NCBI RefSeq assembly: GCF_900099825.1
Contig: NZ_LT629693.1
Coordinates: 2,294,001-2,358,000 of the forward strand
From: Bradyrhizobium ottawaense
GTDB lineage: Bacteria > Pseudomonadota > Alphaproteobacteria > Rhizobiales > Xanthobacteraceae
Length of the DNA stretch: 64,000 nt
Reading direction: 5' to 3'
The notes under the pieces were generated by a model. The model had not been told where the DNA came from. It saw only the letters and a program-made list of their open reading frames with translations, and did not search any database. The translations under genes were made by a program, and so were the position numbers. Of the stretch, positions 1-64,000 are shown in pieces (the stretch's first letter is position 1; each line of letters starts with the position of its first letter).

Positions 1-2088
1 CGTCGCATTCTTGGCACCGATCTTTTCTGCCGCAGCTGCTATGTCTGATTTCCGACAAGCGAGAAAAATCCAGCCGTCGCGTGCTTTGTACGTACGATAG
101 TGTGGACCATAGCCGGTTGCCTGTTGACCGCTAGGTTCCAAGGCATCGTCCTTCCCATCCGTCGATACCACAAACGGGAATTGCACGAGCTGAGCGCCCA
201 TGGACAGCGACGTCCGCACGTAGGACCCGCCGCGACCCAGAGTTCGAGCAATCAACGCATGCGCGATGCCCGATGCCGCGCTAAAGCCCGTGATGTAGTC
301 AACGCACGAGGCAATTCCGTGCATCACCGGCGCATCGGGGGTGCCATAGCGAGCAGTGATTCCGGTTGCCGCCTGAAGAACCGGATCGAAAGCGGGGAAT
401 TCTTTGTATAGTCCTCCGTCGGGACCTCCCCAGGCGCTGACCTGGCAGACTACAATATCCGGATTGATTGACCGGAGCTGTTCGTCAGAGAGACCGATGC
501 CAGCGACGGACCGATCGAGGAAGTTATGTATGACGACGTCGGTGTTTTGGATCATGCGCTCCAATAGACGCCGGCCCTCAGCCGACTTCAGGTCCAAGAT
601 CGCCGCGCGCTTTCCCTGATTTACGTCGACGCCGGTCCACATCAGCAGGCGTGGCCCGGCCTGCGGCGCCGGCGGGTCGATTCGTGTGACATCGGCGCCA
701 AACTCAGCGAGCGTCCTCGCCGCCGACGGTCCTGCAATGACATTGGAGAAATCGAGGACCCGGAAGCCAGAAAGTATCTTCTTCGAAGAATCCGAGCCGG
801 TGGCAGGAGGGAACGAGATTGAGGCCGATGTCCAGACACGTTCGGAGGCGTCACTCCGGCGTGACCGGAGAGACGGCGATTGTATGTCGCCTCCCTTGAT
901 CGACACGTAGCGACCCGCTTGCATCGTAGAGCCTAACTCGGGATCTGTGAGCGCGGCCACGTTGCCACCCTCCCGGGCTACCGCCCAATTCAGCCACTCC
1001 TTCGATGTTCGAACGACCGCCGCAGGGACACCTGCCTGACCGAAAGCCACTTCCCATTCATGCGCAGGTTTTTGTTTGAGGCGCTCCGCTATTCCTCGCC
1101 GGACACGCTGCTTCCAATGCGGGCTCAATCCAACAGAGTCACTAAGGTTATTGCCGTCTCCCCCTTCTTCCCAGGGGCTGCCGAGGACCATGCCCTCGGC
1201 GATCAGTTCGTCGAGCAGATCCAGCACCTCAAGGCCGGCTCTTGCAAGATGGGCGTGGTCGGCGGCGGTGATGTACAGCAACCTGCCGTCGGCGCAAAGA
1301 TAATTACTGGCCTGTGGTCGAGAGGATTGACCGAGATATGCTTGCAAGGTGGCGCGGTGCGCCGGAGTGAGGTGCGTCGACAGATCGCGCAGAATCGGGA
1401 AAGCTATTTCACTCATCGCCTTCTCAATCGGCGGCAAATCATAGCGCTGGGGCAAGCCCTCGATTTTCATGGCGAGCACCCCCATAGCCGACATCAACGC
1501 GTCCGCAAGCGGCACTTCGACTTGTTGTCCTGCCCCGGTTCTTACGCGGTGCAAGAAAGCCATGGAAGCGGCTATTGCCGCATGGACGCCACCATAGGCG
1601 GAGGCCACGGGCAAAGCGGAAAAAATCGGCGGACCGCCGAGGACTGGTCCGAACGCATGGATATCGGTATACCCGCCCAGGGCTGCCGCAATGGAGCCTT
1701 CCCACGAAGCTAGATCCTCTTGACGGCTACCCTTGGCGAACCCGGGCATGGACACATAGACGATTTGAGGATTGCTCGTGGCGATGGTCTCATAGTCGAG
1801 GCCAAAGCGCCGTGCACGGTCGAATCCTAAATTGTCGATAATGATGTGTGCACTCATAGCCAAGGATCGCGCTTCACGTTGCCCCGCCTCACTCTTGAGG
1901 TCCATGCTCAAGGAGCGCTTGCCACGGCCAAGATGAGCCTCCTCTAGGCCCACTACGCGGTCCGGTCGATTGATCTCGATAACCTCCGCCCCTTGGTCAG
2001 CAAGCAGCATCGATGCCACACGGCCAGCCCAGATACCGCCCAGATTCAAAACACGAACACCGCTGAGCGGATGCGTGGCAGACGACAT
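1..2088 (-). CDS. Tandem-domain CaiB/BaiF (family III) CoA-transferase, 3' end off window
   Basis: The minus-strand frame is open without a stop from ATG at 2088 to the left edge (696 codons), so the C-terminus is missing. Two CaiB/BaiF domains lie in tandem. The first starts near residue 8 (GVRVLNLGGIWAGRVASMLL). The second starts near residue 440 (GFRVLDFSNVIAGPSAARTL). Family members transfer CoA between carboxylates. Most are single-domain enzymes of about 400 residues working as dimers, so this fused form probably supplies both halves of the dimer in one chain. AGGAG ends about 6 bases before the ATG. A remnant ORF ends 11 bases upstream on the same strand, suggesting a former degradation operon. 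The substrate cannot be read from sequence. Confidence 0.85.
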   Translation of the reverse strand, partial: MSSATHPLSGVRVLNLGGIWAGRVASMLLADQGAEVIEINRPDRVVGLEEAHLGRGKRSLSMDLKSEAGQREARSLAMSAHIIIDNLGFDRARRFGLDYETIATSNPQIVYVSMPGFAKGSRQEDLASWEGSIAAALGGYTDIHAFGPVLGGPPIFSALPVASAYGGVHAAIAASMAFLHRVRTGAGQQVEVPLADALMSAMGVLAMKIEGLPQRYDLPPIEKAMSEIAFPILRDLSTHLTPAHRATLQAYLGQSSRPQASNYLCADGRLLYITAADHAHLARAGLEVLDLLDELIAEGMVLGSPWEEGGDGNNLSDSVGLSPHWKQRVRRGIAERLKQKPAHEWEVAFGQAGVPAAVVRTSKEWLNWAVAREGGNVAALTDPELGSTMQAGRYVSIKGGDIQSPSLRSRRSDASERVWTSASISFPPATGSDSSKKILSGFRVLDFSNVIAGPSAARTLAEFGADVTRIDPPAPQAGPRLLMWTGVDVNQGKRAAILDLKSAEGRRLLERMIQNTDVVIHNFLDRSVAGIGLSDEQLRSINPDIVVCQVSAWGGPDGGLYKEFPAFDPVLQAATGITARYGTPDAPVMHGIASCVDYITGFSAASGIAHALIARTLGRGGSYVRTSLSMGAQLVQFPFVVSTDGKDDALEPSGQQATGYGPHYRTYKARDGWIFLACRKSDIAAAAEKIGAKNAT

Positions 2089-2098
2089 TGCAGACTCC

Positions 2099-2263
2099 TC
2101 ATGATGGGCTCAGCATCTCGCGAACCTGTCGTGGCGAAGCGATTTGGGCACCAAGGTCTTTGATGATCCTTCTAGCCGTTTCGACCAGCGAGGCATACGA
2201 GGTCGCGAGTTCGACCATTGCTAGGTAGACCGTATCCTCTACTTCGGGCGTGGCCACCGGCCA
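2099..2263 (-). pseudogene. C-terminal remnant, possibly BKACE (DUF849) family
   Basis: About 54 codons are open on the minus strand and end with TGA just upstream of the CoA-transferase start. The tail contains ARRIIKDLGAQIASPRQVRE, which resembles the C-terminal helix of beta-keto acid cleavage enzymes (BKACE), where an ATP-A-E-A-R-E-like sequence closes the protein. No N-terminal part or credible start with a ribosome-binding site is visible upstream, so this is probably the 3' stub of a deleted gene. The family assignment rests on a short motif and is tentative. From 2264 to about 2600 I see no gene. Confidence 0.35.
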
Positions 2264-2605
2264 AGACAGACTGTGCGACCATTCGCAGCATGCGGTCGTG
2301 CAAGTAGAGCAGCCCCAGCGGCATATTCGCTACCCAAATTATGGATCGGGGTTATTCAGTGATGACTGGCCCCGTGCGTCGGATCGCTCTCCGCATAACA
2401 TTCGCGCTGCGAACATCTAGCCATCGCAGTGGAAATTAACCCTGCTTCAACCTGCTAAATCAAACGGGTCGGAAGCGGCGAGTGCCAACACACACGAAAC
2501 TCACAGTCGTTCGTCACAATTGAATAACCCCAGTTCAATCTTTTGATTGGCGCACGAACGAGCCGCTGGTTTGGTTATGCCCGATGAAAATCACAAAAAG
2601 AAGAA

Positions 2606-2627
2606 ACGCGCCGCATCCGCGGCGCGT
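2606..2627 (+). promoter_or_regulatory. Perfect 9-bp hairpin in the leader of the substrate-binding protein gene
   Basis: ACGCGCCGC and GCGGCGCGT form a 9-bp stem with a 4-base loop (ATCC). The hairpin ends two bases before the GGGAGG ribosome-binding site of the gene starting at 2643. It has no T-tract. It could stabilise the transcript or modulate access to the ribosome-binding site; its role is inferred only. Confidence 0.45.
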
Positions 2628-2642
2628 CGGGAGGATCAGACA

Positions 2643-3857
2643 ATGCGGACTATCGTTGGCCTTGCGTTAGTCGGCTTGCTCGCAGGCGCCTCGGGCGCGG
2701 CCGCGCAGGTCTCCGACGATGCCGTCAGGATCGGCGTCATGTCGGACCAGAGCGGCGTCTATTCCTATAGCACCGGCCGCGGCACGATCGAAGCCGTGAA
2801 GCTCGCGATCGCGGATTTCGGCGGCAAGATTCTTGGCAAGCCGATCGAGTTCGTCACCGGCGACGATCAGGACAAGCCGGACGTCGCCAACGCCATGGCG
2901 CGGAAGTGGATCGACCAGGACAAGGTCGACGTGGTGCTGGCCGGCGGCAGCACCCGCACTACAATGGCCGTGCTCAATGTCGTAACAGAGAAAGACCGGA
3001 CGCTGCTGGTGTCCGGTTCTGGCTCGCCCGACATCACCGGCAAGCTGTGTCATCCGAACGTGACGCACTGGGCCTTCGACACGTACAGCCTAGCTTCCAC
3101 CGTGGGACGCTCGGTCGCTGCGCAGGGCGGTAAGAGCTGGTTCTTCATCACAGTTGACCTGTCCATCGGCCAGGCGCTGGAACGCGATACCGCAAAGTTT
3201 ATCGAGGCCGGCGGCGGTAAGGTGCTCGGCGACGTACGCCATCCGCCCAACTCGGCCGACTTCGCCTCTTTCTTGCTTGCGGCCCAGAGCTCCCGCGCCC
3301 AGATCGTCGGCCTCGCCAATGCTGGCAGCGATCTCGTCAACACCATCAAACAGGCCGGCGAGTTCGGCATGACCGACGGTGGCCAGCGCCTTGCAGCGCT
3401 GTTCATGTATGTCAATGACGTGCAGTCGCTTGGACTTGCCGTTGCCCAGAACACGCTCGGCGCCACCTCGTTCTACCACAACCTCAATGATGCGACGCGG
3501 GCCTGGACCGCGCGCTACCGTCAGGCATTCCCCGGCAACAACCTGCCCAACATGGTTCAGGCTGGCGCCTATGCCGCCGTCACGCATTATCTGAAGGCGG
3601 TACAGGCGGCAGGCACTGATGCCGCCGCTCCGGTCGGCAAGAAGATGCGTGAGATGCCGGTCAACGACTTTTTCAACAAGGACGTCGTGATCCGCGCCGA
3701 CGGTCGCGTGCTGCCCGACATGATGCTGTGGCGGGCCAAGACGCCCCAGGAGTCCACTGGGCCGATCGACCTTCTCGCGATTCTGGAGACGGTGCCCGGG
3801 GCCCGCGCATTCAGGCCTGAAGCCGAAAGCGGGTGTCCGTTGCTGAAGAAGCAGTGA
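2643..3857 (+). CDS. ABC transporter substrate-binding protein, branched-chain amino-acid type (Peripla_BP_6)
   Basis: A 404-residue periplasmic ligand-binding protein. The Sec signal peptide is MRTIVGLALVGLLAGASGAAA, probably cut before QVSDDAVRIG. The mature part begins with the family's typical DAVRIGVMSDQSGVY strand and has two type I periplasmic-binding lobes, ending with an exposed C-terminal Cys-containing tail (SGCPLLKKQ). Starting at 2643 rather than the longer frame from 2547 is supported by GGGAGG 8 bases upstream and by the signal peptide. No permease or ATPase genes lie beside it, so it is an orphan receptor here. In rhizobia such orphans often bind aromatic acids or amides, but the ligand is unknown. 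Confidence 0.9.
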   Translation: MRTIVGLALVGLLAGASGAAAQVSDDAVRIGVMSDQSGVYSYSTGRGTIEAVKLAIADFGGKILGKPIEFVTGDDQDKPDVANAMARKWIDQDKVDVVLAGGSTRTTMAVLNVVTEKDRTLLVSGSGSPDITGKLCHPNVTHWAFDTYSLASTVGRSVAAQGGKSWFFITVDLSIGQALERDTAKFIEAGGGKVLGDVRHPPNSADFASFLLAAQSSRAQIVGLANAGSDLVNTIKQAGEFGMTDGGQRLAALFMYVNDVQSLGLAVAQNTLGATSFYHNLNDATRAWTARYRQAFPGNNLPNMVQAGAYAAVTHYLKAVQAAGTDAAAPVGKKMREMPVNDFFNKDVVIRADGRVLPDMMLWRAKTPQESTGPIDLLAILETVPGARAFRPEAESGCPLLKKQ

Positions 3858-3950
3858 GCAACTCGCCGTTCGTCGCAGGGGCAGCGTGCGGTGACCAAAG
3901 CCATGGGCGATAACCAGCTTCACAGGCAACAATATGCTAACATCGCGGTG

Positions 3951-4544
3951 TCACCCCCGAGCAAATTGCTCCCTGACATACTGTCCCACGCGGTCTATTG
4001 CGCTTTGCCCTTCTGGCAGGATGGCCGCGAAAAAGGGCCAGACGTGGAACATCCCCTCCCAGATTTCGAGCGTCACTTCGACGCCCACATTCTTTGCGCG
4101 TTCGGCAACCCGCCGAGAGTCGTCCAGTAGCATTTCCTCGGTTCCCACCAAGATCAAAAGTGGGGGCAACCCAGAATGCTCTCCGTACAGTGGAGACGCC
4201 AGCGGATGATGCGGATTTCCTTCCGGACCAAGATATCGCAAGGCATGCGCGTTCGTCGTGTCAATGCGGATGACGGGGTCTCGGTCCCGATGCGTAACGA
4301 TCGTGCCGCCGGTTTTTGCAAGATCGGTAGAAGGCGAGAAGAGGATTGCGGCGCGTGGTTGTTCGATGTCTTTTTCTTTCAGTGCCAGCATGAGTGCCAG
4401 AGCGAGCCCTCCACCGGCTGAGTCCCCCGCAATGATAATATTCTCAGGCAAATGTCCTCCAGCCGAACAGGGGCGCGCGGGCCTTGCCGGCCTGGCTCTA
4501 CGCGCTCCGCTCCCCGAGCCGCGCTTTGCCTCGTCTCGGCCCAT
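3951..4544 (-). pseudogene. Truncated HSL-type alpha/beta hydrolase (esterase/lipase)
   Basis: From about residue 30 the frame matches the C-terminal half of hormone-sensitive-lipase-like esterases. It has the GDSAGG nucleophile elbow, an acid region near LVGTEEMLLDDS, and a terminal His in EGMFHVWPFF. The N-terminal half, including the HGGG oxyanion loop and the first strands, is missing. It is replaced by a low-complexity Arg/Ala/Pro stretch with no family character (bases about 4462-4544). Intact relatives have around 300 residues and only about 165 remain. It is probably a non-functional 5'-deleted gene. Confidence 0.75.
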
Positions 4545-4601
4545 GCGGGTGACGATCCCTCGCGCAAGGATCGAATGACTTTTTAGCGGCGACCCCGCTC
4601 A

Positions 4602-5498
4602 CTAACGCGCGGACGGAGAATCAAGCATTCCGCCTATCTCGACCGTCTTGCCCGCACTCTTCGGGGCCTTCGCCAGGATGGGAAGAAGAACCTTATCGGC
4701 CTCCTCTATCTCCCGGCTAGATGTGTCAGCCTCAGTAATTCGCCGAATTGCCTGCAAATCACGTATGAGTTTTATGCGTGTGGCAATCAGCATTGGATGT
4801 TTGACGAGCGTCTTCTGCCTTTCGTTCTCAGGATTGCCGGTCCTCGCTTCGAGGGCGACCGTGGCGAAACGGGTGATCAATAACGCCGACTGATAATTGT
4901 CCAGGGACTTGCCGCCTGAAGATAACGCCTCTTTCTCCGCGAGAAATACTCTGCACCGGTTCGCTAGCGTGCCCGGATTAAGATCCGAAAAATCGGTTTC
5001 CAGGGCGGCCTTATCGGGCTCGGAGATCGAGTCATATGTCTTGACAAACTCGTCAGCATCTTTTGCCAGGATGACTATCTGGTCACTGTCTGAAATACGG
5101 GAGATCGGCGGTTTCAGAATAAACTTGATTTCCTTTCCCGTAGCACCGAGCGCCTGCAATCTTGCACGCATCATAACAAGGCGGAATGGTGATGCCGAGG
5201 CGGTCACGTCAACATCATCTGGCGCAATCAAATCGGCTAAGAAGGGCCGGGAGATTATTGCGGCGACCATGAATATCAAGCAGGACAAGCAGAGCGTTCC
5301 GAGACCCAGGCCGATGACGTGAAGCTTTTCCTTATTGTGCGGTTTGCTGAAGTCCATTTTCAGAAGTGAATAACCGCCAGCGCCGCCGATTACGCCGAAC
5401 AGGAGCGGCAGCACCGTAACAACGACCGGACTCTGCGACCAGGCGATCCAGACACCCAGCAACGCCCCGAGGGCCCCCATAGCGAATGCAACTTGCAT
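4602..5498 (-). CDS. Unknown membrane protein with three N-terminal TM segments
   Basis: About 298 residues that I do not recognise. Three hydrophobic helices occupy the first 95 residues (around AFAMGALGALLGVWIAW, a Val/Leu/Gly-rich helix after SPVV, and a Leu/Cys-rich helix after HVIGLGLG). A soluble, charged C-terminal domain follows, without a known motif. The open frame begins with GTG at 5519. GGAGGG lies 6 bases before the ATG at 5498 and touches the ATG at 5504, so 5498 is preferred. It is transcribed towards the hydrolase remnant and appears monocistronic. Confidence 0.65.
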   Translation of the reverse strand: MQVAFAMGALGALLGVWIAWSQSPVVVTVLPLLFGVIGGAGGYSLLKMDFSKPHNKEKLHVIGLGLGTLCLSCLIFMVAAIISRPFLADLIAPDDVDVTASASPFRLVMMRARLQALGATGKEIKFILKPPISRISDSDQIVILAKDADEFVKTYDSISEPDKAALETDFSDLNPGTLANRCRVFLAEKEALSSGGKSLDNYQSALLITRFATVALEARTGNPENERQKTLVKHPMLIATRIKLIRDLQAIRRITEADTSSREIEEADKVLLPILAKAPKSAGKTVEIGGMLDSPSAR

Positions 5499-5901
5499 GG
5501 TCATCCCTCCCGCGAACACACCTTAAGGATATCCGTTGCAGACTATTTCAATCATGGCCCAAGGCAAGCGCCGTAAATGAGGTGAAGTCCTCACTTCAAA
5601 TTGCCTGCCTCGCCGGAAAATGAATTGGACGAGCAGTTCAGGGGAGAAGCGATCACGGGAGAAGCGGCATGAGCTCGCCGCAGTTTCTCGTATCGCTCTC
5701 AGGTTTCTTACGGAGCGGGTGGCGACGATGAGCCACAATTAGACAGCCAGGATCTGGCGGCCGGGCGGAGCTGGGCCGGGCGAATATGAAGGGGAGCGGT
5801 TACTTCTCCTACCGCGGCTCGGTCACGGATCGCGCTCCTGCCGAGCGGTCCCTCATTAGCCGTGATTTCGAAACGGAATTCACGCGGCGCGAGTTCGAGG
5901 C
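5499..5901. other. Gene-free stretch
   Basis: About 400 bases between a convergent-looking remnant and the TetR gene. No credible ORF, RNA gene or strong terminator was recognised on either strand. Confidence 0.4.
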
Positions 5902-6453
5902 TTACTTCGAGCGTTGGCGACCAGCTTTCGCCGGCGCGGGCTTCCACAACCGGGTGAACTCACGCGTCGCTCGATCGTATGTCGCGAAGTCATTCACTGC
6001 ATTGGCCACCACCAATGCGCCCGTGATCGTTGCCAGCAATTGCGAGGCCTCATCCGACGAGAGGCCCTCCTCCACGAGCTTTTCGTGACACATCTTGAAG
6101 AACTTCTTTACTTCCGCTGATACTTCCGGCGGCAGATCCATGGATGATGCACCGAGGACGGCGCATGGACACATGCGATCCTCTGAGTGCAAGGTCCCTC
6201 GGAACGCTTTCACCCAAACCTTCACCGGGTTTGGCTCCTTCTGGAGCTCTCGTTCGATCAAATCCGCCGTCTGTGCGGTATAGCGCTGAATGACGGCTGC
6301 AGCGAGGTTCTCCTTCGTCGGAAAATGATAGTGGACGCTAGAACTCTTGACGCCCACGTCGACTGCAATCTCTCGAAAACTGAAACCGTTGAAGCCGGCC
6401 TTCCGCATTCGCCGCTCAGCGGCGTCCATGATGGCGGCGGCGACGTCACTCAT
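5902..6453 (-). CDS. TetR/AcrR family repressor (TetR1)
   Basis: A 183-residue TetR-type regulator. The N-terminal helix-turn-helix is clear (GFSFREIAVDVGVKSSSVHY followed by HFPTKENLAAAV), and an all-helical ligand-binding domain follows. The start at 6453 is preferred over the 19-codon longer frame because GGGAG precedes it and the HTH then begins about 12 residues in. It is a paralogue of the regulator at 13188 (GFSFRDLAAEIGIKSASVHH). Its own upstream region carries two CTATCGATAG-like palindromes, so autoregulation is likely. The position beside ene-reductase/SDR genes is reminiscent of NemR, the electrophile-sensing TetR that controls nemA, but no sensor Cys was established. Confidence 0.9.
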   Translation of the reverse strand: MSDVAAAIMDAAERRMRKAGFNGFSFREIAVDVGVKSSSVHYHFPTKENLAAAVIQRYTAQTADLIERELQKEPNPVKVWVKAFRGTLHSEDRMCPCAVLGASSMDLPPEVSAEVKKFFKMCHEKLVEEGLSSDEASQLLATITGALVVANAVNDFATYDRATREFTRLWKPAPAKAGRQRSK

Positions 6454-6470
6454 TGAGTCTGCTCCCGTGG

Positions 6471-6488
6471 CTACCTCTCGATAGGTAG
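6471..6488. promoter_or_regulatory. TetR operator-like palindrome, site A
   Basis: CTACCTCTCGATAGGTAG is an 18-mer, palindromic except for one base pair around the TCGA centre. It lies 17 bases upstream of the TetR1 start and 51 bp (centre to centre) from site B. It matches the pattern of the other palindromes in this window. Confidence 0.6.
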
Positions 6489-6521
6489 GGCTTACAGAGA
6501 TCAAAAACAATGCCTGTCAGT

Positions 6522-6539
6522 CTATCTATCGGTAGGGCA
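6522..6539. promoter_or_regulatory. TetR operator-like palindrome, site B
   Basis: CTATCTATCGGTAGGGCA has a good left half-site (CTATCTATCG) and a degenerate right half. On the minus strand a CTGACA hexamer lies about 10 bases downstream of its centre and may be the -35 box of TetR1. Confidence 0.5.
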
Positions 6540-6675
6540 TAATGCTAAGCAAGGCAGCGAACGTCTGTCGCAAGCCTGATCTTCGGGCCCTTGGCCGGGC
6601 TTCGGCCCGTCGATCGCGGCAGGAAGACATCACCCCTCCCTCGGGCACGAACCTCAAGCAAGCTGGGTGATCAAG

Positions 6676-7365
6676 ATGTTCTCGGTGATCTTCGAAGTCC
6701 ATCCCAAGAAAGAGCAATTCGACCTTTACCTCGCTCTTGCGAAAGACTTGAAGCCGATCCTGGAAGGCATCGACGGGTTCATCGACAACGAGCGCTTCGA
6801 AAGCGCGCGTCGGCCAGGGTGGATCCTGTCGCATTCCACATGGCGAGACGAAAAGTCCGTTGTGAGATGGCGCACCGTCGCCAAGCACCACGAGACTCAA
6901 CAGCGCGGTCGTGACGACGTCTTTCAAGATTATCATTTGCGGGTCGGCGAAGTCGTGTCGGATACGGCGCCTCCCAACGGCGTACCTCTGGTCGAACAGC
7001 GTTTGGACGAGACGGAAGTCGGCGCCGGGAAGTTTGCGACGCTTACCGAGGTTTTGCCATCGGCGACTGGAGCAGGATCACTGGCCCCGTCGGAGTTCGC
7101 TGACCGCTTGTCGCTCGATCGAACACACTCGGCCCCGATCGACTACGATGTTTTCTCAAGCATCTACAATGCGGGAAAACTTGCATTGTTGGCGAGTTGG
7201 CGCGACCGCAACTCCGCTGAGCAGTTTGAACCACAGCTCCCTACCGAGGCCGACGCTGTTCGTCATCGCGTCGTACGCATCGTGCGTGACTACGGCATGT
7301 TCGATCGACGTGAAAGCCCACAATATTATCCTGACATTCCACGTGGCCCGACGACGCGCAGATAG
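6676..7365 (+). CDS. Antibiotic-biosynthesis-monooxygenase (ABM) domain protein
   Basis: About 229 residues. The N-terminal part, MFSVIFEVHPKKEQFDLYLA followed by a WRDEKSVVRWR segment, is a typical dimeric alpha+beta-barrel ABM domain. The C-terminal half (SWRDRNSAEQFEP) looks like a second, more divergent copy, so the protein may be a fused pseudo-dimer. ABM proteins include cofactor-free monooxygenases and heme oxygenases, but no specific substrate is suggested. The frame can also start with GTG at 6667; the ribosome-binding site is weak for both. It is divergent from TetR1 and may belong to the same regulon. Confidence 0.75.
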   Translation: MFSVIFEVHPKKEQFDLYLALAKDLKPILEGIDGFIDNERFESARRPGWILSHSTWRDEKSVVRWRTVAKHHETQQRGRDDVFQDYHLRVGEVVSDTAPPNGVPLVEQRLDETEVGAGKFATLTEVLPSATGAGSLAPSEFADRLSLDRTHSAPIDYDVFSSIYNAGKLALLASWRDRNSAEQFEPQLPTEADAVRHRVVRIVRDYGMFDRRESPQYYPDIPRGPTTRR

Positions 7366-7544
7366 GACTCCGTCGTTCGCGAAAAACAAAGCCGGCCGCA
7401 AGTCCGAGGAACCCAGGCATTCGAGGGCCCGAGTCATGGATCGGCCGTTCCGCGCTCGCGGCTTGCATCCCTCTCTCTGCTCGGCGAAGCGACATCGAGG
7501 GAAGTCGTTCAGTAATTCTTCCGCCGCCCGTCACGACGTTGTTC

Positions 7545-7562
7545 CTCTCTATCGATAGATCA
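7545..7562. promoter_or_regulatory. TetR operator-like palindrome, site C
   Basis: CTCTCTATCGATAGATCA contains a perfect CTATCGATAG core (7549-7558). Its centre is 12.5 bases upstream of the first base of the TTGACG -35 box of the SDR promoter. Confidence 0.65.
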
Positions 7563-7565
7563 GAC

Positions 7566-7594
7566 TTGACGCATCCAGTTTCCAGAGTTAATTC
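7566..7594 (+). promoter_or_regulatory. Sigma70-type promoter of the SDR/ene-reductase genes
   Basis: TTGACG (7566-7571), a 17-base spacer and TAATTC (7589-7594). It lies between palindromes C and D, so a repressor bound at either site would block RNA polymerase. The predicted transcript starts near 7601, within the left flank of site D. Confidence 0.6.
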
Positions 7595-7606
7595 TCCGAA
7601 GCTCAT

Positions 7607-7624
7607 CAATCTATCGATAGGTAG
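7607..7624. promoter_or_regulatory. TetR operator-like palindrome, site D
   Basis: CAATCTATCGATAGGTAG has a perfect CTATCGATAG core and sits just downstream of the -10 box, 20 bases before the SDR start codon. Its centre is 62 bp from that of site C. Confidence 0.65.
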
Positions 7625-7644
7625 AATAACACAGGAGGGTTGCC

Positions 7645-8418
7645 ATGCGTTTTCAGGACAAGGTCGCGATCGTTACAGGAGGCAGTTCAGGCATCGGCAA
7701 GGAAGTGGCGACCCGATTTGTCGCTGAAGGTGGATCTGTCGTCATCATCGGACGCGATGCCGCCAAAGCTGAAGCCGCAGCCAAGCAAATCGACGCGACC
7801 GGAAAGCGTGCTATCGCCCATGTAGGCGACATTTCCCTGCCGGCGACCGGACAAGCAGCGGTGAAGGCAGCGCTAGATCGCTTTGGCCGTCTGGACGTCC
7901 TGTTCAACAACGCCGGCATCTTCGGGCCGAAGCCATTCCTCGACGTCACCGAGGATGAATACGATCGTTTCCTGAGCATCATCCTCAAGGGCAAGTTTTT
8001 CGTCGCACAAGCGGCCGCAAAAGCCATGAAGGCTGCCGGCCGCGGCGGCGCGATCGTGCAGACCGGCTCCATGTGGGGCCTGCAGGCGATCGGCGCCACG
8101 CCCTCGTCCGCTTATTCAGCGGCCAATGGTGGCGTCCATGCGCTGGTCAAGAACCTCGCGATCGAGCTCGCCCCAGACAAGATCCGCGTGAATGCGATCG
8201 CGCCCGGCGTGATCGAGACCCCGGTCTTCAGCACATTCCTGACGCCGGAACAGGTGAAGACCGTTCTGCCGACCTTTAATGCAATGCATCCTCTTGGCCG
8301 AAACGGTCAGCCCGCAGACGCGGCCGAGGCGCTTCTGTTCCTTGCCTCGGATCAGGCGAGTTTCATCACCGGTGTCATCCTTCCGGTCGACGGTGGCGTC
8401 ATGGCTGGCAGGCAGTGA
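7645..8418 (+). CDS. SDR-family oxidoreductase-like protein with YxxxN instead of YxxxK
   Basis: 257 residues with the classical SDR layout: VTGGSSGIGKE cofactor loop near residue 10, NNAG near residue 90, a Ser-containing strand (VQTGSMWG), and a C-terminal LPVDGGVMAG. The active-site segment reads SSAYSAANGGVHAL, so the catalytic Lys of the Tyr-x-x-x-Lys motif is Asn here (codon AAT). AGGAGG lies about 7 bases before the ATG. It is probably co-transcribed with the ene-reductase downstream (gap about 130 bases) from the operator-flanked promoter at 7566. The fold is certain. Whether it still reduces or oxidises a substrate is doubtful because of the Lys replacement. Confidence 0.88.
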   Translation: MRFQDKVAIVTGGSSGIGKEVATRFVAEGGSVVIIGRDAAKAEAAAKQIDATGKRAIAHVGDISLPATGQAAVKAALDRFGRLDVLFNNAGIFGPKPFLDVTEDEYDRFLSIILKGKFFVAQAAAKAMKAAGRGGAIVQTGSMWGLQAIGATPSSAYSAANGGVHALVKNLAIELAPDKIRVNAIAPGVIETPVFSTFLTPEQVKTVLPTFNAMHPLGRNGQPADAAEALLFLASDQASFITGVILPVDGGVMAGRQ

Positions 8419-8547
8419 TTGCTCGTGTGACCAGGTCGACGTCCGACATCGGTGATCCGTCCCGCGCCTGACCGCGCGGGGCCAACCTCCCCATCACGCC
8501 CCTCCCTTCCCTTTCCGGCGCAGGCCCGTCACGAACGGAGAATCCCA

Positions 8548-9693
8548 GTGGGTACAAACGTTCAAAAGAAACTCTTCACGCCCGTTCAAATCGGGCCCAT
8601 CACACTGAAACACCGTGTCGTCATGCCGCCGATGAGCCGGCTACGGGCGCAGCCAGGGACGGGCATTCCGAGCGACTTGCAGCTCGAATATTATACGCAG
8701 CGTGCGTCTGACGGCGGGCTGATCGTCACGGAAGCGACGGCGATCGCGGCATCCGCGCGAGGTTACTACCATGCGCCCGGTCTCCACGCGGACGACCATG
8801 TGGCGGCCTGGAAACGGATCACGGATGCGGTTCACGCCAAGGGCGCATACTTCTTCACGCAGCTTTGGCACGCCGGCCGCACGACACACGTCTCGATCAC
8901 GGGATCGCAGCCGGTTACGGCGTCTGTCGATCCGGCTTACTGGGCTGATCCGAGCATCGTCGTCGATACGCCTGATGGGTTTCGTCAGACATCGCCGCAT
9001 CGAGCGCTGGAGACCGCGGAAATCGCCGGTGTTCTCGAACAGTACCGCGCGGCCGCCCAGAACGCGAAGAAGGCGGGTTTCGATGGTGTCGAACTGATGG
9101 CGGCCAACGGCCACCTGATGGATCAGTTTCTGCAGGACAACACCAACAAGCGGACCGACCAATACGGCGGTACGGTCGAGAATCGAATGCGTCTTCTCGT
9201 CGAGGTCGTCCAGACGTTGGCCGAGGTCTGGGGTGCGGATCGGGTCGGGGTTCGACTCGCGCCAAGCGGGACGTTCAACGGCATGGGCGACAGCAACCCC
9301 CGTGCGCTGTTCCGCTCGGTGGCAGAGCGGCTTGACGGCTTCGGGCTCGCGTATCTTCACCTCATCGAACCGCGGGTGAAGGGCGGTGAGACCGTTGCCG
9401 AAGCGCAGGCGCCGGTCGCAGCCCAGGAATTGAGCAAGATCTTCAAGGGACCAGTCATCTCGGCCGGTGGATTCAATCCGGAGACGGCCGAGGCAAGCGT
9501 GGTCAATGGCGATGCGAGCCTAATCGCCTTCGGCCGTCACTTCATCGCGAATCCCGACCTGCCCAGGAGGATCGAACTCGGCTTGCCGCTGAACCCATAT
9601 GACCGCAGCACCTTCTATGGCTACACCGCGCGCGGCTACACCGACTATCCCGCCTACGAAGCGTCCTTACAGGCTCTGCTTCCCACTTCCTGA
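8548..9693 (+). CDS. Old-yellow-enzyme family ene-reductase (NemA-like)
   Basis: About 381 residues of FMN-dependent alkene reductase. Visible family features are LFTPVQIGPITLKHRVVMPP at the N-terminus, QLWHAGR, the AANGHLMDQFLQDNTNKRTD segment that places the flavin- and substrate-binding residues, YGGTVENRMRLL, and ISAGGF with a DASLIAFGRHFIANPDLP C-terminal phosphate-binding region. GTG at 8548 is preferred over the upstream GTG at 8452 because GGAG precedes it and the alignment starts there. These enzymes reduce activated double bonds, maleimides, quinones and nitro compounds with NAD(P)H. With the SDR and MFS exporter it suggests detoxification of an electrophile under TetR control. Confidence 0.93.
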   Translation: MGTNVQKKLFTPVQIGPITLKHRVVMPPMSRLRAQPGTGIPSDLQLEYYTQRASDGGLIVTEATAIAASARGYYHAPGLHADDHVAAWKRITDAVHAKGAYFFTQLWHAGRTTHVSITGSQPVTASVDPAYWADPSIVVDTPDGFRQTSPHRALETAEIAGVLEQYRAAAQNAKKAGFDGVELMAANGHLMDQFLQDNTNKRTDQYGGTVENRMRLLVEVVQTLAEVWGADRVGVRLAPSGTFNGMGDSNPRALFRSVAERLDGFGLAYLHLIEPRVKGGETVAEAQAPVAAQELSKIFKGPVISAGGFNPETAEASVVNGDASLIAFGRHFIANPDLPRRIELGLPLNPYDRSTFYGYTARGYTDYPAYEASLQALLPTS

Positions 9694-9866
9694 TTGAGAT
9701 TGCGAAAGTCCTGCCGATCGTCCGCGCGTCGGCAGGACCTCTTGTCGTTGATCTGCATAGCCGAGCTCATCGCGCGGGGTCGCGGAATAGCGGAATGGGT
9801 GGTTTCGTGCTCAGAAATGGCGAAAATAGTTTCGGTGAGGCAGCGGGACAGCCGCAGGCTGACGCC

Positions 9867-11402
9867 ATGTCGCCGTCTTCGAGGGCTCGGTTCTCTGGCC
9901 GGAAGCTGCGCACGTTGCTTTGTTGTGCAGGCGCGCCCTTCCTCATCATGCTCGACACTAACATTGTCGCCGTCTCGCTGCCGTCCATTGCGCGCGACTT
10001 GCGCGGCGGATTTGCTGATGTCGAATGGGTCGTCAGCGCGTATATCCTTCCGTTCGCGGCTCTGCTGATGCCTGCAGGCGCCTTGGCCGACCGTCTTGGA
10101 CGGCGGCGCATGCTGCTTATCGGGCTGTCGATCTTCACATTCGCCTCCTTTCTCTGCGGTGCGGCACCCAACCTCGCTACACTGAACGGGGCGCGCGCAT
10201 TACAGGCGGTCGGCGCGGCGCTCCAACTGACGTCGTCGCTGGCCGTCGTCGCACACGGATTCGAACCTCACGAACGAGACCGCGTCTACGCGATCTGGGG
10301 CACCGTAATGGGCATGGCACCGCCTCTCGGTCCGATCCTCGGCGGCCTCGTTACGTCCTATCTGGGATGGCGATGGGCGTTTTACATCAATTTGCCGTTG
10401 GGCGCCGGATTGATCGTCCTCGCCCTGACGTCGGTCGCGGAATCTCGCGACCCGAAAGCGTCAGGCTTGGACTATCGGGGAATCCTCCTCTTTGGCGCCG
10501 GTCTTTTCGGCGTTGTGTGGGCTCTGATCGATGCAAATAGCATCGGCTGGGAAAGTGCGCCGACAATCATCAGACTCGCCGCAGGCGCGGTCCTGCTTGT
10601 GGCGTTCGTTTTTGCCGAACGCAAACACCCACGCCCGATGATCGACCTGTCGATATTCCGCGATCCGACCGTCACCGGAGCAGCCGTTGCTATGTTGGGT
10701 TACGCGGCCGCAGCACAAGTCATGATGACGATCCTTCCGCTCTATCTCCAGGATGCGTTTGTGCTTTCTCCGGCGATCACAGGTCTCGCAATGATACCTT
10801 TCGCATTGCCGCTGCTGATCGGTCCCAGCGTGGGCGGCAGGCTCGCGACGCGCATGTCCAGCCGTGCGATCCTGAGCTTCGGTCTCGGATTGGTCGCGCT
10901 TGGCAATGCGATCGCGGCAGCAGCCGTGCTGGCGGACCTATATTGGACGGCTGCGATCGGCATGTTCATCACTGGATCAGGCGCGGGCCTGCTAAACAGC
11001 GAGACGGCGAAAGCTCAAGTCAGCTCCGTTCCGCCAGAGCGCGCCGGGATGGCCTCCGGATTGGCAAGTACGACGCGGTTCATTGGCATCATCGCCGGTG
11101 TCGCGGGGCTGGGCGCAGTGCTCGCAGCCGTGGCCGAGGCCAGCCTTCGAAGGCTTGGAGCGCCACTCGTGCTCGATCAGAGGGTCGATTGGCACGACCT
11201 GAGCCTTCGGATCGTAGGTGGCGACGCGAGCGGTGCTTTGTCTGCTTTATCAGATCCGATTCGAATCGCCCTCCAAGGCACGGTGCACGCCAGCGTAGCA
11301 GCCGGCTTCGGTGCTGCACTCTCCGTTGCCGCGGTCGTCGCAGTTTTTGCAAGCCTGGCGAGTTGGCGGCTCATCCGGGCGGCTGGAACGCGCTCATCCT
11401 AA
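9867..11402 (+). CDS. MFS drug exporter, DHA2 (14-TM, EmrB/QacA-like)
   Basis: About 511 residues with 14 predicted membrane helices. Motif A is visible as GALADRLGRRRMLLIG. Motif C is the segment containing MAPPLGPILGG. The opening helix FLIMLDTNIVAVSLPSIARD is typical of DHA2 proton antiporters. ATG at 9867 is preferred; the frame stays open to ATG at 9795, but that would add an atypical soluble leader. It follows the ene-reductase by about 170 bases in the same direction, so probably serves the same detoxification unit. Its last bases overlap the end of the convergent flavoprotein fragment, which marks a rearrangement point. Confidence 0.88.
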   Translation: MSPSSRARFSGRKLRTLLCCAGAPFLIMLDTNIVAVSLPSIARDLRGGFADVEWVVSAYILPFAALLMPAGALADRLGRRRMLLIGLSIFTFASFLCGAAPNLATLNGARALQAVGAALQLTSSLAVVAHGFEPHERDRVYAIWGTVMGMAPPLGPILGGLVTSYLGWRWAFYINLPLGAGLIVLALTSVAESRDPKASGLDYRGILLFGAGLFGVVWALIDANSIGWESAPTIIRLAAGAVLLVAFVFAERKHPRPMIDLSIFRDPTVTGAAVAMLGYAAAAQVMMTILPLYLQDAFVLSPAITGLAMIPFALPLLIGPSVGGRLATRMSSRAILSFGLGLVALGNAIAAAAVLADLYWTAAIGMFITGSGAGLLNSETAKAQVSSVPPERAGMASGLASTTRFIGIIAGVAGLGAVLAAVAEASLRRLGAPLVLDQRVDWHDLSLRIVGGDASGALSALSDPIRIALQGTVHASVAAGFGAALSVAAVVAVFASLASWRLIRAAGTRSS

Positions 11403-12238
11403 AGCGGGAGCCCCTCCGACGCCGCATACACGGCAACAGCGAGACCTGCCGGGCCCGCGCCGACGACGATCACGTCGTACGTCGTTCCAGGTTTGATATC
11501 GGGGACGATTCCCAGGCCAACTCCCGCCTCGGCATCGCTCGGCCGGCGGAGCACCGTCCCGTTTGGACAGATCAGGATCGGCAAATCGGCTGCCTGCACG
11601 CCGAGGCGCTCGACAAGGGCTTTGCCTTCAGTACCACCTGCATCGATCAGCGAGTACGGGTAGCTGTTCCGGGTAAGCAGGCCCCGAAGGCCAACCGTCG
11701 CCGGCGATCCCGCTTCTCCAAGGATGACCGAGCCAACGCTGTCCCCCTCCAACAGCGCGGCGCGCCGCAGGATGAAGGCCCGCATCATCAGTTCGCCGAT
11801 GTCCGCGCTGCTGATGAGCAGAGCTCGAAGATGAGGGAGATCGAACGGATAGGCCGTGTACCCGTTCGGTCCCGCGCAGACCATGGCCAAGGAGGCATGC
11901 CCGGCAAGGTCACTTACTTCTCCGCTGAACTGACCCGGTCCGCCGGTGGCAAATATCCCCTCCCGGCCCAGACCATCCCGTCGGCTCGCAACGATGCCCC
12001 CCTCGACGACCAGCCACACGGCCATGTCCCGATCGCCGACATCGAGAAGCTTTTCGTCCGGTGCAAAACGCCGCTCAGGACCGCTCGCGAAACGAAGAGC
12101 GAACTGTATTTGAGCCGGAGTCAGCGTCGGAACGATTTGGGCCAGTCGGTCGTCCAGCAGCATACCAAGTGCCTCGCTGATGGGGATTCGGCTCGTGCGA
12201 CGCCGAATCGTACGGGTCGGATTGGTCAGCCGGCCCAA
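11399..12238 (-). pseudogene. Truncated CRP-domain/thioredoxin-reductase-like flavoprotein
   Basis: 279 residues remain. They comprise a cyclic-nucleotide-binding-like domain (about residues 30-150), a thioredoxin/glutaredoxin-like linker domain (about 155-235), and only the first beta-alpha of the FAD domain (VIVVGAGPAGLAVAVYAASE). The frame stops immediately after. Intact homologues of this fusion continue for roughly 270 more residues, with the NADPH domain and the redox CxxC. The stop overlaps the MFS stop on the other strand. The start overlaps the upstream hydrolase by 13 bases, so it is still translationally coupled. It cannot work as a reductase. Confidence 0.82.
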
Positions 12239-13086
12239 TGGCCGCGCAGCAGCCGATTGAATGCGTCCGCCCGCTCCTCAGGAAAGAAAAGCCGCGCTCC
12301 TGACAGCTCAACCGGCGGTCTCGCTCCTGGGATCGCCTCGGCCAGCCAGTGCGCCCATTTCACCGGAAAGTAGACATCGTCCGTGGCCCAGACGATCAGT
12401 GTCGGCGCCTTGAGCTGACGCAATTGGGGCTCGATGGCCAAAGTGTGTTTGTTGTCGAATGCGCCGACGAAGCGCTCCAGATCATGGATACGTTGCTCGT
12501 TGCGCAGGTGTGGCCGCAGGTAGATTTCGATATCTTCGTCCCTGACGGCTTCGGAGTGCTCGTAGGCTGGGCCAAGTGCACCTGGCGAGCGATAAATCGA
12601 TTTGTCGCCGAGCATTGCGTTGAGGGTTTTGCTCAGCCCGCCGGCAGCAACCATTTCCACGAACGGTTTGAACGCTTTGGGCGGCCAGTTGTCCTGGGTA
12701 TCACAGTTCGTGAGCGTCAGCGTCCGCACCCGATCCGGATTGAGCGCGGCGAAGATCTGGCAAATCCCTCCGCCGCTGTCGTTTCCGACCAGATCGACCT
12801 GATCTATATGCAGCGCGTCGAGCACTTCCTTCAGCATCTTCGCATTGGCGGTCACAGACACGTCCTGAGCGGCTGCGATTTCCGTGTCGCCGTGCGCAAG
12901 CAGGTCGACCGCGATGCAGCGCCGAAAATCTGAAAGCGCGCCGAGCTGGTAGCGCCACATGTGCTTGTTCAGCAGCACGCCGTGCACGAAGAGAGCGACC
13001 GGTCCCGATCCCACTTCCACGTAACCGATTCGGCCTGACGGCGTGTCGACGTGGCGAACGGCCGGCGTATCCTGTTCGTTGCTCAT
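12226..13086 (-). CDS. Alpha/beta hydrolase with Asp nucleophile (haloalkane dehalogenase-like)
   Basis: 286 residues. The fold markers are HGVLLNKHMW (oxyanion loop), VGNDSGGGICQ (nucleophile elbow with Asp at the nucleophile position, as in dehalogenases and epoxide hydrolases) and WATDDVYFPV (acid loop). The usual C-terminal catalytic His is not obvious: the expected region reads LSGARLFFPEERADAFN, with no His between the acid loop and the final HW. I recall this variation in part of the family, so catalysis is uncertain. It is transcribed from a promoter at 13128-13156 that is bracketed by palindromes E and F, divergent from TetR2, which makes it a likely TetR target. Confidence 0.85.
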   Translation of the reverse strand: MSNEQDTPAVRHVDTPSGRIGYVEVGSGPVALFVHGVLLNKHMWRYQLGALSDFRRCIAVDLLAHGDTEIAAAQDVSVTANAKMLKEVLDALHIDQVDLVGNDSGGGICQIFAALNPDRVRTLTLTNCDTQDNWPPKAFKPFVEMVAAGGLSKTLNAMLGDKSIYRSPGALGPAYEHSEAVRDEDIEIYLRPHLRNEQRIHDLERFVGAFDNKHTLAIEPQLRQLKAPTLIVWATDDVYFPVKWAHWLAEAIPGARPPVELSGARLFFPEERADAFNRLLRGHWAG

Positions 13087-13104
13087 GAGGTCCTACTCCT
13101 ACTC

Positions 13105-13122
13105 CGCTCTATCGATAGGTAG
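13105..13122. promoter_or_regulatory. TetR operator-like palindrome, site E
   Basis: CGCTCTATCGATAGGTAG has a perfect CTATCGATAG core. It lies downstream of the -10 box of the minus-strand hydrolase promoter, 19 bases before the hydrolase start. Confidence 0.65.
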
Positions 13123-13127
13123 ACCAT

Positions 13128-13156
13128 GGGATAACTCTGGAAATCTCTGCCGTCAA
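13128..13156 (-). promoter_or_regulatory. Sigma70-type promoter of the alpha/beta hydrolase
   Basis: Read on the minus strand: TTGACG (13156-13151), 17-base spacer, TATCCC (13133-13128). It sits between palindromes E and F. The centre of F is 12.5 bases from the first -35 base, the same offset as in the SDR promoter. Confidence 0.55.
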
Positions 13157-13159
13157 CGT

Positions 13160-13177
13160 CTATCTATCAGTAGAGAT
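13160..13177. promoter_or_regulatory. TetR operator-like palindrome, site F
   Basis: CTATCTATCAGTAGAGAT has an intact left half-site and a weaker right half. It lies between the hydrolase -35 box and the TetR2 start (13188), so it can control both divergent genes. Confidence 0.5.
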
Positions 13178-13187
13178 AGGAAATGCG

Positions 13188-13724
13188 ATGAACGAGACGG
13201 CAGAGCGCCTGTTGGACCTGGCCGAGGCTCGCATCTGCGAGGCGGGCTACCGTGGCTTCAGCTTCCGCGATCTTGCAGCCGAGATCGGCATCAAGAGCGC
13301 CAGTGTCCACCACCATTTCCCGACGAAGGCGGGAATGGCCGCTGCGGTCGCGCGCCGATACGGGGATCGCTTCTTCGAACTGGTCGCGCGGCGGGGTGAT
13401 GAGAGCGGCGACGAGGTGATTGCGATCTATCGATCCGCGTTTCGCAGCCCGATCGAACGGGATGGCCGGATGTGTCTAGGCGGCATGCTTGGCGCTCAAG
13501 CGGGCGGTCTACCGCCCGAGATCGTGCAGGAAATCGAGATGTTCTTTCGACGCTGCATCGACGACCTTTCGAGCAGAATTGGCGGAGCGGATGCTATGGC
13601 TCGGGCGTTCCATGTGATGGCGGCCTTGGAAGGAGGCTTGATTCTTGCGCGTGCCTATGGCGACATCTCCGCGTTCGATCAGGCGACTGCGGGGCTTACC
13701 GGGCCCACATTCGCAGTCGCCTGA
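13188..13724 (+). CDS. TetR/AcrR family repressor (TetR2)
   Basis: 178 residues. The N-terminal HTH is GFSFRDLAAEIGIKSASVHH with HFPTKAGMAAAV, very close to TetR1 at 5902-6453. The C-terminal domain is helical and contains CLGGMLGAQAGGLPPEI, equivalent to CAVLGASSMDLPPEV in TetR1. The ATG at 13188 directly follows palindrome F. Two closely related repressors next to one family of operators suggest that they share or partition the same sites. The stop overlaps the start of a 43-codon ORF. Confidence 0.9.
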   Translation: MNETAERLLDLAEARICEAGYRGFSFRDLAAEIGIKSASVHHHFPTKAGMAAAVARRYGDRFFELVARRGDESGDEVIAIYRSAFRSPIERDGRMCLGGMLGAQAGGLPPEIVQEIEMFFRRCIDDLSSRIGGADAMARAFHVMAALEGGLILARAYGDISAFDQATAGLTGPTFAVA

Positions 13725-13855
13725 TGATCGCGCGAAAGCGCGCTGTCATGATCCCGGCTTCGGGCCGAAGCGACCTCACCATCGACGCGGACGTTTTGTC
13801 TGATCACTTCGCCCATCTATTCGCCGATCTGACAACAGCAATGGCGGAACGCTAA
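13724..13855 (+). CDS. Small unknown ORF overlapping the TetR2 stop
   Basis: 43 codons starting with ATG inside TGATG at the TetR2 stop, ending four bases into the stop codon region of the convergent AlkB-like gene. The product contains DADVLSDHFAHLFADLTTAM and no motif I know. The start/stop overlap favours translation by coupling, but there is no other support. Confidence 0.3.
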   Translation: MIARKRAVMIPASGRSDLTIDADVLSDHFAHLFADLTTAMAER

Positions 13856-14484
13856 TCGCTCGAGGAGCTTCGGCGAGAGCGAAACGTACGCAAGGTCACG
13901 GAGTAGCGCAGAACGTCCATCGGTGCGATGCTGTGCTGCCAGCTGTTCCGCACCGGGCCATGGAGCAAATACACCGATCGTGGTTCGACATGCGCGGACC
14001 GGCGCTCCCAGCCCTCCCCCACCCTCCGACGCAGCCGCAATGTGCAAGGTGCGAGAAACGACACTGCGACGATATCTTCATACGACGGCCGGTCGCGGTG
14101 CCAGCCGATTCCAGCGCCCGGCCCATACTCCGTCACCATGAGCTGCTCAAACGCCTCGGCCGGTACGCCACTGATCTGGCTTGCAACGTCGGTGAGCGGC
14201 AGAAGGTAATCGGGAATGCCCGCATCGGCGCGTGGCTCTTGGCCTGCGAAGACATACCTGTGCCCAAAGCTGTATATGCGGCGATTGCCCTGATGGCCGT
14301 GAAATTCGAAGGGCTTCAGGGGCAGCTTTTCAAATCGCTGAACGAGGCTCTTTTCGTCGGCGGTCGATATTACATCCGGGATATAGCGGAAACCGGCAGG
14401 CAGCTCAGGCTCCCCGAACAGGTCGTCCATGCTGCTGATGGGACTGCTGGTGTATTTCTTCGCTGAAGCGCGTTTCACGGGCAT
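13852..14484 (-). CDS. AlkB-like 2-oxoglutarate/Fe(II) dioxygenase
   Basis: About 210 residues. The double-stranded beta-helix Fe(II) site is visible as WHRDRP (His and Asp) and SWQHSIAP (second His). RYSVTLRTFRSR carries the Arg that binds 2-oxoglutarate. YGPGAGIGWHRD is characteristic of the AlkB family, which repairs alkylated bases or modifies RNA or protein. The frame could start upstream (TTG at 14616), overlapping the DUF1993 stop, but the extra residues are low-complexity and ATG at 14484 fits the family length. It follows the DUF1993 gene on the same strand. Confidence 0.85.
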   Translation of the reverse strand: MPVKRASAKKYTSSPISSMDDLFGEPELPAGFRYIPDVISTADEKSLVQRFEKLPLKPFEFHGHQGNRRIYSFGHRYVFAGQEPRADAGIPDYLLPLTDVASQISGVPAEAFEQLMVTEYGPGAGIGWHRDRPSYEDIVAVSFLAPCTLRLRRRVGEGWERRSAHVEPRSVYLLHGPVRNSWQHSIAPMDVLRYSVTLRTFRSRRSSSSD

Positions 14485-14602
14485 CGAATCTGGAGATTCT
14501 TCTTGGGGGCTCGACTTGTGGTGAGCGGACGGCTTGCCGCAGGGCGACCGCGCTCCCGATCGGCGCCGAGAGGGTCCGGGCAAGAAAGGAGAGCCTGTCT
14601 CG

Positions 14603-15109
14603 TCAAGCTTGGACAAAATTCATTGGCCCAAGGAAGTCCATTTTGCCGACGTCGACGCCGCCGTTGCGGAGGACCGCGTACGTCATCGCAATATGGAAGT
14701 AGACGTTCGGAATCGTTATCTGAAGCAGATAATCCTCGCCGCCGATGACCTTCCCGGGAACCCACGAAAGGCTGACTTTGCGGCCTTCTGCGCCTTCATA
14801 TTGTGCTTCGTGTACGCTTTCGGCGAAATCGACAGTTTTCCGAACGCGAGCGCGCAGCTCTTCGAGGGTTTGCTCATTGTCTTCGTGTTTTGGCGGCGTC
14901 TGCCCGGAAAGCCAGGCAGCGGCTGCTTTGACATAATCGCAAGCGCTCTGCACCTGGTAGATCAAGGGCTTCATGTCGGGCGCGAGACGACCGTTCAACA
15001 GCTCACGGACGTCAAACTGCTTGGCAGATGCAAATTGGTCGGCCTTGTCGAGCAAGACCTCCACAGTCTTCAAGGACTGGACGCACTGCGAAACGACTTG
15101 ATAATACAT
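14603..15109 (-). CDS. DUF1993 family protein
   Basis: 168 residues matching the DUF1993 family: an all-helical protein related in fold to DinB/YfiT. The C-terminal conserved region reads PNVYFHIAMTYAVLRNGGVD followed by VGKMDFLG. Function is unknown. ATG at 15109 is preceded by GAAGGA about 6 bases upstream. It lies upstream of the AlkB-like gene on the same strand, and both could respond to alkylating or electrophilic stress, which is inference from context only. Confidence 0.85.
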   Translation of the reverse strand: MYYQVVSQCVQSLKTVEVLLDKADQFASAKQFDVRELLNGRLAPDMKPLIYQVQSACDYVKAAAAWLSGQTPPKHEDNEQTLEELRARVRKTVDFAESVHEAQYEGAEGRKVSLSWVPGKVIGGEDYLLQITIPNVYFHIAMTYAVLRNGGVDVGKMDFLGPMNFVQA

Positions 15110-15170
15110 GGGATCTTCCTTCGCTGGATTTTGCGCTAGTGACGTGCTGATGTCGTCATAAGGCGGATGC

Positions 15171-15524
15171 TCATTCGTTGAGGTGATTCTCCCAATCCGC
15201 TGGGACGCGCCCCTTTGGTCCAGGCGAAGGCTGGTCAAGTGGCCGAGATCGCGGCAACGCCAGCCTGGGGCCGTAGAACGGCTTTTCGGTTCCATAGTTC
15301 CAGAACCAATCCTCACCAGGCTCGAAGCTTGTTACGATAAAGTGGCCAGTCTCGCGAAAATGCGCTGTAGCGTGCTGGTTTGGCGACGTATCGCAACAGC
15401 CGATGTGGCCGCATTTGGCGCAGCGCCGCAGATGGAACCACCATTGGCCAGCAGCAAGACACTCGACACATCCCGTTCCACTTGGAATGGCGTGAGGGTC
15501 AATGCCTTCTGATACGTCGCTCAC
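15171..15524 (-). CDS. UBP-type zinc-finger protein
   Basis: 117 residues. Cys and His residues are arranged as in the UBP/BUZ zinc finger: GCVEC, then RRCAKCGHIGCCD, then NQHATAHFRETGHF. The aromatic end segment DWFWNYG is also typical. Stand-alone bacterial UBP zinc fingers are common in actinobacteria and rhizobia and have no settled role; in eukaryotes the domain binds the C-terminus of ubiquitin. GTG at 15524 is chosen because GGAG lies 5 bases before it. Confidence 0.85.
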   Translation of the reverse strand: MSDVSEGIDPHAIPSGTGCVECLAAGQWWFHLRRCAKCGHIGCCDTSPNQHATAHFRETGHFIVTSFEPGEDWFWNYGTEKPFYGPRLALPRSRPLDQPSPGPKGRVPADWENHLNE

Positions 15525-15688
15525 TGCTGCTCCGCGTCCGCTCGATCCAGCGGGCGAATGCCCACCGTGTTGGGCTACCGGCGGCTTGTAATGCCGTCGT
15601 AAAGGGGGGCCGTTGCGCATTCAAACGGCCCTATAGAAAGGTCTTGGTCCACGTCCACGAGACGAAGATGAGGATATCTGGGCAAACG

Positions 15689-15719
15689 GCGCCGCGGAAG
15701 TTGGCTATCTTCGCGGCGC
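15689..15719 (-). terminator. Possible terminator hairpin after the ICL/PEPM gene
   Basis: GCGCCGCG (15689-15696) pairs perfectly with CGCGGCGC (15712-15719), extended by AAG/CTT after a one-base bulge. It lies about 65 bases past the stop of the minus-strand gene ending at 15785. Only a short T run follows on the minus strand, so termination strength is uncertain. Confidence 0.4.
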
Positions 15720-15784
15720 AAATCTTCTCACAATCCTTGCGAGGGCGTCGCGGGTTTGGCCGTCCTCCAGAGGTCGCAGGCAGA

Positions 15785-16531
15785 TTACGAAAAGAGCTTT
15801 CTCGCCTTCTTCTGGAGAGCCTCCATCGCCTCGATGTACGGAATCGGCCCGTAGCTCACGCGGGCAACACCCAATTTCGCGAGCTTGTCATTCGATGGGA
15901 CGCCTTCCATGACCATAACGTTGACCGGCAGCGTCGCTTCCTCAGCAATCCGACGGATATGGTCGGCCTCGATCAGCCCGGGAATGAAGAAGCCGGACGC
16001 GCCGGCCGACGCGTATGCCTTCGCTCTGTCCAGGGCTTCGTCGACATCGCCGCTGTTACCTAAGAACACATCGGTCCGTGCATTGATAAAGAGAGGAACG
16101 CCCTTGTGTTCGGCAGCATGTCGGATCGCCGCAATTCGCTTCGCCTGCCGATCAACGTCGTAGAGCCCTTTCCCCTTGACCACGCGGTCCTCGAAATTGA
16201 TCCCGATGATTCCCAGATCAAGCAGCTTGGAGATGTTCGAGGCTAGTTTGCGATCATCGTCGCTGTAGCCGCCTTCGAAGTCGACGGTCACAGGCACGTC
16301 AACTGCCGCCACGATCCGCTCGACGATCTGCTCGGCAAGAGGAAGCGGAAGGTCCTCGCCGTCCTCATACCCCTGCGCAGTGGCGACAGACCAACTGCTC
16401 GTCGCGATCGCCTCCGCACCGGCCTCGACGATCGTTTTCGCACTGCCTGCATCCCACGCGTTGTAAAGTATCACTGGCGTTCCTTTGACATGAAGGGCGG
16501 CAAATTGTTTGGCTTTCTTGGTCTGGCTCAC
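15785..16531 (-). CDS. Isocitrate lyase/PEP mutase superfamily enzyme
   Basis: About 248 residues of the ICL/PEPM superfamily (TIM barrel, Mg2+-dependent C-C or C-P bond chemistry). Markers are LYNAWDAGSAKTIVEAGAEA, the metal-site segment VTVDFEGGYSDD, GINFEDR, and INARTDVFLG. The catalytic-loop KxxxC of isocitrate lyase proper is absent, so it belongs to the uncharacterised mutase/lyase-like branch. GGGAGG is six bases before GTG 16531. ATG at 16537 directly abuts that ribosome-binding site and is less likely. The gene is driven by a promoter flanked by palindromes G and H, linking it to the TetR regulon. Confidence 0.85.
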   Translation of the reverse strand: MSQTKKAKQFAALHVKGTPVILYNAWDAGSAKTIVEAGAEAIATSSWSVATAQGYEDGEDLPLPLAEQIVERIVAAVDVPVTVDFEGGYSDDDRKLASNISKLLDLGIIGINFEDRVVKGKGLYDVDRQAKRIAAIRHAAEHKGVPLFINARTDVFLGNSGDVDEALDRAKAYASAGASGFFIPGLIEADHIRRIAEEATLPVNVMVMEGVPSNDKLAKLGVARVSYGPIPYIEAMEALQKKARKLFS

Positions 16532-16681
16532 TGTCATCCTCCCGTTCATAGATTGCACGATGGTGAAATCGCAGACGGACTTGGAGTCGAAGCCGCGCTT
16601 GCGCACGCCACCAGCGTGACCCGCCGCGCAGCACTGAGCGGCGGGCTACGATCAAATGCCACGCGCCGTTGCGCAGCCTGA

Positions 16682-16699
16682 CTATCTATCGATAGATCG
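16682..16699. promoter_or_regulatory. TetR operator-like palindrome, site G
   Basis: CTATCTATCGATAGATCG contains a perfect CTATCGATAG core (16686-16695). It lies downstream of the minus-strand -10 box of the ICL/PEPM gene. Confidence 0.65.
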
Positions 16700-16704
16700 C
16701 TGGT

Positions 16705-16733
16705 TTGATACGACTCCTGTTCAGCTCTGTCAA
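16705..16733 (-). promoter_or_regulatory. Sigma70-type promoter of the ICL/PEPM gene
   Basis: Minus strand: TTGACA (16733-16728), 17-base spacer, TATCAA (16710-16705). It is bracketed by palindromes G and H. The centre of H is 12.5 bases upstream of the -35 box, as at the other two promoters. Confidence 0.6.
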
Positions 16734-16736
16734 CAT

Positions 16737-16754
16737 CTATCTATCGATAGAACA
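16737..16754. promoter_or_regulatory. TetR operator-like palindrome, site H
   Basis: CTATCTATCGATAGAACA contains a perfect CTATCGATAG core (16741-16750). Centre-to-centre distance to G is 55 bp, identical to E-F. Confidence 0.65.
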
Positions 16755-17145
16755 TCGCTCGAGTTGCTCTCGTCCGCCCGGAGGTCTTGCTGCCAAGGCG
16801 ATGAACGAGATGGCTGCGCTGGATATTACCGCCTCCCCAGGGGTGGCAGTCCGCTCTATCGCGTCGAAGCGGCGCGCGCGATTGCCAGGCCAGATGCGAT
16901 AAGACGCCGCCTAACACTGGTTTGACGATGTCGCAACAGAAGCCTAGCGGGTTGCTTTCATTGGGTCGCTGGACGGCTAAGTCGTGAATAAAGAGCAGAT
17001 TTATCTATACCCGTCCCATAGCAAACCGCGGCGCCTGTGCAATGCGTTGCGCTTGTCCGCCTGAGATAAACGCCACGCGTACAACATTTATCGCAATTGG
17101 CCGGATTGGGATTCGTCTCAAATGCACTCTGGACGGAGCGAAGCC
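16755..17145. other. Stretch without a convincing gene
   Basis: About 390 bases. A 33-codon ORF begins at 16801 (MNEMAALDITASPGVAV) with GGAGG about 20 bases upstream, but the product has no recognisable feature. No other gene or RNA was seen. Confidence 0.35.
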
Positions 17146-18177
17146 ATGAACCAGGACAGGCCGGGTCCGCACGATCTTCTCGCGCGGGCCTATCTCGACA
17201 TGCTGGCCGCCAAAGCTGGCGCGAACAGCGGACCGCTGCTGCGCAGCGGCGATGCCGACGACCCGATCGAGCGGCTGATCAACGACTTGGCCACCGCACC
17301 TGAATCCGTCGGCCGAACCTCCATTCGAGCCGATCTGGCGGCCGCCGCGGTGCTCGTGGCGCGCGCGATCGAGCCGGTCGATGAACTGACCCGCGACCTG
17401 CGGCGAGGCTGCCCGGTGGTCTCACTTGCCACTCACGGCGCCGAAGTGGTTTCCCTGGCTCGCCAAGTGCTAAAGACCTGCGCGTTCGGCGCCGAGGCCA
17501 AGGTGCTGGACGAGCGAGGCTTCGATCACGGACCGATCCGCCCGGTATTGCTGCTAGCGAGGGACGGCACCTCCAACGAGCACAAGGCGGAGCGTGGGAA
17601 CGACTCGGTTGCACAGGCCCTGCACGCCCGCGCCCCGGTGTTTGGCCTGGCGCCCGACCCGCGCCGCCACTTGCCGCGCGACTTGCTTCGCGCAGCCGAG
17701 CACCATCTCGCGCTGAGCCAGCTCGACGGCTCCGGCGTCGCGCTGGTGATCGAGGCGGTGACCGGGCGGTCCCCGAGCGCGGCGCTCGACGACCAGCTCG
17801 TCCGGGCCGTCGACATCTCCGACCTCGCGCTTTCAGTCCGCTCCGACCGCACCGCCGACGAGTGCGTCGAACGGCTGCAACGAATCGTCGCAACGAAATC
17901 GTTCTTCGATCACCGTGGCCCCGCGCTGGAGGAGCTCGCCGGCTACGGCGCCGCCCGGGAATGGGGACTCAACCTCGTGAACGATCTGCGCGAATATCGC
18001 GCCGGACAACCGCCGGGCGGCCAAGCGATGCACCTCTTTTCGAGCGATGGATCCATGAACAGGAACCGAGGGGTATCGCACCGCCTTATGCCTCATAGGG
18101 CCCGCCTTTTTTCAGCAGAACCGCAACGACGTCGCCGCAGCTTTGGGCGCGGTCCGCACCGCAAGCGAGATCCTTAA
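17146..18177 (+). pseudogene. N-terminal part of an AAA ATPase, ATPase core lost
   Basis: ATG at 17146 (GGAG 7 bases upstream) opens a frame whose first about 290 residues look like the N-terminal region of a rhizobial AAA-family ATPase, up to the segment ALEELAGYGAAREWGLNLVN. In relatives as I remember them, the Walker A-bearing AAA module follows directly. Here the frame instead reads into Arg-rich nonsense from about base 18010 and stops at 18177. No Walker A or B is present, so the gene is a 3'-deleted remnant. Family identification is from memory of such proteins and is moderate. Confidence 0.55.
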
Positions 18178-18300
18178 ACCGCTGCTCTCAGGGGGCCACG
18201 TGCGTTCGGCCGGCCGCCTGGCGGGGGCGTTCCGAGCTATCGGACGCGTGACCATCGCCGACCAGATTCTGGAGAGCATGAGAGCGCTTCACCACGATGT
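18107..18300 (+). pseudogene. Unidentified C-terminal gene remnant
   Basis: A second plus-strand frame, overlapping the tail of the previous remnant, encodes a protein-like segment: FFQQNRNDVAAALGAV, LSGGHVRSAGRLAGAFRAIG, then ADQILESMRA. The composition and helix-like pattern look like real protein, but there is no start codon context and it runs into antisense PAS sequence. I cannot name the family. It is probably a fragment joined here by deletion. Confidence 0.3.
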
Positions 18301-18691
18301 CCGCGAGGCCTGGCCCGGGAAATTACAACCCTGGCCGCGGGCTGAAACCCACCTGACCTCCTCGCCGAGCATGATGCGGAAATCGATTTCGTACGCGCCG
18401 ACGATTGCACGGGGGGCCGAAAATGCCGCTCTTACGCGGTCACGATCGGCTGGGTGAATATGAGCCGATAGGTCGTCGAACGTTACGTACTCGCTCTGCG
18501 GCACGCCCCAGAGATCGAAAGCCCTTTCGTCCATCGTAAATCGATTGGTGTCGACGTTCGACGACCAGAGCGCGACGCCCGCGCCGAAGCTGTTCGGCGT
18601 CCCACACCGGTCGCGCGGCCTTCTCCGTCCGGCATTCCCAATCCTTTGGTGCTGGAGCCCGGCCGGCTGAGCCAACCCCTTGCGTTTCCAT
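18289..18691 (-). pseudogene. Broken PAS-domain sensor kinase gene (5' fragment)
   Basis: ATG at 18691 has a strong GAGGGG ribosome-binding site. The frame begins METQGVGSAG and reaches VWDAEQLRR. The protein sense then continues in another frame as VALWSSNVDTNRFTMDERAF, YVTFDDLSAHIHPADRDRVR and EVRWVSARGQG, a clear PAS_3-type domain of HWE/HisKA sensor kinases. So there is a frameshift or small deletion near 18580, and everything after the PAS domain (PAC, kinase) is absent. It is divergent from the response regulator at 18896, its probable former partner. Confidence 0.65.
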
Positions 18692-18895
18692 GGATTCCCC
18701 CTCGGCAACAATGAACTTTTTTTGGCGTAATCGATTGATCCCAAGCAATGCCAAGCCGCATTTGCGGCAGAAATTTCGGTGGGAGACCTGCGATGCAGCC
18801 AAGAGACCAACTCCGCTTACATCCAAAAGGTTCGAGGAAACCCCTGCTTAAATCCAGGTGAGAACCCGGTTTTCAGATCTGAGAAGTGATTGACG

Positions 18896-19270
18896 ATGAT
18901 TTCAGGAACGAAACGAGCGGTCATTCTCATTGTCGAAGACGATGTGTTAATCCGGATGGATGCGGCCCAGATGATCGCTGGAGGCGAATTCGACGTTATC
19001 GAAGCTGCCAATGCTGACGAAGCAATTGATATCCTCGAAACGCGCTCAGACATCGCCGTCGTGTTTACCGACATCCAAATGCCCGGCAGTATGGACGGCC
19101 TCAAACTGGCCGCTGCGGTGAGAGATCGCTGGCCGCCGATCAAAATCGTTGCGACTTCCGGCCATGTCACAATCGGTCATGATGACCTGCCCGACGGCGG
19201 ACGCTTTTTGCGAAAGCCCTACAGCCCTGCCGAAATCTTGAATACACTTCGTGAAGTGGTCGCCCAATAG
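18896..19270 (+). CDS. Single-domain response regulator (REC)
   Basis: 124 residues, receiver domain only. Acidic pocket EDD in VILIVEDDVLIRMDAA, phospho-acceptor Asp in VVFTDIQMPGSMDG, Thr/Ser in KIVATSGHV and conserved Lys in RFLRKPYSPAEI. There is no output domain, so it probably relays phosphate or binds a partner, as seen for regulators associated with HWE/HisKA2 kinases. ATG at 18896 is preferred to TTG at 18890. It is a paralogue of the frameshifted regulator at 22411. Confidence 0.9.
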   Translation: MISGTKRAVILIVEDDVLIRMDAAQMIAGGEFDVIEAANADEAIDILETRSDIAVVFTDIQMPGSMDGLKLAAAVRDRWPPIKIVATSGHVTIGHDDLPDGGRFLRKPYSPAEILNTLREVVAQ

Positions 19271-19408
19271 GAAGCCGGGGGAAAGGACTGGTGCCTCGTT
19301 CCGGCCCGATGGCCGCTGAAACATAGATTCGCTTAAAATTCGATCACTATTTCCCGGAACAAACCTCGCCGCCTGCGCTTTTCAAACGCAACCAATCAGG
19401 AGGCTTCG

Positions 19409-20251
19409 GTGCAAATTCGGGCAGGCTACGACATTGCTTTTCAGTGTCCTCGTGCAGTTCCCATGGTGTTCATGCTCACCACCCATCCTTCACGCGATGG
19501 AGACATTCTGAGCGATCAGTCGATGCACTTTTCGCCGAATGTGGACGCGCGCGACTACTTCGATCCTTACGGAAACATCTGCACCCGCTTCGTCGCCCCG
19601 ACCGGCCTACTGGAGGTCCGCAGCGAGTTCATCGTCGAGGACAACGGCCTTCCCGACGAAGTGTGTCCAGCAGCGCAACAGGCCGACGTAGCGGCATTGC
19701 CCCCTGACATTCTTCCCTTCCTGCTGGCTAGTCGTTACTGCGACACCGAAAAGCTGTCGAACCTTGCGTGGTCACTTTTTGGCGGCATCCAGGGCGGCTG
19801 GCAGCGGGCGCAGGCGATCTGCGAGTACGCTCATGACCGCATCGAATTCGGCTACCATCATGCGCGGGCGGACCGCACCGCCTCGGAAGGGCATGAAGAA
19901 CGGCGTGGCGTCTGTCGTGATTTCGCTCATCTTGCCGTAGCACTTTCCCGATGCATGAACATTCCTGCCCGGTACTGCACTGGCTACCTCGGCGACATCG
20001 GCGTTCCAGCCGATCAGGCTCCCATGGACTTCAGCGCATGGTACGAGGTGTTTCTCGATGGTCGCTGGTTCACCTTCGATGCGAGGCACAATCATCCCCG
20101 CATTGGGAGGATATTGATCGCGAGGGGACGCGACGCGGCCGATGTGGCTATCTCAACAGCTTTCGGTCCGGCCCACTTGGTGCGTTTCAACGTGATAACC
20201 GAGGAGCTAAAGGAGGTCAGTCAGGATAGCTTGCTGAAGGAAGCAGCCTAA
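19409..20251 (+). CDS. Transglutaminase-like protein
   Basis: 280 residues, GTG start with AGGAGG 6 bases upstream. The C-terminal domain has the transglutaminase-like nucleophile region RRGVCRDFAHLAVALSR, with Cys, and the Asp strand WFTFDARHNHPRIG. Where papain-like transglutaminases have the catalytic His, this protein reads MDFSAWYEVFL, with Ser. An N-terminal beta-rich domain of about 120 residues precedes. Members are cytosolic peptidase- or amidase-like proteins of unknown substrate. The Ser for His change may be a subfamily trait and would imply altered or lost catalysis. Confidence 0.85.
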   Translation: MQIRAGYDIAFQCPRAVPMVFMLTTHPSRDGDILSDQSMHFSPNVDARDYFDPYGNICTRFVAPTGLLEVRSEFIVEDNGLPDEVCPAAQQADVAALPPDILPFLLASRYCDTEKLSNLAWSLFGGIQGGWQRAQAICEYAHDRIEFGYHHARADRTASEGHEERRGVCRDFAHLAVALSRCMNIPARYCTGYLGDIGVPADQAPMDFSAWYEVFLDGRWFTFDARHNHPRIGRILIARGRDAADVAISTAFGPAHLVRFNVITEELKEVSQDSLLKEAA

Positions 20252-20432
20252 GCCCGGATCTCGCCGGCCCGAGCCCAGTCCCAGTCCTTGACTAGCGCCG
20301 GCAGTATCCAAGCTGCCGCACTCTATTGGTCAGGTAGCACTGTCGCTTGCTGCTCCGGGTCGCCTGCGCAACTGCGCTGGTATTTGACGGGCGGATAGGC
20401 TTAAAACTGACGAGCTCAATCAGGGACCAGGC

Positions 20433-21221
20433 ATGGATGTATCGGCAAGAAACAACGTCCACGTGAGCGGGCGGGGTGAACGTGGCATCGTGTTCGCCCA
20501 TGGCTTCGGCTGCGATCAGAACATGTGGCGCTTCGTGGCGCCCGAATTCGAGAACGACTTCAAAGTCGTGCTCTTTGACCACGTCGGCGCCGGAGGTTCG
20601 GACCTTTCGGCCTACGACAAGGCGAAGTATTCTACGCTCCACGGCTACGCCGACGACGTCGTGGAAATTGGCCGCGAGCTAGGCTTGAAGGACGCCATCT
20701 TCGTCGGCCATTCGGTCAGCGCGATGATTGGCGTCCTGGCCTCGTTGAAGGCTCCAGATCTATTCGGGCGGATGGTATTGGTCGGCCCCTCCGCCAGGTA
20801 CATAGATGACGGCGACTACGTGGGCGGCTTTAGCGAAAAGCAAATCGCGGAGCTTCTCGAATTCCTTGAAGACAACCACATGGGATGGTCCGCCGCGATG
20901 GCGCCTTCCATCATGGGCAATCCAGATCGTCCCGAACTCGGCGAGGAACTGACCAACAGCTTCTGTCGGACCGATCCGGAGATCGCAAAGGCATTTGCGC
21001 GCGTCACCTTCACATCCGACAACAGAGGCGATCTCGACAAGGTCACAGTCCCAACCCTGATCCTTCAGTGCAGCGAGGACATCATTGCCTCGGAGGAAGT
21101 CGGAAAGTTCGTGCGCAGCCGAATTCCGGGCAGTGAGATCGTGTTCCTCAAGGCAACCGGGCACTGCCCAAACCTGAGCGCGCCGGCTGAGGTCGTCTCG
21201 GCCATCCGGGCGTATGTCTGA
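20433..21221 (+). CDS. RsbQ-like alpha/beta hydrolase
   Basis: 262 residues, typical length of RsbQ/KAI2/D14-type hydrolases. Features are VFAHGFGCDQNMWR (oxyanion loop), LFDHVGAGGSDLSAY, nucleophile elbow VGHSVSAMIG (Ser), LQCSEDIIAS (Asp) and ATGHCPNLSAP (His). In Bacillus subtilis RsbQ activates the PAS-domain phosphatase RsbP, probably by supplying a small hydrophobic ligand. Here the stop overlaps by 8 bases the start of a PAS histidine kinase, so the same logic, hydrolase feeding a PAS sensor, is likely. The ligand is unknown. Confidence 0.92.
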   Translation: MDVSARNNVHVSGRGERGIVFAHGFGCDQNMWRFVAPEFENDFKVVLFDHVGAGGSDLSAYDKAKYSTLHGYADDVVEIGRELGLKDAIFVGHSVSAMIGVLASLKAPDLFGRMVLVGPSARYIDDGDYVGGFSEKQIAELLEFLEDNHMGWSAAMAPSIMGNPDRPELGEELTNSFCRTDPEIAKAFARVTFTSDNRGDLDKVTVPTLILQCSEDIIASEEVGKFVRSRIPGSEIVFLKATGHCPNLSAPAEVVSAIRAYV

Positions 21222-22341
21222 GTCCGGGCCCACCGACGACTACCGGGATCTGTTCGAGCACGCCCCTTGCGGTTATCTCACGATCGGATCCGATGGGCGC
21301 ATAACGAAAGTCAACGCCACCCTCGTGGCCTGGACAGGTTTTGAAGCCGACAGATTCGTCGGCCGACGCCTCCATCAATTCCTGAACATGGCGGGTCGTA
21401 TTTACTACGAAACCCACATCGCGCCCTTGCTGCGGATGCAAGGTTTCTTCAGCGAGTTTGCGCTGGACTTTGAGACCGCCGCCGGCGAGCGGCTGCCGGT
21501 GATCGCCAACGCAGCCGAACGCCGCGCCGCCGATGGCGAGCTGTTGTTCACGGCCCTGGTAGTCATCAAGGCGACCGACCGGCGGCGCTACGAACGCCAA
21601 TTGATGGATTCGAGGTCGGAGTTGCAGAAAGGACTCGCGACCGAGCGGGAAACCGCGGAACTGCGCGAGCAGTTCATAGCCGTGCTTGGTCATGACCTGC
21701 GCAATCCGCTTGCGGCCATTAGCGCCGGAGCCAGGATCCTGCAGCGGTCGGGGGCGCTTCAGCAGCAAAAGGAACTGCGTGTCCTTGATATGATCAATTC
21801 GACCGTCACCCGTATGTCCGACCTGATCGACAACATCCTGGATTTCGCGCGTGGGCGGCTAGGCGGCGGCATCAAGTTGAACCGCGACGCCAACCGGCCG
21901 CTGGAGCCTGTTTTGGAGCAGGTCGTCGACGAATTGCGGACGGCATCTCCCCAGCGCGTGATCGAGACTAGCTTCGAAATAGCGGAGCCCGTAAATTGCG
22001 ACCGCACGCGGATCGGACAATTGGTGTCGAATTTGATTGGCAATGCTCTCACCCACGGAGCTCGGGACCAGCCCGTACGCGTCGGAGCTAGAACCGAAGG
22101 CGGCGAATTCATCCTATGGGTTGCGAATGCCGGCGAACCAATTCCAGCAGCGGCGATGGAAAAGCTTTTTGAGCCGTTCTTTCGGGGCGACGTCCGCGAC
22201 AGCCGTCAGGGTCTCGGACTGGGGCTCCATATTGCTTCGCAGATCGCGCAGGCGCATGGCGGCCGGATCGACGTGACGTCCACGCCGGATGAAACCCGGT
22301 TCGTCTTCACAATGCCGCTCACTCCATCAACATCAACCTGA
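21214..22341 (+). CDS. PAS-domain sensor histidine kinase, partner of the RsbQ-like protein
   Basis: 375 residues without membrane segments. An N-terminal PAS domain (about 12-130: LFEHAPCGYLTIGSDGRITK, VNATLVAWTGFEADRF) carries a long insert around LHQFLNMAGRIYYETHIAPL, like the PAS domains of RsbP relatives. A coiled linker follows, then HisKA with the phospho-His in FIAVLGHDLRNPLAAIS. The HATPase domain has the N box LIGNALTHGA and the G box RQGLGLGLHI. The start overlaps the RsbQ-like gene, implying coupled translation. A cognate response regulator follows 69 bases downstream but is frameshifted. Confidence 0.92.
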   Translation: MSESGPTDDYRDLFEHAPCGYLTIGSDGRITKVNATLVAWTGFEADRFVGRRLHQFLNMAGRIYYETHIAPLLRMQGFFSEFALDFETAAGERLPVIANAAERRAADGELLFTALVVIKATDRRRYERQLMDSRSELQKGLATERETAELREQFIAVLGHDLRNPLAAISAGARILQRSGALQQQKELRVLDMINSTVTRMSDLIDNILDFARGRLGGGIKLNRDANRPLEPVLEQVVDELRTASPQRVIETSFEIAEPVNCDRTRIGQLVSNLIGNALTHGARDQPVRVGARTEGGEFILWVANAGEPIPAAAMEKLFEPFFRGDVRDSRQGLGLGLHIASQIAQAHGGRIDVTSTPDETRFVFTMPLTPSTST

Positions 22342-22410
22342 ACACCCGCCCAACGCTGTGCGAGATGGAACAAAACTTCGAGACCCCGCTTGGCAGCAGT
22401 GGAGGGTGAA

Positions 22411-22783
22411 ATGGCGGCTGAAAGTCCGGTAATCTTGATTGTCGAAGACGAATTCCTGTTGCGAATGGATTCGGCCGAGACGCTCGAAAATGCCGAGTTT
22501 GAAGTTGTCCAGGCGGGCAATGCCGACGAGGCGATGGCAATCCTTCAAGCTCGCCCTGCGATTCACGTCGTTTTCACTGATATCCAGATGCCGGGCTCGA
22601 TGGACGGTCTGAAGCTCGCCCGATTCGTCCCGGGACAGGTGGCCTCCAATCAAGATCGTAGCGACGTCCGGTCTTGTGAGGGTTGGAGCCGAAGATTTGC
22701 CGGCCGGGAGCGTCTTCCTGCCGAAACCGTATCGCGGCGCCCAGGTCGTCGCAACGCTGCGGGAGATGACCCGCGCTGCCTGA
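22411..22783 (+). pseudogene. Frameshifted single-domain response regulator
   Basis: ATG at 22411 with GGAGGG upstream. The first part encodes a normal receiver: VILIVEDEFLLRMDSAETLE, VVFTDIQMPGSMDGLKLARF. After about base 22628 the receiver sequence continues only one base out of frame (RDRWPPIKIVATSGLV, then GSVFLPKPYRGAQVV), ending at TGA 22781-22783. A single extra C in a C run near 22629-22632 explains this. In the unshifted frame the product runs on as nonsense to 22836. Either a genuine inactivation or a sequencing error. It would be the partner of the kinase at 21214. Confidence 0.8.
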
Positions 22784-22832
22784 TCAACCCGGTTCTGCCG
22801 GATCGTCATCTTGAAAATTTCCCGCCACCCCC

Positions 22833-22860
22833 TTGAAACCGAATCCGGTTTTGCTAATTT
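22833..22860 (+). promoter_or_regulatory. Promoter of the ROSE-hsp20 transcript
   Basis: TTGAAA (22833-22838), 16-base spacer, TAATTT (22855-22860). The expected transcription start (about 22867) falls exactly at the foot of the first hairpin of the ROSE-like leader. This fits housekeeping-type promoters described for ROSE-controlled heat-shock genes. Confidence 0.55.
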
Positions 22861-22866
22861 TCTAGT

Positions 22867-22975
22867 CGCCACCTTAACGGTGGCGTCCGGGGCGCCCTCT
22901 GGGGCCCCGGAATTGAGACGGGCACCGGTCGTGTCCGGTGCCTCATACCCATCTTGCTCTTTGGAGGATTTGGCT
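22867..22975 (+). promoter_or_regulatory. ROSE-type RNA thermometer upstream of hsp20
   Basis: Three hairpins lie in series: CGCCACC/GGTGGCG (22867-22885), TCCGGGGC/GCCCCGGA (22886-22911) and GGCACCGG/CCGGTGCC (22921-22942). They are followed by the hallmark ROSE 3' element TTGCTCTTTGGAGGA (22954-22968), in which TTGCT can pair imperfectly with the GGAGG ribosome-binding site. ROSE elements melt at heat-shock temperature and free the site for translation. The position, directly before an Hsp20 start codon, agrees with the family. Confidence 0.85.
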
Positions 22976-23434
22976 ATGCGCACTTATGACTTCTCTCCCC
23001 TGTTCCGATCGACCATCGGTTTCGATCGTCTGTTCGACCTCGTCGAAACGGCCCAGCGGGCCACCGAGGAATCCTACCCCCCGTACAACATCGAGCGGCT
23101 GGCCGACGACCGGTACCAGATCTCCCTTGCGGTTGCCGGCTTCTCGCCCGACGAGATTTCGATCACCGCCGAGCAGAACGTCGTCACTATCGAAGGCAAC
23201 AAGGCCGAAAAAGCCGGACGCGAGTTCCTGTTTAGGGGCATCTCGACTCGGCACTTCAAGCGGCAATTCAACCTGGCGGACTACGTGCAGGTGAAGAACG
23301 CGACCTTCGACAACGGCCTACTTAAGATCGAACTGATCCGGGAAATCCCCGAGGCCATGAAGCCGCGGCGCATCGCCATCAATGGCGCAGCGGCCGCGCA
23401 AAACGTCCATCAGATCGAGGCCAAGGCGGCCTGA
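22976..23434 (+). CDS. Small heat-shock protein Hsp20 (IbpA/HspA class)
   Basis: 152 residues. The N-terminal arm FSPLFRSTIGFDRLFDLVET is typical of rhizobial class A Hsps. The alpha-crystallin domain includes YQISLAVAGFSPDEISITAE, a beta6-loop (AEKAGREFLFRGI), FKRQFNLADYVQV and ATFDNGLLKIELIREIPE. It binds unfolding proteins as an ATP-independent holdase. Expression is likely controlled by the preceding ROSE thermometer. ATG at 22976 is eight bases after GGAGG. Confidence 0.95.
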   Translation: MRTYDFSPLFRSTIGFDRLFDLVETAQRATEESYPPYNIERLADDRYQISLAVAGFSPDEISITAEQNVVTIEGNKAEKAGREFLFRGISTRHFKRQFNLADYVQVKNATFDNGLLKIELIREIPEAMKPRRIAINGAAAAQNVHQIEAKAA

Positions 23435-23508
23435 TTGATCCACTGCTGGAGCCGCGCGTCGCTCGCTGGACGCGCGGCGTCGGTATTCGTCAACAAATGG
23501 AGGAGACC

Positions 23509-23832
23509 ATGCGGCCGACGACCGCTTTCGACGACAACGTTTTCGACTTCAACGCGCTGCTGCATCCCGGGACCGTGTTCGATCATCCGCGGGACGTGCT
23601 GACGCATGCCTCGCTTTCGGTTTCCGAAAAGCGCGCCATCCTGGCGTCCTGGGCATCCGATGCATCGGCGATCGCTTCCTGTCCCGCGCTGCGGGCCCCG
23701 TCCGGCCTCAAGGCACCCGTCACCATCGACGAGATACTCGAAGCCTTGTGCGAATTGGACGGCGGCCCGCGCCATCCGCCGGGCGGCAAGCCAAACCGCC
23801 TGCGCTCGACGTCGAGGGCCTTGGCGGCTTAG
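23509..23832 (+). CDS. Small conserved hypothetical protein in the hsp20 locus
   Basis: 107 residues, start ATG at 23509 after a GGAGGAG ribosome-binding site. The sequence LLHPGTVFDHPRDVLTHASL followed by SEKRAILASWASDASAI looks like a conserved rhizobial family that I remember occurring beside Hsp20 genes, without known function. The C-terminus is rich in Pro, Gly and Arg. Probably co-transcribed with hsp20 (gap 74 bases). Confidence 0.7.
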   Translation: MRPTTAFDDNVFDFNALLHPGTVFDHPRDVLTHASLSVSEKRAILASWASDASAIASCPALRAPSGLKAPVTIDEILEALCELDGGPRHPPGGKPNRLRSTSRALAA

Positions 23833-23846
23833 CAGGGAGAGGCACC

Positions 23847-24005
23847 ATGAATCATATCAGATTACCGCAACACGTTGTAAACTGGATCGAGCGTCGGTGG
23901 ACAACCAGATTCGCGCAGATGCTGGAGACTGGCAACGTTTGGGCCCCGCGCCTTCCTGCCCCCGGTTTCTGTGGGCCGGCTGGTACTCGATCGCATGCCC
24001 GATAA
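23847..24005 (+). CDS. Very small hypothetical protein
   Basis: 52 codons. GGGAGAGG lies about 5 bases before ATG 23847, and the gap to the preceding gene is 14 bases. The N-terminal half ([20 protein letters not shown]) is basic and amphipathic and resembles small ORFs common in Bradyrhizobium. The C-terminal part appears frayed. It is probably the last gene of the hsp20 transcript. Confidence 0.5.
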
Positions 24006-24360
24006 CTTCTTCGCGGAAACCGAACAGGTCGCCTTCATGACCCAGAACGTTCACCGGAAATCGCGATCGTTGGTGCGGGGAGCGCTCTCCTCTAAAGAGA
24101 TTCGAGCTTCATAATGTGACGACCTTGCGTTCCAGATGACTTAGTCTTTTCAGATCGACGCTTGTCTCGGATCCAAACAAGCGGTCGCGTCAAGTTGGCA
24201 GAACTTTACGAAGATTCGTCCCGATTTGTTTCACTTAGCTCGCCGCCATAGGCAATTCGCGGTAACTCGCTGGAGTCCAGCGTCTGGATAGGGGTATTCA
24301 GCATCATCCTGGCCACCGTCCTAAGACGGGCGAAACGGACTCCGCACCGGAGAGACTCAC
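24006..24360. other. Gene-free stretch
   Basis: About 355 bases upstream of the gene at 24361. No ORF, RNA gene or clear terminator was recognised. Confidence 0.4.
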
Positions 24361-24831
24361 ATGGCGACCAAGGACGTTGAGCAGGAACTGGAAACCGAAG
24401 ACCTCACGCAGACGAAGCGAATGGTCGAGGCAATCCTGGCGGGCTGGGAGCTGCTGACCTGGAACGAATTGCTCGCGGAGGATATTGTCTTGTCGCTTAG
24501 GCTCGGCACGCTGGATATCAGCCGGCTAAGCGAGCTTCGTGGCTGCGGCGGTGATTTTCAAGCGGTCGGCCGAAGGCAGGCTAGGCGCGTGCTAAAAAGC
24601 CTCTATGGCGACTTGAGAAAGGACCTGTCGGTCACGACAGAGGTCATCAACGGATATTACGCCATAGTGCTGGGAAAGTTGGCAGTGCGGAAGGCGGGCC
24701 ACGAGGTCGAGTATCTGCCCGTAGTGATCTACATGGCCCTCAATTTGGAACGTAGAATCCAAAGCATGACGGTTGCAATCGTCGATCTGCAAACGCTTGC
24801 TGACACGATCCGAAACGAGCCCAAGCGGTGA
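24361..24831 (+). CDS. NTF2/SnoaL-like hypothetical protein
   Basis: 156 residues, ATG preceded by GGAGAG. The pattern (helix MVEAILAGWELLTWNELLAE, then IVLSLRLGTLDISRL, then beta strands such as EVEYLPVVIYMALNLE and MTVAIVDLQTL) resembles the cone-shaped NTF2/SnoaL fold. No catalytic residues are evident. It appears monocistronic. Confidence 0.6.
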   Translation: MATKDVEQELETEDLTQTKRMVEAILAGWELLTWNELLAEDIVLSLRLGTLDISRLSELRGCGGDFQAVGRRQARRVLKSLYGDLRKDLSVTTEVINGYYAIVLGKLAVRKAGHEVEYLPVVIYMALNLERRIQSMTVAIVDLQTLADTIRNEPKR

Positions 24832-25152
24832 ATACTTCAAATAGCTCAATGCCCGCCGCCCAGTCGTATTCTCCGCGTGAGGCACAATGCTTGTCGCCCA
24901 GTGTTACAACGCGGAAAACTCGCAGCTCAACCTCGTGCCTTTGTATCCGCCGGAAATCGTTCGAGCAGACCAACCGCTAGTGATCGCTCATGCGCAATCC
25001 TCCGTTTGTCAGCGGCCATCGGGCCCTACCAGCAAGTAAGGACGGAGCTGCCTGATGGCATGATCGCGCGTTAGCGTTGGCGACCGCAATGAAACGAAGC
25101 AAATGTTTGCTAATTTGGGCTAAAGCCGTTCGCGCAGCGTCGGTAGTATCCG
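24832..25152. other. Gene-free stretch
   Basis: About 320 bases between convergent genes. I see no ORF or RNA gene worth calling. Confidence 0.4.
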
Positions 25153-25971
25153 TCAGTGCGTTGCCAGCCTGGAGGCCGGTACAGCGGGAATAGGCATCCG
25201 GCACGCCACGCCGCCATCGACCGGGAGCACGACGCCGGTGATGAAAGCGGCTTCCTGGGAGGCGAGAAAGGCAACAGCGGCCGCGACATCGTCGCTGGTC
25301 CCGATGCGCAGCAACTGCATCGCACGTATGGCGGCGCCTTGAATAGGATCAGCGGCGACGGCAGCCTGCCTTGGACCGCTGACAATGAACCCGAGAGAAA
25401 CGGCATTCGAGCGGATGCCGTCGCCAGCCAATTCGACCGCAAGCGAACGGGTAAGAGCTTCGACGGCAGCCTTCGACGCCGAATGCGCGGGCTTGTTTGC
25501 GATGCCTCGGCTGGCCACGGCCGTGGAAATATTGACGATAGCGCCGCCGCCCGCGGCACGTAGAAGGGGTACGGAATGTTTGCTGACCATCAGCGTAAGG
25601 GTGGCAGCACCGTTTAGAATTGTGTTCCACGAACTCACCTCGATGTCCTCAATCGCCTTGTCGTGCTCGGTGATGAAGGTCGTCGGGCCGGCGTTGTTTA
25701 CGAGAACGTCGAGCTTGCCGAACCGATCCCCGATCTGCCCGAGAACAGAGCGGATGTGGCAGTCGAGCTTCAGATCGCCTGCGACAAACAACACGTTGTC
25801 GTTTCCGATGCCGTTTTCTTCCGCGATGGCGGCGGCGGCCGCACGACCTTCGAGTTCGTTCCTGCCAGTGAGGACGACTGCGCAGCCCTCTGCTGCCAGG
25901 CGCTTGGCAATGGCAAGCCCGATGCCTCTACTCGAGCCGGTTACGAGTGCGACCTTTTTGTTAAATCTCAT
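25153..25971 (-). CDS. SDR-like protein with HxxxK instead of YxxxK
   Basis: About 272 residues. ALVTGSSRGIGLAIAKRL cofactor loop, DVLVNNAGPT, Ser in IVNISTAVASRG, and C-terminal ITGVVLPVDGG. The active-site stretch reads KPAHSASKAAVEALTRSLAV: the catalytic Tyr of Tyr-x-x-x-Lys is His, a change possible by one T to C transition. Classical SDRs need this Tyr for proton transfer, so activity is doubtful or altered. The start could be 25971 or 25983 (ATG both). It is divergent from no close partner; DoxX, VOC and HxlR genes lie upstream in the same direction or beyond. Confidence 0.85.
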   Translation of the reverse strand: MRFNKKVALVTGSSRGIGLAIAKRLAAEGCAVVLTGRNELEGRAAAAAIAEENGIGNDNVLFVAGDLKLDCHIRSVLGQIGDRFGKLDVLVNNAGPTTFITEHDKAIEDIEVSSWNTILNGAATLTLMVSKHSVPLLRAAGGGAIVNISTAVASRGIANKPAHSASKAAVEALTRSLAVELAGDGIRSNAVSLGFIVSGPRQAAVAADPIQGAAIRAMQLLRIGTSDDVAAAVAFLASQEAAFITGVVLPVDGGVACRMPIPAVPASRLATH

Positions 25972-26086
25972 TCTGCTTCTCATCCTGTTCCGATCGCATG
26001 TGGGTGCGGCATGCGATCATTCGGCGTTCACACGAGGGTCCGTTCGCACTTGGACTTTCGCCCCGAGGATTTATGAGTTCCCTTCC

Positions 26087-26491
26087 TCAGCGGAAATGCC
26101 GAGCTTGTAGAGCACCCCGGGCCGCCCAAGCCACCCATCCACTGAGTGTCGCAAGCACCAAAGTGTGTACGACATCACCGTGCATGATGAAGAGCTGAAC
26201 GAAAAATGCACCGACGGAAACACCGAGTAGAATAAGCGCCCCCAATCCGGAGGTGAGCGGCCATAACAAGAGCAGCGCTCCGCCGATTTCGATGGCGCCT
26301 GTGAAGTATCTGAACCACGGGCCGAGACCGATCTGGACAAAGCCGTCGACCAACTGCTGGACGCCGAGGATCTTCGAGGTACCGGTCGCCGCGAAGATTA
26401 GCACCAGAGCGATTTTGGCCGCCCATAGCGCGATACGGCCAAGCTTGCCTGGGCGCGGCATCACTTTTTCATTGGCAAGACTATTTGTCAC
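26087..26491 (-). CDS. DoxX family membrane protein
   Basis: 134 residues with four predicted membrane helices. The family signature GTSKILGVQQLVDGFVQIGL lies after the first helix. GTG start at 26491 with AAGGAG six bases upstream. DoxX proteins occur in quinone-linked or thiosulfate-related membrane complexes and often beside aromatic-degradation genes; the exact role is open. It is the next gene downstream of the VOC dioxygenase-like gene, probably under the same HxlR control. Confidence 0.85.
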   Translation of the reverse strand: MTNSLANEKVMPRPGKLGRIALWAAKIALVLIFAATGTSKILGVQQLVDGFVQIGLGPWFRYFTGAIEIGGALLLLWPLTSGLGALILLGVSVGAFFVQLFIMHGDVVHTLVLATLSGWVAWAARGALQARHFR

Positions 26492-26548
26492 GATGTTCTC
26501 CTTAGAGGTTAGCGGTGGGGGGGTGCCTACTGCATGACGGGGTGTTGG

Positions 26549-27169
26549 CTAAAGCAGCACTCTCAAATCGTACGGCTTCGCCGGCGCGAACTCGCCCTGC
26601 CACGCGCGCTGATGGATGTCCCAGGGAGAACTTCCCGCTTCCCGCGCTGCAACCAGCTTGTCGGGATCGATTTGCACTCCAAGCGGCTTGCGCGCGAAGT
26701 CCGGCGAATTCTGGATGTGCTCAATCGACGTCCAGCTATCTCCGTAGTTATCGACATTGAGCTCAATGCTGTTTCCATCAGGATCGTTGTAGTAAAATGC
26801 GGTCTGCGATCCTTCATCCACCGGCAAAACAGGAACAATCCCGAGCTTCTTCAGCCTGGCGTAAGTCCCAAGGAGATCATCGAGCGTTCGATACTCGAAT
26901 GCGACGTGCTGAAGGCGATGATGTTTGGAGCGCTCCGGGTCGCGTGCCAGCCCGGGAAATTCGACGAACGCGACGCGGTGATTGGCCTCGTCGTTGCTCA
27001 TCCATGTGGCCTTGGGCTTCACGCCCTCTTTTGCGCCCGTCGGATTGTCGGAATGATAAATCAGGCGCATTCCGAGAACGGCCTTGTACCATTCGATCAT
27101 CGGCTGAGCGTTGCCCGTGGTCAGCCCTATATGTTGCAGTCTCGGATGAGCGATGAATTCGGTGTTCAT
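26549..27169 (-). CDS. VOC-fold, ring-cleavage dioxygenase-like protein
   Basis: 206 residues with two beta-alpha-beta-beta-beta modules. Candidate metal ligands are His in RLQHIGLTTG, His in HRLQHVAFEYR and Glu in DPDGNSIELNVDNYG. This is the His-His-Glu pattern of type I extradiol dioxygenases and glyoxalases. The C-terminal extension contains WDIHQRAWQGEFAPAKPYDL. Probably acts on a catechol-like or other small substrate. It is divergent from the HxlR regulator at 27259, with repeated CAAGTA boxes between them. Confidence 0.85.
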   Translation of the reverse strand: MNTEFIAHPRLQHIGLTTGNAQPMIEWYKAVLGMRLIYHSDNPTGAKEGVKPKATWMSNDEANHRVAFVEFPGLARDPERSKHHRLQHVAFEYRTLDDLLGTYARLKKLGIVPVLPVDEGSQTAFYYNDPDGNSIELNVDNYGDSWTSIEHIQNSPDFARKPLGVQIDPDKLVAAREAGSSPWDIHQRAWQGEFAPAKPYDLRVLL

Positions 27170-27225
27170 TTGCTTCCATTCGTAGTTGGGTAATAGCCAT
27201 GATCAATCTGTCAGCTATGATGAAT

Positions 27226-27260
27226 CCTTACAAGTAGGATGACTTTCTGCTTGCAAGTAT
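27226..27260. promoter_or_regulatory. HxlR operator-like repeats
   Basis: CCTTACAAGTAGG (27226-27238), a near palindrome, and CTTGCAAGTAT (27250-27260), 23 bases apart, share the box CAAGTA. They sit immediately before the HxlR start and within the divergent VOC promoter region. Confidence 0.5.
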
Positions 27261-27630
27261 GGAAAAGGATACCATGACGATTGCCGATCTGGCCGACGCC
27301 ACCGTTGTGCGCGCAGAAATGCGCCGGGCGATCGGCGCAATCACGGGCAAATGGAAGCTGGAGATACTTTGGCTTCTGAATCGGCGAACGCATCGCTTCG
27401 GAGAGCTGCGCTCGATACCGGGCATCACGCAGCACATTCTGACGGCGCAACTCAGAGAACTGGAGGCCGACGGGCTGATCTCACGAAAGGTTTTCGCGGA
27501 GGTGCCGCCTCGGGTGGAATATTCCATCACACCGGCTGCTAGAGCCTTAAAGCCGGTAATGGATGCGCTGTTTTCGTGGTGGGAAGAATTTGGCCCCTCC
27601 CCGGAAGGTGCGGCCCATGGAGATCGATAG
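27259..27630 (+). CDS. HxlR-family regulator (copy 1)
   Basis: 123 residues. Winged helix typical of HxlR: ITGKWKLEILWLLNRRTHRF, GITQHILTAQLRELEADGLI and EVPPRVEYSITPAARALKPV. HxlR regulators respond to aldehydes, quinones or redox stress. ATG at 27259 aligns with the start of copy 2; ATG at 27274 has the better ribosome-binding site (AAGGA) and is an alternative. Divergent from the VOC gene. Confidence 0.9.
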   Translation: MEKDTMTIADLADATVVRAEMRRAIGAITGKWKLEILWLLNRRTHRFGELRSIPGITQHILTAQLRELEADGLISRKVFAEVPPRVEYSITPAARALKPVMDALFSWWEEFGPSPEGAAHGDR

Positions 27631-27656
27631 TTCGGCCCGCCGTGGGATCTCGCATC

Positions 27657-27842
27657 TTACTTCTTCCACGCAGCCTGCCGGGACGCAGCCGCAGCGGCAA
27701 AAATTCCCTGCTCGTAATCAATGAATGAGCGCACCAGGGCACGGTAGGTTGTTTCGGCTATTTTTGGCGAGAGTAGTGGCATGCCCTTCGCAATGAGTTG
27801 CGGGGGACGTAGGCGATCCGGACGCATTGCAGGAACGCGCAA
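27657..27842 (-). pseudogene. Unidentified short minus-strand ORF, likely gene tail
   Basis: About 61 codons containing LIAKGMPLLSPKIAETTYRA then LVRSFIDYEQGIFAAAA. The composition is protein-like, with a helical end, but I cannot place the family. No clear ribosome-binding site or long upstream frame exists. It looks like the 3' end of a lost gene. Confidence 0.3.
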
Positions 27843-28080
27843 TTGCCAAGGACAGGCGCCTCCTCCCTTGTGCGGGCCACGCCGCGAAAGCGGCGGAGCC
27901 TCCTCCTCTATCGGCCGATCGATGACGGTCTCCGACCGCCCGACTGTCCTGCCTAACGCTTGGCGGCGGCGAGCAGCCGAGGCCTCCAGTGCCGCTGCGG
28001 CCAGATGCTGCTTTTCCTAATGGCCGATCGGGCAACATCTGAATTTCTCTCGCTTGGCGGTAGGCAATAGAGGGTTTCTC

Positions 28081-28108
28081 ATCTAAGTAGGATATCGACA
28101 AGTAAGAT
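28081..28108. promoter_or_regulatory. HxlR operator-like repeat before copy 2
   Basis: ATCTAAGTAGGAT (28081-28093) and GACAAGTAAGAT (28097-28108) share the AAGTA box with the site at 27226 and are located just upstream of the second HxlR gene, which suggests cross- or autoregulation by the paralogues. Confidence 0.45.
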
Positions 28109-28126
28109 TGTTATTTGGATGTTAGT

Positions 28127-28525
28127 ATGAAAAAAGTGACTATTGACCCGAAGTCCGTCGTCGACCCGGTCGCTCTGCGCGCGGAAATGCGCGACGCGCT
28201 TGCGACGATCACTGGTAAATGGAAGTTGGAAATTCTTTGGCAGCTCAATCAGCGCGTACTTCGTTTCGGAGAGCTAAGGCGCGCGGTCCCGGGCATCACT
28301 CAGCATATGCTGACGGCGCAGCTTCGCGAACTGGAGTCCGATGGACTCTTACGCCGTACAATCTTTGCCGAAGTGCCGCCTCGAGTTGAGTATGCGATCA
28401 CCCCGGCCGCCCAGGAGCTTAAACCCGTTATCGACGCACTCTTCACCTGGTGGCGCAATCACGGCGTTCTCGCATTGGGTCGGAAGAATCGCAGGAAGCA
28501 ACCGGAGAAGACCCGCAGCGTCTGA
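28127..28525 (+). CDS. HxlR-family regulator (copy 2)
   Basis: 132 residues, highly similar to copy 1 in the winged helix (ITGKWKLEILWQLNQRVLRF, EVPPRVEYAITPAAQELKPV), with a basic C-terminal tail (GRKNRRKQPEKTRSV). ATG at 28127 has no strong ribosome-binding site, like copy 1. The 28.1 kb copy has lost any adjacent target gene on its upstream side; only a remnant ORF lies there. Confidence 0.9.
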   Translation: MKKVTIDPKSVVDPVALRAEMRDALATITGKWKLEILWQLNQRVLRFGELRRAVPGITQHMLTAQLRELESDGLLRRTIFAEVPPRVEYAITPAAQELKPVIDALFTWWRNHGVLALGRKNRRKQPEKTRSV

Positions 28526-28601
28526 CGGAGCCGTGGTTGGCCAATTATCGTCGCTCCATGTCAGTGAGCCAACAACGGCTTTATTGCAGCTCCGTTGACC
28601 A

Positions 28602-28919
28602 TCAGAGTCCGCAGCCATGGGCGGCGATAAATTCATCGAATAATTCTATTTCCCGATCAAGGGCAAGGAGGACACGTTGACGGACCATGCTATCTCCGAA
28701 TGTCGCGGCGTCCCGTCGAGCGGTTACCGCCTCAACGAACTGCTTGACGTATGAGAGACAGCTTTCGCTTTTATCGGTCGGTTGCATGAACAGTGCCTGC
28801 GCCCCTCGAAAGTGCGCTGACGCGACCGGCATCTTCCGATCACATTGCGATGCTTCAAGCGTCGACGAAATTGACAGAAATACGACGAGAAAGAGAACAA
28901 GCTTTGTTGCCTGGCGCAT
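28602..28919 (-). CDS. Small secreted hypothetical protein
   Basis: 105 residues. N-terminal signal peptide MRQATKLVLFLVVFLSISST, cut probably after LEA. The mature part of about 80 residues has three Cys (SQCDRK, SESCLSY and the final HGCGL) and a helical body (VKQFVEAVTARRDA). No family recognised. Periplasmic location is inferred. Confidence 0.65.
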   Translation of the reverse strand: MRQATKLVLFLVVFLSISSTLEASQCDRKMPVASAHFRGAQALFMQPTDKSESCLSYVKQFVEAVTARRDAATFGDSMVRQRVLLALDREIELFDEFIAAHGCGL

Positions 28920-28984
28920 AGGCCGAGACCCTTGGCGAAATCGCCCCTCCCTCGCAGCTTGAGCTTTGCTTGCACCGAGAAGCG

Positions 28985-29098
28985 GCTTTCGCAGCCAATA
29001 CGGCGTTTGACCTGAAACCTGTCATCGACGCCATCTTTGCTTGGGGGAGCAAGTATGGAGAAGCTGCGTCGAACCTAACCAAAAGCAACTCCAAGTGA
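28985..29098 (+). pseudogene. C-terminal stub of a third HxlR gene
   Basis: The frame ending at TGA 29096-29098 reads AFDLKPVIDAIFAWGSKYGE, equivalent to ALKPVMDALFSWWEEFG and ELKPVIDALFTWWRNHG of the two intact paralogues. The winged helix is absent and the sequence upstream belongs to the divergent secreted-protein gene region, so this is a decayed third copy. Confidence 0.6.
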
Positions 29099-29361
29099 TC
29101 GGGTGGTTCGTGGCATCGCATGTCCGCCCGCGTGAGAACGAGTTAAGTTTATAGCGACAGAAATGGCCCGCGCTGTTTGACAAGCTCGGGCCATTTCGCA
29201 TGTTGGCACAGTTCGGCGGACTAATGTTCTTCAGAGATTACTCGGTCTCGATCTTCAGTTACACGTTTCAGAACGGGCGTTTCTACGCTCGCTGCATCCG
29301 CTCGGGCAGAATCTGAAATGTCAGACAATAATTTTGCAGCAGGCTATATGGCGATACTCCC

Positions 29362-31368
29362 TCAAAATTCGGCGTGCGCGCGCGCCGAGAGTACCGAGAC
29401 CGGTCCCCGATCGGCGTTGTAGGAGGGGTTGGCGATGAACTGATAGTCGAACGTCAGCGTGCTCCATCTGTTGAGGTTATAGGCATAATATGCCTCGAGG
29501 ATTTTCTCTTCGCGGTAGTTCAGTTGGCCATCACCGATCAGCAAACCGATGCCGCCGGCAGCGAGGAAATCGCGATGCGCGCTAGAGAGACCGTTGATCG
29601 CCCCTCCAATTCCGATTGTGTCATTCGTCCGCCCCCAGGAGCTGCCCTTGATCGAGATGCCGCCCGACACGCTACGGTCGATGTCGGTGAACGACAGGAT
29701 CTCGGTCTGGCCATCGTTCCAGCTGGCGCGGGCGAAGATGCCGACGTCTTGGGTGATTGCTTGCTCCATGTTTGCGTAGAAACCATATTTGGGCAGGGTA
29801 TGACGGATGCCCGCCGTTGTGGCATTGATGTCGAGCGAAGGATCGGCGGCCACGATTGCCAGCGCATCGCGATAGCTGGCGGTGTTGCCTTGGTTTCCAA
29901 AGACCCCGAGCCGAAGTTTACCGGGTTGATCTTGGATCGCGTAGCGTTCCTCCAGCTCAACGACCGCGCCACCGCCCCTGGAAGTCAGGACATCGCTGTT
30001 GGGTGCTGACGGAACCTGGAACAGGCCCGCCCGCACCGCCCATTCCTTCCGATTGAGCTCGACCACTGCGCCGCGCGTGAATCCCGGCAGATCGGCAGGA
30101 AAGTCATAGGCGCCGGACGACCAGATAGCCCAGTTCATGAAATCCGCGCGCGGATCCTTGGCATAAGAATTACCGTCGAAAAAGTCGCCAATGGCAAATC
30201 GCCCGACCGTCAACGTGACGCGGTCGATGTCGCGTTTTCCAGCGAGTTGAAGCGGGCCGTCCGCAACCTCTTCCTGCTCGCCGCCCAGGCCGAATGTCTG
30301 GCGGATCAAATAGCGTTGCGGGCGGAGCTTCGGAAAATCCGTGCCCCCCTTTTGGGCTTCACCATTCGAAAAGCCCGCCAGCCCGAGCGTAGTGTTCAAG
30401 CCGAAGCCCTGCGCAAGTTCCGGATTGAAGTAGAGCTCGCCGCCCTCCCACAACCGCCATCCGAGAAACGCATCCGCCGTTAACGTCTCTCGACCTTGTC
30501 CGCCTCCCGGAAGGCTGTTGGCGCCCTCATAGGGCGAGCGGATGCGCGGATACCCTTGTGTAATGAGCGTGGTTTGCCCGTGAACATTCCAATCGGGCGA
30601 TTCCGGTATTTGCATCGCATTGACAGGGGACGTGGCGGATGGCGCCCAGAGCGGTGTTTCCCCGAGCTTATAGTTCAGCCCGACCTTGATGACGTGAATC
30701 TTTGGATCGACGTTGAGGCCCGGAAGCATTGCATCGCCGAGACCATAGGTCCTGCGCGCCAGGTCGATATAGTCGTATTCGACCTTTGCGGTCCAATTGC
30801 CGCCAACGGCCTTTTCGATGCCGAGGCCGGCTGTCCAGCCGACGTGTGGAAGAAACTGTGACGACAGGGGTGTGACGCCGTCACTCGCGTTGATGTTGAC
30901 CCTGCTTTGACCCCACGCCAATCCGCCGGTTACATAGGGTAGCATCGTCCCGAATGCATAGCCGATCCGACCCCGCGCCGTCGCTGCGTATTCCAGCGTG
31001 GAATTGAAGGGCGCCGGGTCAAGCTTCGGAAGATCACGTGGACTTGTGAATAGCGCATCCAACTCTAGGCCGAGCACCACGCGATTTGGCAGCTGAAGGT
31101 TATAGCCCGCCTGAAGCCCGCCGATCAGGCCCGTGAGGCTGTGGGGAAAAAATACCGCCTGTTCAGGAACGGAATTGGTGCCGGGACCACCAAGGTCGCC
31201 TTGGCCGTAGCCGACCTGCCCTCCGACGTAAAACCCTGTCCAATCGTAGATCGCTGCGCGAACCGGCGCCTTGGTAGGTAAGGTCGTCGGCAAATCGCCC
31301 GCGGCCGCGACAGAACACGTCGCAAGAATAGCCGACGTAGTGCTTCCAATTATGCAAATCCGCTTCAT
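29362..31368 (-). CDS. Outer-membrane porin: RopB/Omp31-like barrel fused to OprB-type carbohydrate porin
   Basis: About 668 residues. Signal peptide (MKRICIIGSTTSAILATCSV, AAA). Residues about 40-245 form an Omp25/RopB-like eight-strand barrel (YDWTGFYVGGQVGYG; ends HVIKVGLNYKLG). The rest is an OprB-like 16-strand porin (TADAFLGWRLWEGGELYFNP; C-terminal SARAHAEF ending in Phe, as required for Bam insertion). ATG at 31368 is preferred over 31380 because of GGGGA. It is the last gene after MgtC in a metal-transport-like operon. Bradyrhizobium has a dedicated Mn2+ channel in the outer membrane, MnoP, so a metal-ion channel role is possible. Confidence 0.88.
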   Translation of the reverse strand: MKRICIIGSTTSAILATCSVAAAGDLPTTLPTKAPVRAAIYDWTGFYVGGQVGYGQGDLGGPGTNSVPEQAVFFPHSLTGLIGGLQAGYNLQLPNRVVLGLELDALFTSPRDLPKLDPAPFNSTLEYAATARGRIGYAFGTMLPYVTGGLAWGQSRVNINASDGVTPLSSQFLPHVGWTAGLGIEKAVGGNWTAKVEYDYIDLARRTYGLGDAMLPGLNVDPKIHVIKVGLNYKLGETPLWAPSATSPVNAMQIPESPDWNVHGQTTLITQGYPRIRSPYEGANSLPGGGQGRETLTADAFLGWRLWEGGELYFNPELAQGFGLNTTLGLAGFSNGEAQKGGTDFPKLRPQRYLIRQTFGLGGEQEEVADGPLQLAGKRDIDRVTLTVGRFAIGDFFDGNSYAKDPRADFMNWAIWSSGAYDFPADLPGFTRGAVVELNRKEWAVRAGLFQVPSAPNSDVLTSRGGGAVVELEERYAIQDQPGKLRLGVFGNQGNTASYRDALAIVAADPSLDINATTAGIRHTLPKYGFYANMEQAITQDVGIFARASWNDGQTEILSFTDIDRSVSGGISIKGSSWGRTNDTIGIGGAINGLSSAHRDFLAAGGIGLLIGDGQLNYREEKILEAYYAYNLNRWSTLTFDYQFIANPSYNADRGPVSVLSARAHAEF

Positions 31369-31406
31369 CACGTTCCCCATTACTCTGATCGTTTGTGTGG
31401 TGACTG

Positions 31407-32108
31407 CTATTCAATGATTGGTCCGACGCTCCAGCTCGCCGCCGAAACGGTTGCTTCAAGGCTGAGACGACCCACCACTTGCTCGAGCACGGCGTCGCTC
31501 TTCGAATGAGCCGAGAGCTGTGCGACGACTTCGACGCGCCCGCTCTCATCGAGGTCCGTGCTGTCGAGCCGCCGCAAACTGAGCTGACCATTGCTGGTGC
31601 TCTGCAACAGCAGCGCGCGGACATGCGCCTCTTCCGGATTACGACAGACGACACGTACGCGGTAATGAAAGTCGACTTCGGTCTGCGTAATCGGCTGCTG
31701 GTTGATGAGCCGAACCAACGGCCGCAACAGCAGGTTGACGAGAACAACAAAACTGGCCGCCAGCGCCGCATGCAGCGAATGCCCAGCGCCTGCGAGCATT
31801 CCCACTGCCGCCGAGCACCACAATGTGGCCGCGGTGTTCAGGCCGGTGACATGAAGTCCCTCGCGAAAGATGATTCCCGCACCCAGGAAGCCGATGCCCG
31901 AAACAACCTGAGCCGCTACGCGCGTGGGACTTCCTTCATCGGGAAACAAGCCTGCGAACATCACAAAGCTTGCGGCACCGATTGCGACTAGCGTGTTGGT
32001 TCGCAAGCCCGCCATTCGTTGACGCCATTGGCGTTCGAACCCGATGCTCGCGCCCAGCAACGTCGCCGTGGCGAGGCCGACAGCCGCCTGATCAATCGAT
32101 GCGTTCAC
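31407..32108 (-). CDS. MgtC/SapB family membrane protein
   Basis: 233 residues. Four to five membrane helices in the first 135 residues with the MgtC motifs ATLLGASIGFERQWRQRMAG, LRTNTLVAIGAASFVM and VSGIGFLGAGIIFREG. A C-terminal ACT-like soluble domain follows. MgtC proteins help growth under low Mg2+ and modulate membrane transport or F-ATPase. GTG at 32108 overlaps the end of the small ORF upstream, indicating coupling with the NRAMP-like transporter. Confidence 0.92.
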   Translation of the reverse strand: MNASIDQAAVGLATATLLGASIGFERQWRQRMAGLRTNTLVAIGAASFVMFAGLFPDEGSPTRVAAQVVSGIGFLGAGIIFREGLHVTGLNTAATLWCSAAVGMLAGAGHSLHAALAASFVVLVNLLLRPLVRLINQQPITQTEVDFHYRVRVVCRNPEEAHVRALLLQSTSNGQLSLRRLDSTDLDESGRVEVVAQLSAHSKSDAVLEQVVGRLSLEATVSAASWSVGPIIE

Positions 32109-32337
32109 TGTGAAAACCCTTCTCGACTTCTTGCCGCTTTCGCCAGCGGCGGCCCAGAGCCAGCAATGCCCCGGCCCGCTCCAGCAATCGCGTCGCTGAC
32201 AACACGGTCCGAAGATCGCTGCTTGAGATCCTGCGCTGCCGGTGCAGCATCATCGCGTAGCGCAAGATACTGCTTGCCAACCGGAACAATCCGATGGCTC
32301 CCCATCGTCGCGCACTTGCGACGGCAGCCCTGATCAA
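32092..32337 (-). CDS. Small basic protein coupled between the NRAMP-like and MgtC genes
   Basis: About 81 codons filling exactly the gap between the transporter and MgtC. TTG start at 32337 overlaps the transporter stop (TTGA). The stop at 32092 lies 17 bases inside MgtC. The product (LFRLASSILRYAMMLHRQRR, LLERAGALLALGRRWRKRQE) is Arg-rich, amphipathic and has no known domain. An internal ATG pair could be the real start. Reading frame, tight overlaps and composition favour a real gene. Confidence 0.5.
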   Translation of the reverse strand: MIRAAVASARRWGAIGLFRLASSILRYAMMLHRQRRISSSDLRTVLSATRLLERAGALLALGRRWRKRQEVEKGFHSERID

Positions 32338-34025
32338 GCTCCACCCGTCGCGAGTTGGAAAATGCGAAGCAGGACAAGGCCACCGGCGGCGATAAGGTAG
32401 CCGCGCAACACGATCATCCAGATCCGGGATGCAAGAGAAAGGCGTGCTGGCGGCAGCTGGTCGAGAGGTGGCATGCGCCAATTGTCATCGGCGACGTGCG
32501 CTGCCCTGGATATCGACCCGATGTTTCCAGTCTCGAGTTTCCTCGAGCGGCGCTGCGCAAACGCGACACCCAGAGCGGCCAGAAGCCCGACGACACTGCC
32601 CCCGATGAGGATGCTCAAGATGATGGTGTCGGAAATTCCGGGAAAGACGACCGATCCGGTGAGGATAACCGAGAGCATCACCAGCACCGCAACGACGGCA
32701 CCGGTGAACAGATTGAGCCTGCGCGAATTGACCCACGGACCGAGCACCGGCCTGTCGTTACAAAGGAGCAAGAGAAACACGGTGGCGCCTGGGAGCAATA
32801 CACCGGCGAGCGTTTGAACAGCGCTCGTCAGCAGCCCAAGCTGGACGCCGGGGGTGAGGACGAGCACGGCGGCGAGAACGATGAGACCGCAATAGATGGC
32901 ATAGAATCCCTTCGCGTCGGTCGGCTTGCGGTGCAGTGAATGCCGCCACGAGAATACATCGCCGAGAGCATAGGCGGTGGACAGCGACACGGCGGATGCA
33001 CCGATGATGCAGGCATCGAGCAGCGCCAGCGCGAAGAATACCGCGGGAGCTTTCCCGAAATACTTCTCCATGCCGGCGGAAACTGCGCCTGCGTCGACGA
33101 AATTCCCGAACTCGGGGTTGCCGGCAAACGTCTGAGCAGTGAACGCCATGATCGCCATTGCGCCCGCGATCACGATCGCGATGCCGATCATGAGATCGAC
33201 GCGCTCATACTTGATGAAACGCGGCGTGATCCTTTTGTCGACGACATAGCTCTGTTGGAAGAACAGCTGCCAGGGCGCAACTGTGGTGCCGACGATCGCA
33301 ATGATCAGCAGCATCACTTCGTTCAGTGCCGCCCCCTGCGGCATCTTCGGCACCATCATGTCCTGGATCATCTGACCCGCCGGCGGATGGATGAAAAGGA
33401 GCACTGGAAAGACCAGGAAACTTCCCAGGACGAGCATCAGCGCGAAACGCTCGAAACGCCGGAAGTCACCTGTGCTTGCCGCGAGCATAACAAGTGCAGC
33501 GGCTGCCAAGACGCCCCAGAGCTTTGGCAGTCCGAGATAGTCGAGCGCCAGCGTGATGCCGATGAACTCGGTGACAATCGTCAGTGCGTTGAGAATAAAC
33601 AGATCGATGACGCTGAACGCGCCCCAAAACCTGCCAAACCGCTCAAAGATGAGTCGGGCATGGCCGACTCCGGTGACTGCGCCAAGGCGGAGCACCATCT
33701 CCTGATTGACGTACAGAACCGGGATCAGCAGCACCAGCGTCCACAGCAGCGTCGTGCCGTAATTTTGACCCGCCTGAGTGTAGGTACCGAAAGCGCCGGC
33801 GTCATTGTCGCCCACCATGACGATGAGCCCCGGTCCCAGAATGGCGAGCAGGGTCTTTAGCCGTGCGCCCAAAGTCGATCTCGGCGCGAAATCGTCTTCT
33901 GCAATGGTGCCAAGGGCGCCATGGATGTCGCCGAGATGGGCTTTGTCCAGCACGGCGGTCTGGATTGTTGGTGCGCCAACGTGGTCGCCAATTGTCTGGG
34001 GACTCAATTCATTCACGACAGTCAT
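32334..34025 (-). CDS. Divergent NRAMP-superfamily divalent metal transporter
   Basis: About 563 residues with 11-12 membrane helices and a soluble N-terminal leader of about 60 residues. In TM1 the canonical DPGN is DAGA (VGDNDAGAFGTYTQAG). In TM6 the canonical MPHN is APWQ (GTTVAPWQLFFQQS). The Met that favours Mn2+/Fe2+ is therefore Ala, as described for NRAMP-related magnesium transporters (NRMT). With MgtC downstream, Mg2+ (possibly Mn2+) uptake is more likely than iron. ATG at 34025 with AGGA upstream is preferred to 34079. It is in one run with hisE-like, small ORF, mgtC and porin genes. Confidence 0.88.
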   Translation of the reverse strand: MTVVNELSPQTIGDHVGAPTIQTAVLDKAHLGDIHGALGTIAEDDFAPRSTLGARLKTLLAILGPGLIVMVGDNDAGAFGTYTQAGQNYGTTLLWTLVLLIPVLYVNQEMVLRLGAVTGVGHARLIFERFGRFWGAFSVIDLFILNALTIVTEFIGITLALDYLGLPKLWGVLAAAALVMLAASTGDFRRFERFALMLVLGSFLVFPVLLFIHPPAGQMIQDMMVPKMPQGAALNEVMLLIIAIVGTTVAPWQLFFQQSYVVDKRITPRFIKYERVDLMIGIAIVIAGAMAIMAFTAQTFAGNPEFGNFVDAGAVSAGMEKYFGKAPAVFFALALLDACIIGASAVSLSTAYALGDVFSWRHSLHRKPTDAKGFYAIYCGLIVLAAVLVLTPGVQLGLLTSAVQTLAGVLLPGATVFLLLLCNDRPVLGPWVNSRRLNLFTGAVVAVLVMLSVILTGSVVFPGISDTIILSILIGGSVVGLLAALGVAFAQRRSRKLETGNIGSISRAAHVADDNWRMPPLDQLPPARLSLASRIWMIVLRGYLIAAGGLVLLRIFQLATGGA

Positions 34026-34112
34026 AATCTGTTCCTGTTCAGTCTTGGCCGGTGGCCTGATGTTTCGAGTTTTAGGCAAGGATGCGATCGCGCTCTTTCA
34101 CGCCGCCGAGCG

Positions 34113-34670
34113 CTATTCTTCCCCTGCGGTTGTTCGACGTTGCGGATTGCGACCGTCGTTGCGCCCTTTGGGCAGCTTTTCGGCAATGCCGAGCGTGTCG
34201 GCGCGAGAGCGCATCTCAATCCAGACATCTGCCGGATCAATGCCGGCGCGATGCCACAGCGCGACGAGGTGGTAGAGCAGGTCTGCGCTCTCTCGAACGA
34301 TGCCTCGATCGTGGTGCTTGACGGCCTCGAGCGCCACTTCGCCGGCTTCCTCGATGACCTTTTGAGCGATCTTGCGCGTGCTCGACGCCAGCAGCCGAGC
34401 CGTGCGTGGATGATTCTCCGGCGTTACTTCGGAAAGCGATCGATAGAGATGATCGAGTTCGCTCCGCCGCTGGCCTGGCGCCGCGATGCCGCAAGGTGAA
34501 TCCGGCGCCAGCGGGCTTTCGGTCTCGCGTGGAGGCGATCCAGTGGGTTGCGCGAGCACGGCAGGGGTCCGGCGCGGGCCTCCACTGCGACGACGTGTCT
34601 TGCTCCGGCGAGACCCGTCGCTCTGCAATTCGGGATATTTCAGGTCAGAAAGCTTATTGGCGTCGGTCAT
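34113..34670 (-). CDS. hisE: Phosphoribosyl-ATP pyrophosphatase-like protein (HisE) with N-terminal extension
   Basis: 185 residues. The C-terminal about 105 residues form a HisE/MazG-type all-helical pyrophosphohydrolase with the metal-binding ExxE...ExxD pattern (KVIEEAGEVALEAVKHHD; RESADLLYHLVALWH) and the HisE end RADTLGIAEKLPKG. HisE removes PPi from phosphoribosyl-ATP in histidine synthesis. The first about 75 residues are Arg/Pro-rich and have no match; GGAGG before ATG 34670 shows that they are translated. No other his gene is nearby. It sits 87 bases upstream of the NRAMP-like transporter, so it may be a second, repurposed copy. Confidence 0.82.
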   Translation of the reverse strand: MTDANKLSDLKYPELQSDGSRRSKTRRRSGGPRRTPAVLAQPTGSPPRETESPLAPDSPCGIAAPGQRRSELDHLYRSLSEVTPENHPRTARLLASSTRKIAQKVIEEAGEVALEAVKHHDRGIVRESADLLYHLVALWHRAGIDPADVWIEMRSRADTLGIAEKLPKGRNDGRNPQRRTTAGEE

Positions 34671-34871
34671 CCTCTGCCTCCGTCGTCACCTCGATGCCGT
34701 TCATCCACGGCACGAGGCGAGCGGAGGCGCTAGACGCCGACGCTACCTCGGCCGAATGGGATCACGGCCTTACGAAACTCTGTGTGATAGTTCCCCGAAG
34801 GGGCTCCCGTCGCGGCACCGGAACGGTGGGCGGCGGGACATCTAGGTCCTTCTTCCATGTCGTTCCTTTAC

Positions 34872-35216
34872 TTATCCGGCCAGCGCCAAGCGCCGGCCGC
34901 GCGGTTGCATCGGCGACTGGCCGAACGCGCCGTGTTCGTCGAAGTTGCCGATCGGCAAATCGCCGCTGGGCTCGACCTGCCAGCGGCATTCCACCCGGCC
35001 ATTGCGATTGATCCAATGACAAGCCAGCGCCGGGGATGGAATCCGTCGCTGGCCCTTCGGGCGGCGAAGACCCGAAAGGTTGTCATTGGAATGGGTACCG
35101 ACGAAGCCGGCGCCGCGCAGCGCAACGCGCCGCGGCCCCAGGGGCCGGAATCCTCCAAGTCTGAAGCCTACAAGCCTGAAGTCTGTAAGGCTGGATTTTG
35201 CGAGTCTTTTGAACAT
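34872..35216 (-). CDS. Small hypothetical protein with CHW...ECRW motif
   Basis: 114 residues, ATG at 35216 eight bases after a perfect GGAGG. The recognisable core is LACHWINRNGRVECRWQVEP, a short motif I recall from many small Bradyrhizobium proteins without a known function. The N-terminus is basic and contains short Phe-Arg repeats (DFRLVGFRLGGFRPLG). Possibly co-transcribed with the hisE-like gene 200 bases downstream. Confidence 0.6.
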   Translation of the reverse strand: MFKRLAKSSLTDFRLVGFRLGGFRPLGPRRVALRGAGFVGTHSNDNLSGLRRPKGQRRIPSPALACHWINRNGRVECRWQVEPSGDLPIGNFDEHGAFGQSPMQPRGRRLALAG

Positions 35217-35513
35217 CGCTCACCTCCATTTCCGCTTTGCGCGGCAGGCCGGTGAGCGAGACAGTCAGCTAGGCGCGACCATCACCCCTCACGCGGCGAA
35301 AGCCCGCGCGATTGATCTTGATATTCTGCGGCTTCACGAGCCCGACATCTGTCGGACCGGCGCTGCCAAAGGTGGTACTGCCCATGTGTTGTTTCGAGAG
35401 TGCTCGTCGTTAGAGTTAAACCGTGAGAAGCGCACTTCTTGTCGGAAACGATCGGTTCCAAACAATGACGAGGCCAATACGCCCGCAAAAAACTAGTGTC
35501 AAGCGCTTTTCAC

Positions 35514-35531
35514 TATCCCCCATGGGGGATA
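35514..35531. promoter_or_regulatory. CsoR-type palindromic operator (copy 1)
   Basis: TATCCCCCATGGGGGATA is a perfect 18-bp palindrome with C5/G5 tracts, as in operators of CsoR/RcnR-family repressors. A second imperfect one (TATCCCCGTGGGGGGAT) starts at about 35537. An identical 18-mer lies at 37556. Confidence 0.7.
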
Positions 35532-35639
35532 CGACATATCCCCGTGGGGGGATCTAATAGAACCGTTATAGTATCCGAATAAGCGGAATGGAGACGGCAC
35601 GCGAATTACCATAACGGACAATGACTGCTGACTGCCTAG

Positions 35640-35800
35640 CAATTGCAGGCCGTCGAAAGCGCGATAGAGCGCGCCAAGAACGCCTTGATTCATGGATACG
35701 TCAGCAATTCTGCAACGATCACTGAGGACCGCGGGCTCTTTGGGGCCGCGCTCTTAGAGAGTTCAAACAAGTTGCCAGAATATCTGTCACGATCAATGCA
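35640..35800 (+). pseudogene. CsoR-family regulator remnant
   Basis: The frame encodes LQAVESAIERAKNALIHGYV, corresponding to residues about 40-60 of the intact regulator at 37637. The N-terminal third with the first Cys ligand is deleted. The ligand segment DHISNC is GYVSNS here, so the metal-binding His and Cys are both gone. Confidence 0.75.
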
Positions 35801-35822
35801 GCCACAGCCCTGGGATCGCTGC

Positions 35823-36903
35823 TTATCGAGGGCTCAACAAAGGCTTGCCAAACAAGGAAGGAGCAAGATCGTCGAGGAACAGCAGCAATTGGGCTCTGCC
35901 GCCGATGGTGTGTCCCGACGCGCTGTTGAGCGGCACGATCGCCTCGACGGCGATTTGCCAGGTGACCGCCACGTAGGATAGGCCGGGGTTCATGGTTGCG
36001 TTCGACTTCGTTCCTTGCGCGCTGTCGAACGCGAACTCGACCAGCGGCACCAGCTGATTGAGCGGCTCGTCCTTCGGCGGGCCGCCCGTGAAGCGGCTGG
36101 TCAGATACAACGTCGAGAATTCGACCGCAAAACCCCAATGCAGGATGTCGACGTTATGGGTCTGCATCGGGCCAAGCTGACCGCTGATGGGGTCGATGCC
36201 GAGATTAGACGAAACACTACCGGTCGGATGCTCCAGCACAATGGCGCCGGTGATACCGAACGGCCTCAGCCACGAAACACTGTTCGGCAGATCACCAAAG
36301 CCTTTGCCAAAGAAAATTCCCGGCTTGATCGTGTCGGGCGCACTGGCATTGACGCCCTGTGCGCCCGAGTGTCCGATGCCCCAGGCGAGGCTCGCCGAAA
36401 GCAGCATCTCGTGCGGATTGTCGCGAAAAACCTCCCATTTGAGCCCGACATTGGTGGCGTCGAAACCCGAGCGTTTGCTCACACCCCAGTTTCGCGCGAT
36501 CCAACTGTTGTCGACGACAATGCCGACCGTGGGCGTGAGAAGACGCGTAAAGGACCAGTTGATACGATTTGTCGGTGACATCGCCGCCCCCGTCAGGATG
36601 GTCCAGGTGCGAGAAGTTCGGCAGTACGGCTTCGTCCGCAACGGCGGGATCGTCAAATGTCAGGGTCCCCGGGAAGAAGCGGTTGCCTGCAATCCCGTGC
36701 GCGTAGGCCGTATGCGAGACGGCGAGCGCCGCTGACGCCAACGTCAGTGCACTCACCCAGCCGACAGCACGCGTACGCCGCGCGGGGTTCGCGGGGCGCA
36801 CTCTGCGAAAGACTTTGAGAAGCGCCTTCTCACACGGAAAGCCCTCCGACCAGCGATATATGAGCATAACGAAACCATGCCTGTTGAATCCAAAACGAAG
36901 CAC
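35823..36903 (-). pseudogene. Frameshifted outer-membrane/periplasmic barrel-like protein
   Basis: The N-terminal part has a signal peptide (VGWVSALTLASAALAVSHTA) and continues HGIAGNRFFPGTLTFDDPAV. At about base 36567 the sense passes to the other frame (NRINWSFTRLLTPTVGIVVD, WEVFRDNPHEMLLSASLAWG) and ends normally at 35823. One extra base in the run near 36566-36571 explains it. The product resembles beta-barrel proteins of about 330 residues found near metal-resistance genes; function unknown. It may be a mutation or an assembly error. Confidence 0.65.
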
Positions 36904-36931
36904 ACAGCGCGAGCAGCCGTTGCACGAAAGT

Positions 36932-37321
36932 TCAGATCAGGGGCAGATGTCGTGGAGGCCGATCCAGCCGCATCGGGTCGCAGGCGGCATGTTGGTCTTG
37001 AAATACCGCGGCGACCAATGACATGCAAATTTGGTCGGCGACGGAGATGCCAGTCGGAGGCGGCAACCCGGGGAGAGCAACCACGCCACAGCAGTGATGA
37101 CCGCCGCCAGCACCGCGTTTGTCGGAATTCTTGTCCCCCGCGTTGTCATGGTGGACATGCGGCATCAGCATTCCACCGTGACTTTCTGTCAATGAGTGGA
37201 TGATTGACGTTTGGCTATCAAAATAGAAGACAAGCGATGGCGCGAGCACGCCAAACCCATACGCTGCAACAAGGATACCTGCCGCCCAGCCTCGCATCTG
37301 TTTGGTCAGCAAACTCAACAT
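36932..37321 (-). CDS. His-rich periplasmic/membrane-anchored hypothetical protein
   Basis: 129 residues. One N-terminal hydrophobic segment (AAGILVAAYGFGVLAPSLVF) is followed by a His/Cys-rich, probably periplasmic region (MPHVHHDNAG and GGGHHCCGVVALPGLPPP) and a conserved-looking end (DRPPRHLPLI). His and Cys clusters suggest metal binding. It lies between the two CsoR-type loci, in opposite direction, which supports a metal (copper?) homeostasis role. The family is possibly DUF2946-like; this is not certain. Confidence 0.55.
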   Translation of the reverse strand: MLSLLTKQMRGWAAGILVAAYGFGVLAPSLVFYFDSQTSIIHSLTESHGGMLMPHVHHDNAGDKNSDKRGAGGGHHCCGVVALPGLPPPTGISVADQICMSLVAAVFQDQHAACDPMRLDRPPRHLPLI

Positions 37322-37555
37322 TTGTCAGGACAATTGACCAGGTTCGGCAACCAAGAGGCTCTCCTGCTCAGATTAGCCCATCGCTGCCGGCAACACCCGG
37401 CAACGCTTTATCGTCGTTCGACTGCCCATGTGGAGTGCGAGAGTGTTCTCGTTTGGGATGAACCGCCGGGGTCGAACGTCTTGCCGGAAACGATCCATTT
37501 CAAATAACGATGAGGCGAATACGCCCGCCAAAAACCGGTGTCAAGCGCTTTTAGT

Positions 37556-37573
37556 TATCCCCCATGGGGGATA
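37556..37573. promoter_or_regulatory. CsoR-type palindromic operator (copy 2)
   Basis: TATCCCCCATGGGGGATA, perfect 18-bp palindrome 64 bases before the regulator start, identical to 35514-35531. Confidence 0.75.
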
Positions 37574-37612
37574 TATAGCATCCTCATAAAGGATAAATAG
37601 CGCCATTACAGT

Positions 37613-37626
37613 ATCCTCGCGAGGAT
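37613..37626. promoter_or_regulatory. Second palindrome before the CsoR-like gene
   Basis: ATCCTCGCGAGGAT, perfect 14-bp palindrome 10 bases upstream of the start codon. A related imperfect copy (ATCCTCATAAAGGAT) begins at about 37580. Together with the 18-mer they make three spaced boxes over the promoter. Confidence 0.6.
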
Positions 37627-37636
37627 CGGAGAGTAC

Positions 37637-37900
37637 ATGCCCCACCAGAATCACCCAGCAATTATCAAGCGGCTCAAGCGTGCCGACGGTCATCTTCAGA
37701 CCATCATCGAGATGATCGAAAATGACAGACCGTGTCTGCTGATTGCCCAGCAATTGCAGGCCGTCGAGAGCGCGATAGAGAGCGCCAAGAAAGCCTTGAT
37801 CCATGACCACATCAGCAATTGCCTGGAACGGCCGCTGAAGACCGCGGGCTCTTCGGGCCGCGCACTTAACGAGTTCAAACTGATTGCCAAATATCTATGA
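37637..37900 (+). CDS. CsoR/RcnR/FrmR-family metal-sensing repressor
   Basis: 87 residues, all-helical. KRLKRADGHLQTIIEMIEND is the family signature. Potential ligands are Cys33 (DRPCLL), His58 and Cys62 (DHISNC). Their spacing (25 and 4) equals the Cys-His-Cys Cu(I) site of CsoR. His3 and His6 at the N-terminus recall RcnR. So Cu(I) is the most likely signal, with nickel/cobalt or formaldehyde less likely. Palindromes at 37556 and 37613 suggest autoregulation. A second, decayed copy lies 2 kb upstream. Confidence 0.88.
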   Translation: MPHQNHPAIIKRLKRADGHLQTIIEMIENDRPCLLIAQQLQAVESAIESAKKALIHDHISNCLERPLKTAGSSGRALNEFKLIAKYL

Positions 37901-38011
37901 CGGATCTCAGCCGGGGCGCCTGCGTGGGACGTCGGATTAGCATTATCCCGTCTCGAGCGTGCGCCGAACTGTGCGTTGTGGGATGGGCAATACCAAGCAA
38001 AGGAGTTGGTC

Positions 38012-38278
38012 ATGATCGATCCATCCCCCGAGCTTCCGGATGATATGCCCGTGGTCAGCCTCGAACTTCCGCGCAAAGTGCGACAAGCGCTAACCGCGGC
38101 CGGCTTCAGGACCGTCGGAAGAATACGAGAAGCTCCGGATGCGGAAATCCTGCGAATTCAAGATCTCGGCGAGAGTTCACTCGCCCTCCTCCGCAAGACT
38201 CTCGGGTTGCCGTCCTCCATGGGAGTACGATGCAACGCCGTTCCGATGCCGGTCAAGAATAAGTCCCGGGACCACTGA
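38012..38278 (+). CDS. Stand-alone RNA polymerase alpha-CTD-like protein
   Basis: 88 residues with AAGGAG seven bases before ATG 38012. The core LPRKVRQALTAAGFRTVGRI followed by ILRIQDLGESSLALLRKTLG reproduces the helix-hairpin-helix fold of the C-terminal domain of RNA polymerase alpha (DNA and activator contact module). No N-terminal domain is present. Small free alpha-CTD-like proteins could bind AT-rich UP elements or compete with RNA polymerase; none is characterised here to my knowledge. It is 111 bases downstream of the CsoR-like gene and might be co-transcribed. Confidence 0.75.
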   Translation: MIDPSPELPDDMPVVSLELPRKVRQALTAAGFRTVGRIREAPDAEILRIQDLGESSLALLRKTLGLPSSMGVRCNAVPMPVKNKSRDH

Positions 38279-38408
38279 GGTCGTGTTTTCGTCGCGACTG
38301 CGGCCGTCACGGACATGTCGGCGAGTGTATTGCAGAAGCCTACATAGCCATTTTCGTGTTGGTCTCGATCTTGTGAAACTACGCCGTTCGCGAAGAAACT
38401 ATTTCATT

Positions 38409-39656
38409 TTAACGCGAGGCTTTAGCTGAAGGAGGTTCGTTGCAGTTGCTTGTTGCCTTCACGCCGGCAAATCTCGCGTCCACCCAGGCCTCAATATCGG
38501 CTTTGGCCACGGTCAACACTCCCTCGTGGCTGGCGTCGGAATACGTCCGATAAGATACGGAGTTACCGACCCGGCAGAGATCGCGGGCTACTGCGTCCGT
38601 TGCTTGCGGTGGTATCGTTCGATCGCTGGTTCCTTGGATAAGCAGCGTTGGCGCTACAATCCTTAGCTGACCTGGCTCGTTGGCCGCCGTGGCCTTCAGC
38701 AAGAGACCAAGATCAGGCTGGATAACAAATTGGCGGCTGGGAATCGACTCAGCCCAATAGCCAGATGCGAGCGCTTCATCAATGCACCCCTCCCATGTGT
38801 CCCGTAGATGCCCGATTGCTTGTGGCGTCAGTATCCGCTCCAGAGCAATCTCAGGATAGTAAGCTGCGTAGGATTGAAGCACATAGGTGACGAAGGGAAG
38901 AATAGGAGACGGGTGCGACCCAGTCACAACTTCCTGCACAAGCTCGCCGATATGCGACGCTGGTGCCATCGCGACGTTTCCAACAAGCGTGAACTCGGGC
39001 GCATAATCAGGTCCGATTGCTGCTGTAAATAGATCAGCATGCCCCCCTTGCGAATGCCCCATCACCACGTACCGCGTTCCGATGGCTAGATCGATCTCGC
39101 GCGAGGCACGCATGATATCGATCGCGCTTCGTCCTTCTCCTGAACCGACGAGATAGGCGGGCGTTCCTTCCGCACCAATCCCTTGATAATCGGTTGCGAC
39201 GACGACGTAGCCGCGCTTTACGAAGGCGTCCAACATCGCCTGGGTGATGGAGAGATACCTGTGCTCAGGCCCATCCAAAGTATCGTTGGACGGCGCGCAC
39301 CGAAGTGCAAGGCCGGTCGTGCCATGCGTCCAGGTGATCAGCGGCCAGCCGGCGGCAGGCGGGTTGCCCGACGGGATCGCCACCGTACCGGAGACGGTCA
39401 CATCTGAATCGTCAGGCCTTCTCGAATGGTAGAGGACACGATAATTTCGCGCCGCACTAGGTAACGCTGCGGCCGTGTTGAATGGACGAGCCCAGATTAA
39501 AGCGCCTCGCGCAGCGGCTGGCCCGACCGCAGGAGGCGAAGCGTCGCGAGACATATCTTCGCTGCTCCCCGGCGCCGCGCCGGCCCGGTATAAAGACGCC
39601 AATCCGACTATCACGACGCAGGATAGCACTCCGACAGAAAATAATGCTCGCGACAA
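38409..39656 (-). CDS. Secretory lipase/esterase (LIP family)
   Basis: About 415 residues. N-terminal export signal (ALFSVGVLSCVVIVGLASLY). Alpha/beta-hydrolase features: WPLITWTHGTTGLALRCAPS, YVVVATDYQGIGAEG, nucleophile elbow VVMGHSQGGHAD, acid in LIQGTSDRTIPP, and His in YSDASHEGVLT. This is the pattern of secretory lipases of the CAL-A/LIP type. TTG at 39656 is chosen since GAGGAG lies 7-8 bases upstream; TTG at 39671 would place the ribosome-binding site inside the gene. Likely acts outside the cytoplasm on esters. Confidence 0.85.
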   Translation of the reverse strand: MSRALFSVGVLSCVVIVGLASLYRAGAAPGSSEDMSRDASPPAVGPAAARGALIWARPFNTAAALPSAARNYRVLYHSRRPDDSDVTVSGTVAIPSGNPPAAGWPLITWTHGTTGLALRCAPSNDTLDGPEHRYLSITQAMLDAFVKRGYVVVATDYQGIGAEGTPAYLVGSGEGRSAIDIMRASREIDLAIGTRYVVMGHSQGGHADLFTAAIGPDYAPEFTLVGNVAMAPASHIGELVQEVVTGSHPSPILPFVTYVLQSYAAYYPEIALERILTPQAIGHLRDTWEGCIDEALASGYWAESIPSRQFVIQPDLGLLLKATAANEPGQLRIVAPTLLIQGTSDRTIPPQATDAVARDLCRVGNSVSYRTYSDASHEGVLTVAKADIEAWVDARFAGVKATSNCNEPPSAKASR

Positions 39657-39745
39657 AGGATATCTCCTCAAACTCTAATCGCACTCCTAGCTACCTGGCG
39701 GCGACCACTCGTCGCCCTCTCTCGGCACGCACGGCCACGCGATCA

Positions 39746-41248
39746 TCAGGCTGACAACCATTCAGGTTTGCTCGAGCCGCGCGGGACGAGTACGGTCCGG
39801 AAAGAGCCGGGCGTCCGAGACATGACCACCTGGTCGGTAAGCCCTTGATAAGTGCCTAACGGTGTCTCTGCGGTGAAGAGATCGGGAACCACGTATTTGT
39901 GTTCTTCAGTTGAGCCGGCGGTAGCCTGAGCGTACGCCTTGTCGAAGATGCCAAGCGAAAGCAGCCACAACACGGTTCTGGTAAGAGATACGACGACTCG
40001 ATAGCTTCCCCCCTCTACCTCGCGCCGGCGCAGGGCCGCGAGGACGCCGATCGTGCCGAGCCAGCCCACCACGTTATCGCAAATAGGGACAATTGGCGGT
40101 TGTTTCGGCTTGGAGGGGGTCCCTTCGATACAGAACAGGCCCGATACTGCCGCGCCGATCTCATCGAAGCCGAGACGGTTCGACCAAGGGCCTTTCTCCC
40201 CGTGGAGAACGACACTTGCGTGGATCAGTCCGGGCTTTTTTTCGCATAGCTCCTCGGCGTCGAGGCCGTTCCGCTCCAGAAAACCTGGACGCTTGTTGGC
40301 GAAGAACACGTCGGCATCCTTTAGCAGGCGATTGAACGTGGCACGATCTTCCTTTGAGCTATCCAGAATTGTGGAACGCATGCCGACCTGCACGTCCCAG
40401 AAAAAGGCCTCCACCTCCGTGTCATTGGGCCGCCAGATGTTGAGAACATCGGCACCGTAGAAGGCGAGATCTCTCCCGATGGCCCCTCCCGCGATCACGT
40501 GCCCCATTCCGAACGCACGAATGCCCTCTAGGGGACTCTGTCCACCCTTGTCGAGCGGCATCGGCTCGCTTTCTCCAATCTTTTCCAACGTAATCAATGG
40601 CATTCTGGAAAGGACCTCTGTGTATTGGCCCTCCCTGCGAAATTCATCGTTGGTACGCACCATGGCCATGACAATGCCGGCCTCTGCCGCAGCACTCTCC
40701 AGATCCTCCGCGCGCCACTTCAGAATGGCGTTCTGAATGGATTCGGGGCTGTCACTGCACCTGAGTAGGTTCAGGGTACGCGTGCGCAACCTTGGATAAA
40801 AATCTAGAGGGACGATGTGACGCCCATCCCGGGTTTCACGAAACAACGGCAACGCCATGAATGGGTTGCCTGCATCCGCGCCCATTGCCGGAGGACGTCC
40901 GTTGATCGTTTCCCATTCCCGCTCAAAAAAGCCGCAGAAGCGCCGAAGAGCTTTTCGCACGTCTACCGCGATATCCTGTCCTTCGCCGGTTCGGGATCTC
41001 CAGAGCGAGGCTGCGGCAATGGACTTGGCGGCCAAGCCGATCGCGGCCATTGCGCCAAACCGGAAGCTGCTTGGGATAATCGGATCGCGGCCGAAGAAGG
41101 AGAGTTTGCCTCCACAGTCGGCGGTTTCCATTCCAACGTCTTTAAGCACCTGCTCCACGCCGCCATGCAGGTCGAAATCCGGAGAACTCTCGGGCTTGCT
41201 CAGTTTAGATTGAAGGGTTTCGGTCAACAGATCTGGTGCGCAAGACAT
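39746..41248 (-). CDS. CaiB/BaiF (family III) CoA-transferase-like protein
   Basis: About 500 residues, longer than the usual 400. The C-terminal part carries the CaiB core read as GRDLAFYGADVLNIWRPNDT (Rossmann entry, usually near the N-terminus) and NRLGFDEIGAAVSGLFCIEG. An N-terminal about 230-residue segment precedes it (FGAMAAIGLAAKSIAAASLW). The domain order thus looks like a tandem/permuted family III enzyme. ATG at 41248 has AAGGG upstream. Adjacent lipase and acyl-CoA dehydrogenase-type genes suggest a fatty or carnitine-like acid substrate, unproven. Confidence 0.8.
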   Translation of the reverse strand: MSCAPDLLTETLQSKLSKPESSPDFDLHGGVEQVLKDVGMETADCGGKLSFFGRDPIIPSSFRFGAMAAIGLAAKSIAAASLWRSRTGEGQDIAVDVRKALRRFCGFFEREWETINGRPPAMGADAGNPFMALPLFRETRDGRHIVPLDFYPRLRTRTLNLLRCSDSPESIQNAILKWRAEDLESAAAEAGIVMAMVRTNDEFRREGQYTEVLSRMPLITLEKIGESEPMPLDKGGQSPLEGIRAFGMGHVIAGGAIGRDLAFYGADVLNIWRPNDTEVEAFFWDVQVGMRSTILDSSKEDRATFNRLLKDADVFFANKRPGFLERNGLDAEELCEKKPGLIHASVVLHGEKGPWSNRLGFDEIGAAVSGLFCIEGTPSKPKQPPIVPICDNVVGWLGTIGVLAALRRREVEGGSYRVVVSLTRTVLWLLSLGIFDKAYAQATAGSTEEHKYVVPDLFTAETPLGTYQGLTDQVVMSRTPGSFRTVLVPRGSSKPEWLSA

Positions 41249-41699
41249 TTGCTGTGCCCTTTTCAAGTGACTTAAGCTTCATTTGTCAAAGTCGGCCGTG
41301 ACATCGCGTCAGAGGTTGCGAACCGCCCCGCCGCTTTCGAAGAGGCGTGCGGGATCGGTCGCAACAATGTCGGATCCGCGGACACACAATAAGATTTTCA
41401 GATCGCACGATCAGGCTAGTGCCAACGATTGCGAAGCCGCGTACAGACCTGCGCAGAGACGCCATCCAGTTCTCCTCTCGCGGATAAGACCGAGCACTTT
41501 CGCGCGTGTTCGCTTCCGTTCGAACTCGTTGCGCCTAATATGCGGAAAGCCGCTGCCATCCGTTGTTAAGCCCAGCAAAGCTTGCCAAAATTTTCCGAAC
41601 GGCGAAGATCTTCCAGACTTAATCCTTGTGGGGCTCCATTCCGCCGATGCTACTGTGCCGATATGCAAGGATCATGTTGCCACCGCCTGGACGTAGCCG
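41249..41699. other. Gene-free stretch
   Basis: About 450 bases between the CoA-transferase and NDH-2 genes (both minus strand). No convincing ORF or RNA gene. It should contain the promoter of the CoA-transferase. Confidence 0.4.
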
Positions 41700-43031
41700 T
41701 TATTTGCCTCTCTGCGGCCTTTCAGACATCAGGAGGGAGCTCCGCTGCCCGGTGAAGTAGCTCCATAGCCATTGCATCCGGACACGCATGCGATTTTGTC
41801 GCTCAGGCAATGCGACAATATGAACAAACGCCCAGGCCAACCAGGCCAGGAATCCACTGAGTCGGATTCTGCCGCTCTCCAGGACGGCAAAATTCTTGCC
41901 GATTACGGCCATGTTGCCCTTGTCGAAGTAACGGAACGGCCGAGGCGAGGACTTGCCCCTGAGCTCCGCTGCAATGAAGCGGCCGACGTAACGACCCTGC
42001 TGAATCGCGGCTTGAGCCACACCCGGCACCGGCCGCCCGTCCTGAATTAATGAGGACGTGTCGCCTACCACAAATATTCCCTCTTGATCCGGCACGTTCA
42101 TGAAAGGTCCAACGCATGCACGCCCCGCCCGATCTGTCTTGATGTCAAGCATCTTGACGATTGGAGACGGCGCCACGCCCGCGGTCCAAAGCACCGTAGC
42201 GCTCTTGATCAATTTGCCGCCGACTGTCACGCCCTGCTCGTCCACTTTTTCCACGATGGCGCCGGTAGTCACTTTCACGCCCAGCCTATCGAGCCTTTTG
42301 GCGGCCTTTTTCGACAACGATTCGGCGTAGCTCGGCAGCACGCGACTTCCGCCCTCGATCAGTAGAATCGAGGTATTCGCAGGATCGATCGACCGATAGC
42401 TGGAACGCAGGGTAACCGTCGCCAGTTGCGCGATCGACGCGGCCAGCTCCACGCCTGTTGGGCCGGCGCCAACCAGAACGAAGGTCATTTGTCGAGCGCG
42501 CTCTTCGGCGTCGTCCGTCATTTCCGCCATTTCGTAAGCAGTGAGCAATTTGGTACGGATAACCTCCGCGTCCGCAATCGTCTTGAGCGTGGGGGCATAT
42601 CGGGCAAACTCGTCGTGACCAAAGTAACTCGGATGCACTCCGGTTGCGACTATCAAGTAATCGAAGGATACGTTCTTCAAGCGCACGCTGTTACATTCAA
42701 CCTCGACGAACCGAGACTTAAGGTTCAGGTCTTTGATTTCCCCCCAAAGCACCGACAGATTCTTCTGCTTCTCCGTAAGTTTCCGAATTGGGACAGCGAT
42801 CTCGGAAGGAGCAAGGATAGCCGTCGCGACCTGGTACAGAAGCGGCTGGAAAATGTTATGATTACGCCGATCGATCAAAATTATCTCGGCATCGCACTTT
42901 CGAAGCGCCCGCGCCGCTGCCATCCCGGCAAATCCTGCTCCGATAATTACAATGCGCTTCCGCTCAGTTCCATGAGCTTCGGCGACGGGCAATTGCGCTC
43001 GTTGCTGTGCCATTTCTAACGTCTCACTCAT
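41700..43031 (-). CDS. Type II NADH dehydrogenase (NDH-2)
   Basis: About 443 residues. FAD-binding RIVIIGAGFAGMAAARAL, quinone-site-like HNIFQPLLYQVATAILAP, second dinucleotide fold FVLVGAGPTGVELAASIAQL, and GIFVVGDTSS. A C-terminal hydrophobic amphipathic region (FLAWLAWAFVHIVAL) anchors it to the membrane. NDH-2 passes electrons from NADH to quinone without proton pumping. ATG at 43031 (GAGGG upstream) is preferred to 43160. A partner for the CyoBCD quinol oxidase 18 kb away is conceivable but not shown. Confidence 0.92.
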   Translation of the reverse strand: MSETLEMAQQRAQLPVAEAHGTERKRIVIIGAGFAGMAAARALRKCDAEIILIDRRNHNIFQPLLYQVATAILAPSEIAVPIRKLTEKQKNLSVLWGEIKDLNLKSRFVEVECNSVRLKNVSFDYLIVATGVHPSYFGHDEFARYAPTLKTIADAEVIRTKLLTAYEMAEMTDDAEERARQMTFVLVGAGPTGVELAASIAQLATVTLRSSYRSIDPANTSILLIEGGSRVLPSYAESLSKKAAKRLDRLGVKVTTGAIVEKVDEQGVTVGGKLIKSATVLWTAGVAPSPIVKMLDIKTDRAGRACVGPFMNVPDQEGIFVVGDTSSLIQDGRPVPGVAQAAIQQGRYVGRFIAAELRGKSSPRPFRYFDKGNMAVIGKNFAVLESGRIRLSGFLAWLAWAFVHIVALPERQNRMRVRMQWLWSYFTGQRSSLLMSERPQRGK

Positions 43032-43104
43032 TGTTTCCCTCACGACATGCGGATCACGGCCGATATCGAGCCAGCTCTCGGTCGGGATATCCTTTCGGCG
43101 GCTG

Positions 43105-44079
43105 TCAAGCAGTTCGAGCGGATTTGCTCGGTACCAATGAAGTCTGATCGGACTTGGCACGTAACTCGAGAAGCCCCAGCAGGACCTCGTCTCTTTGCGC
43201 GGCCAACTCGTCGATCGAGCGCGAGCCCACTTCCTCGTGCAGACCGTCGATGAGCTTTTTCTGGACTTCGGGCGTCAGCTCCGGCGACCCGAGAACCTTC
43301 CACCATGCCGTGACCGGACCGGTGAACTGCGCAAAGAAATGTTCGATGCCGCCCATTCCCCCGCCAAGGTGGTTGAGAAGCACTTGACCCATGACGCCCC
43401 AGCGCAGTCCAGGTCCCCAACATAACGCAGTGTCAACATCGGCAACGCTGACAACCCCCTCAGCAACGAGGTAATACACCTCCCGCGCCAAGGCAGCCTG
43501 GAGGCGATTGGCAACGTGGCCGGGCACTTCCTTATGAAGCCGAACGGTACGTTTCCCGAGCTTAGTGTAGAATTCTGAAGCCCGTCTGATGGTGTCTTCC
43601 GAGGTCTTTGCTCCGCCTACGATCTCCACAAGCGGGATAATGTGGGGCGGATTGAAGGGGTGACCGATGACGCATCGCTCCGGATGAGATGAACAACCCA
43701 GTTGGATCTCACTCATGGTGAGGCCGGAGGAGCTCGACGCAACAATGACGTCGGCCGGCAGGAGTTCATCGAGCTGTCCATAGAGCTTTTTCTTGAAGTC
43801 GATTCGCTCCGGACCGTTCTCCTGAACAAAGTCGGCTCGCTCAACGGCCGCCGGCAGATCAGACGTGAATTCCAGATTCGCCTGAGATGCACCGGGCGAC
43901 AGCCCCAATCTCGAGAGCGCCGGCCACGCTTCCTCGATAAATTTCTTCAGCGACGCTTCCGCGTTCGGCGCCACGTCTGTCGCTACCACCTTCAAGCCTT
44001 TTGCCAGAAACAGCGCGGCCCAGCTCGCGCCGATAACGCCCGTACCGATGATGGCGACGCGGTTGACTGATCTTGCCAT
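43105..44079 (-). CDS. 3-hydroxyacyl-CoA dehydrogenase family (L-carnitine dehydrogenase-like)
   Basis: 324 residues. NAD-binding VAIIGTGVIGASWAALFLAK, VQENGPERIDFKKKLYGQLD, catalytic His in GHPFNPPHIIPLVEIVGG, and C-terminal GPGLRWGVMGQVLLNHLGGG. The length and GGGMGGIEHF segment fit carnitine dehydrogenase/lambda-crystallin-like members better than fatty-acid HADs, but either is possible. It oxidises a beta-hydroxy acid or its CoA ester with NAD+. It lies 74 bases upstream of NDH-2 on the same strand, which could reoxidise its NADH. Confidence 0.88.
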   Translation of the reverse strand: MARSVNRVAIIGTGVIGASWAALFLAKGLKVVATDVAPNAEASLKKFIEEAWPALSRLGLSPGASQANLEFTSDLPAAVERADFVQENGPERIDFKKKLYGQLDELLPADVIVASSSSGLTMSEIQLGCSSHPERCVIGHPFNPPHIIPLVEIVGGAKTSEDTIRRASEFYTKLGKRTVRLHKEVPGHVANRLQAALAREVYYLVAEGVVSVADVDTALCWGPGLRWGVMGQVLLNHLGGGMGGIEHFFAQFTGPVTAWWKVLGSPELTPEVQKKLIDGLHEEVGSRSIDELAAQRDEVLLGLLELRAKSDQTSLVPSKSARTA

Positions 44080-44460
44080 TGAAATCCGTCCTGTGATTGT
44101 TGGTGATGATTCCGGTGCTCTAGAGGCCGCTAACTAGCCGCGCTGAATCCAGAAATTGCCTTTCCGTCGCGATGAAAACGTCCACGCGCGCAAGCTACAT
44201 CGGATCAGCAATCGGTCGCGGTGAAGCCCGCCAAATCTCTGCTAATTCTTGCGAACGATGGCGCTCGCCGTTGATGCTTGGCGGAAAGACGGAAGGATCA
44301 TCTTTGCACACCGCAGGCGCTTCGACCGCTTCGCGGCCGCACCGAACCAAGGCAGCGACGCATCTGGACCAACGTGCCGATGCACCCGCATTACGAGCGT
44401 GAGAGATGTTTGCCTGCGTAAACGGATTGCTTGAATGTTTTGCGCAGTCTGCTTTGTTGC
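44080..44460. other. Gene-free stretch
   Basis: About 380 bases with no credible ORF or RNA gene. Presumably holds the promoter for the dehydrogenase/NDH-2 genes. Confidence 0.4.
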
Positions 44461-45381
44461 CTACGAATAGACGGGTAGCTCCGCGTACGCAATTCCCGTC
44501 AAGTTGCCCTGTGCAACCAGCAATGTCTTCATGTTCGTTCCATCAAGGTCCGCGCTGTAGACTGAGCCGGCGAAATCAGTGACGAACATCCGTTGACCCT
44601 TCAGGTCCAGCGCCAGACCGATTGCCTCCATCAAATGGGTGAATAGAATCTCGGGCTGCTTGCGATTCCCCGGCGCGGCATCCATGGGCGCTCGATTGAC
44701 CGTATTGCCGCGCGGTGGATCTCCGCGGTCGGTCCAGTACATGACCCGGTTTTTCAGATCGAGGTCGAGATCGATAGGTTCCGGCAGTCCCTCGAAAAGA
44801 ACCTCGATATCTTCACGAGATGCCGGGCCTTGGCCTTTCGGAATTTCCAGATTGGCCCGAAATATTCGACCTTCGCCCGCGTTGTCCTTGCCTTTTTGGG
44901 TCCAGTAGAGCCTCCCGCCTTCAACATCCAGAGCGATGCCTACGCACCATCTTTTGGCATCACGCCGGTCGGCTTCGCCGGAGCCGGTTTGCACGAGCGT
45001 TTCGATATTTGAGCCATCGAGGTTTGAACGCATGACTCGCATGCCTTCGCGATCGCACCAGTAGAGTTTACCGTTCTTCTTGTCGAGTTGGAGCTGCTTC
45101 GGGGTAAATGTACCACCCGGAGGAATGATGATCGTGATATTCCCACCGTCGAGATCGGAGCGCTCGATCGAGCCATCGTTCGCGCTGGGATTGCCCATGT
45201 TGGTCCAGTAGATGTGGTCGGCCGCGACATCAACGACTACGCCGTCCGGAAGTTTTCGACCCTCATTGACGATAACCTTCAGGTCCGATCCGTCGGGGTT
45301 CGCCGAAAATATGCGCCCGCCACCGAGATCGAGAAAAAACAGTCGACCGGCGGTACGCTTAATTCCAAATTGCGACCTCAT
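44461..45381 (-). CDS. YWTD-type beta-propeller protein (LDL-receptor class B repeats)
   Basis: 306 residues, no signal peptide. Repeated blades of the YWTD kind: GRLFFLDLGGGRIFSANPDG, HIYWTNMG, KLYWCDREGMRVMRSNLDGS, RLYWTQKG and VMYWTDRG, each followed by an I-x-R/x-N/D-L-D-G segment. This matches six-bladed LDLR class B propellers known from animal receptors and some bacteria. Function in bacteria is open (sugar-ester lactonase-like or protein-binding). GGAG is seven bases before ATG 45381. No operon partner. Confidence 0.85.
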   Translation of the reverse strand: MRSQFGIKRTAGRLFFLDLGGGRIFSANPDGSDLKVIVNEGRKLPDGVVVDVAADHIYWTNMGNPSANDGSIERSDLDGGNITIIIPPGGTFTPKQLQLDKKNGKLYWCDREGMRVMRSNLDGSNIETLVQTGSGEADRRDAKRWCVGIALDVEGGRLYWTQKGKDNAGEGRIFRANLEIPKGQGPASREDIEVLFEGLPEPIDLDLDLKNRVMYWTDRGDPPRGNTVNRAPMDAAPGNRKQPEILFTHLMEAIGLALDLKGQRMFVTDFAGSVYSADLDGTNMKTLLVAQGNLTGIAYAELPVYS

Positions 45382-45745
45382 CTTTCAGCTCCAGCCGTTG
45401 CTGCTTCCAAATGCCCTTTGGATGCAGAAAGTTGGCGACCAGTATATCCGCCCGCCTGACGGGTCATTCGAGAAACTCCGTCACCCGCGGCGACTGTCAT
45501 GCAATATGGTGGAACACACGAATAAATCCCGCCAAAGCGTCCCAAATCCATGCAAACAGTGAGTTGAGCGAGCTGTCAGTGCATTCGATGGGACTTCGTC
45601 GCACTTCTCTTGTTTTTTGTGAGAATTTGCTTTTTTTGGCAGCATTGCCTCGGAACGACCAGGGATCGGAGGGTTCAGCATGCGCTGATCAGTGTTGACC
45701 TGGCTCTCCCCGAACGATGAACATCACGCCGGCCGGGGGAAATCC
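45382..45745. other. Gene-free stretch
   Basis: About 365 bases between the propeller gene and the end of the large regulator. No ORF or RNA was recognised; AT-rich runs near 45600-45640 are present without a hairpin I can confirm. Confidence 0.35.
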
Positions 45746-48610
45746 TCAGCAGATCCCAGCGAGGTCGCCTTCGAGCAGCCGTTTCGCATATTGAAGATCG
45801 GCAGTCTCGAAGCCTTCCTCGAATCGACGATACACCGACAGCAGTAGCTCGCGGGCTTCGATGGTCCGACCTTGTTGATGCCACAATCGAGCGAGGCTAC
45901 TTGTAGCACGCAGTTCCCAGGACAATGCGCCTTGCCGACGTGCCCAGTCGATGGATTTTTGCAGGCAACTCTCCGCCTCAGAGATGTCCGTCGTCCCACT
46001 CTGCTGCAGAAGTTCACCCTTTATGCGCAGCAGTTCGGCAACTGCCCATCGCCCTCCGGCACGCTCAGAGTGAGTAACGGCCTCGTCGATAGTCGCAAGT
46101 CCTTCAGCCGTATCGCCCGCAAGGCCGAAGGCTTCTGCGAGCTCGCCAAGCGTTTCCAAGTATCGCACATCGGATCTTAACTCTCGAAGCTCGATCAACG
46201 TAGTGCGTAGAAGCCTCAAGCCATTTTCGGTATCTCCGCGCTTGACCCGTATCGCGGCCTCGTGGCTCCGGCCCCAGCACTGCCAGAGAACGAGACCATG
46301 TGTTGACGAATCGTGGAGCAACCTCGCAACCGCGCGCTCCGCCGAGACCAGATCACCGACGTACAGGCTGACCTGGCACAGCGACCCGGCTAAAACAATG
46401 CAGCGCGACACGGCGTGATCGAGCGCCTCGGCTTCCGCGGCTGCCATGTGCGCGGTTCTCATCGCCTGATCGGGAAACCCCTGCATCCATAGAACGCGAG
46501 CAAGCATGGCTCGGGAGAGAATTCTTTGGTCGAACCGAAATCGATTTATGTCGGAACGGGGAGAGACAGCTACATATCGATTGAGTACGCGATCGAGGTA
46601 ATGACGAGCGTTGTGCTGATCGCCCAGCCAGTGCAACGACCAGCCGATCATTCTGTCTCCTATCAAGAGATTGGCCGGGTCGTCAGTACTCTTGGCAACG
46701 TCGCAAAACTGTCGAGCCAGCGTTTCCGCAATCTCATATTCGCCGGCAGTCTGCCGATAGCCCCAAAACCCCATCAATGTTCGCAATCGATGCTCGGTGT
46801 CCCCCAGCGTCTCGGCAATCCGAAGGGCGTTTGTCCAAGCCTCGCCGGTCTCAGGCTGGACACCCCTAGTATAAATCAGCGACGCCGCAAGTGCCTCGAA
46901 GAGAAGCATCTCGCGACGCGTGCCCCGCCTACCGACGCCAAGATTACCTATTGCCTTTTCCATCCAGAAGCGACATTCGGTCAACAACGACATGCCAAGC
47001 CAAATAGCCCCAGAGGCCGCTGCCAACTCTACTCCAAGCGACCTATCCCCGCCGGGTTCAAATGACCAGGTGAGCGCGGCGCGAATATTGTCAATCTCAG
47101 GTGCGAACGCAGAAGCCGTGTCGCTCACATCCGAATCGGACAAAACTGCTTCTAGCGAATCTCGATAGTAGACTGCGTGATTGCGGCGAAGTGCATCTGC
47201 TTCACCGCTCTCAACGAGCTTTGTCATAGCATAGGCTCGCGTGGTTTCTAGCAGTCGGAACCGAACATCTCGATCGCCCAAATCTGCCGCGACTAGGGAC
47301 TTAAGGACCAAATTCGCGACTGCATCCGCAATGTTCGACCCACTCGCATTCGGGGTTGCGGCGACAACACTTGCTCCTTCATGCGTAAAGCCGCCGGCGA
47401 AGACCGCCAGGTGCCGGAAGACCGTCTGCTCTTCTTGGCTTAGCAGCTGATGGCTCCAGTCAAGCGCTGCGGCGATGGTTTGATGTCGAGGCTGATCCCC
47501 GCGGCGTCCCAGTGTCAAAATGCGTAAGCGATCGTCAAGGCCCGCCACAAGCCCGCGGATCCCTAATGCATCGACGCGGGCGGCCGCGAACTCGATTGCA
47601 AGCGGGATCCCATCCAGTTCGCGACAGATATGAGCTACGCTCGCAGCGTTCTCATCTGTCACCTTGAAATCATTGACCGTCGCCGCGGCGCATTCGGCGA
47701 ACAGTTGTACCGCTGGAAACCTGAGAGCCTCGTTAGCGCTGAGCCCGACAGACTGCATGGGGCTCTCCAGCGGAGGCAGGCGATGCACTTGCTCTCCTTC
47801 TAAGCGAAGAGGCTCGCGGCTAGTCGCTAGAATGTGAACCGCGCGTGCCCCCTTCAAGACTTCGGTCGCCATGGTTGCGGCGGCGTCAATCACATGCTCG
47901 CAGTTGTCGAGCACGAGTAACATCTGCTTGTCCCGCAGAGAGGCAATCAGGCTAGGTAGCGGATCGTCAGATCTAACCTCGCGACCCAACGCGGAAGCCA
48001 ACGCTGTTGGAACCAGGCGAGGTTCGGCAATCCGCGCGAGATCGATCAACCATACCCCGTGCGCATAGGAAGATAAAGTTTCCTCGGCCACGTCGAGAGC
48101 GACGGCGGTTTTGCCGATGCCACCCGATCCGACGATGGTGACCAGGCGCTGCATCGACAGTCGCTGCGCAAGGTTGTCGATAATCTCGCGCCGGCCGATC
48201 AAGCGAGTCAATTTGACCGGCAGATTGTGCCGCCGGGATGCTGTCGCAAAGTCCACCGCCGGTAGCCCAGACTCGTCGCAGATCGTCACGGGCGCGACGA
48301 AACGATAGCCTCGACCTGGAACATTCAAGAGATATCGGGCCCCCCCGCGCCCGTCACCCAGAACCCGACGCAAACCTGCGACGTGGACTTTAAGATTCCC
48401 CTCTTCAACAACCGTGTTTGGCCAGACACGCGCGATCAGCGCGTGTTTGCTGAGCAGCTCGCCAGGGCGTTCGACGAGGGCGATCAGAATATCGAGCGCA
48501 CGGCTACCTATACGGAGCGACTTCTCAGCGTCGAGCAGCAACCGTTGTCTAGGAAATAGCCGAAAGGTACCGAACGAGATTTCACGATCGGCCGGGTTGG
48601 TGTCAGCCAC
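45746..48610 (-). CDS. Winged-helix/STAND-ATPase/TPR regulator (copy 1)
   Basis: 954 residues. N-terminal OmpR/PhoB-type winged helix (about 10-105: GSRALDILIALVERPGELLS, VEEGNLKVHVAGLRRVLGDG, NVPGRGYRFVAPV). Then a STAND/AP-ATPase with Walker A VTIVGSGGIGKTAVAL, Walker B MLLVLDNCEHVID and sensor HILATSREPLRLEGE, then a winged-helix-like arm and a TPR-like helical half (about 560-954). STAND proteins switch on by ligand-dependent ATP exchange and oligomerise. This one would then bind DNA directly through its N-terminus. It is about the same length as the paralogue at 50829. No receiver domain, so the signal is probably sensed by the TPR part. Confidence 0.9.
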   Translation of the reverse strand: MADTNPADREISFGTFRLFPRQRLLLDAEKSLRIGSRALDILIALVERPGELLSKHALIARVWPNTVVEEGNLKVHVAGLRRVLGDGRGGARYLLNVPGRGYRFVAPVTICDESGLPAVDFATASRRHNLPVKLTRLIGRREIIDNLAQRLSMQRLVTIVGSGGIGKTAVALDVAEETLSSYAHGVWLIDLARIAEPRLVPTALASALGREVRSDDPLPSLIASLRDKQMLLVLDNCEHVIDAAATMATEVLKGARAVHILATSREPLRLEGEQVHRLPPLESPMQSVGLSANEALRFPAVQLFAECAAATVNDFKVTDENAASVAHICRELDGIPLAIEFAAARVDALGIRGLVAGLDDRLRILTLGRRGDQPRHQTIAAALDWSHQLLSQEEQTVFRHLAVFAGGFTHEGASVVAATPNASGSNIADAVANLVLKSLVAADLGDRDVRFRLLETTRAYAMTKLVESGEADALRRNHAVYYRDSLEAVLSDSDVSDTASAFAPEIDNIRAALTWSFEPGGDRSLGVELAAASGAIWLGMSLLTECRFWMEKAIGNLGVGRRGTRREMLLFEALAASLIYTRGVQPETGEAWTNALRIAETLGDTEHRLRTLMGFWGYRQTAGEYEIAETLARQFCDVAKSTDDPANLLIGDRMIGWSLHWLGDQHNARHYLDRVLNRYVAVSPRSDINRFRFDQRILSRAMLARVLWMQGFPDQAMRTAHMAAAEAEALDHAVSRCIVLAGSLCQVSLYVGDLVSAERAVARLLHDSSTHGLVLWQCWGRSHEAAIRVKRGDTENGLRLLRTTLIELRELRSDVRYLETLGELAEAFGLAGDTAEGLATIDEAVTHSERAGGRWAVAELLRIKGELLQQSGTTDISEAESCLQKSIDWARRQGALSWELRATSSLARLWHQQGRTIEARELLLSVYRRFEEGFETADLQYAKRLLEGDLAGIC

Positions 48611-48828
48611 GTCAATGCTCTTACAGGACCAATTTAAACGGAGTTCTCATTGTCACGAGAAAAAGAGTGGTCAAAGAAATAGGTGCAACGTGGCAGGCTT
48701 AGCAACGGCAAGAGGACGCCTGCCGCGACTACTCTGCGCTACCAATGGACTGCGCATCGTCGAACCGGCACGTGCCGGCAAGAACTAGCATGCGGTCTAA
48801 CGCTATCGATCCGTCTAGGCCTACGTGC

Positions 48829-49335
48829 CTATTTCCCGTAGATCGTCCTAAGAAGTGGGAGAACTAGGGGAGCGACATGAATCGAGCCACGGGTTCCGGC
48901 GTTGCCTTCGCGGACGACCGGAGCGACGAAATAGTAACCCCTGTTTGCTACATTGACAAAATATCGACTGCCGCCAATGCCATCGCGAAGTGCTCTGCGC
49001 AAGGCTGACACGTGAACAGTAAGGTTCGCCTGTACCACGAATGTGTTTGGCCAGACTCTGGCCATGAGTTCGTCTTTGCTGACCAAGTCGCCGGCTCGTT
49101 CGACCAGGGCAATCAGAATATCTAGAGCCCGACCGCCGAGATGAACTGGTTCGCCCCCTGACAATAAGAGCCTTTGCCTCGGCAGCAGCCGAAAAGAGCC
49201 GAATAAGAACGCGTCCTCACCTGAGGGAGCTTCTCGCGCTAGGTATCGGTCGATACCAGGTATTGCCAGCCGCAACTCAAAATCGGCAAAGTCGCGTTTT
49301 GTTCCTTCTAGTTTCGTCTCGGGGAAGGTGGCCAT
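48829..49335 (-). CDS. Winged-helix-only paralogue of the STAND regulators
   Basis: 168 residues. Residues about 42-145 repeat the winged helix of the flanking large regulators (FGSFRLLPRQRLLLSGGEPV, GRALDILIALVERAGDLVSK, VSALRRALRDGIGGSRYFVN). It ends soon after, at RTIYGK, with no ATPase. It could be a truncated gene, but the clean ATG and stop and its own N-terminal extension also allow a functional DNA-binding competitor. About 220 bases upstream of the large copy 1, same strand. Confidence 0.8.
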   Translation of the reverse strand: MATFPETKLEGTKRDFADFELRLAIPGIDRYLAREAPSGEDAFLFGSFRLLPRQRLLLSGGEPVHLGGRALDILIALVERAGDLVSKDELMARVWPNTFVVQANLTVHVSALRRALRDGIGGSRYFVNVANRGYYFVAPVVREGNAGTRGSIHVAPLVLPLLRTIYGK

Positions 49336-49569
49336 GTCCTTACCTCGTTCATGCTGCGATTGCTCGGTACCCTAAGGACTGCAATTCAACTTTAGGCCGC
49401 TTCGGACCCTGCGTCGAATTAAGAGAGGTTAAGCGCAGTTAATTTCGCCATGCAGCCTCCCAAGATACGACTTTGGCTAACCTTTCCTACCGCCGCAACA
49501 TACCCTCCCATCCCAGATGTGCTTCCACTCGTCGGTTTGGCTGCCCTCCGCGTGGCAGCAGCCAGCGAG

Positions 49570-50007
49570 TTATTTGACCTGAATTGAAATGGCCTCATTG
49601 CGTGCAAGCAACGCCCGAAACACCCATTGCCCGGCTTCGTCAATTTTTGCCGCAGCGATTTCAACAGCAGCATTGGCGCACCGTTCATATCGATCGGCGC
49701 GAGCATGGAGCTTGTCCGTTTGCCGCATCGCTTTCCACTCGACTACCTGGACGCTTGTTTCAAGTTTCTCTTCCTCAATCCATCGATGAAGGTCTGCGCG
49801 GGCTGCCGCAAGCTTGGCTCGGCTATGCTCGATGAGCTTCTCCATTTCAAGGAGTTGCTCGTGCCATTCCGGTTCTGTAGCCGCCATCCCGCCTTCCACC
49901 GTGGTGCCAAACCGATCGCAGGCCGTCATTAAGATCGAAAGGTTGAGACGGAGGTCTTCTTGGAATTGATCAGTATTTCCGTTCACAGCCCGTCCGCTCC
50001 CCGCCAT
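49570..50007 (-). CDS. Coiled-coil hypothetical protein
   Basis: About 145 residues starting at ATG 50007. Mostly helical, with heptad-like stretches (WHEQLLEMEKLIEHSRAKLA, RADLHRWIEEEKLETSVQVV, RADRYERCANAAVEIAAAKI). No known family or signal peptide. It lies between the two winged-helix groups, its only contextual clue. Confidence 0.55.
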   Translation of the reverse strand: MAGSGRAVNGNTDQFQEDLRLNLSILMTACDRFGTTVEGGMAATEPEWHEQLLEMEKLIEHSRAKLAAARADLHRWIEEEKLETSVQVVEWKAMRQTDKLHARADRYERCANAAVEIAAAKIDEAGQWVFRALLARNEAISIQVK

Positions 50008-50498
50008 TTTAAATCGTTGATCGATAATACACCGCTGCAAAATAGCTGAAGCAAAACCCGCCAAAATTTGCGAAATACCTAATAAGGATTGTGCTCAGGG
50101 GTTGAGCTCTTAGCTCGCGAATACAGAAAATCCTCCGCTCAAGTGCGCTGAGATAACGGCTGAACTGACGATCGCGAAACTGGAACGTCAATATGCTGCT
50201 CAGGTCAATAAGGTCGTTGGAATGGCCAAAAATGTTTCTCATCCTCTAGGTGTCCGCTTCGCCGAAAACCCGCAAGACGATCTTGATCTGAGTGAAAACG
50301 CCCGATGTGAGGTCGCGCACAGCGCCCGTTCTCTCACGCCTGCCGACGGCGATTCTCGAATGCGACTTATGGGGAAGTTGGAAGCTGAACGACTGGCAGG
50401 CGGCGCGCCGCAGAGCGCATGGAAGCCTTACAAGTCAAAATGCGGAGAGTCAGCAACGAAGGCCAGACTCTAGCGAGAGCATCCCGCGCGAATCTCCA

Positions 50499-50538
50499 CC
50501 AACATCTTTTGATCTCCGCCAACATCTTTTGATCTCCA
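50499..50538. repeat. Tandem duplication of a 20-bp unit
   Basis: CCAACATCTTTTGATCTCCG (50499-50518) is followed directly by the same 20-mer with A as last base. Located about 290 bases upstream of the proposed start of the second STAND regulator, so it could be in its leader or promoter region. The open frame continues through it. Confidence 0.8.
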
Positions 50539-50828
50539 TAGGAGCAGTACAGAATCGGAGGTCCGACGATGTTTTGCAGGCACAGGGCCGAAGCCATTAC
50601 CTATTGTCCAACAAGAGCTTCTTCAACTCGTCGGCGCAAAGCGGACATTGCCAAAATATCGACATTCGGCTAGGGATCAAAGACGACGGTTCGGCGATGT
50701 CCACGCCACGTCCGTCCGAGGCCCTCGCGGCTAGGCGCCTCGGAACGGATGGAGGTTTAATCGATCAATGGCGATTGGCGGGGCACCACAGCTCAGCCGG
50801 CCATTCCCACGAACTGTCCGAGGTCGTT

Positions 50829-53747
50829 ATGGAGCAGAAGCCCACCCTCGGAAACAGCCATAATGTCTCGCCGACGGCTTTGGACGCCGATGTGCGCTCC
50901 CTCGTAACGACGTCCACCCGCTCTCCCCATGGCCAGAGCCTGTGCTTCGGTCCCTTTCGTTTGCTCGTGGCACAGCGACTGCTGCTGGAGGGCGATCGGC
51001 CGGTACGCCTCGGCAGCCGGGCTCTGGATATCCTGATCGCGCTGGTGGAGCGCCCGGGCCAGTCGGTTACTAAGCACGAGCTTATGGCCCTTGTCTGGCC
51101 AGACACTGTTGTCGAGGAGGGTAATCTCAAAGTCCATGTCGCAGGTTTGCGTCGAGTTCTGGGCGACGGGCGCGGTGGGACGCGTTATCTCATCAACGTT
51201 CCTGGTCGAGGCTACCGCTTCGTAGCTCCCGTGGGGTTGGTAGACGAGCCTCAACGTCCAGCGTCGTACCTTGCGACATCCAACGAGCAGCACAATCTGC
51301 CGGCCCAGCTGACCCGCCTGATCGGCCGGCACGAGATCATTGACAGCCTGATGGAGCGACTGTCGATACAGCGTCTGCTTACCATCGTCGGACCGGGTGG
51401 CATCGGAAAGACCGCCGTCGCGCTCGTTATAGCCGAGCGGCTGATCGGCACCTACGAGCACGGGGTCTGGCTGATCGATCTAGCGCCGATTACCGACCCT
51501 CACCTCGTCCCGACAGCGTTGGCCGCGGCGCTGAAGCTTGAGATTCGGTCTGAAAACCCGGTTCCCAGCCTGATTGTCGCCCTGCGGGACAAACAGATGC
51601 TGCTTTTGCTTGATAATTGCGAGCACGTCATCGAGGCTGCGGCCGCACTCGCCACCGGAATATTGAAGGGGTCGCGCGGCGTGCAAATCCTCGCGACCAG
51701 CCGCGAAGTCTTGCGCGTCGAAGGTGAACGCGCATACCGTCTCTCCGGACTAGAGAGCCCGCCCGCTTCAGGGCGCCTCAGCGCTGCCGAGGTATTCAAT
51801 TTTCCGGCTACTCAACTCTTTGTCGAGCGGGCCGCCGCCGCGGCGAATGAATTCGAACTAAACGACGGTGATGCGCCGAGCGTCGCGGAGATCTGTCGAG
51901 ACCTTGATGGTATTCCGCTGGCGATCGAGTTCGCTGCCGCACGCGTCGGCGCTTTCGGCGTCCAGCGTATTGCGGCGCTCTTGCAGGATCGGCTGCGGCT
52001 TTTGACTGGCGGCCATCGTACAGCTCTCCCGCGGCATCGAACGATCAAGGCCACGCTCGACTGGAGCTACCAGCTCCTCGATGAGGAAGAGAAAACGCTC
52101 TTCAGACGCCTGGCGATCTTCGTGGGGGGCTTCACTCTGGAGGCTTCCGGTGCGGCCGCGGGCGCTGACGATGCGGCGCCGGAGATCGCGGATCGCATCG
52201 CGAGCCTTGTGATGAAGTCGCTGGTGGTCGCCGAGATGGTCGGCGAACACGTCCGCTTCCGTCTACTCGAGACGACGCGGGCTTATGCCCTAGCAATGCT
52301 CCAGCAGAGCGGCGAGGCCGATACACTCAGCCGACGTCACGCAATCTACTACCGTGATCTGGTGGAAGCGACGAGCCGCGTCTCAGCGCGGATTGGCCTC
52401 TCGGCGCCATTAGCGCCCGAACTCGACAACATTCGCTGCGCTCTCAGATGGGCGTTCGCGCCGGAGGGCGACGGATCCATCGGAGTCGCGCTGGCCGCGG
52501 CCTCGGCGACGATCTGGTTCGAGATGTCGTTGCTGGCGGAATGCCGGACTTGGATGGAAAAAGCTGTCGACCGCCTTGACGCCGCGGACCGGGGAACGCG
52601 CCTTGAAATGGTGTTGCAAACGTCGCTCGGCTTCTCGGTGATGTTCACGGAGGGGGTTAGCGACAGAGCACATGCTGCGCTCTCAAAGGCGAGAGAGCTT
52701 GCCGAAAGCGTCGGCGACCCGGAGTATCAATTGCGAGCAATCAGCGGCTTGGCCAGTTTCTGCCATCGCCGCGAAGACTTCCAGGGCGCGCTTGCTCTTG
52801 GTCGCCGAGCGGAGGCGATCGTGATGGGCGACCCCGATCCGGTGAATCTCTCCACCGCAGAATGGTTGCTCTGCGTATCGCTCAGTTTCCTTGGCGAGCA
52901 CGCCGAGGCGCTGGTCTACAGTCGAAGGGCGCAGCGGCGGGCTACACCCGAGGTACGGCGCGCTCATCTCGTGCGCTCCGGCATGGACCATTCGTTCTAT
53001 GTCCGCTGCGTCGAGGCGCACTCGCTTTGGACACTAGGGTGGCTCGATCAATCGGCCAAAGCCGCTCGGGAGCTCGTAGCCGATGCTCAAACCGGGGCCC
53101 ATCCTCTCTCGGTGTGCATGGCGCTCAGCTGGTGTGGATGCATGATTCCTCTCCGGCTCGGAGACATGGAAACCGCGGAACGCTGCATCGCCTGGCTCAA
53201 GGATTGCGCCGAAAAGCAGGCTTCAAGCAACTTCTTTGCAAACGGTCTCGGATTCGAAGGGCTGTTGTTCGCGGCGCGAGGCGATCTGTCGGCGGCAGAG
53301 CGGCAGCTGCGTGCCTCTCTCGACGGGTGCACGGATCTGCAGTACACGTTTTTTCTGAGCAGTCTAGCTCAGGTTCTAGCGATGATGCGGCGGCTTGACG
53401 AAGGCCTCGCCGCGGCCGACAAGGCACTGCAGCGTGCCGAGCGCGCCAACGCATTCTGGTGGATGCCCGAAGCGATACGGATCAAGGGGGAAGTCCTGCT
53501 GTCCTCGGATACTCCGGACACAAGCGCGGCGGAAGGATATCTGCGCCGGTCGTTGGACGTAGCTCGCCGTCACGGCGCCCTATCTTGGGAATTGCGCACT
53601 TCGATGATGCTTGGGCGGCTGCGCCATGCTCAAGGCCGCACCCGCGAGGGCCGGGAGCTTCTGAGTACAGTCTATGCCCGATTTTCGGAAGGCTTCGATA
53701 CCGTCGATCTTAGATGCGCGCGCCGGCACCTCGATGAGTGGACTTAG
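50829..53747 (+). CDS. Winged-helix/STAND-ATPase/TPR regulator (copy 2)
   Basis: 972 residues from ATG 50829. The same architecture as the gene at 45746: winged helix (GSRALDILIALVERPGQSVT, VEEGNLKVHVAGLRRVLGDG), Walker A LTIVGPGGIGKTAVAL, Walker B MLLLLDNCEHVIE, ILATSREVLRVEGE, then a helical repeat half. The frame is open further upstream to 50292, but the extra 179 codons have no homology. GAGG six bases before 50829 and the length of copy 1 favour this start; ATG 50697 is an alternative. Opposite orientation to copy 1. A truncated DUF2927 gene follows after 18 bases. Confidence 0.88.
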   Translation: MEQKPTLGNSHNVSPTALDADVRSLVTTSTRSPHGQSLCFGPFRLLVAQRLLLEGDRPVRLGSRALDILIALVERPGQSVTKHELMALVWPDTVVEEGNLKVHVAGLRRVLGDGRGGTRYLINVPGRGYRFVAPVGLVDEPQRPASYLATSNEQHNLPAQLTRLIGRHEIIDSLMERLSIQRLLTIVGPGGIGKTAVALVIAERLIGTYEHGVWLIDLAPITDPHLVPTALAAALKLEIRSENPVPSLIVALRDKQMLLLLDNCEHVIEAAAALATGILKGSRGVQILATSREVLRVEGERAYRLSGLESPPASGRLSAAEVFNFPATQLFVERAAAAANEFELNDGDAPSVAEICRDLDGIPLAIEFAAARVGAFGVQRIAALLQDRLRLLTGGHRTALPRHRTIKATLDWSYQLLDEEEKTLFRRLAIFVGGFTLEASGAAAGADDAAPEIADRIASLVMKSLVVAEMVGEHVRFRLLETTRAYALAMLQQSGEADTLSRRHAIYYRDLVEATSRVSARIGLSAPLAPELDNIRCALRWAFAPEGDGSIGVALAAASATIWFEMSLLAECRTWMEKAVDRLDAADRGTRLEMVLQTSLGFSVMFTEGVSDRAHAALSKARELAESVGDPEYQLRAISGLASFCHRREDFQGALALGRRAEAIVMGDPDPVNLSTAEWLLCVSLSFLGEHAEALVYSRRAQRRATPEVRRAHLVRSGMDHSFYVRCVEAHSLWTLGWLDQSAKAARELVADAQTGAHPLSVCMALSWCGCMIPLRLGDMETAERCIAWLKDCAEKQASSNFFANGLGFEGLLFAARGDLSAAERQLRASLDGCTDLQYTFFLSSLAQVLAMMRRLDEGLAAADKALQRAERANAFWWMPEAIRIKGEVLLSSDTPDTSAAEGYLRRSLDVARRHGALSWELRTSMMLGRLRHAQGRTREGRELLSTVYARFSEGFDTVDLRCARRHLDEWT

Positions 53748-53765
53748 GCCAGCCGAACGTCCGCT

Positions 53766-54221
53766 TTGCGCACCGATTTTACCAATGACGAAATCAGGGA
53801 CGGCTTTTTAAAGATTGCGTTGAACGCCGAGTTGCAGCTCGGTGCTTCGGCCGACCGCGTACGCAAGTTCGATGAACCGGTCCGCATCTTCATGGTCAGC
53901 AAGGCGTTACCCGACCGCCGTCCGGAACTCGCGGCGATCATTGTAGACATACGAAACCACGTGAACCATCTTGACGTATCCGTTACGGACGACCGCGAAG
54001 CTGCCAATTTCTTCGTTACGCTGGTCGCTGACCGCGATCTAAACCGGACCATTCGCTCGCGTTACGGGAGTGGCAAGGCAGAGCGGATTCAACAGTCGCT
54101 CAATCCGCAATGTCTGTCCGGCATCGGCAGGGACAAGCGCTATCGGATCCGCCGGGCTGAAGTGATCCTCCCCGTCGATGCCGGCGAATTCATCTTCCGC
54201 CCGGCGAGGTCGTCAACGTGA
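53766..54221 (+). pseudogene. DUF2927 family fragment
   Basis: The frame has typical DUF2927 sequence: FTNDEIRDGFLKIALNAELQ, VRKFDEPVRIFMVSKALPDR, DIRNHVNHLDVSVTDDREAA. The signal peptide normally present at the N-terminus and the conserved C-terminal third (with a Cys and an acidic end) are both missing; the frame ends in PARSST. Only 18 bases separate it from the regulator upstream, so a deletion joined them. Confidence 0.7.
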
Positions 54222-54238
54222 GTCAGCGAGCCCAAACT

Positions 54239-54298
54239 GCGTTGGTCGGCATTAACTACAAATTCCACTTGGAATCACCGGTGGTCGCGAAATACTAA
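54239..54298 (+). pseudogene. C-terminal remnant of an outer-membrane beta-barrel protein
   Basis: LVGINYKFHLESPVVAKY then stop. This is the last beta-strand of rhizobial RopB/Omp31-type proteins, which end ...GINYKF..(D/G)PVVAKY. Only this tail and its terminator survive. Confidence 0.6.
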
Positions 54299-54329
54299 CT
54301 TCTCCCCTCCTATCCCCAGGAGAACCTCT

Positions 54330-54359
54330 GAGCCCCGGGCATCGCCCGGGGCTCTTTTT
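54330..54359 (+). terminator. Strong rho-independent terminator
   Basis: GAGCCCCGGGC and GCCCGGGGCTC form an 11-bp perfect GC-rich stem with a 3-base loop (ATC), followed by TTTTT (54355-54359). It presumably belonged to the deleted outer-membrane protein gene and now ends transcripts from the regulator region. Confidence 0.9.
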
Positions 54360-54594
54360 GCGAGGATCTACCTCGTTCGCTCAAGGCTCGCACGCAAACC
54401 TATGCCGCCTTTATGAGATCACAGCCGGGTCGCCCTCGAATTCATATCCGGTCGGAAAGATATTGGGCGCATGAGTCAAGTTGCCTCCTGCCGACCAAAA
54501 CCATCCGAACATTCGCAAATGGAACGAACCTCAGCGACGGAACGGTCGGTCGCGCCGGGAGCGCTTTGGCTCTTCATTCGGAAGGATTACTAAC

Positions 54595-54852
54595 GTGAAG
54601 CTCGTCGAACCTCCATCGCGCAGCACCGCATCCACCATCGTCTTCATCGGCAGGAACTGCTGCGGCAACTGGGTCGCCCAGGAACAGAACGGTCTCTATG
54701 GCGGCTTGTTCGTCAATCGTGCGCAAGCCGTCAAATATGCCTTGTTCGAGAATGGCCATCACCCCGAGACCATCATCGAATTGCCACTCATCGAACTCGA
54801 CATGGCCGGCAAGCTCGCCCTCCCGGCCACGGGCTCCCGGCGCAGCGCGTGA
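54595..54852 (+). CDS. Small conserved hypothetical protein (NCCGNWVA motif)
   Basis: 85 residues. GTG start at 54595 with GGAAGGA about 8 bases upstream. The sequence GRNCCGNWVAQEQNGLYGGL then FVNRAQAVKYALFENGHHPE is characteristic of small rhizobial proteins of unknown function that I have seen before. No signal peptide or TM. It stands alone among remnants, but is complete. Confidence 0.7.
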   Translation: MKLVEPPSRSTASTIVFIGRNCCGNWVAQEQNGLYGGLFVNRAQAVKYALFENGHHPETIIELPLIELDMAGKLALPATGSRRSA

Positions 54853-54899
54853 CCGAGCCCTGAATTCAAGTGAAACCCTTTCTAAATCCCGTTACCTGG

Positions 54900-55200
54900 C
54901 TGGCGGGCTACATACCCGATATTCCCACACCGTTGGATGATCAGGATCGATCTCACAGCATTCACAACGCTGTGTGAGCGTCAGATCGATGCCGGCGTCT
55001 CAGCGATCGTTGTCGGTGAAACCGCGGGCGAAGCGTCGACACTGACGCCCGCTGAACATGACAGCCTCATCCGGACTGCCGTCGACGTCGCGGATGGTCG
55101 TATTCGCGTTATTGCTGGCGCGGGTCTAATTCCACCAGCCAGGCCATCGAGCTGACGCGGCGTGCCGAACGGGCCGGCGCCGATGCGGTGTTACCAGGGT
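54900..55200 (+). pseudogene. DapA/NAL-family (dihydrodipicolinate synthase-like) fragment with frameshifts
   Basis: Sense moves between frames: GYIPDIPTPLDDQDR, then IDLTAFTTLCERQIDAGVSA with IVVGETAGEASTLTPAEHDS and RIRVIAGAG, then SNSTSQAIELTRRAERAGAD. These are strands 1-4 of a class I aldolase of the DapA superfamily (GETAGEA loop). At least two frameshifts (near 54945 and 55130) and loss of the rest of the barrel make it a pseudogene. Confidence 0.75.
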
Positions 55201-55387
55201 TCGGAGTACAGGGATGCCCGAAACCAAGGCGGTGACACCCGCTCTTCATATCACGCCGAACCATAGTCGTCGGAAAGGTGGGCAGGTAGGTGGCGCACTC
55301 AATGAAATCCCGGCGGCCAAAAATTGAGCACAGCGCAACTGATTTTTGGCTAAGCAGAGGTAGAGGTCGTGACCCGAAGGAAAAGCC

Positions 55388-55771
55388 TTGGAGCCAAAGG
55401 TCCTCGCGCTGAAAGCCCCCGCTCGACCCGGAGTGGCTGCGTCGCGGCCCGGCCTCGAAGGGAAAGAAGATTGCCAGCCAGAAAACCACATCTTGATCTT
55501 CGAAGCGGCAACACTGCCGAGCTTCGTAACCGTTATTCCGATCATCGCAGGATCAATGTCCCTCGCCGGATGCGTTGGCGCGCCGTCCTACGAGTTGTTC
55601 GGCGCATACTTTCCTGCATGGATGTTTAGCGCCTTGGTTGGAATAATCGGGGCCATCGTTGCCCGCGTCGCTATCGGGATCGATGGCATCCTTCCATTTC
55701 GGCTCTTCGTATGCGTATCCGCCGGATTGGTTGTTGGGACGCTCGCCTGGCTCTTCTGGTTCGGTCGGTGA
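55388..55771 (+). CDS. ytcA: YtcA-like small membrane lipoprotein
   Basis: The C-terminal about 80 residues match YtcA: lipobox-like SMSLAGC, then APSYELFGAYFPAWMFSALV with two further membrane helices (GIIGAIVARVAIGI; LFVCVSAGLVVGTLAWLFWF). In Escherichia coli ytcA sits just before mdtN of the MdtNOP efflux system, and here too an mdtN-like gene overlaps its stop. The first 40 codons of the frame are not YtcA-like; the true start is unclear and may have been lost. Inner-membrane location expected. Confidence 0.6.
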   Translation: MEPKVLALKAPARPGVAASRPGLEGKEDCQPENHILIFEAATLPSFVTVIPIIAGSMSLAGCVGAPSYELFGAYFPAWMFSALVGIIGAIVARVAIGIDGILPFRLFVCVSAGLVVGTLAWLFWFGR

Positions 55772-56247
55772 ACGTGAAGTCCGCAGGCAAGCACCATCGA
55801 GCGCCTCTCGGCAAGATCATCTCGCTTGCGATCATCGCCGTTGGTGTCGCCGCTGGACTCTACGCCGAACATATAAGCTCAATTCATCCTTCTTCGGACG
55901 ATGCCACGATCGATGCAGACGTGGTTCACGTCGCCTCCCCGGTCGGCGGAAAGATCATCGAGATACTCGTTACGGAGAATGCCAAGGTTTCAAAGGGCGA
56001 CCTTCTGTTTCGTATTGATCCCGAGCCCTATCGACTGGCCGTCGAACAAGCCGAGGCGGACCTTGGGGTCGCGATCGCGGCGCGCGATACGAGGCGGCGA
56101 GCCGTCGCAACCGAAAAGTCGACTGCGACGATTGCCGGCGAGCAGACGAAGCGCGCGCAGGCTAACGTCTTGGGACTGGCGTTTCCGCTGAGACGAACTG
56201 TGACCCTGCGGGTTGCTGTATCCTTCGTGCCCACGATCGAACTCTAA
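55768..56247 (+). pseudogene. Truncated MdtN-like HlyD membrane-fusion protein
   Basis: GTG at 55768 overlaps the YtcA stop (GTGA). One N-terminal membrane helix (GKIISLAIIAVGVAAGLYAE), then a lipoyl/biotinyl-type region (ATIDADVVHVASPVGGKIIE, LLFRIDPEPYRLAVEQAEAD). After about residue 130 (TKRAQANV) the sequence loses family character and stops. Intact MdtN has about 340 residues, and the permease and outer-membrane partners (mdtO, mdtP) are absent. Confidence 0.75.
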
Positions 56248-56595
56248 ATTGTTGTCACGATTTCCAAAGCTAACCATTGCAAATCTTAGGAAATTTGAGC
56301 AAAGCCCCGGCTGGGACGCGAGAGAAACGTGACTTGGCGGTCAGGAATGCCGAGCGGCGGCCGGATGATCGAATGAAAGTCGGCGAGAGCGGCCGTGGGA
56401 CAGATATCGAGCTGGCGAGCAGGAAGGGGAAGAAACGTCTGGCTTAGGATTAAAACTCGGTTCGTTCGAAACGGACACTTTTGGCGCAAAGCTGCCGTTC
56501 ATACGCAAACAGAAAAAAGTCTGGATGCCGACGAGGGTCGGATTTGCACTGATTGATACTTGGATCGCAGAAGCGACTCGAAGGCCCCGTCTTCG
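56248..56595. other. Gene-free stretch
   Basis: About 350 bases between convergent ends of the MdtN remnant and the HlyD gene. No ORF, RNA gene or clear terminator was seen. Confidence 0.4.
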
Positions 56596-57564
56596 CTAGT
56601 TCTCGATCCAAACGGTCATGCCCGGTTCAAAGTTTGCCGGATCCCCCTCGACGTCTAGACGCAAGCGAAGCGTGTTGCGGTCATGATCTCCAATGACCCG
56701 CTCGGCCTGCCAGGTGGCGAACGTTCCGAGCGGCCGCAGTTCGGTGATGCCGGCTTTGATCGCGCCATCAGCGCCGTTCCGCATCACGCTCGCCGTTTGT
56801 CCCATCGACAGACGGTTGAGATGATCTTCGCGCACATTGAACGAAAGCCATCGCCTGTCCGCCGCCTCGACCATCAAGATCGGTTGGCCGGCGCGAACAT
56901 TCTCGCCGACCTCCGCGGCGATGACGCTGACCACACCGTCGGCCGGAGCACGCAAGACCATCTTGTCAAGACGGCGCTCGAGCACCACGACCGCAGCGGC
57001 CGCGGCCTGCACCTGCGCGTCGGCGATCACGCGCTCCTCCCGGGTCGGGCCTGCTGCTGCCGCATCGTAAGTCGCTTGGGCCCCCGACACGTCGGCACGT
57101 GCGCTGGCGACCTCGTTTTCGGCCTGGTCAAGCGACTGCTGGGACTCGAAGCTCTGGCGTGCCAGCGTGCTGGTTCTTGTGAGCTGGGCCTGCACGTAGT
57201 CAAGGCGGGCGCCTGCTTTGGCGATGGCAGCTTTCAGCGAGTCGACCTGCTCGCGGCGGACGCCGGCATAGACGTTGTTGCGGTTCGCGGTTGCCGATGC
57301 CAGCGCGGCACGCGCCTGGTCTGCCTGTGCCGTCAATTCAACCGCGGAAAGCCGCGCCAGCACATCGCCCGTGCGTACGTGGGCGCCTTTCTCGACCGCA
57401 ATCGACACGAGTTGGCCGTTCACCTCCGGCTCAACCCTGACTTCCGTCGCTCGGACAACGCCAGCGAGTATGACCGGAGATCCGGAACGACGCGCAGAAT
57501 AGATCAGGATGCCCGCGACGAGCACGAGCGGGATCGCCATGGCGGCAAGCCTAGCTTTGCCCAT
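56596..57564 (-). CDS. HlyD/RND-type membrane-fusion protein (third gene of exporter operon)
   Basis: 322 residues. One N-terminal membrane anchor (AAMAIPLVLVAGILIYSARR), lipoyl half-motifs around VNGQLVSIAVEKGAHVRTGD and APADGVVSVIAAEVGENVRA, and a long coiled-coil hairpin between (ARQSFESQQSLDQAENEVAS, ARADVSGAQATYDAAAAGPT). It bridges an inner-membrane permease to the outer membrane. ATG at 57564 overlaps the end of the permease gene by 14 bases. Confidence 0.9.
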   Translation of the reverse strand: MGKARLAAMAIPLVLVAGILIYSARRSGSPVILAGVVRATEVRVEPEVNGQLVSIAVEKGAHVRTGDVLARLSAVELTAQADQARAALASATANRNNVYAGVRREQVDSLKAAIAKAGARLDYVQAQLTRTSTLARQSFESQQSLDQAENEVASARADVSGAQATYDAAAAGPTREERVIADAQVQAAAAAVVVLERRLDKMVLRAPADGVVSVIAAEVGENVRAGQPILMVEAADRRWLSFNVREDHLNRLSMGQTASVMRNGADGAIKAGITELRPLGTFATWQAERVIGDHDRNTLRLRLDVEGDPANFEPGMTVWIEN

Positions 57565-59881
57565 GTCTCTGTCCTTTCCTGACGGCAAACGCCGAGATCA
57601 CCGCGAGCGCGAAATAGCCCAGCGCCAGACACCACAGTCCGAGCCAATCATGCGCGACCTCCCAGATGCTGGCACCCAGCTGGTTGATGCGCACGAGGCC
57701 GTCGATCGCGGAGTCAGCGGGGAACAGCCGACCGAGCGCGGTGGCCGCCTCGGGAATTGCTTCGCGTGGCCATGCGAAGCCGGCGGTGAAGAACTGCGGC
57801 AGGCTGGTGGCCAGCAGGAGGAGGGTCGCGTTTTCCGGCCGTGTGAACCAGGCTCCGATGGCCTGTCCCATAAAGCTCGTCGCCAGCAAAAAAACGGTCG
57901 CGAGCGCGAAGATTTGTGGAAGGTGCCCGAGCGTCGAGAAGCCGTAGATCCGCGGCAGCACGACGAGATAAAGCGCGAGCGCTGGAAGGTAGAGGGTCAG
58001 ATGGGCGACGCCACGGCCGAGCACGCCGGCAAACGCTCCGCTGCCGCTCGCAAGCGCAGTGCCGGTCAACATCGCCGCGCCGATCAGGAGCGTTTGCTGC
58101 AGGATCAGCACAAACGCCGCCGGAACGACGTAGCTCGCATAGCCGCCCACCGGGTTGAAGATCGGCTGCAGCAGAACATCGGCCGGGCTCTGGCTCGCCA
58201 ATTTCGCCTTGACGAGGCTTCCGTCCGAGCGCGCGCCTCGCGAAACGAGCTCGGACGTCAATGCCCCGACCGCCGTGGCGACCCCGCTTGCGGTCGACCT
58301 GAATATGAAAAGGTAGGTGGCATCGGCGTAGACGGGAATGTGAGCGGTGATGCCCTTGAGCACGTCGCGCTCGGTGCCTGCCGGGATTTCGACGGCGGCA
58401 AAGGCCTTCCCACGATCGATTTCCGTACGCGCTTCGGCAAGTGTCCGTGCGCGAACCGCAACGCTCAATGCGCCGCTCGCGTCGAGTGTCTCGACCATCC
58501 GGCGGCTGAGATCGCTCAGATCGTTGTCCACGACCGCGATGGGAAGCTTGCGAAGGATCTGGTTCAGATAGGGTTGCGGATAATAAATGCCGTAAACCAG
58601 GGGAGCCAGGAACAGCACGCTGAAGGCGCTTCGGGTTTCGAGCACGCGCCGCCACTCCGCCATGAAGGCGCCGCCGATGCCTCGCGGCGAGCGGTCGATC
58701 TCGGGTTGCTCGGCAGGTTGCGCCATCTCAAACCAGCCCCTGCGCTTGAGGCTCGCCATACGCAGCAATGCTAAGCCGGCAAACAGTATCGTCAGGCCGG
58801 CGAGCGCCGCGAAGGGAACGGCGGCTTCCGAGACCGGCAATCCCCGCGCCGCTTGTCCCAGCAAGACGGCCATGTACCAGCGCAGCGGCAGGATCGCGCT
58901 CCAGACTTGTGCAAAGGCATTCATGCCGACCGTGGGAAAGCCGACGCCGGCGTAGCCGAATGCAGGGGAAGCGAAGAGGCCCGCAAGTCCGAGCCCCGTC
59001 GGCAAGTCGCGGACCAGGAGCTGCAGCAAGGCGCCCACCGACAAATAGGCAATAATCAGGAGGGAGCCGGCGGCGACCATCAACGGCAGGTCTCCCTTGA
59101 AGGGGATTTGCAGCACGCCTTCCAGGAAGAGCGGCTCGGCCAACATGATCAGGAAGAAGATGCCGAACAGCGGCGCGAGCTTGCCGACCAGGGCTATGAC
59201 CGGATCGCCACCGGCACTTTCGAGCCAGGCCCGCGCATCGCGACGGCGGAATTCGGAGCCGACGGAATAGCCTGCAGCGAGCGTGATCACCACATGGATG
59301 ATCGTTGGCAGCAACGCACGGAGCAAGAACTGCGCGTAATTCTTTTGCGGATTGACAAGCGCGATGGTCTCGGCGGCGAGCGTTCCCATGGAAGCCGGTG
59401 CGGGGGCGGCCCGCTTGGCGGGGGCGGCCACGGCTGCCGCGGCGGAAAGCGCATCGCTCAGTCCCGAAGACGCAATGCCTGCCGCCGTCAGGAACTGCTG
59501 GTTATAGAACCCGACGACCTGCGGACGGCGCTGGGCCTTCAAATCGCGTTCGAAATCCGGCGGGATATGGATGGCCGAGATCGCCTTGCCCGACCGGATG
59601 TCCTGCACCGCCGTCGACAGCGTGCCGGAGCGGTTGACGATCGCAAGACTCGGCGAGGCCGCGACGTATTCCACCAGGGCCCGCGAAGCGTCAGAGTTGT
59701 CCTCGTCGACGACCGTCACCCCGAGCCCCCGTATGACCGGATGGCTGAAAACGGTTGTGAGAACCACGAACGCAAACAGCGGCACGCCGAAGATCAAAAT
59801 CAGCGCCACGCGATCGCCGAACAGCCAGCGGCATTCGCGCTGCGCGACCCGCCAGAAACCGGGTTTTGACGCCGGCCTCAT
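57551..59881 (-). CDS. Double ABC-2 type permease
   Basis: 776 residues formed of two tandem ABC-2 membrane units, each with an N-terminal TM, a large periplasmic domain and 5 further TMs. The first begins WLFGDRVALILIFGVPLFAF. The second begins near residue 410 (RRVLETRSAFSVLFLAPLVY). The periplasmic domains share VTVVDEDNSDASRALVEYVA and IAVVDNDLSDLSRRMVETLD. The fusion resembles the permease portion of YhhJ/RbbA-type exporters. No nucleotide-binding domain is encoded here or in the adjacent genes. The start overlaps the first HlyD stop (ATGA). Confidence 0.9.
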   Translation of the reverse strand: MRPASKPGFWRVAQRECRWLFGDRVALILIFGVPLFAFVVLTTVFSHPVIRGLGVTVVDEDNSDASRALVEYVAASPSLAIVNRSGTLSTAVQDIRSGKAISAIHIPPDFERDLKAQRRPQVVGFYNQQFLTAAGIASSGLSDALSAAAAVAAPAKRAAPAPASMGTLAAETIALVNPQKNYAQFLLRALLPTIIHVVITLAAGYSVGSEFRRRDARAWLESAGGDPVIALVGKLAPLFGIFFLIMLAEPLFLEGVLQIPFKGDLPLMVAAGSLLIIAYLSVGALLQLLVRDLPTGLGLAGLFASPAFGYAGVGFPTVGMNAFAQVWSAILPLRWYMAVLLGQAARGLPVSEAAVPFAALAGLTILFAGLALLRMASLKRRGWFEMAQPAEQPEIDRSPRGIGGAFMAEWRRVLETRSAFSVLFLAPLVYGIYYPQPYLNQILRKLPIAVVDNDLSDLSRRMVETLDASGALSVAVRARTLAEARTEIDRGKAFAAVEIPAGTERDVLKGITAHIPVYADATYLFIFRSTASGVATAVGALTSELVSRGARSDGSLVKAKLASQSPADVLLQPIFNPVGGYASYVVPAAFVLILQQTLLIGAAMLTGTALASGSGAFAGVLGRGVAHLTLYLPALALYLVVLPRIYGFSTLGHLPQIFALATVFLLATSFMGQAIGAWFTRPENATLLLLATSLPQFFTAGFAWPREAIPEAATALGRLFPADSAIDGLVRINQLGASIWEVAHDWLGLWCLALGYFALAVISAFAVRKGQRHGQS

Positions 59882-60960
59882 TGCCGGGACCGCCAGTCGA
59901 GATAGGCGCTCATCCCCGGTCGCAACTCCGGCACCGGCTGGACCGGGTAGGCGCGAATCGAAAACGTCCGCAAGTCGAAATCGCCAGTGGCGCGCGTGGC
60001 CCGCCAGCTCGCATATTCGCCCTTGGTTGCAACAAGCTTGACCTCGACCGTGACGCGGCGGTCAGCAAGGGCCGGAATGCGGACATCGAACCGATCGCCG
60101 ACCTTCAATCCCCTAACGAGATCCTCGCGCAGATCGAAATGAATCCAGACGTCGGCCAGATCGATCAAGGTAACCAGCGGTACGCCCGGCGATACATACT
60201 CGCCCGGCTCGACGTTGCGCTGATAGACCTGTGAGGCGACGGGAGCATAGACCTGCAACTGATCGATGATCGATTGAACGCTCTGGATATCGGCATTGGC
60301 CTTTTCGACGTTGGCCCCGGCAATCGCCCGCTCTTCCCTGGTGTAGCCGTTGACGGCCTGGTCGTAGGCCGATTTGGCCTGATCGACCGCGCGCTCGGTT
60401 TCATGCAGCGCATCGGTCACCTGGTCGAGGCGGGCTTGCGGTGCGTTACCTTGCCCGGTCAATGTATTGGTTCGATCGAAGGTTTTCTGCGCCAGCACCA
60501 GCGCTGCCTGGCCACGCTCCAGCTCCGCCTTCCGCGCGGCGATGACTTCCGCCCGCGTTCCGACCAGCACATTGGCAAGCTGTGCCTCGGCCACAGCCAT
60601 CGCCGCTTTCATTTGGTCGTGTTTGGCCAGCGTCTCGGGATTATCGATCTTTACGAGCACCGCTCCCGCGGGAACGTTCTGGCCGCGGTTGACGGGAATT
60701 TCCTTGACCCGTCCGTCGACGCGCGCGGCTATATCGAGGCGTGTTGCATCGACCTCACCCTGTACGAGCAGCGGTTCTGGCCGGAGGAGATAGAAGACGG
60801 ATAACGCCACAACAATAGCTGCAACGGTACCGACGATAATGGAAGGGCCACGTGTCGCCGTGCGCGTGTTTTTGTCCTGTCCGTCATGCGTTGCGTCGGA
60901 CGTACTCTGAATCTCCTCGCCAGAGGTCGGCGTGTCCATGTCTGACTCCACTTGGTTCAT
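59878..60960 (-). CDS. HlyD/EmrA-type membrane-fusion protein (first gene of exporter operon)
   Basis: 360 residues (353 if ATG 60939 is used). Cytoplasmic leader of about 40 residues, one TM (IIVGTVAAIVVALSVFYLLR), lipoyl halves at ARVDGRVKEIPVNRGQNVPA and VASQVYQRNVEPGEYVSPGV, a coiled-coil hairpin between them, and the barrel domain up to LRPGMSAYLDW. First gene of HlyD-permease-HlyD, with ATGA overlap to the permease. Having two fusion proteins for one permease is unusual. Confidence 0.9.
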   Translation of the reverse strand: MNQVESDMDTPTSGEEIQSTSDATHDGQDKNTRTATRGPSIIVGTVAAIVVALSVFYLLRPEPLLVQGEVDATRLDIAARVDGRVKEIPVNRGQNVPAGAVLVKIDNPETLAKHDQMKAAMAVAEAQLANVLVGTRAEVIAARKAELERGQAALVLAQKTFDRTNTLTGQGNAPQARLDQVTDALHETERAVDQAKSAYDQAVNGYTREERAIAGANVEKANADIQSVQSIIDQLQVYAPVASQVYQRNVEPGEYVSPGVPLVTLIDLADVWIHFDLREDLVRGLKVGDRFDVRIPALADRRVTVEVKLVATKGEYASWRATRATGDFDLRTFSIRAYPVQPVPELRPGMSAYLDWRSRQ

Positions 60961-61085
60961 AACCGTCTTGGTTGTCAGCCCTCGCCGGACTTACATTCAC
61001 CTTCCCAACCATCGAACCCCACTTTTTTACGCAAGCAGATCATTGGTTTGACAAGAACTTCTCCAAACGAAGCAATGCGTGTTGC

Positions 61086-62027
61086 CTAAGGAGATTGAAC
61101 ACGCAGCGCGGCATCGACCACTAGCGCTGCGAAGAGAGATCCCAGGTAGAGCACTGAAAGCACGAACAGGCGACGAGCGGGGCGCCGTTCTTCGTCATCG
61201 CTCTGGCGCAATTTGAATGCGGCCAGGATCATCGCTGCTCCAAGAATTGCCGCAGCCACGCCGTAGGTTGGGCCAGCGAAGCCCAAGAACCACCGGAGTA
61301 GCGAGGTTGGCATGAGCAGGACGGTATAGATCAGGATCTGCCGCTTGGTTTCGGCCTTGCCGGCCACGACCGGCAGCATTGGAATTCCAGCCCGCGAGTA
61401 ATCACCCATGTGGTTGAGCGATAACGCCCAAAAGTGGGGCGGCGTCCAAAGAAAAATGATCAGGAAGAGTATGAGTGGCTCGATTCCGATCGCACCGGCG
61501 GATGCTACCCAGCCGACGACCGGGGGAAGTGCCCCGGCTGCCCCTCCAATGACAATGTTGTATGGGGTTCGCCGCTTCAACCAGATCGTATAGATTACGG
61601 CATAAAAGAAGATTGTGAAGGCAAGCAACGCCCCCGCAGCGACATTCAGCCCAATACTGAGTGCAAGGACTGCGAGCGTACCTAGCACCAACCCGAAGAT
61701 CAGCGCTTCGGAGCGCGCGACTCGGCCACTGGGAATGGGACGCGCGACGGTGCGGGCCATCATCGCATCGATATCGAAATCGTACCACATATTGAGCGAG
61801 CCGGCGGCACCGGCGCCGACAGCGATGCAAAAAACAGCAAAGACACCCGAAAACGGATCAATATGACCAGGCGCGATCGCGATTCCAACGAACGCAGTAA
61901 AGACGACCAGTGACATAACACGCGGCTTCATCAGCGCGAGATAGTCCTCGATCTTGGCAGTGCTCCTCCGAACCGGAATTGAACGACTTACGTGCATGAG
62001 ATCAACGCCCCGTATTGGAGGCAACAT
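61086..62027 (-). CDS. cyoE: Protoheme IX farnesyltransferase (heme O synthase)
   Basis: 313 residues (303 if ATG 61997 is the start). UbiA-type prenyltransferase with eight to nine helices. First Asp-rich site WYDFDIDAMMARTVARP, second site near LWTPPHFWALSLNHMGDYSR, and LMKPRVMSLVVFTAFVG at the first helix. It adds the farnesyl tail to heme B to give heme O for the bo3 oxidase encoded directly upstream (cyoB-cyoC-cyoD, same strand, gap 37 bases). Confidence 0.95.
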   Translation of the reverse strand: MLPPIRGVDLMHVSRSIPVRRSTAKIEDYLALMKPRVMSLVVFTAFVGIAIAPGHIDPFSGVFAVFCIAVGAGAAGSLNMWYDFDIDAMMARTVARPIPSGRVARSEALIFGLVLGTLAVLALSIGLNVAAGALLAFTIFFYAVIYTIWLKRRTPYNIVIGGAAGALPPVVGWVASAGAIGIEPLILFLIIFLWTPPHFWALSLNHMGDYSRAGIPMLPVVAGKAETKRQILIYTVLLMPTSLLRWFLGFAGPTYGVAAAILGAAMILAAFKLRQSDDEERRPARRLFVLSVLYLGSLFAALVVDAALRVQSP

Positions 62028-62064
62028 GGCGGTCGCCTTCGCTCAGGCACTCCGTCATGAGCGT

Positions 62065-62406
62065 TCATCCAATCATCATCGGCATCATGTTGTGGTTCAG
62101 GTGGTTCATGATCCAGAACGAACCGCCGACCAGGATAACAACCATGAGGACTGCGAATAGAAATGCCATCAGGTTCCAGCGTTGTCCCGAGGACCCGTTC
62201 ACGTGCAAAAAGAAAACAAGGTGCACCACAATCTGCACCATTGCTGTCGCCGCAACGCCCGCCAATACTGCCGACGCGGGCGCGGCCCCGCTCATGACCA
62301 TCCAAAACGGGACTGCCGTCAGAACGAGTGCCAGGATAAGTCCCGAGGAGTAGGTTACAAGACTGCCGCGCCCGACACCGTCACCGGAGATGTGGGTAGT
62401 TCTCAT
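62065..62406 (-). CDS. cyoD: Cytochrome bo3 quinol oxidase subunit IV
   Basis: 113 residues with three membrane helices (GLILALVLTAVPFWMVMSGA; AVLAGVAATAMVQIVVHLVF; LFAVLMVVILVGGSFWIMNH) and the family end HLNHNMMP. Subunit IV assists CuB assembly. It starts directly at the cyoC stop without a gap. Confidence 0.95.
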   Translation of the reverse strand: MRTTHISGDGVGRGSLVTYSSGLILALVLTAVPFWMVMSGAAPASAVLAGVAATAMVQIVVHLVFFLHVNGSSGQRWNLMAFLFAVLMVVILVGGSFWIMNHLNHNMMPMMIG

Positions 62407-63054
62407 TCACATGCTCCCCGTCAAATAGACGACGCTGAATACGCCGATCCAAACGATGTCTAGAAAGTGCCAGAACAAGCTCAGGCATATCAACCTCGTG
62501 CGGTTGGTCGCGCTCAGGCCCCGCAAGGCGACCTGGGCAATCATTACAGCCATCCAGATCAGACCGCTGGTGACGTGAAGACCATGCGTCCCGACAAGGG
62601 CGAAGAAGGACGAGAGAAAAGCGCTTCGATCCGGACCTGCCCCCTCACCGATCATCCGATGGAACTCGCTTATCTCCATCGCGATGAAGCACAGCCCTAA
62701 CAGAGCCGTGATGGCCAGCCACCGCAGCACGCCAACGCGCGCTCCTCTATTCAATGCCAGCATGGCCATGCCGTAGGTGAAGCTGCTGAGCAGCAGACAT
62801 ACCGTCTCGGTCAAAACATACGGCAGCGAGAACAAATTCCGCCCCGTCGGGCCGCCGGCGGACTCACCCGCAAGGACCGCATATGTCGCAAAAAGTGCCG
62901 CGAACAACAGGCAGTCGCTCATGAGATAGATCCAGAACCCCAATACCGTTGTGGATCCGGTCTCAATGTGCTCAGCCTCCTCCATATTTGCGGGCTGAGA
63001 CGCCGAAGCACCACGAGCGACAACGGTTTCAATCGTCAAAACGTCGGTTGACAT
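62407..63054 (-). CDS. cyoC: Cytochrome bo3 quinol oxidase subunit III
   Basis: 215 residues, five membrane helices: [80 protein letters not shown] and [29 protein letters not shown] is the signature of heme-copper oxidase subunit III. ATG 63054 is three bases after the cyoB stop. Confidence 0.95.
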
Positions 63055-63057
63055 GAC

Positions 63058-64000
63058 TTAGACCTGTGCGAGGCGTAGCGAGGTGGTTCGCTCAATACGA
63101 GCAACGTCTTCTGCGGGGACGTAGAAAGCCCTGTTTTCGTCGAACGAGTGGACGATGATTGAAATGACAATGCCCAGGACACCTAGCAGGGCAATCCACC
63201 AGATATGCCATACCAGAGCGAAACCCAGAATCAGGCTAAACGCACCTACGATCGGACCGGTGCCGGTGTTATGGGGCATGTGAATTCGCCTGACGGCCAT
63301 CGTCGGTCGCGCTTGCCCTACCGATTTCATCTCCCAGAAGGCGTCGCGACCATTGACCACCGGCGTCGTCGCAAAATTGTAGAACGGCGGCGGTGACGAG
63401 GTCGACCACTCCAGCGTCCGGCCTCCCCATGGGTCGCCGGTCACGTCGCGGTTCTTCTCACGCTGCACGACACTGACGACGATCTGCAGCAGGAAAAAGA
63501 GAATTCCGAATAGAATAACGACGGCACCGACTGCTGCCACAATGAGGTAGGGTTGCCAGGCGGGATTATCGTAGTGATTGAGACGGCGCGTCATGCCCAT
63601 TAGGCCAAGGATGTAGAGCGGCATGAACGCCAGATAAAATCCAACCAGCCAGCACCAGAACGAGCATCTACCAAGCGTTTCGTTGAGCGTGAACCCGAAT
63701 GCTTTTGGAAACCAGTACGTCAATCCCGCCAGGTAGCCAAACAACACTCCACCGATGATCACGTTGTGGAAGTGGGCGACCAGGAACAGGCTGTTGTGCA
63801 AGACGAAATCAGCCGGCGGAACAGCCATCAAGACGCCCGTCATCCCACCAATCACGAACGTAACGATGAATCCGAGCGTCCACAGCACCGGCGACGGGAA
63901 CCGAACCCGGCCACGATACATCGTGAACAGCCAGTTGAAGACTTTTACACCTGTCGGAATCGAGATGATCATCGTGGTGATACCGAAGAAGGCGTTCACA
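63058..64000 (-). CDS. cyoB: Cytochrome bo3 quinol oxidase subunit I, C-terminal part (5' end off window)
   Basis: About 313 residues remain. [20 protein letters not shown], then the helix with the heme-ligand His pair [20 protein letters not shown], and further helices to the C-terminal quinol-oxidase extension ([20 protein letters not shown]). Subunit I carries heme b, heme o3 and CuB and pumps protons. The frame runs off the right edge, and cyoA should lie beyond it. Confidence 0.95.

Follow-up and report, generated by a model that had tools for sequence, protein, structure and literature searches.

Paired palindromes as predicted operators of a TetR clade at promoters of a candidate detoxification module in Bradyrhizobium ottawaense

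Four pairs of 18-bp palindromes were found beside the genes of a cluster in the window, the whole 64-kb stretch of DNA that was analysed. The reading we prefer, with a probability of roughly 0.8, is that these are operators of a clade of TetR repressors, that the promoters they frame are occluded, and that the genes form an autoregulated detoxification module with NemR-like, electrophile-responsive release. TetR1 and TetR2, encoded in the window, and TetR3, encoded elsewhere in the genome, would represent the repressor clade that binds the palindromes. Based on sequence, the palindrome is predicted to be the operator of one TetR clade, and the family is widespread and apparently unstudied.

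The features of the cluster are listed by position.

5902..6453, minus strand: TetR1, 183 aa (TetR_N PF00440, E 7.2e-11, above cut-off; conserved Cys95)
6471..6488, no strand: TetR1-proximal operator, CTACCTCTCGATAGGTAG, 17 bp from the TetR1 ATG at 6453
6491..6520, minus strand: weak candidate TetR1 promoter (CTGACA 6515-6520, spacer 18, TGTAAG 6491-6496)
6522..6539, no strand: partner operator of the TetR1 pair, CTATCTATCGGTAGGGCA, 51 bp from the 6471 site
6667..7365, plus strand: ABM-domain protein (antibiotic biosynthesis monooxygenase-like; PF03992, 2.7e-11), facing the TetR1 operator pair
7545..7562, no strand: operator 1 of the SDR promoter, abutting the -35
7566..7594, plus strand: SDR promoter (TTGACG 7566-7571, 17-base spacer, TAATTC 7589-7594)
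7607..7624, no strand: operator 2 of the SDR promoter, covering the predicted start region
7645..8418, plus strand: short-chain dehydrogenase/reductase (SDR), 257 aa, from the domain search
8548..9693, plus strand: Old Yellow Enzyme / NemA-like ene-reductase (PF00724, 8.9e-89; presumed GTG start)
9795..11402, plus strand: DHA2-type MFS efflux transporter (TIGR00711, 243.5 bits, cut-off 230.2)
11399..12238, minus strand: shortened gene for a cNMP-binding and thioredoxin-reductase-like flavoprotein (279 aa versus 609 aa in relative L043)
12226..13086, minus strand: alpha/beta hydrolase (PF00561, 5.2e-21)
13105..13122, no strand: operator 2 of the hydrolase promoter, from the palindrome scan
13128..13156, minus strand: hydrolase promoter (TTGACG 13151-13156, 17-base spacer, TATCCC 13128-13133)
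13160..13177, no strand: hydrolase promoter operator 1; the TetR2 ATG follows 10 bp downstream
13188..13724, plus strand: TetR2, 178 aa (TetR_N PF00440, E 5.7e-10, above cut-off)
15785..16606, minus strand: PEP mutase / isocitrate lyase superfamily enzyme (PEPM; PF13714, 7.9e-81)
16682..16699, no strand: operator 2 of the PEPM promoter, from the palindrome scan
16705..16733, minus strand: PEPM promoter (TTGACA 16728-16733, 17-base spacer, TATCAA 16705-16710)
16737..16754, no strand: operator 1 of the PEPM promoter, abutting the -35

The eight sites share the consensus CTAYCTATCGATAGRTAG, with spacings of 51, 62, 55 and 55 bp within the pairs. With at most one mismatch, CTATCGATAG matched eight times in the 64-kb window, at seven of the eight operators and at a stray position, 34437, compared to 0.87 +/- 0.93 (maximum 4) in 100 shuffles. 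The 18-mer with at most three mismatches gave six matches, all among the eight operators, and 0.00 in shuffles. The sites at 6522 and 13160 lay outside this cut and were ranked seventh and eighth (22.9 and 22.2 bits) by a position weight matrix (PWM) trained on the same eight sites that it ranks; the runner-up, in an overlapping register, scored 12.9 bits. A first-pass annotation of this DNA had described eight paired 18-bp sites 51-62 bp apart, five of them with a perfect core; every site was recovered in place, the spacings held and the perfect core, CTATCGATAG, was present in five of eight. Its three operator-framed promoters with 17-base spacers also proved correct in sequence and geometry, including the distance of 12.5 bp between the operator centre and the first base of the -35 at all three. 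The regulon members it predicted beside sites (SDR with ene-reductase and MFS transporter, hydrolase, PEP-mutase-like enzyme, TetR1 and TetR2) were borne out.

The ene-reductase gene is likely part of the SDR operon, of which the MFS gene is the probable final gene. Against PRK10605, the N-ethylmaleimide reductase model, the ene-reductase scored 1e-106 and 357 bits, under the cut-off of 403. Identity between TetR2 and TetR1 was 38% in the genome search and 36% in alignment A1. None of the ten window proteins scanned was a glyoxalase I. The ABM-domain gene that faces the TetR1 pair is a further site-adjoining gene beyond those named by the first-pass annotation.

For the SDR promoter, the promoter scan also offered an alternative 16-base spacing. 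The sole candidate at the TetR1 region is weak, with an operator offset of 10.5. In the preferred reading each promoter would have two operators. At most promoters the centre of one operator would lie 12.5 bp, and its near end 3 bp, upstream of the -35 hexamer; the second operator would lie over the transcription start, with its centre predicted at about 0 to +17. A TetR dimer on each operator would exclude RNA polymerase from the promoter between them.

The same layout was then sought in relatives, using the best 80 of at least 559 confirmed loci, chosen via the helix pattern [VI]H[YH][HY]FPTK, and a comparative PWM whose 76 training sites came from the window and from 31 loci in the genus; the contigs of two of the 80 loci (L105 and L166) had also contributed training sites. 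A site of at least 9 bits was present within about 300 bp upstream of tetR in 76 of these best 80 loci and an operator pair in 55, where mononucleotide shuffles at the same loci expect 0.85 and 0.0, respectively. Of 949 other ORFs in these loci, 29 had a site upstream. Sites of at least 14 bits numbered 186 in the 947 kb of these loci versus 1 in one Markov control, and for 141 of the 186 a clade start followed within 320 bp. Among these best 80, the layout recurred mainly in alpha- and gammaproteobacteria.

Close pairs numbered 156, or 127 after deduplication at 80%, with 111 spaced 40-75 bp and 106 spaced 45-70 bp. In 67 of the 106, TTGACA (at least 5/6) was positioned exactly 3 bp inside one operator, and stricter clustering left 77 spacer clusters, 48 of them with this +3 position (next best 5). 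Placement of the -35 on the outer flanks or on both sides was rejected (1/106 and 0/106 pairs). No -35 of at least 4/6 was seen at the fixed offset in 30 of the 106 pairs, among them the window's TetR1 pair. Where a promoter between operators was flanked by tetR, it was directed away from tetR in 36/36 cases, and in 28 of these the abutting operator lay 4-30 bp upstream of the called tetR start. As the operator abutting the effector -35 is thus usually also near the tetR start, the same pair could provide autoregulation; in divergent tetR/effector regions one pair would serve both genes.

The constancy of this distance, next to a second operator of variable position, raises the rather unlikely alternative that the abutting operator is a site for activation or for holding polymerase, with TetR, as a dual regulator, contacting sigma or alpha over a constant distance. 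A -35 of at least 5/6 at +3 was absent from lone sites (0/39 strong ones), and the geometry is retained at promoters that lack a divergent tetR (7545 and 16682 in the window), both as this alternative would expect. However, a 4-of-6 match does occur at +3 for five of the 39 lone sites, and most TetR proteins are pure repressors. Furthermore, the mere 3 bp between the elements leave little room for indels, and part of the geometry may reflect descent. It is regarded as doubtful that operator-N3-TTGACA is a fixed composite element that brings the upstream dimer into contact with RNA polymerase. If true, the same TetR would occlude the start from the second operator while holding or activating polymerase from the first, and detoxification genes across proteobacteria would share a conserved dual-mode switch.

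Cooperative or looped repression, suggested by the first-pass annotation, would have dimers on both operators in contact and require the pair for looping. Pairs do occupy all four window regions, most deduplicated close pairs (111/127) fall within 40-75 bp, and a mild helical preference was seen (R 0.194 at 10.5 bp; p 0.081, 0.054 and 0.045 for periods of 10, 10.5 and 11 bp, the p of 0.054 being versus jitter). However, among pairs 45-70 bp apart every spacing from 47 to 67 bp was represented except 48 and 60, and the 39 strong lone sites dispense with a partner. DNA loops this small are also stiff. With nearly continuous spacings and a helical preference that is at most weak, looping found little support and is quite improbable.

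To relate the site to the TetR clade, 265 congeneric genomes were tallied by hand from lists, requiring a site with at most one mismatch and a TetR of at least 230 bits (a line drawn after the gap from 234.5 to 223.0 became visible). Site and TetR clade were both found in 23 genomes, the site only in two (G156 and G251), the TetR only in one and neither in 239 (Fisher p 9e-30, counting the genomes as independent despite kinship), a table that is partly circular, since the PWM learned from sites in the window and the genus and the TetRs behind profile A1 were themselves picked from beside sites. The reversed-pattern control gave 0 in the 265 genome rows. Together with the 76 of 80 relatives' loci (the best of at least 559), this coincidence supports the predicted TetR regulon with this operator. 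From 214 TetR-like ORFs, 163 unique ones remained after omitting duplicates and ORFs with less than 200 bp upstream; 162 scored at least 150 bits, and of these homologues six had no upstream site of at least 9 bits.

TetR genes are at times under the control of other regulators, and the sites could in principle belong to such a regulator, with the TetR genes merely co-regulated targets. The two genomes with sites and no TetR of at least 230 bits would fit this. Against it, operator presence goes with the TetR clade in different genera and classes, and the inner operator bases vary with the recognition helix, typically G[IV]KSASVHYHFPTK: ATCGAT was commonest with KS (50), and GTCACT (6) and CTTGGT (5) accompanied KA. 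Eight of nine RKAS-type homologues below 140 bits also had no site of at least 9 bits. Ownership by another regulator is thus highly improbable.

In the 8.34-Mb host genome, exact CTATCGATAG occurred six times, five of them in this cluster, and the reversed pattern five times, meaning that the bare 10-mer is clustered without overall genome-wide enrichment. The 18-mer with at most three mismatches was found at nine places (two overlapping) versus three for the reversed control: six in this cluster, three at a single second locus and nowhere else. At that locus an operator pair (5420734/5420790, 56 bp apart) lies between the genes for TetR3, the third paralogous TetR, and a glutathione S-transferase (GST). 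These counts answer the genome scan proposed with the first-pass annotation. The compact TetR regulon with this operator stands as a prediction, but it is not private to the cluster, given the TetR3/GST pair and the other proteobacteria. Despite the unenriched 10-mer, a chance or repeat origin of the palindromes has a negligible probability and was rejected, the 18-mer and its pairing being far above shuffles, reversed patterns and the Markov and unrelated-ORF controls.

Returning to the preferred reading, of occlusion by clade TetRs, 76 non-tetR genes flanked a pair within 130 bp and 48 were retained as driven (-35 match of at least 4/6; some near-duplicates remain): SDR 19, GST 10, PEPM 4, MFS 4, HlyD 4, hydrolase 2 and five singletons. 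Driven genes were mostly detoxification-like (SDR, GST, efflux), and DJ-1/PfpI genes were located near operators in some relatives. The regulon would accordingly form a detoxification module of SDR, ene-reductase, MFS efflux, hydrolase, PEP-mutase-like enzyme and ABM protein, with GST at the TetR3 locus.

An electrophile response of the clade is plausible, given the genes involved, a cysteine shared by all aligned sequences and distant homology to NemR. Cys95 was conserved in 15/15 aligned sequences and aligns with Cys106 of E. coli NemR; by analogy, an electrophile or oxidant would probably modify Cys95 and release the repressor. By the loose criterion of any Cys in a 20-residue stretch, 162/162 homologues had one. 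The conserved cysteine also extends beyond the operator clade, being present in RKAS-type homologues without the operator.

If this reading is right, many proteins named 'TetR/AcrR family' or 'repressor of nem operon' would gain a predicted operator, targets and a testable promoter rule. It would also make xenobiotic and electrophile defence traceable by sequence in gammaproteobacteria and soil alphaproteobacteria, offer a naturally occurring operator for designing sensors, and pose cleanly the question of why a repressor site keeps an exact distance from the -35.

Among open-access papers, 14-mer operator strings gave no match, the 10-mer CTATCGATAG gave no bacterial regulator among the titles listed, and the nearest papers among the matches listed from combined-term searches were on NemR and DitR. 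Within the papers searched, the statement that no regulon with this operator has been described holds. The closest solved sequences to the clade profile were 3on4 (E 2.5e-40) and 2g7s (E 5.8e-33), presumably from Legionella and Agrobacterium, respectively, and both listed merely as TetR-family regulators. The 2g7s helix is of the R-N-A-S-I-H-H-H-F type, and the related RKAS-type homologues mostly have no operator.

E. coli NemR has a redox-active Cys106, is released by electrophiles or HOCl, and regulates genes for an Old Yellow Enzyme and for glyoxalase I; its operator is TAGACC-N4-GGTCTA. NemR (4yze) shares the TetR fold and matched the clade profile over positions 3-172 of 179 (E 2.4e-11), and the window operon likewise encodes an Old Yellow Enzyme. 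Many of the 120 relatives listed for the TetR3 query carry JGI names 'repressor of/for nem operon'. However, NemR shows only 19% identity, and the region upstream of nemR holds tagaccgactggtcta, which we take to be the NemR box, unlike the window operator CTAYCTATCGATAGRTAG. The clade PWM found nothing above 5.9 bits upstream of nemR, and one 12.6-bit match within its coding region. In E. coli, nemR-nemA-gloA are in tandem, whereas clade targets are divergent or scattered. Identity as a NemR ortholog was therefore rejected on the different operator and low identity.

For DitR of Stenotrophomonas maltophilia, the published work describes a tetR divergent from MFS efflux genes (mfsBC), as in the clade layout, several operators between -57 and +21, a diamide response requiring two conserved cysteines, and TtgW as nearest relative (PMC9342713). 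As given there, its operator CATACnnnnnGTATG differs from CTAYCTATCGATAGRTAG; its three sites, one between the -35 and -10, are also unlike the window pairs (PMC9342713). A likeness of gene context was further noted within the genus: in PMC4070704, the loci of Bradyrhizobium FrrA and the genistein-induced BjG30 include RND pump and PHB genes, unlike the window, but they too place TetR genes beside efflux genes.

The first-pass annotation had described eight 18-bp palindromic sites in the window, arranged in the pairs 6471/6522, 7545/7607, 13105/13160 and 16682/16737. All eight were present in the sequence, at pair spacings of 51, 62, 55 and 55 bp and with five perfect cores, as were three promoters whose -35 and -10 boxes lie 17 bases apart and whose operator-to--35 offset is 12.5 bp. 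With at most one mismatch, the 10-mer core CTATCGATAG gave 8 matches in the window against 0.87 expected, seven of them falling on described sites and one, at 34437, elsewhere, while the 18-mer with at most three mismatches gave 6 (0 expected), every one at a described site. The whole host genome (8,339,115 bases, one contig) was scanned for the palindrome. The bare 10-mer occurred 6 times, 5 of them in the cluster, and its reversed control 5 times, so that the signal lies in the clustering and the longer palindrome rather than in the core alone. Hits of the 18-mer with at most three mismatches numbered 9: 6 lay in the window cluster and the remaining 3, two of which overlap, at a second locus, where a pair sits at 5,420,734/5,420,790, 56 bp apart. 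The reversed 18-mer was found at 3 places.

Across 265 genomes of the genus, the 18-mer with at most one mismatch was present in 25 and its reversed control in 0. When searched with a profile of 15 aligned TetRs (A1), 24 of these genomes had a member scoring above 230 bits, this line having been set in a score gap (234.5 to 223.0) after the gap had been seen. By hand tally of the two lists, 23 genomes had both site and TetR, 2 the site only, 1 the TetR only and 239 neither (Fisher p 9e-30, uncorrected for phylogeny), a table that is partly circular because A1 was built from TetRs near sites. The TetR-only genome, G067, carries a variant pair, CTACCTGTCGACAGGTAG / CTACCTGTTAACAGGTAG. The site-only genomes, which lack a clade TetR of at least 230 bits, contain a good pair (G251; locus L099, 7993/8042) and a lone site (G156; locus L094, 8134), which may be orphans or may serve a more distantly related regulator. 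The clade is accessory in the genus (24/265 genomes at 230 bits or more), and Rhizobium sophorae and a Mesorhizobium carry TetR1 relatives of 82-84% identity, a hint that the cluster has spread horizontally.

A less circular test used the best 80 of at least 559 confirmed relatives in public records, found via the helix pattern [VI]H[YH][HY]FPTK; two of the 80 loci lay on contigs that had also given training sites for the operator PWM. Most of these loci came from alpha- and gammaproteobacteria; Herbaspirillum, one Mycobacterium and a Verrucomicrobiota MAG were also represented. A site of at least 9 bits was located within ~300 bp upstream of tetR in 76 of the 80 and a pair in 55, compared to 0.85 and 0.0 per set of mononucleotide-shuffled upstreams. 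Upstreams of other ORFs in the same loci had a site in 29/949 cases, several of which belonged to additional operator pairs in these clusters. When every fetched locus was taken together, a site was present for 156 of the 162 unique homologues scoring at least 150 bits and absent for 6. For homologues below 140 bits with an RKAS-type recognition helix, a phylum sample showed no site of at least 9 bits in 8/9, the ninth having a weak variant. The commonest inner six operator bases were ATCGAT (50) with the KS helix (n=128), and GTCACT (6) and CTTGGT (5) with the KA helix (n=23). In these comparisons, a different recognition helix goes with a different operator sequence.

Promoter geometry was analysed in 106 deduplicated operator pairs 45-70 bp apart. 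In 67 pairs, the first base of a TTGACA-like hexamer (≥5/6) lay precisely 3 bp inward from one operator; such a hexamer occurred on both sides in 0, in the outer flanks in 1 and at any other inner offset in at most 9. When spacers were clustered at 62% similarity, the +3 rule held in 48/77, the next best offset accounting for 5. Promoters flanked by tetR were directed away from it in 36/36 cases (-35 ≥5/6) and in 7/7 with a 4/6 match. Relative to the predicted start, the centre of the second operator ranged from -0.5 to +16.5 (48 clustered cases). In 30/106 pairs, including that of TetR1 (window 5902..6453, minus strand), no -35 was seen at the +3 offset on either side, even at 4/6. Among 39 strong lone sites, a -35 at +3 was found in 0 at 5/6 and in five at 4/6, indicating that the start-site operator is able to stand alone; the -35-abutting operator was not clearly seen alone.

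Cys95 was invariant in 15/15 TetRs of A1. By a loose test, some cysteine fell within the same 20-residue stretch in 162/162 homologues, and RKAS-type homologues without the operator also carry one there. Operator identity, pairing, geometry and gene content are shown by sequence comparison. In the best supported mechanism, each promoter would bind two TetR dimers, the first immediately before the -35 and the second at the start, and polymerase would be blocked until Cys95 modification or ligand binding relieves repression; the occlusion and the inducer are what we infer. In 28/36 divergent regions, 4-30 bp separated the upstream operator and the called start of tetR, which would imply autoregulation. 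Simple occlusion does not need the exact -35 offset, and this leaves room for contact between the upstream dimer and polymerase. The looped repression proposed initially, with DNA looping between paired operators, has little support, as spacing periodicity was weak (R 0.18-0.20; p 0.081, 0.054 and 0.045 for periods 10, 10.5 and 11).

Predicted targets were tallied with Pfam for the 48 genes towards which a promoter points (-35 ≥4/6; some near-duplicates included): SDR 19, GST 10, PEP mutase 4, MFS 4, HlyD adaptor 4, alpha/beta hydrolase 2, and one each of LysR, DJ-1/PfpI, DUF3551, ABM and carboxymuconolactone decarboxylase. Most of this predicted target set fits a role in detoxification. In G125, an RND permease adjoins a pair without the -35 feature. 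In G161, a 2OG oxygenase gene (L087:8248-9105; PF09859, a family described as acting on damaged DNA) has a lone operator immediately in front of it.

Ten window proteins were scanned with Pfam and NCBIfam and matched to TetR1, TetR2, an ABM-domain protein, an SDR, an alpha/beta hydrolase, a PEP-mutase-like enzyme, an Old Yellow Enzyme (top NCBIfam model N-ethylmaleimide reductase, score under the model's cut-off), a DHA2 MFS transporter and the first two entries below.

Selected window genes and TetR relatives elsewhere in the host genome
Window 11399-12238, minus strand: shortened cNMP-binding/thioredoxin-reductase-like gene, 279 aa (609 aa in relative L043)
Window 13852-14616: 2OG-Fe(II) oxygenase, adjoining TetR2, without its own operator site
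Host contig C1:5420154-5420807 (L037:8149-9507): TetR3, third clade member, transcribed divergently from a glutathione S-transferase gene, the 5,420,734/5,420,790 operator pair lying between the two
Host contig C1:4592361-4592903 (L038:6350-6913): TetR4, fourth relative, KA-type helix, variant operator pair

Between the shortened gene and the MFS gene, ~1.05 kb is absent relative to three relatives (L042, L043, L044), with a junction overlap of ~5 bp. TetR3 is 40% identical to TetR1, and its TetR-GST arrangement was found again in several congeners. The TetR4 pair, CTACCAAGTGACAGATAG at 6960 (14.3 bits) and CTACCAAGTGGCAGGTAG at 7014 (8.4 bits), 54 bp apart in L038, probably forms a separate regulon with TetR4. 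Several homologous clusters also contain large regulators of 916-953 aa (L039:12498-15248, L041:2703-5453, L087:4464-7325), suggesting a second control layer; the single one scanned, from L039, had a winged-helix output and weak ATPase matches.

No description of the operator was found among the open-access papers listed. In E. coli NemR, the residue aligned with clade Cys95 is Cys106, and the NemR structure (4yze) ranked seventh among the PDB matches of the clade profile. NemR is reported to respond to electrophiles and HOCl (PMC12274486), and by analogy the clade may do likewise; NemR works in a way similar to that proposed for the clade but has a different operator. A close functional parallel is DitR of S. 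maltophilia, reported with divergent MFS genes, two cysteines and protection from -57 to +21, although its boxes, CATACnnnnnGTATG, are unlike the clade operator (PMC9342713). The genistein-induced BjG30 locus of Bradyrhizobium is likewise reported to combine TetR genes with efflux genes (PMC4070704).
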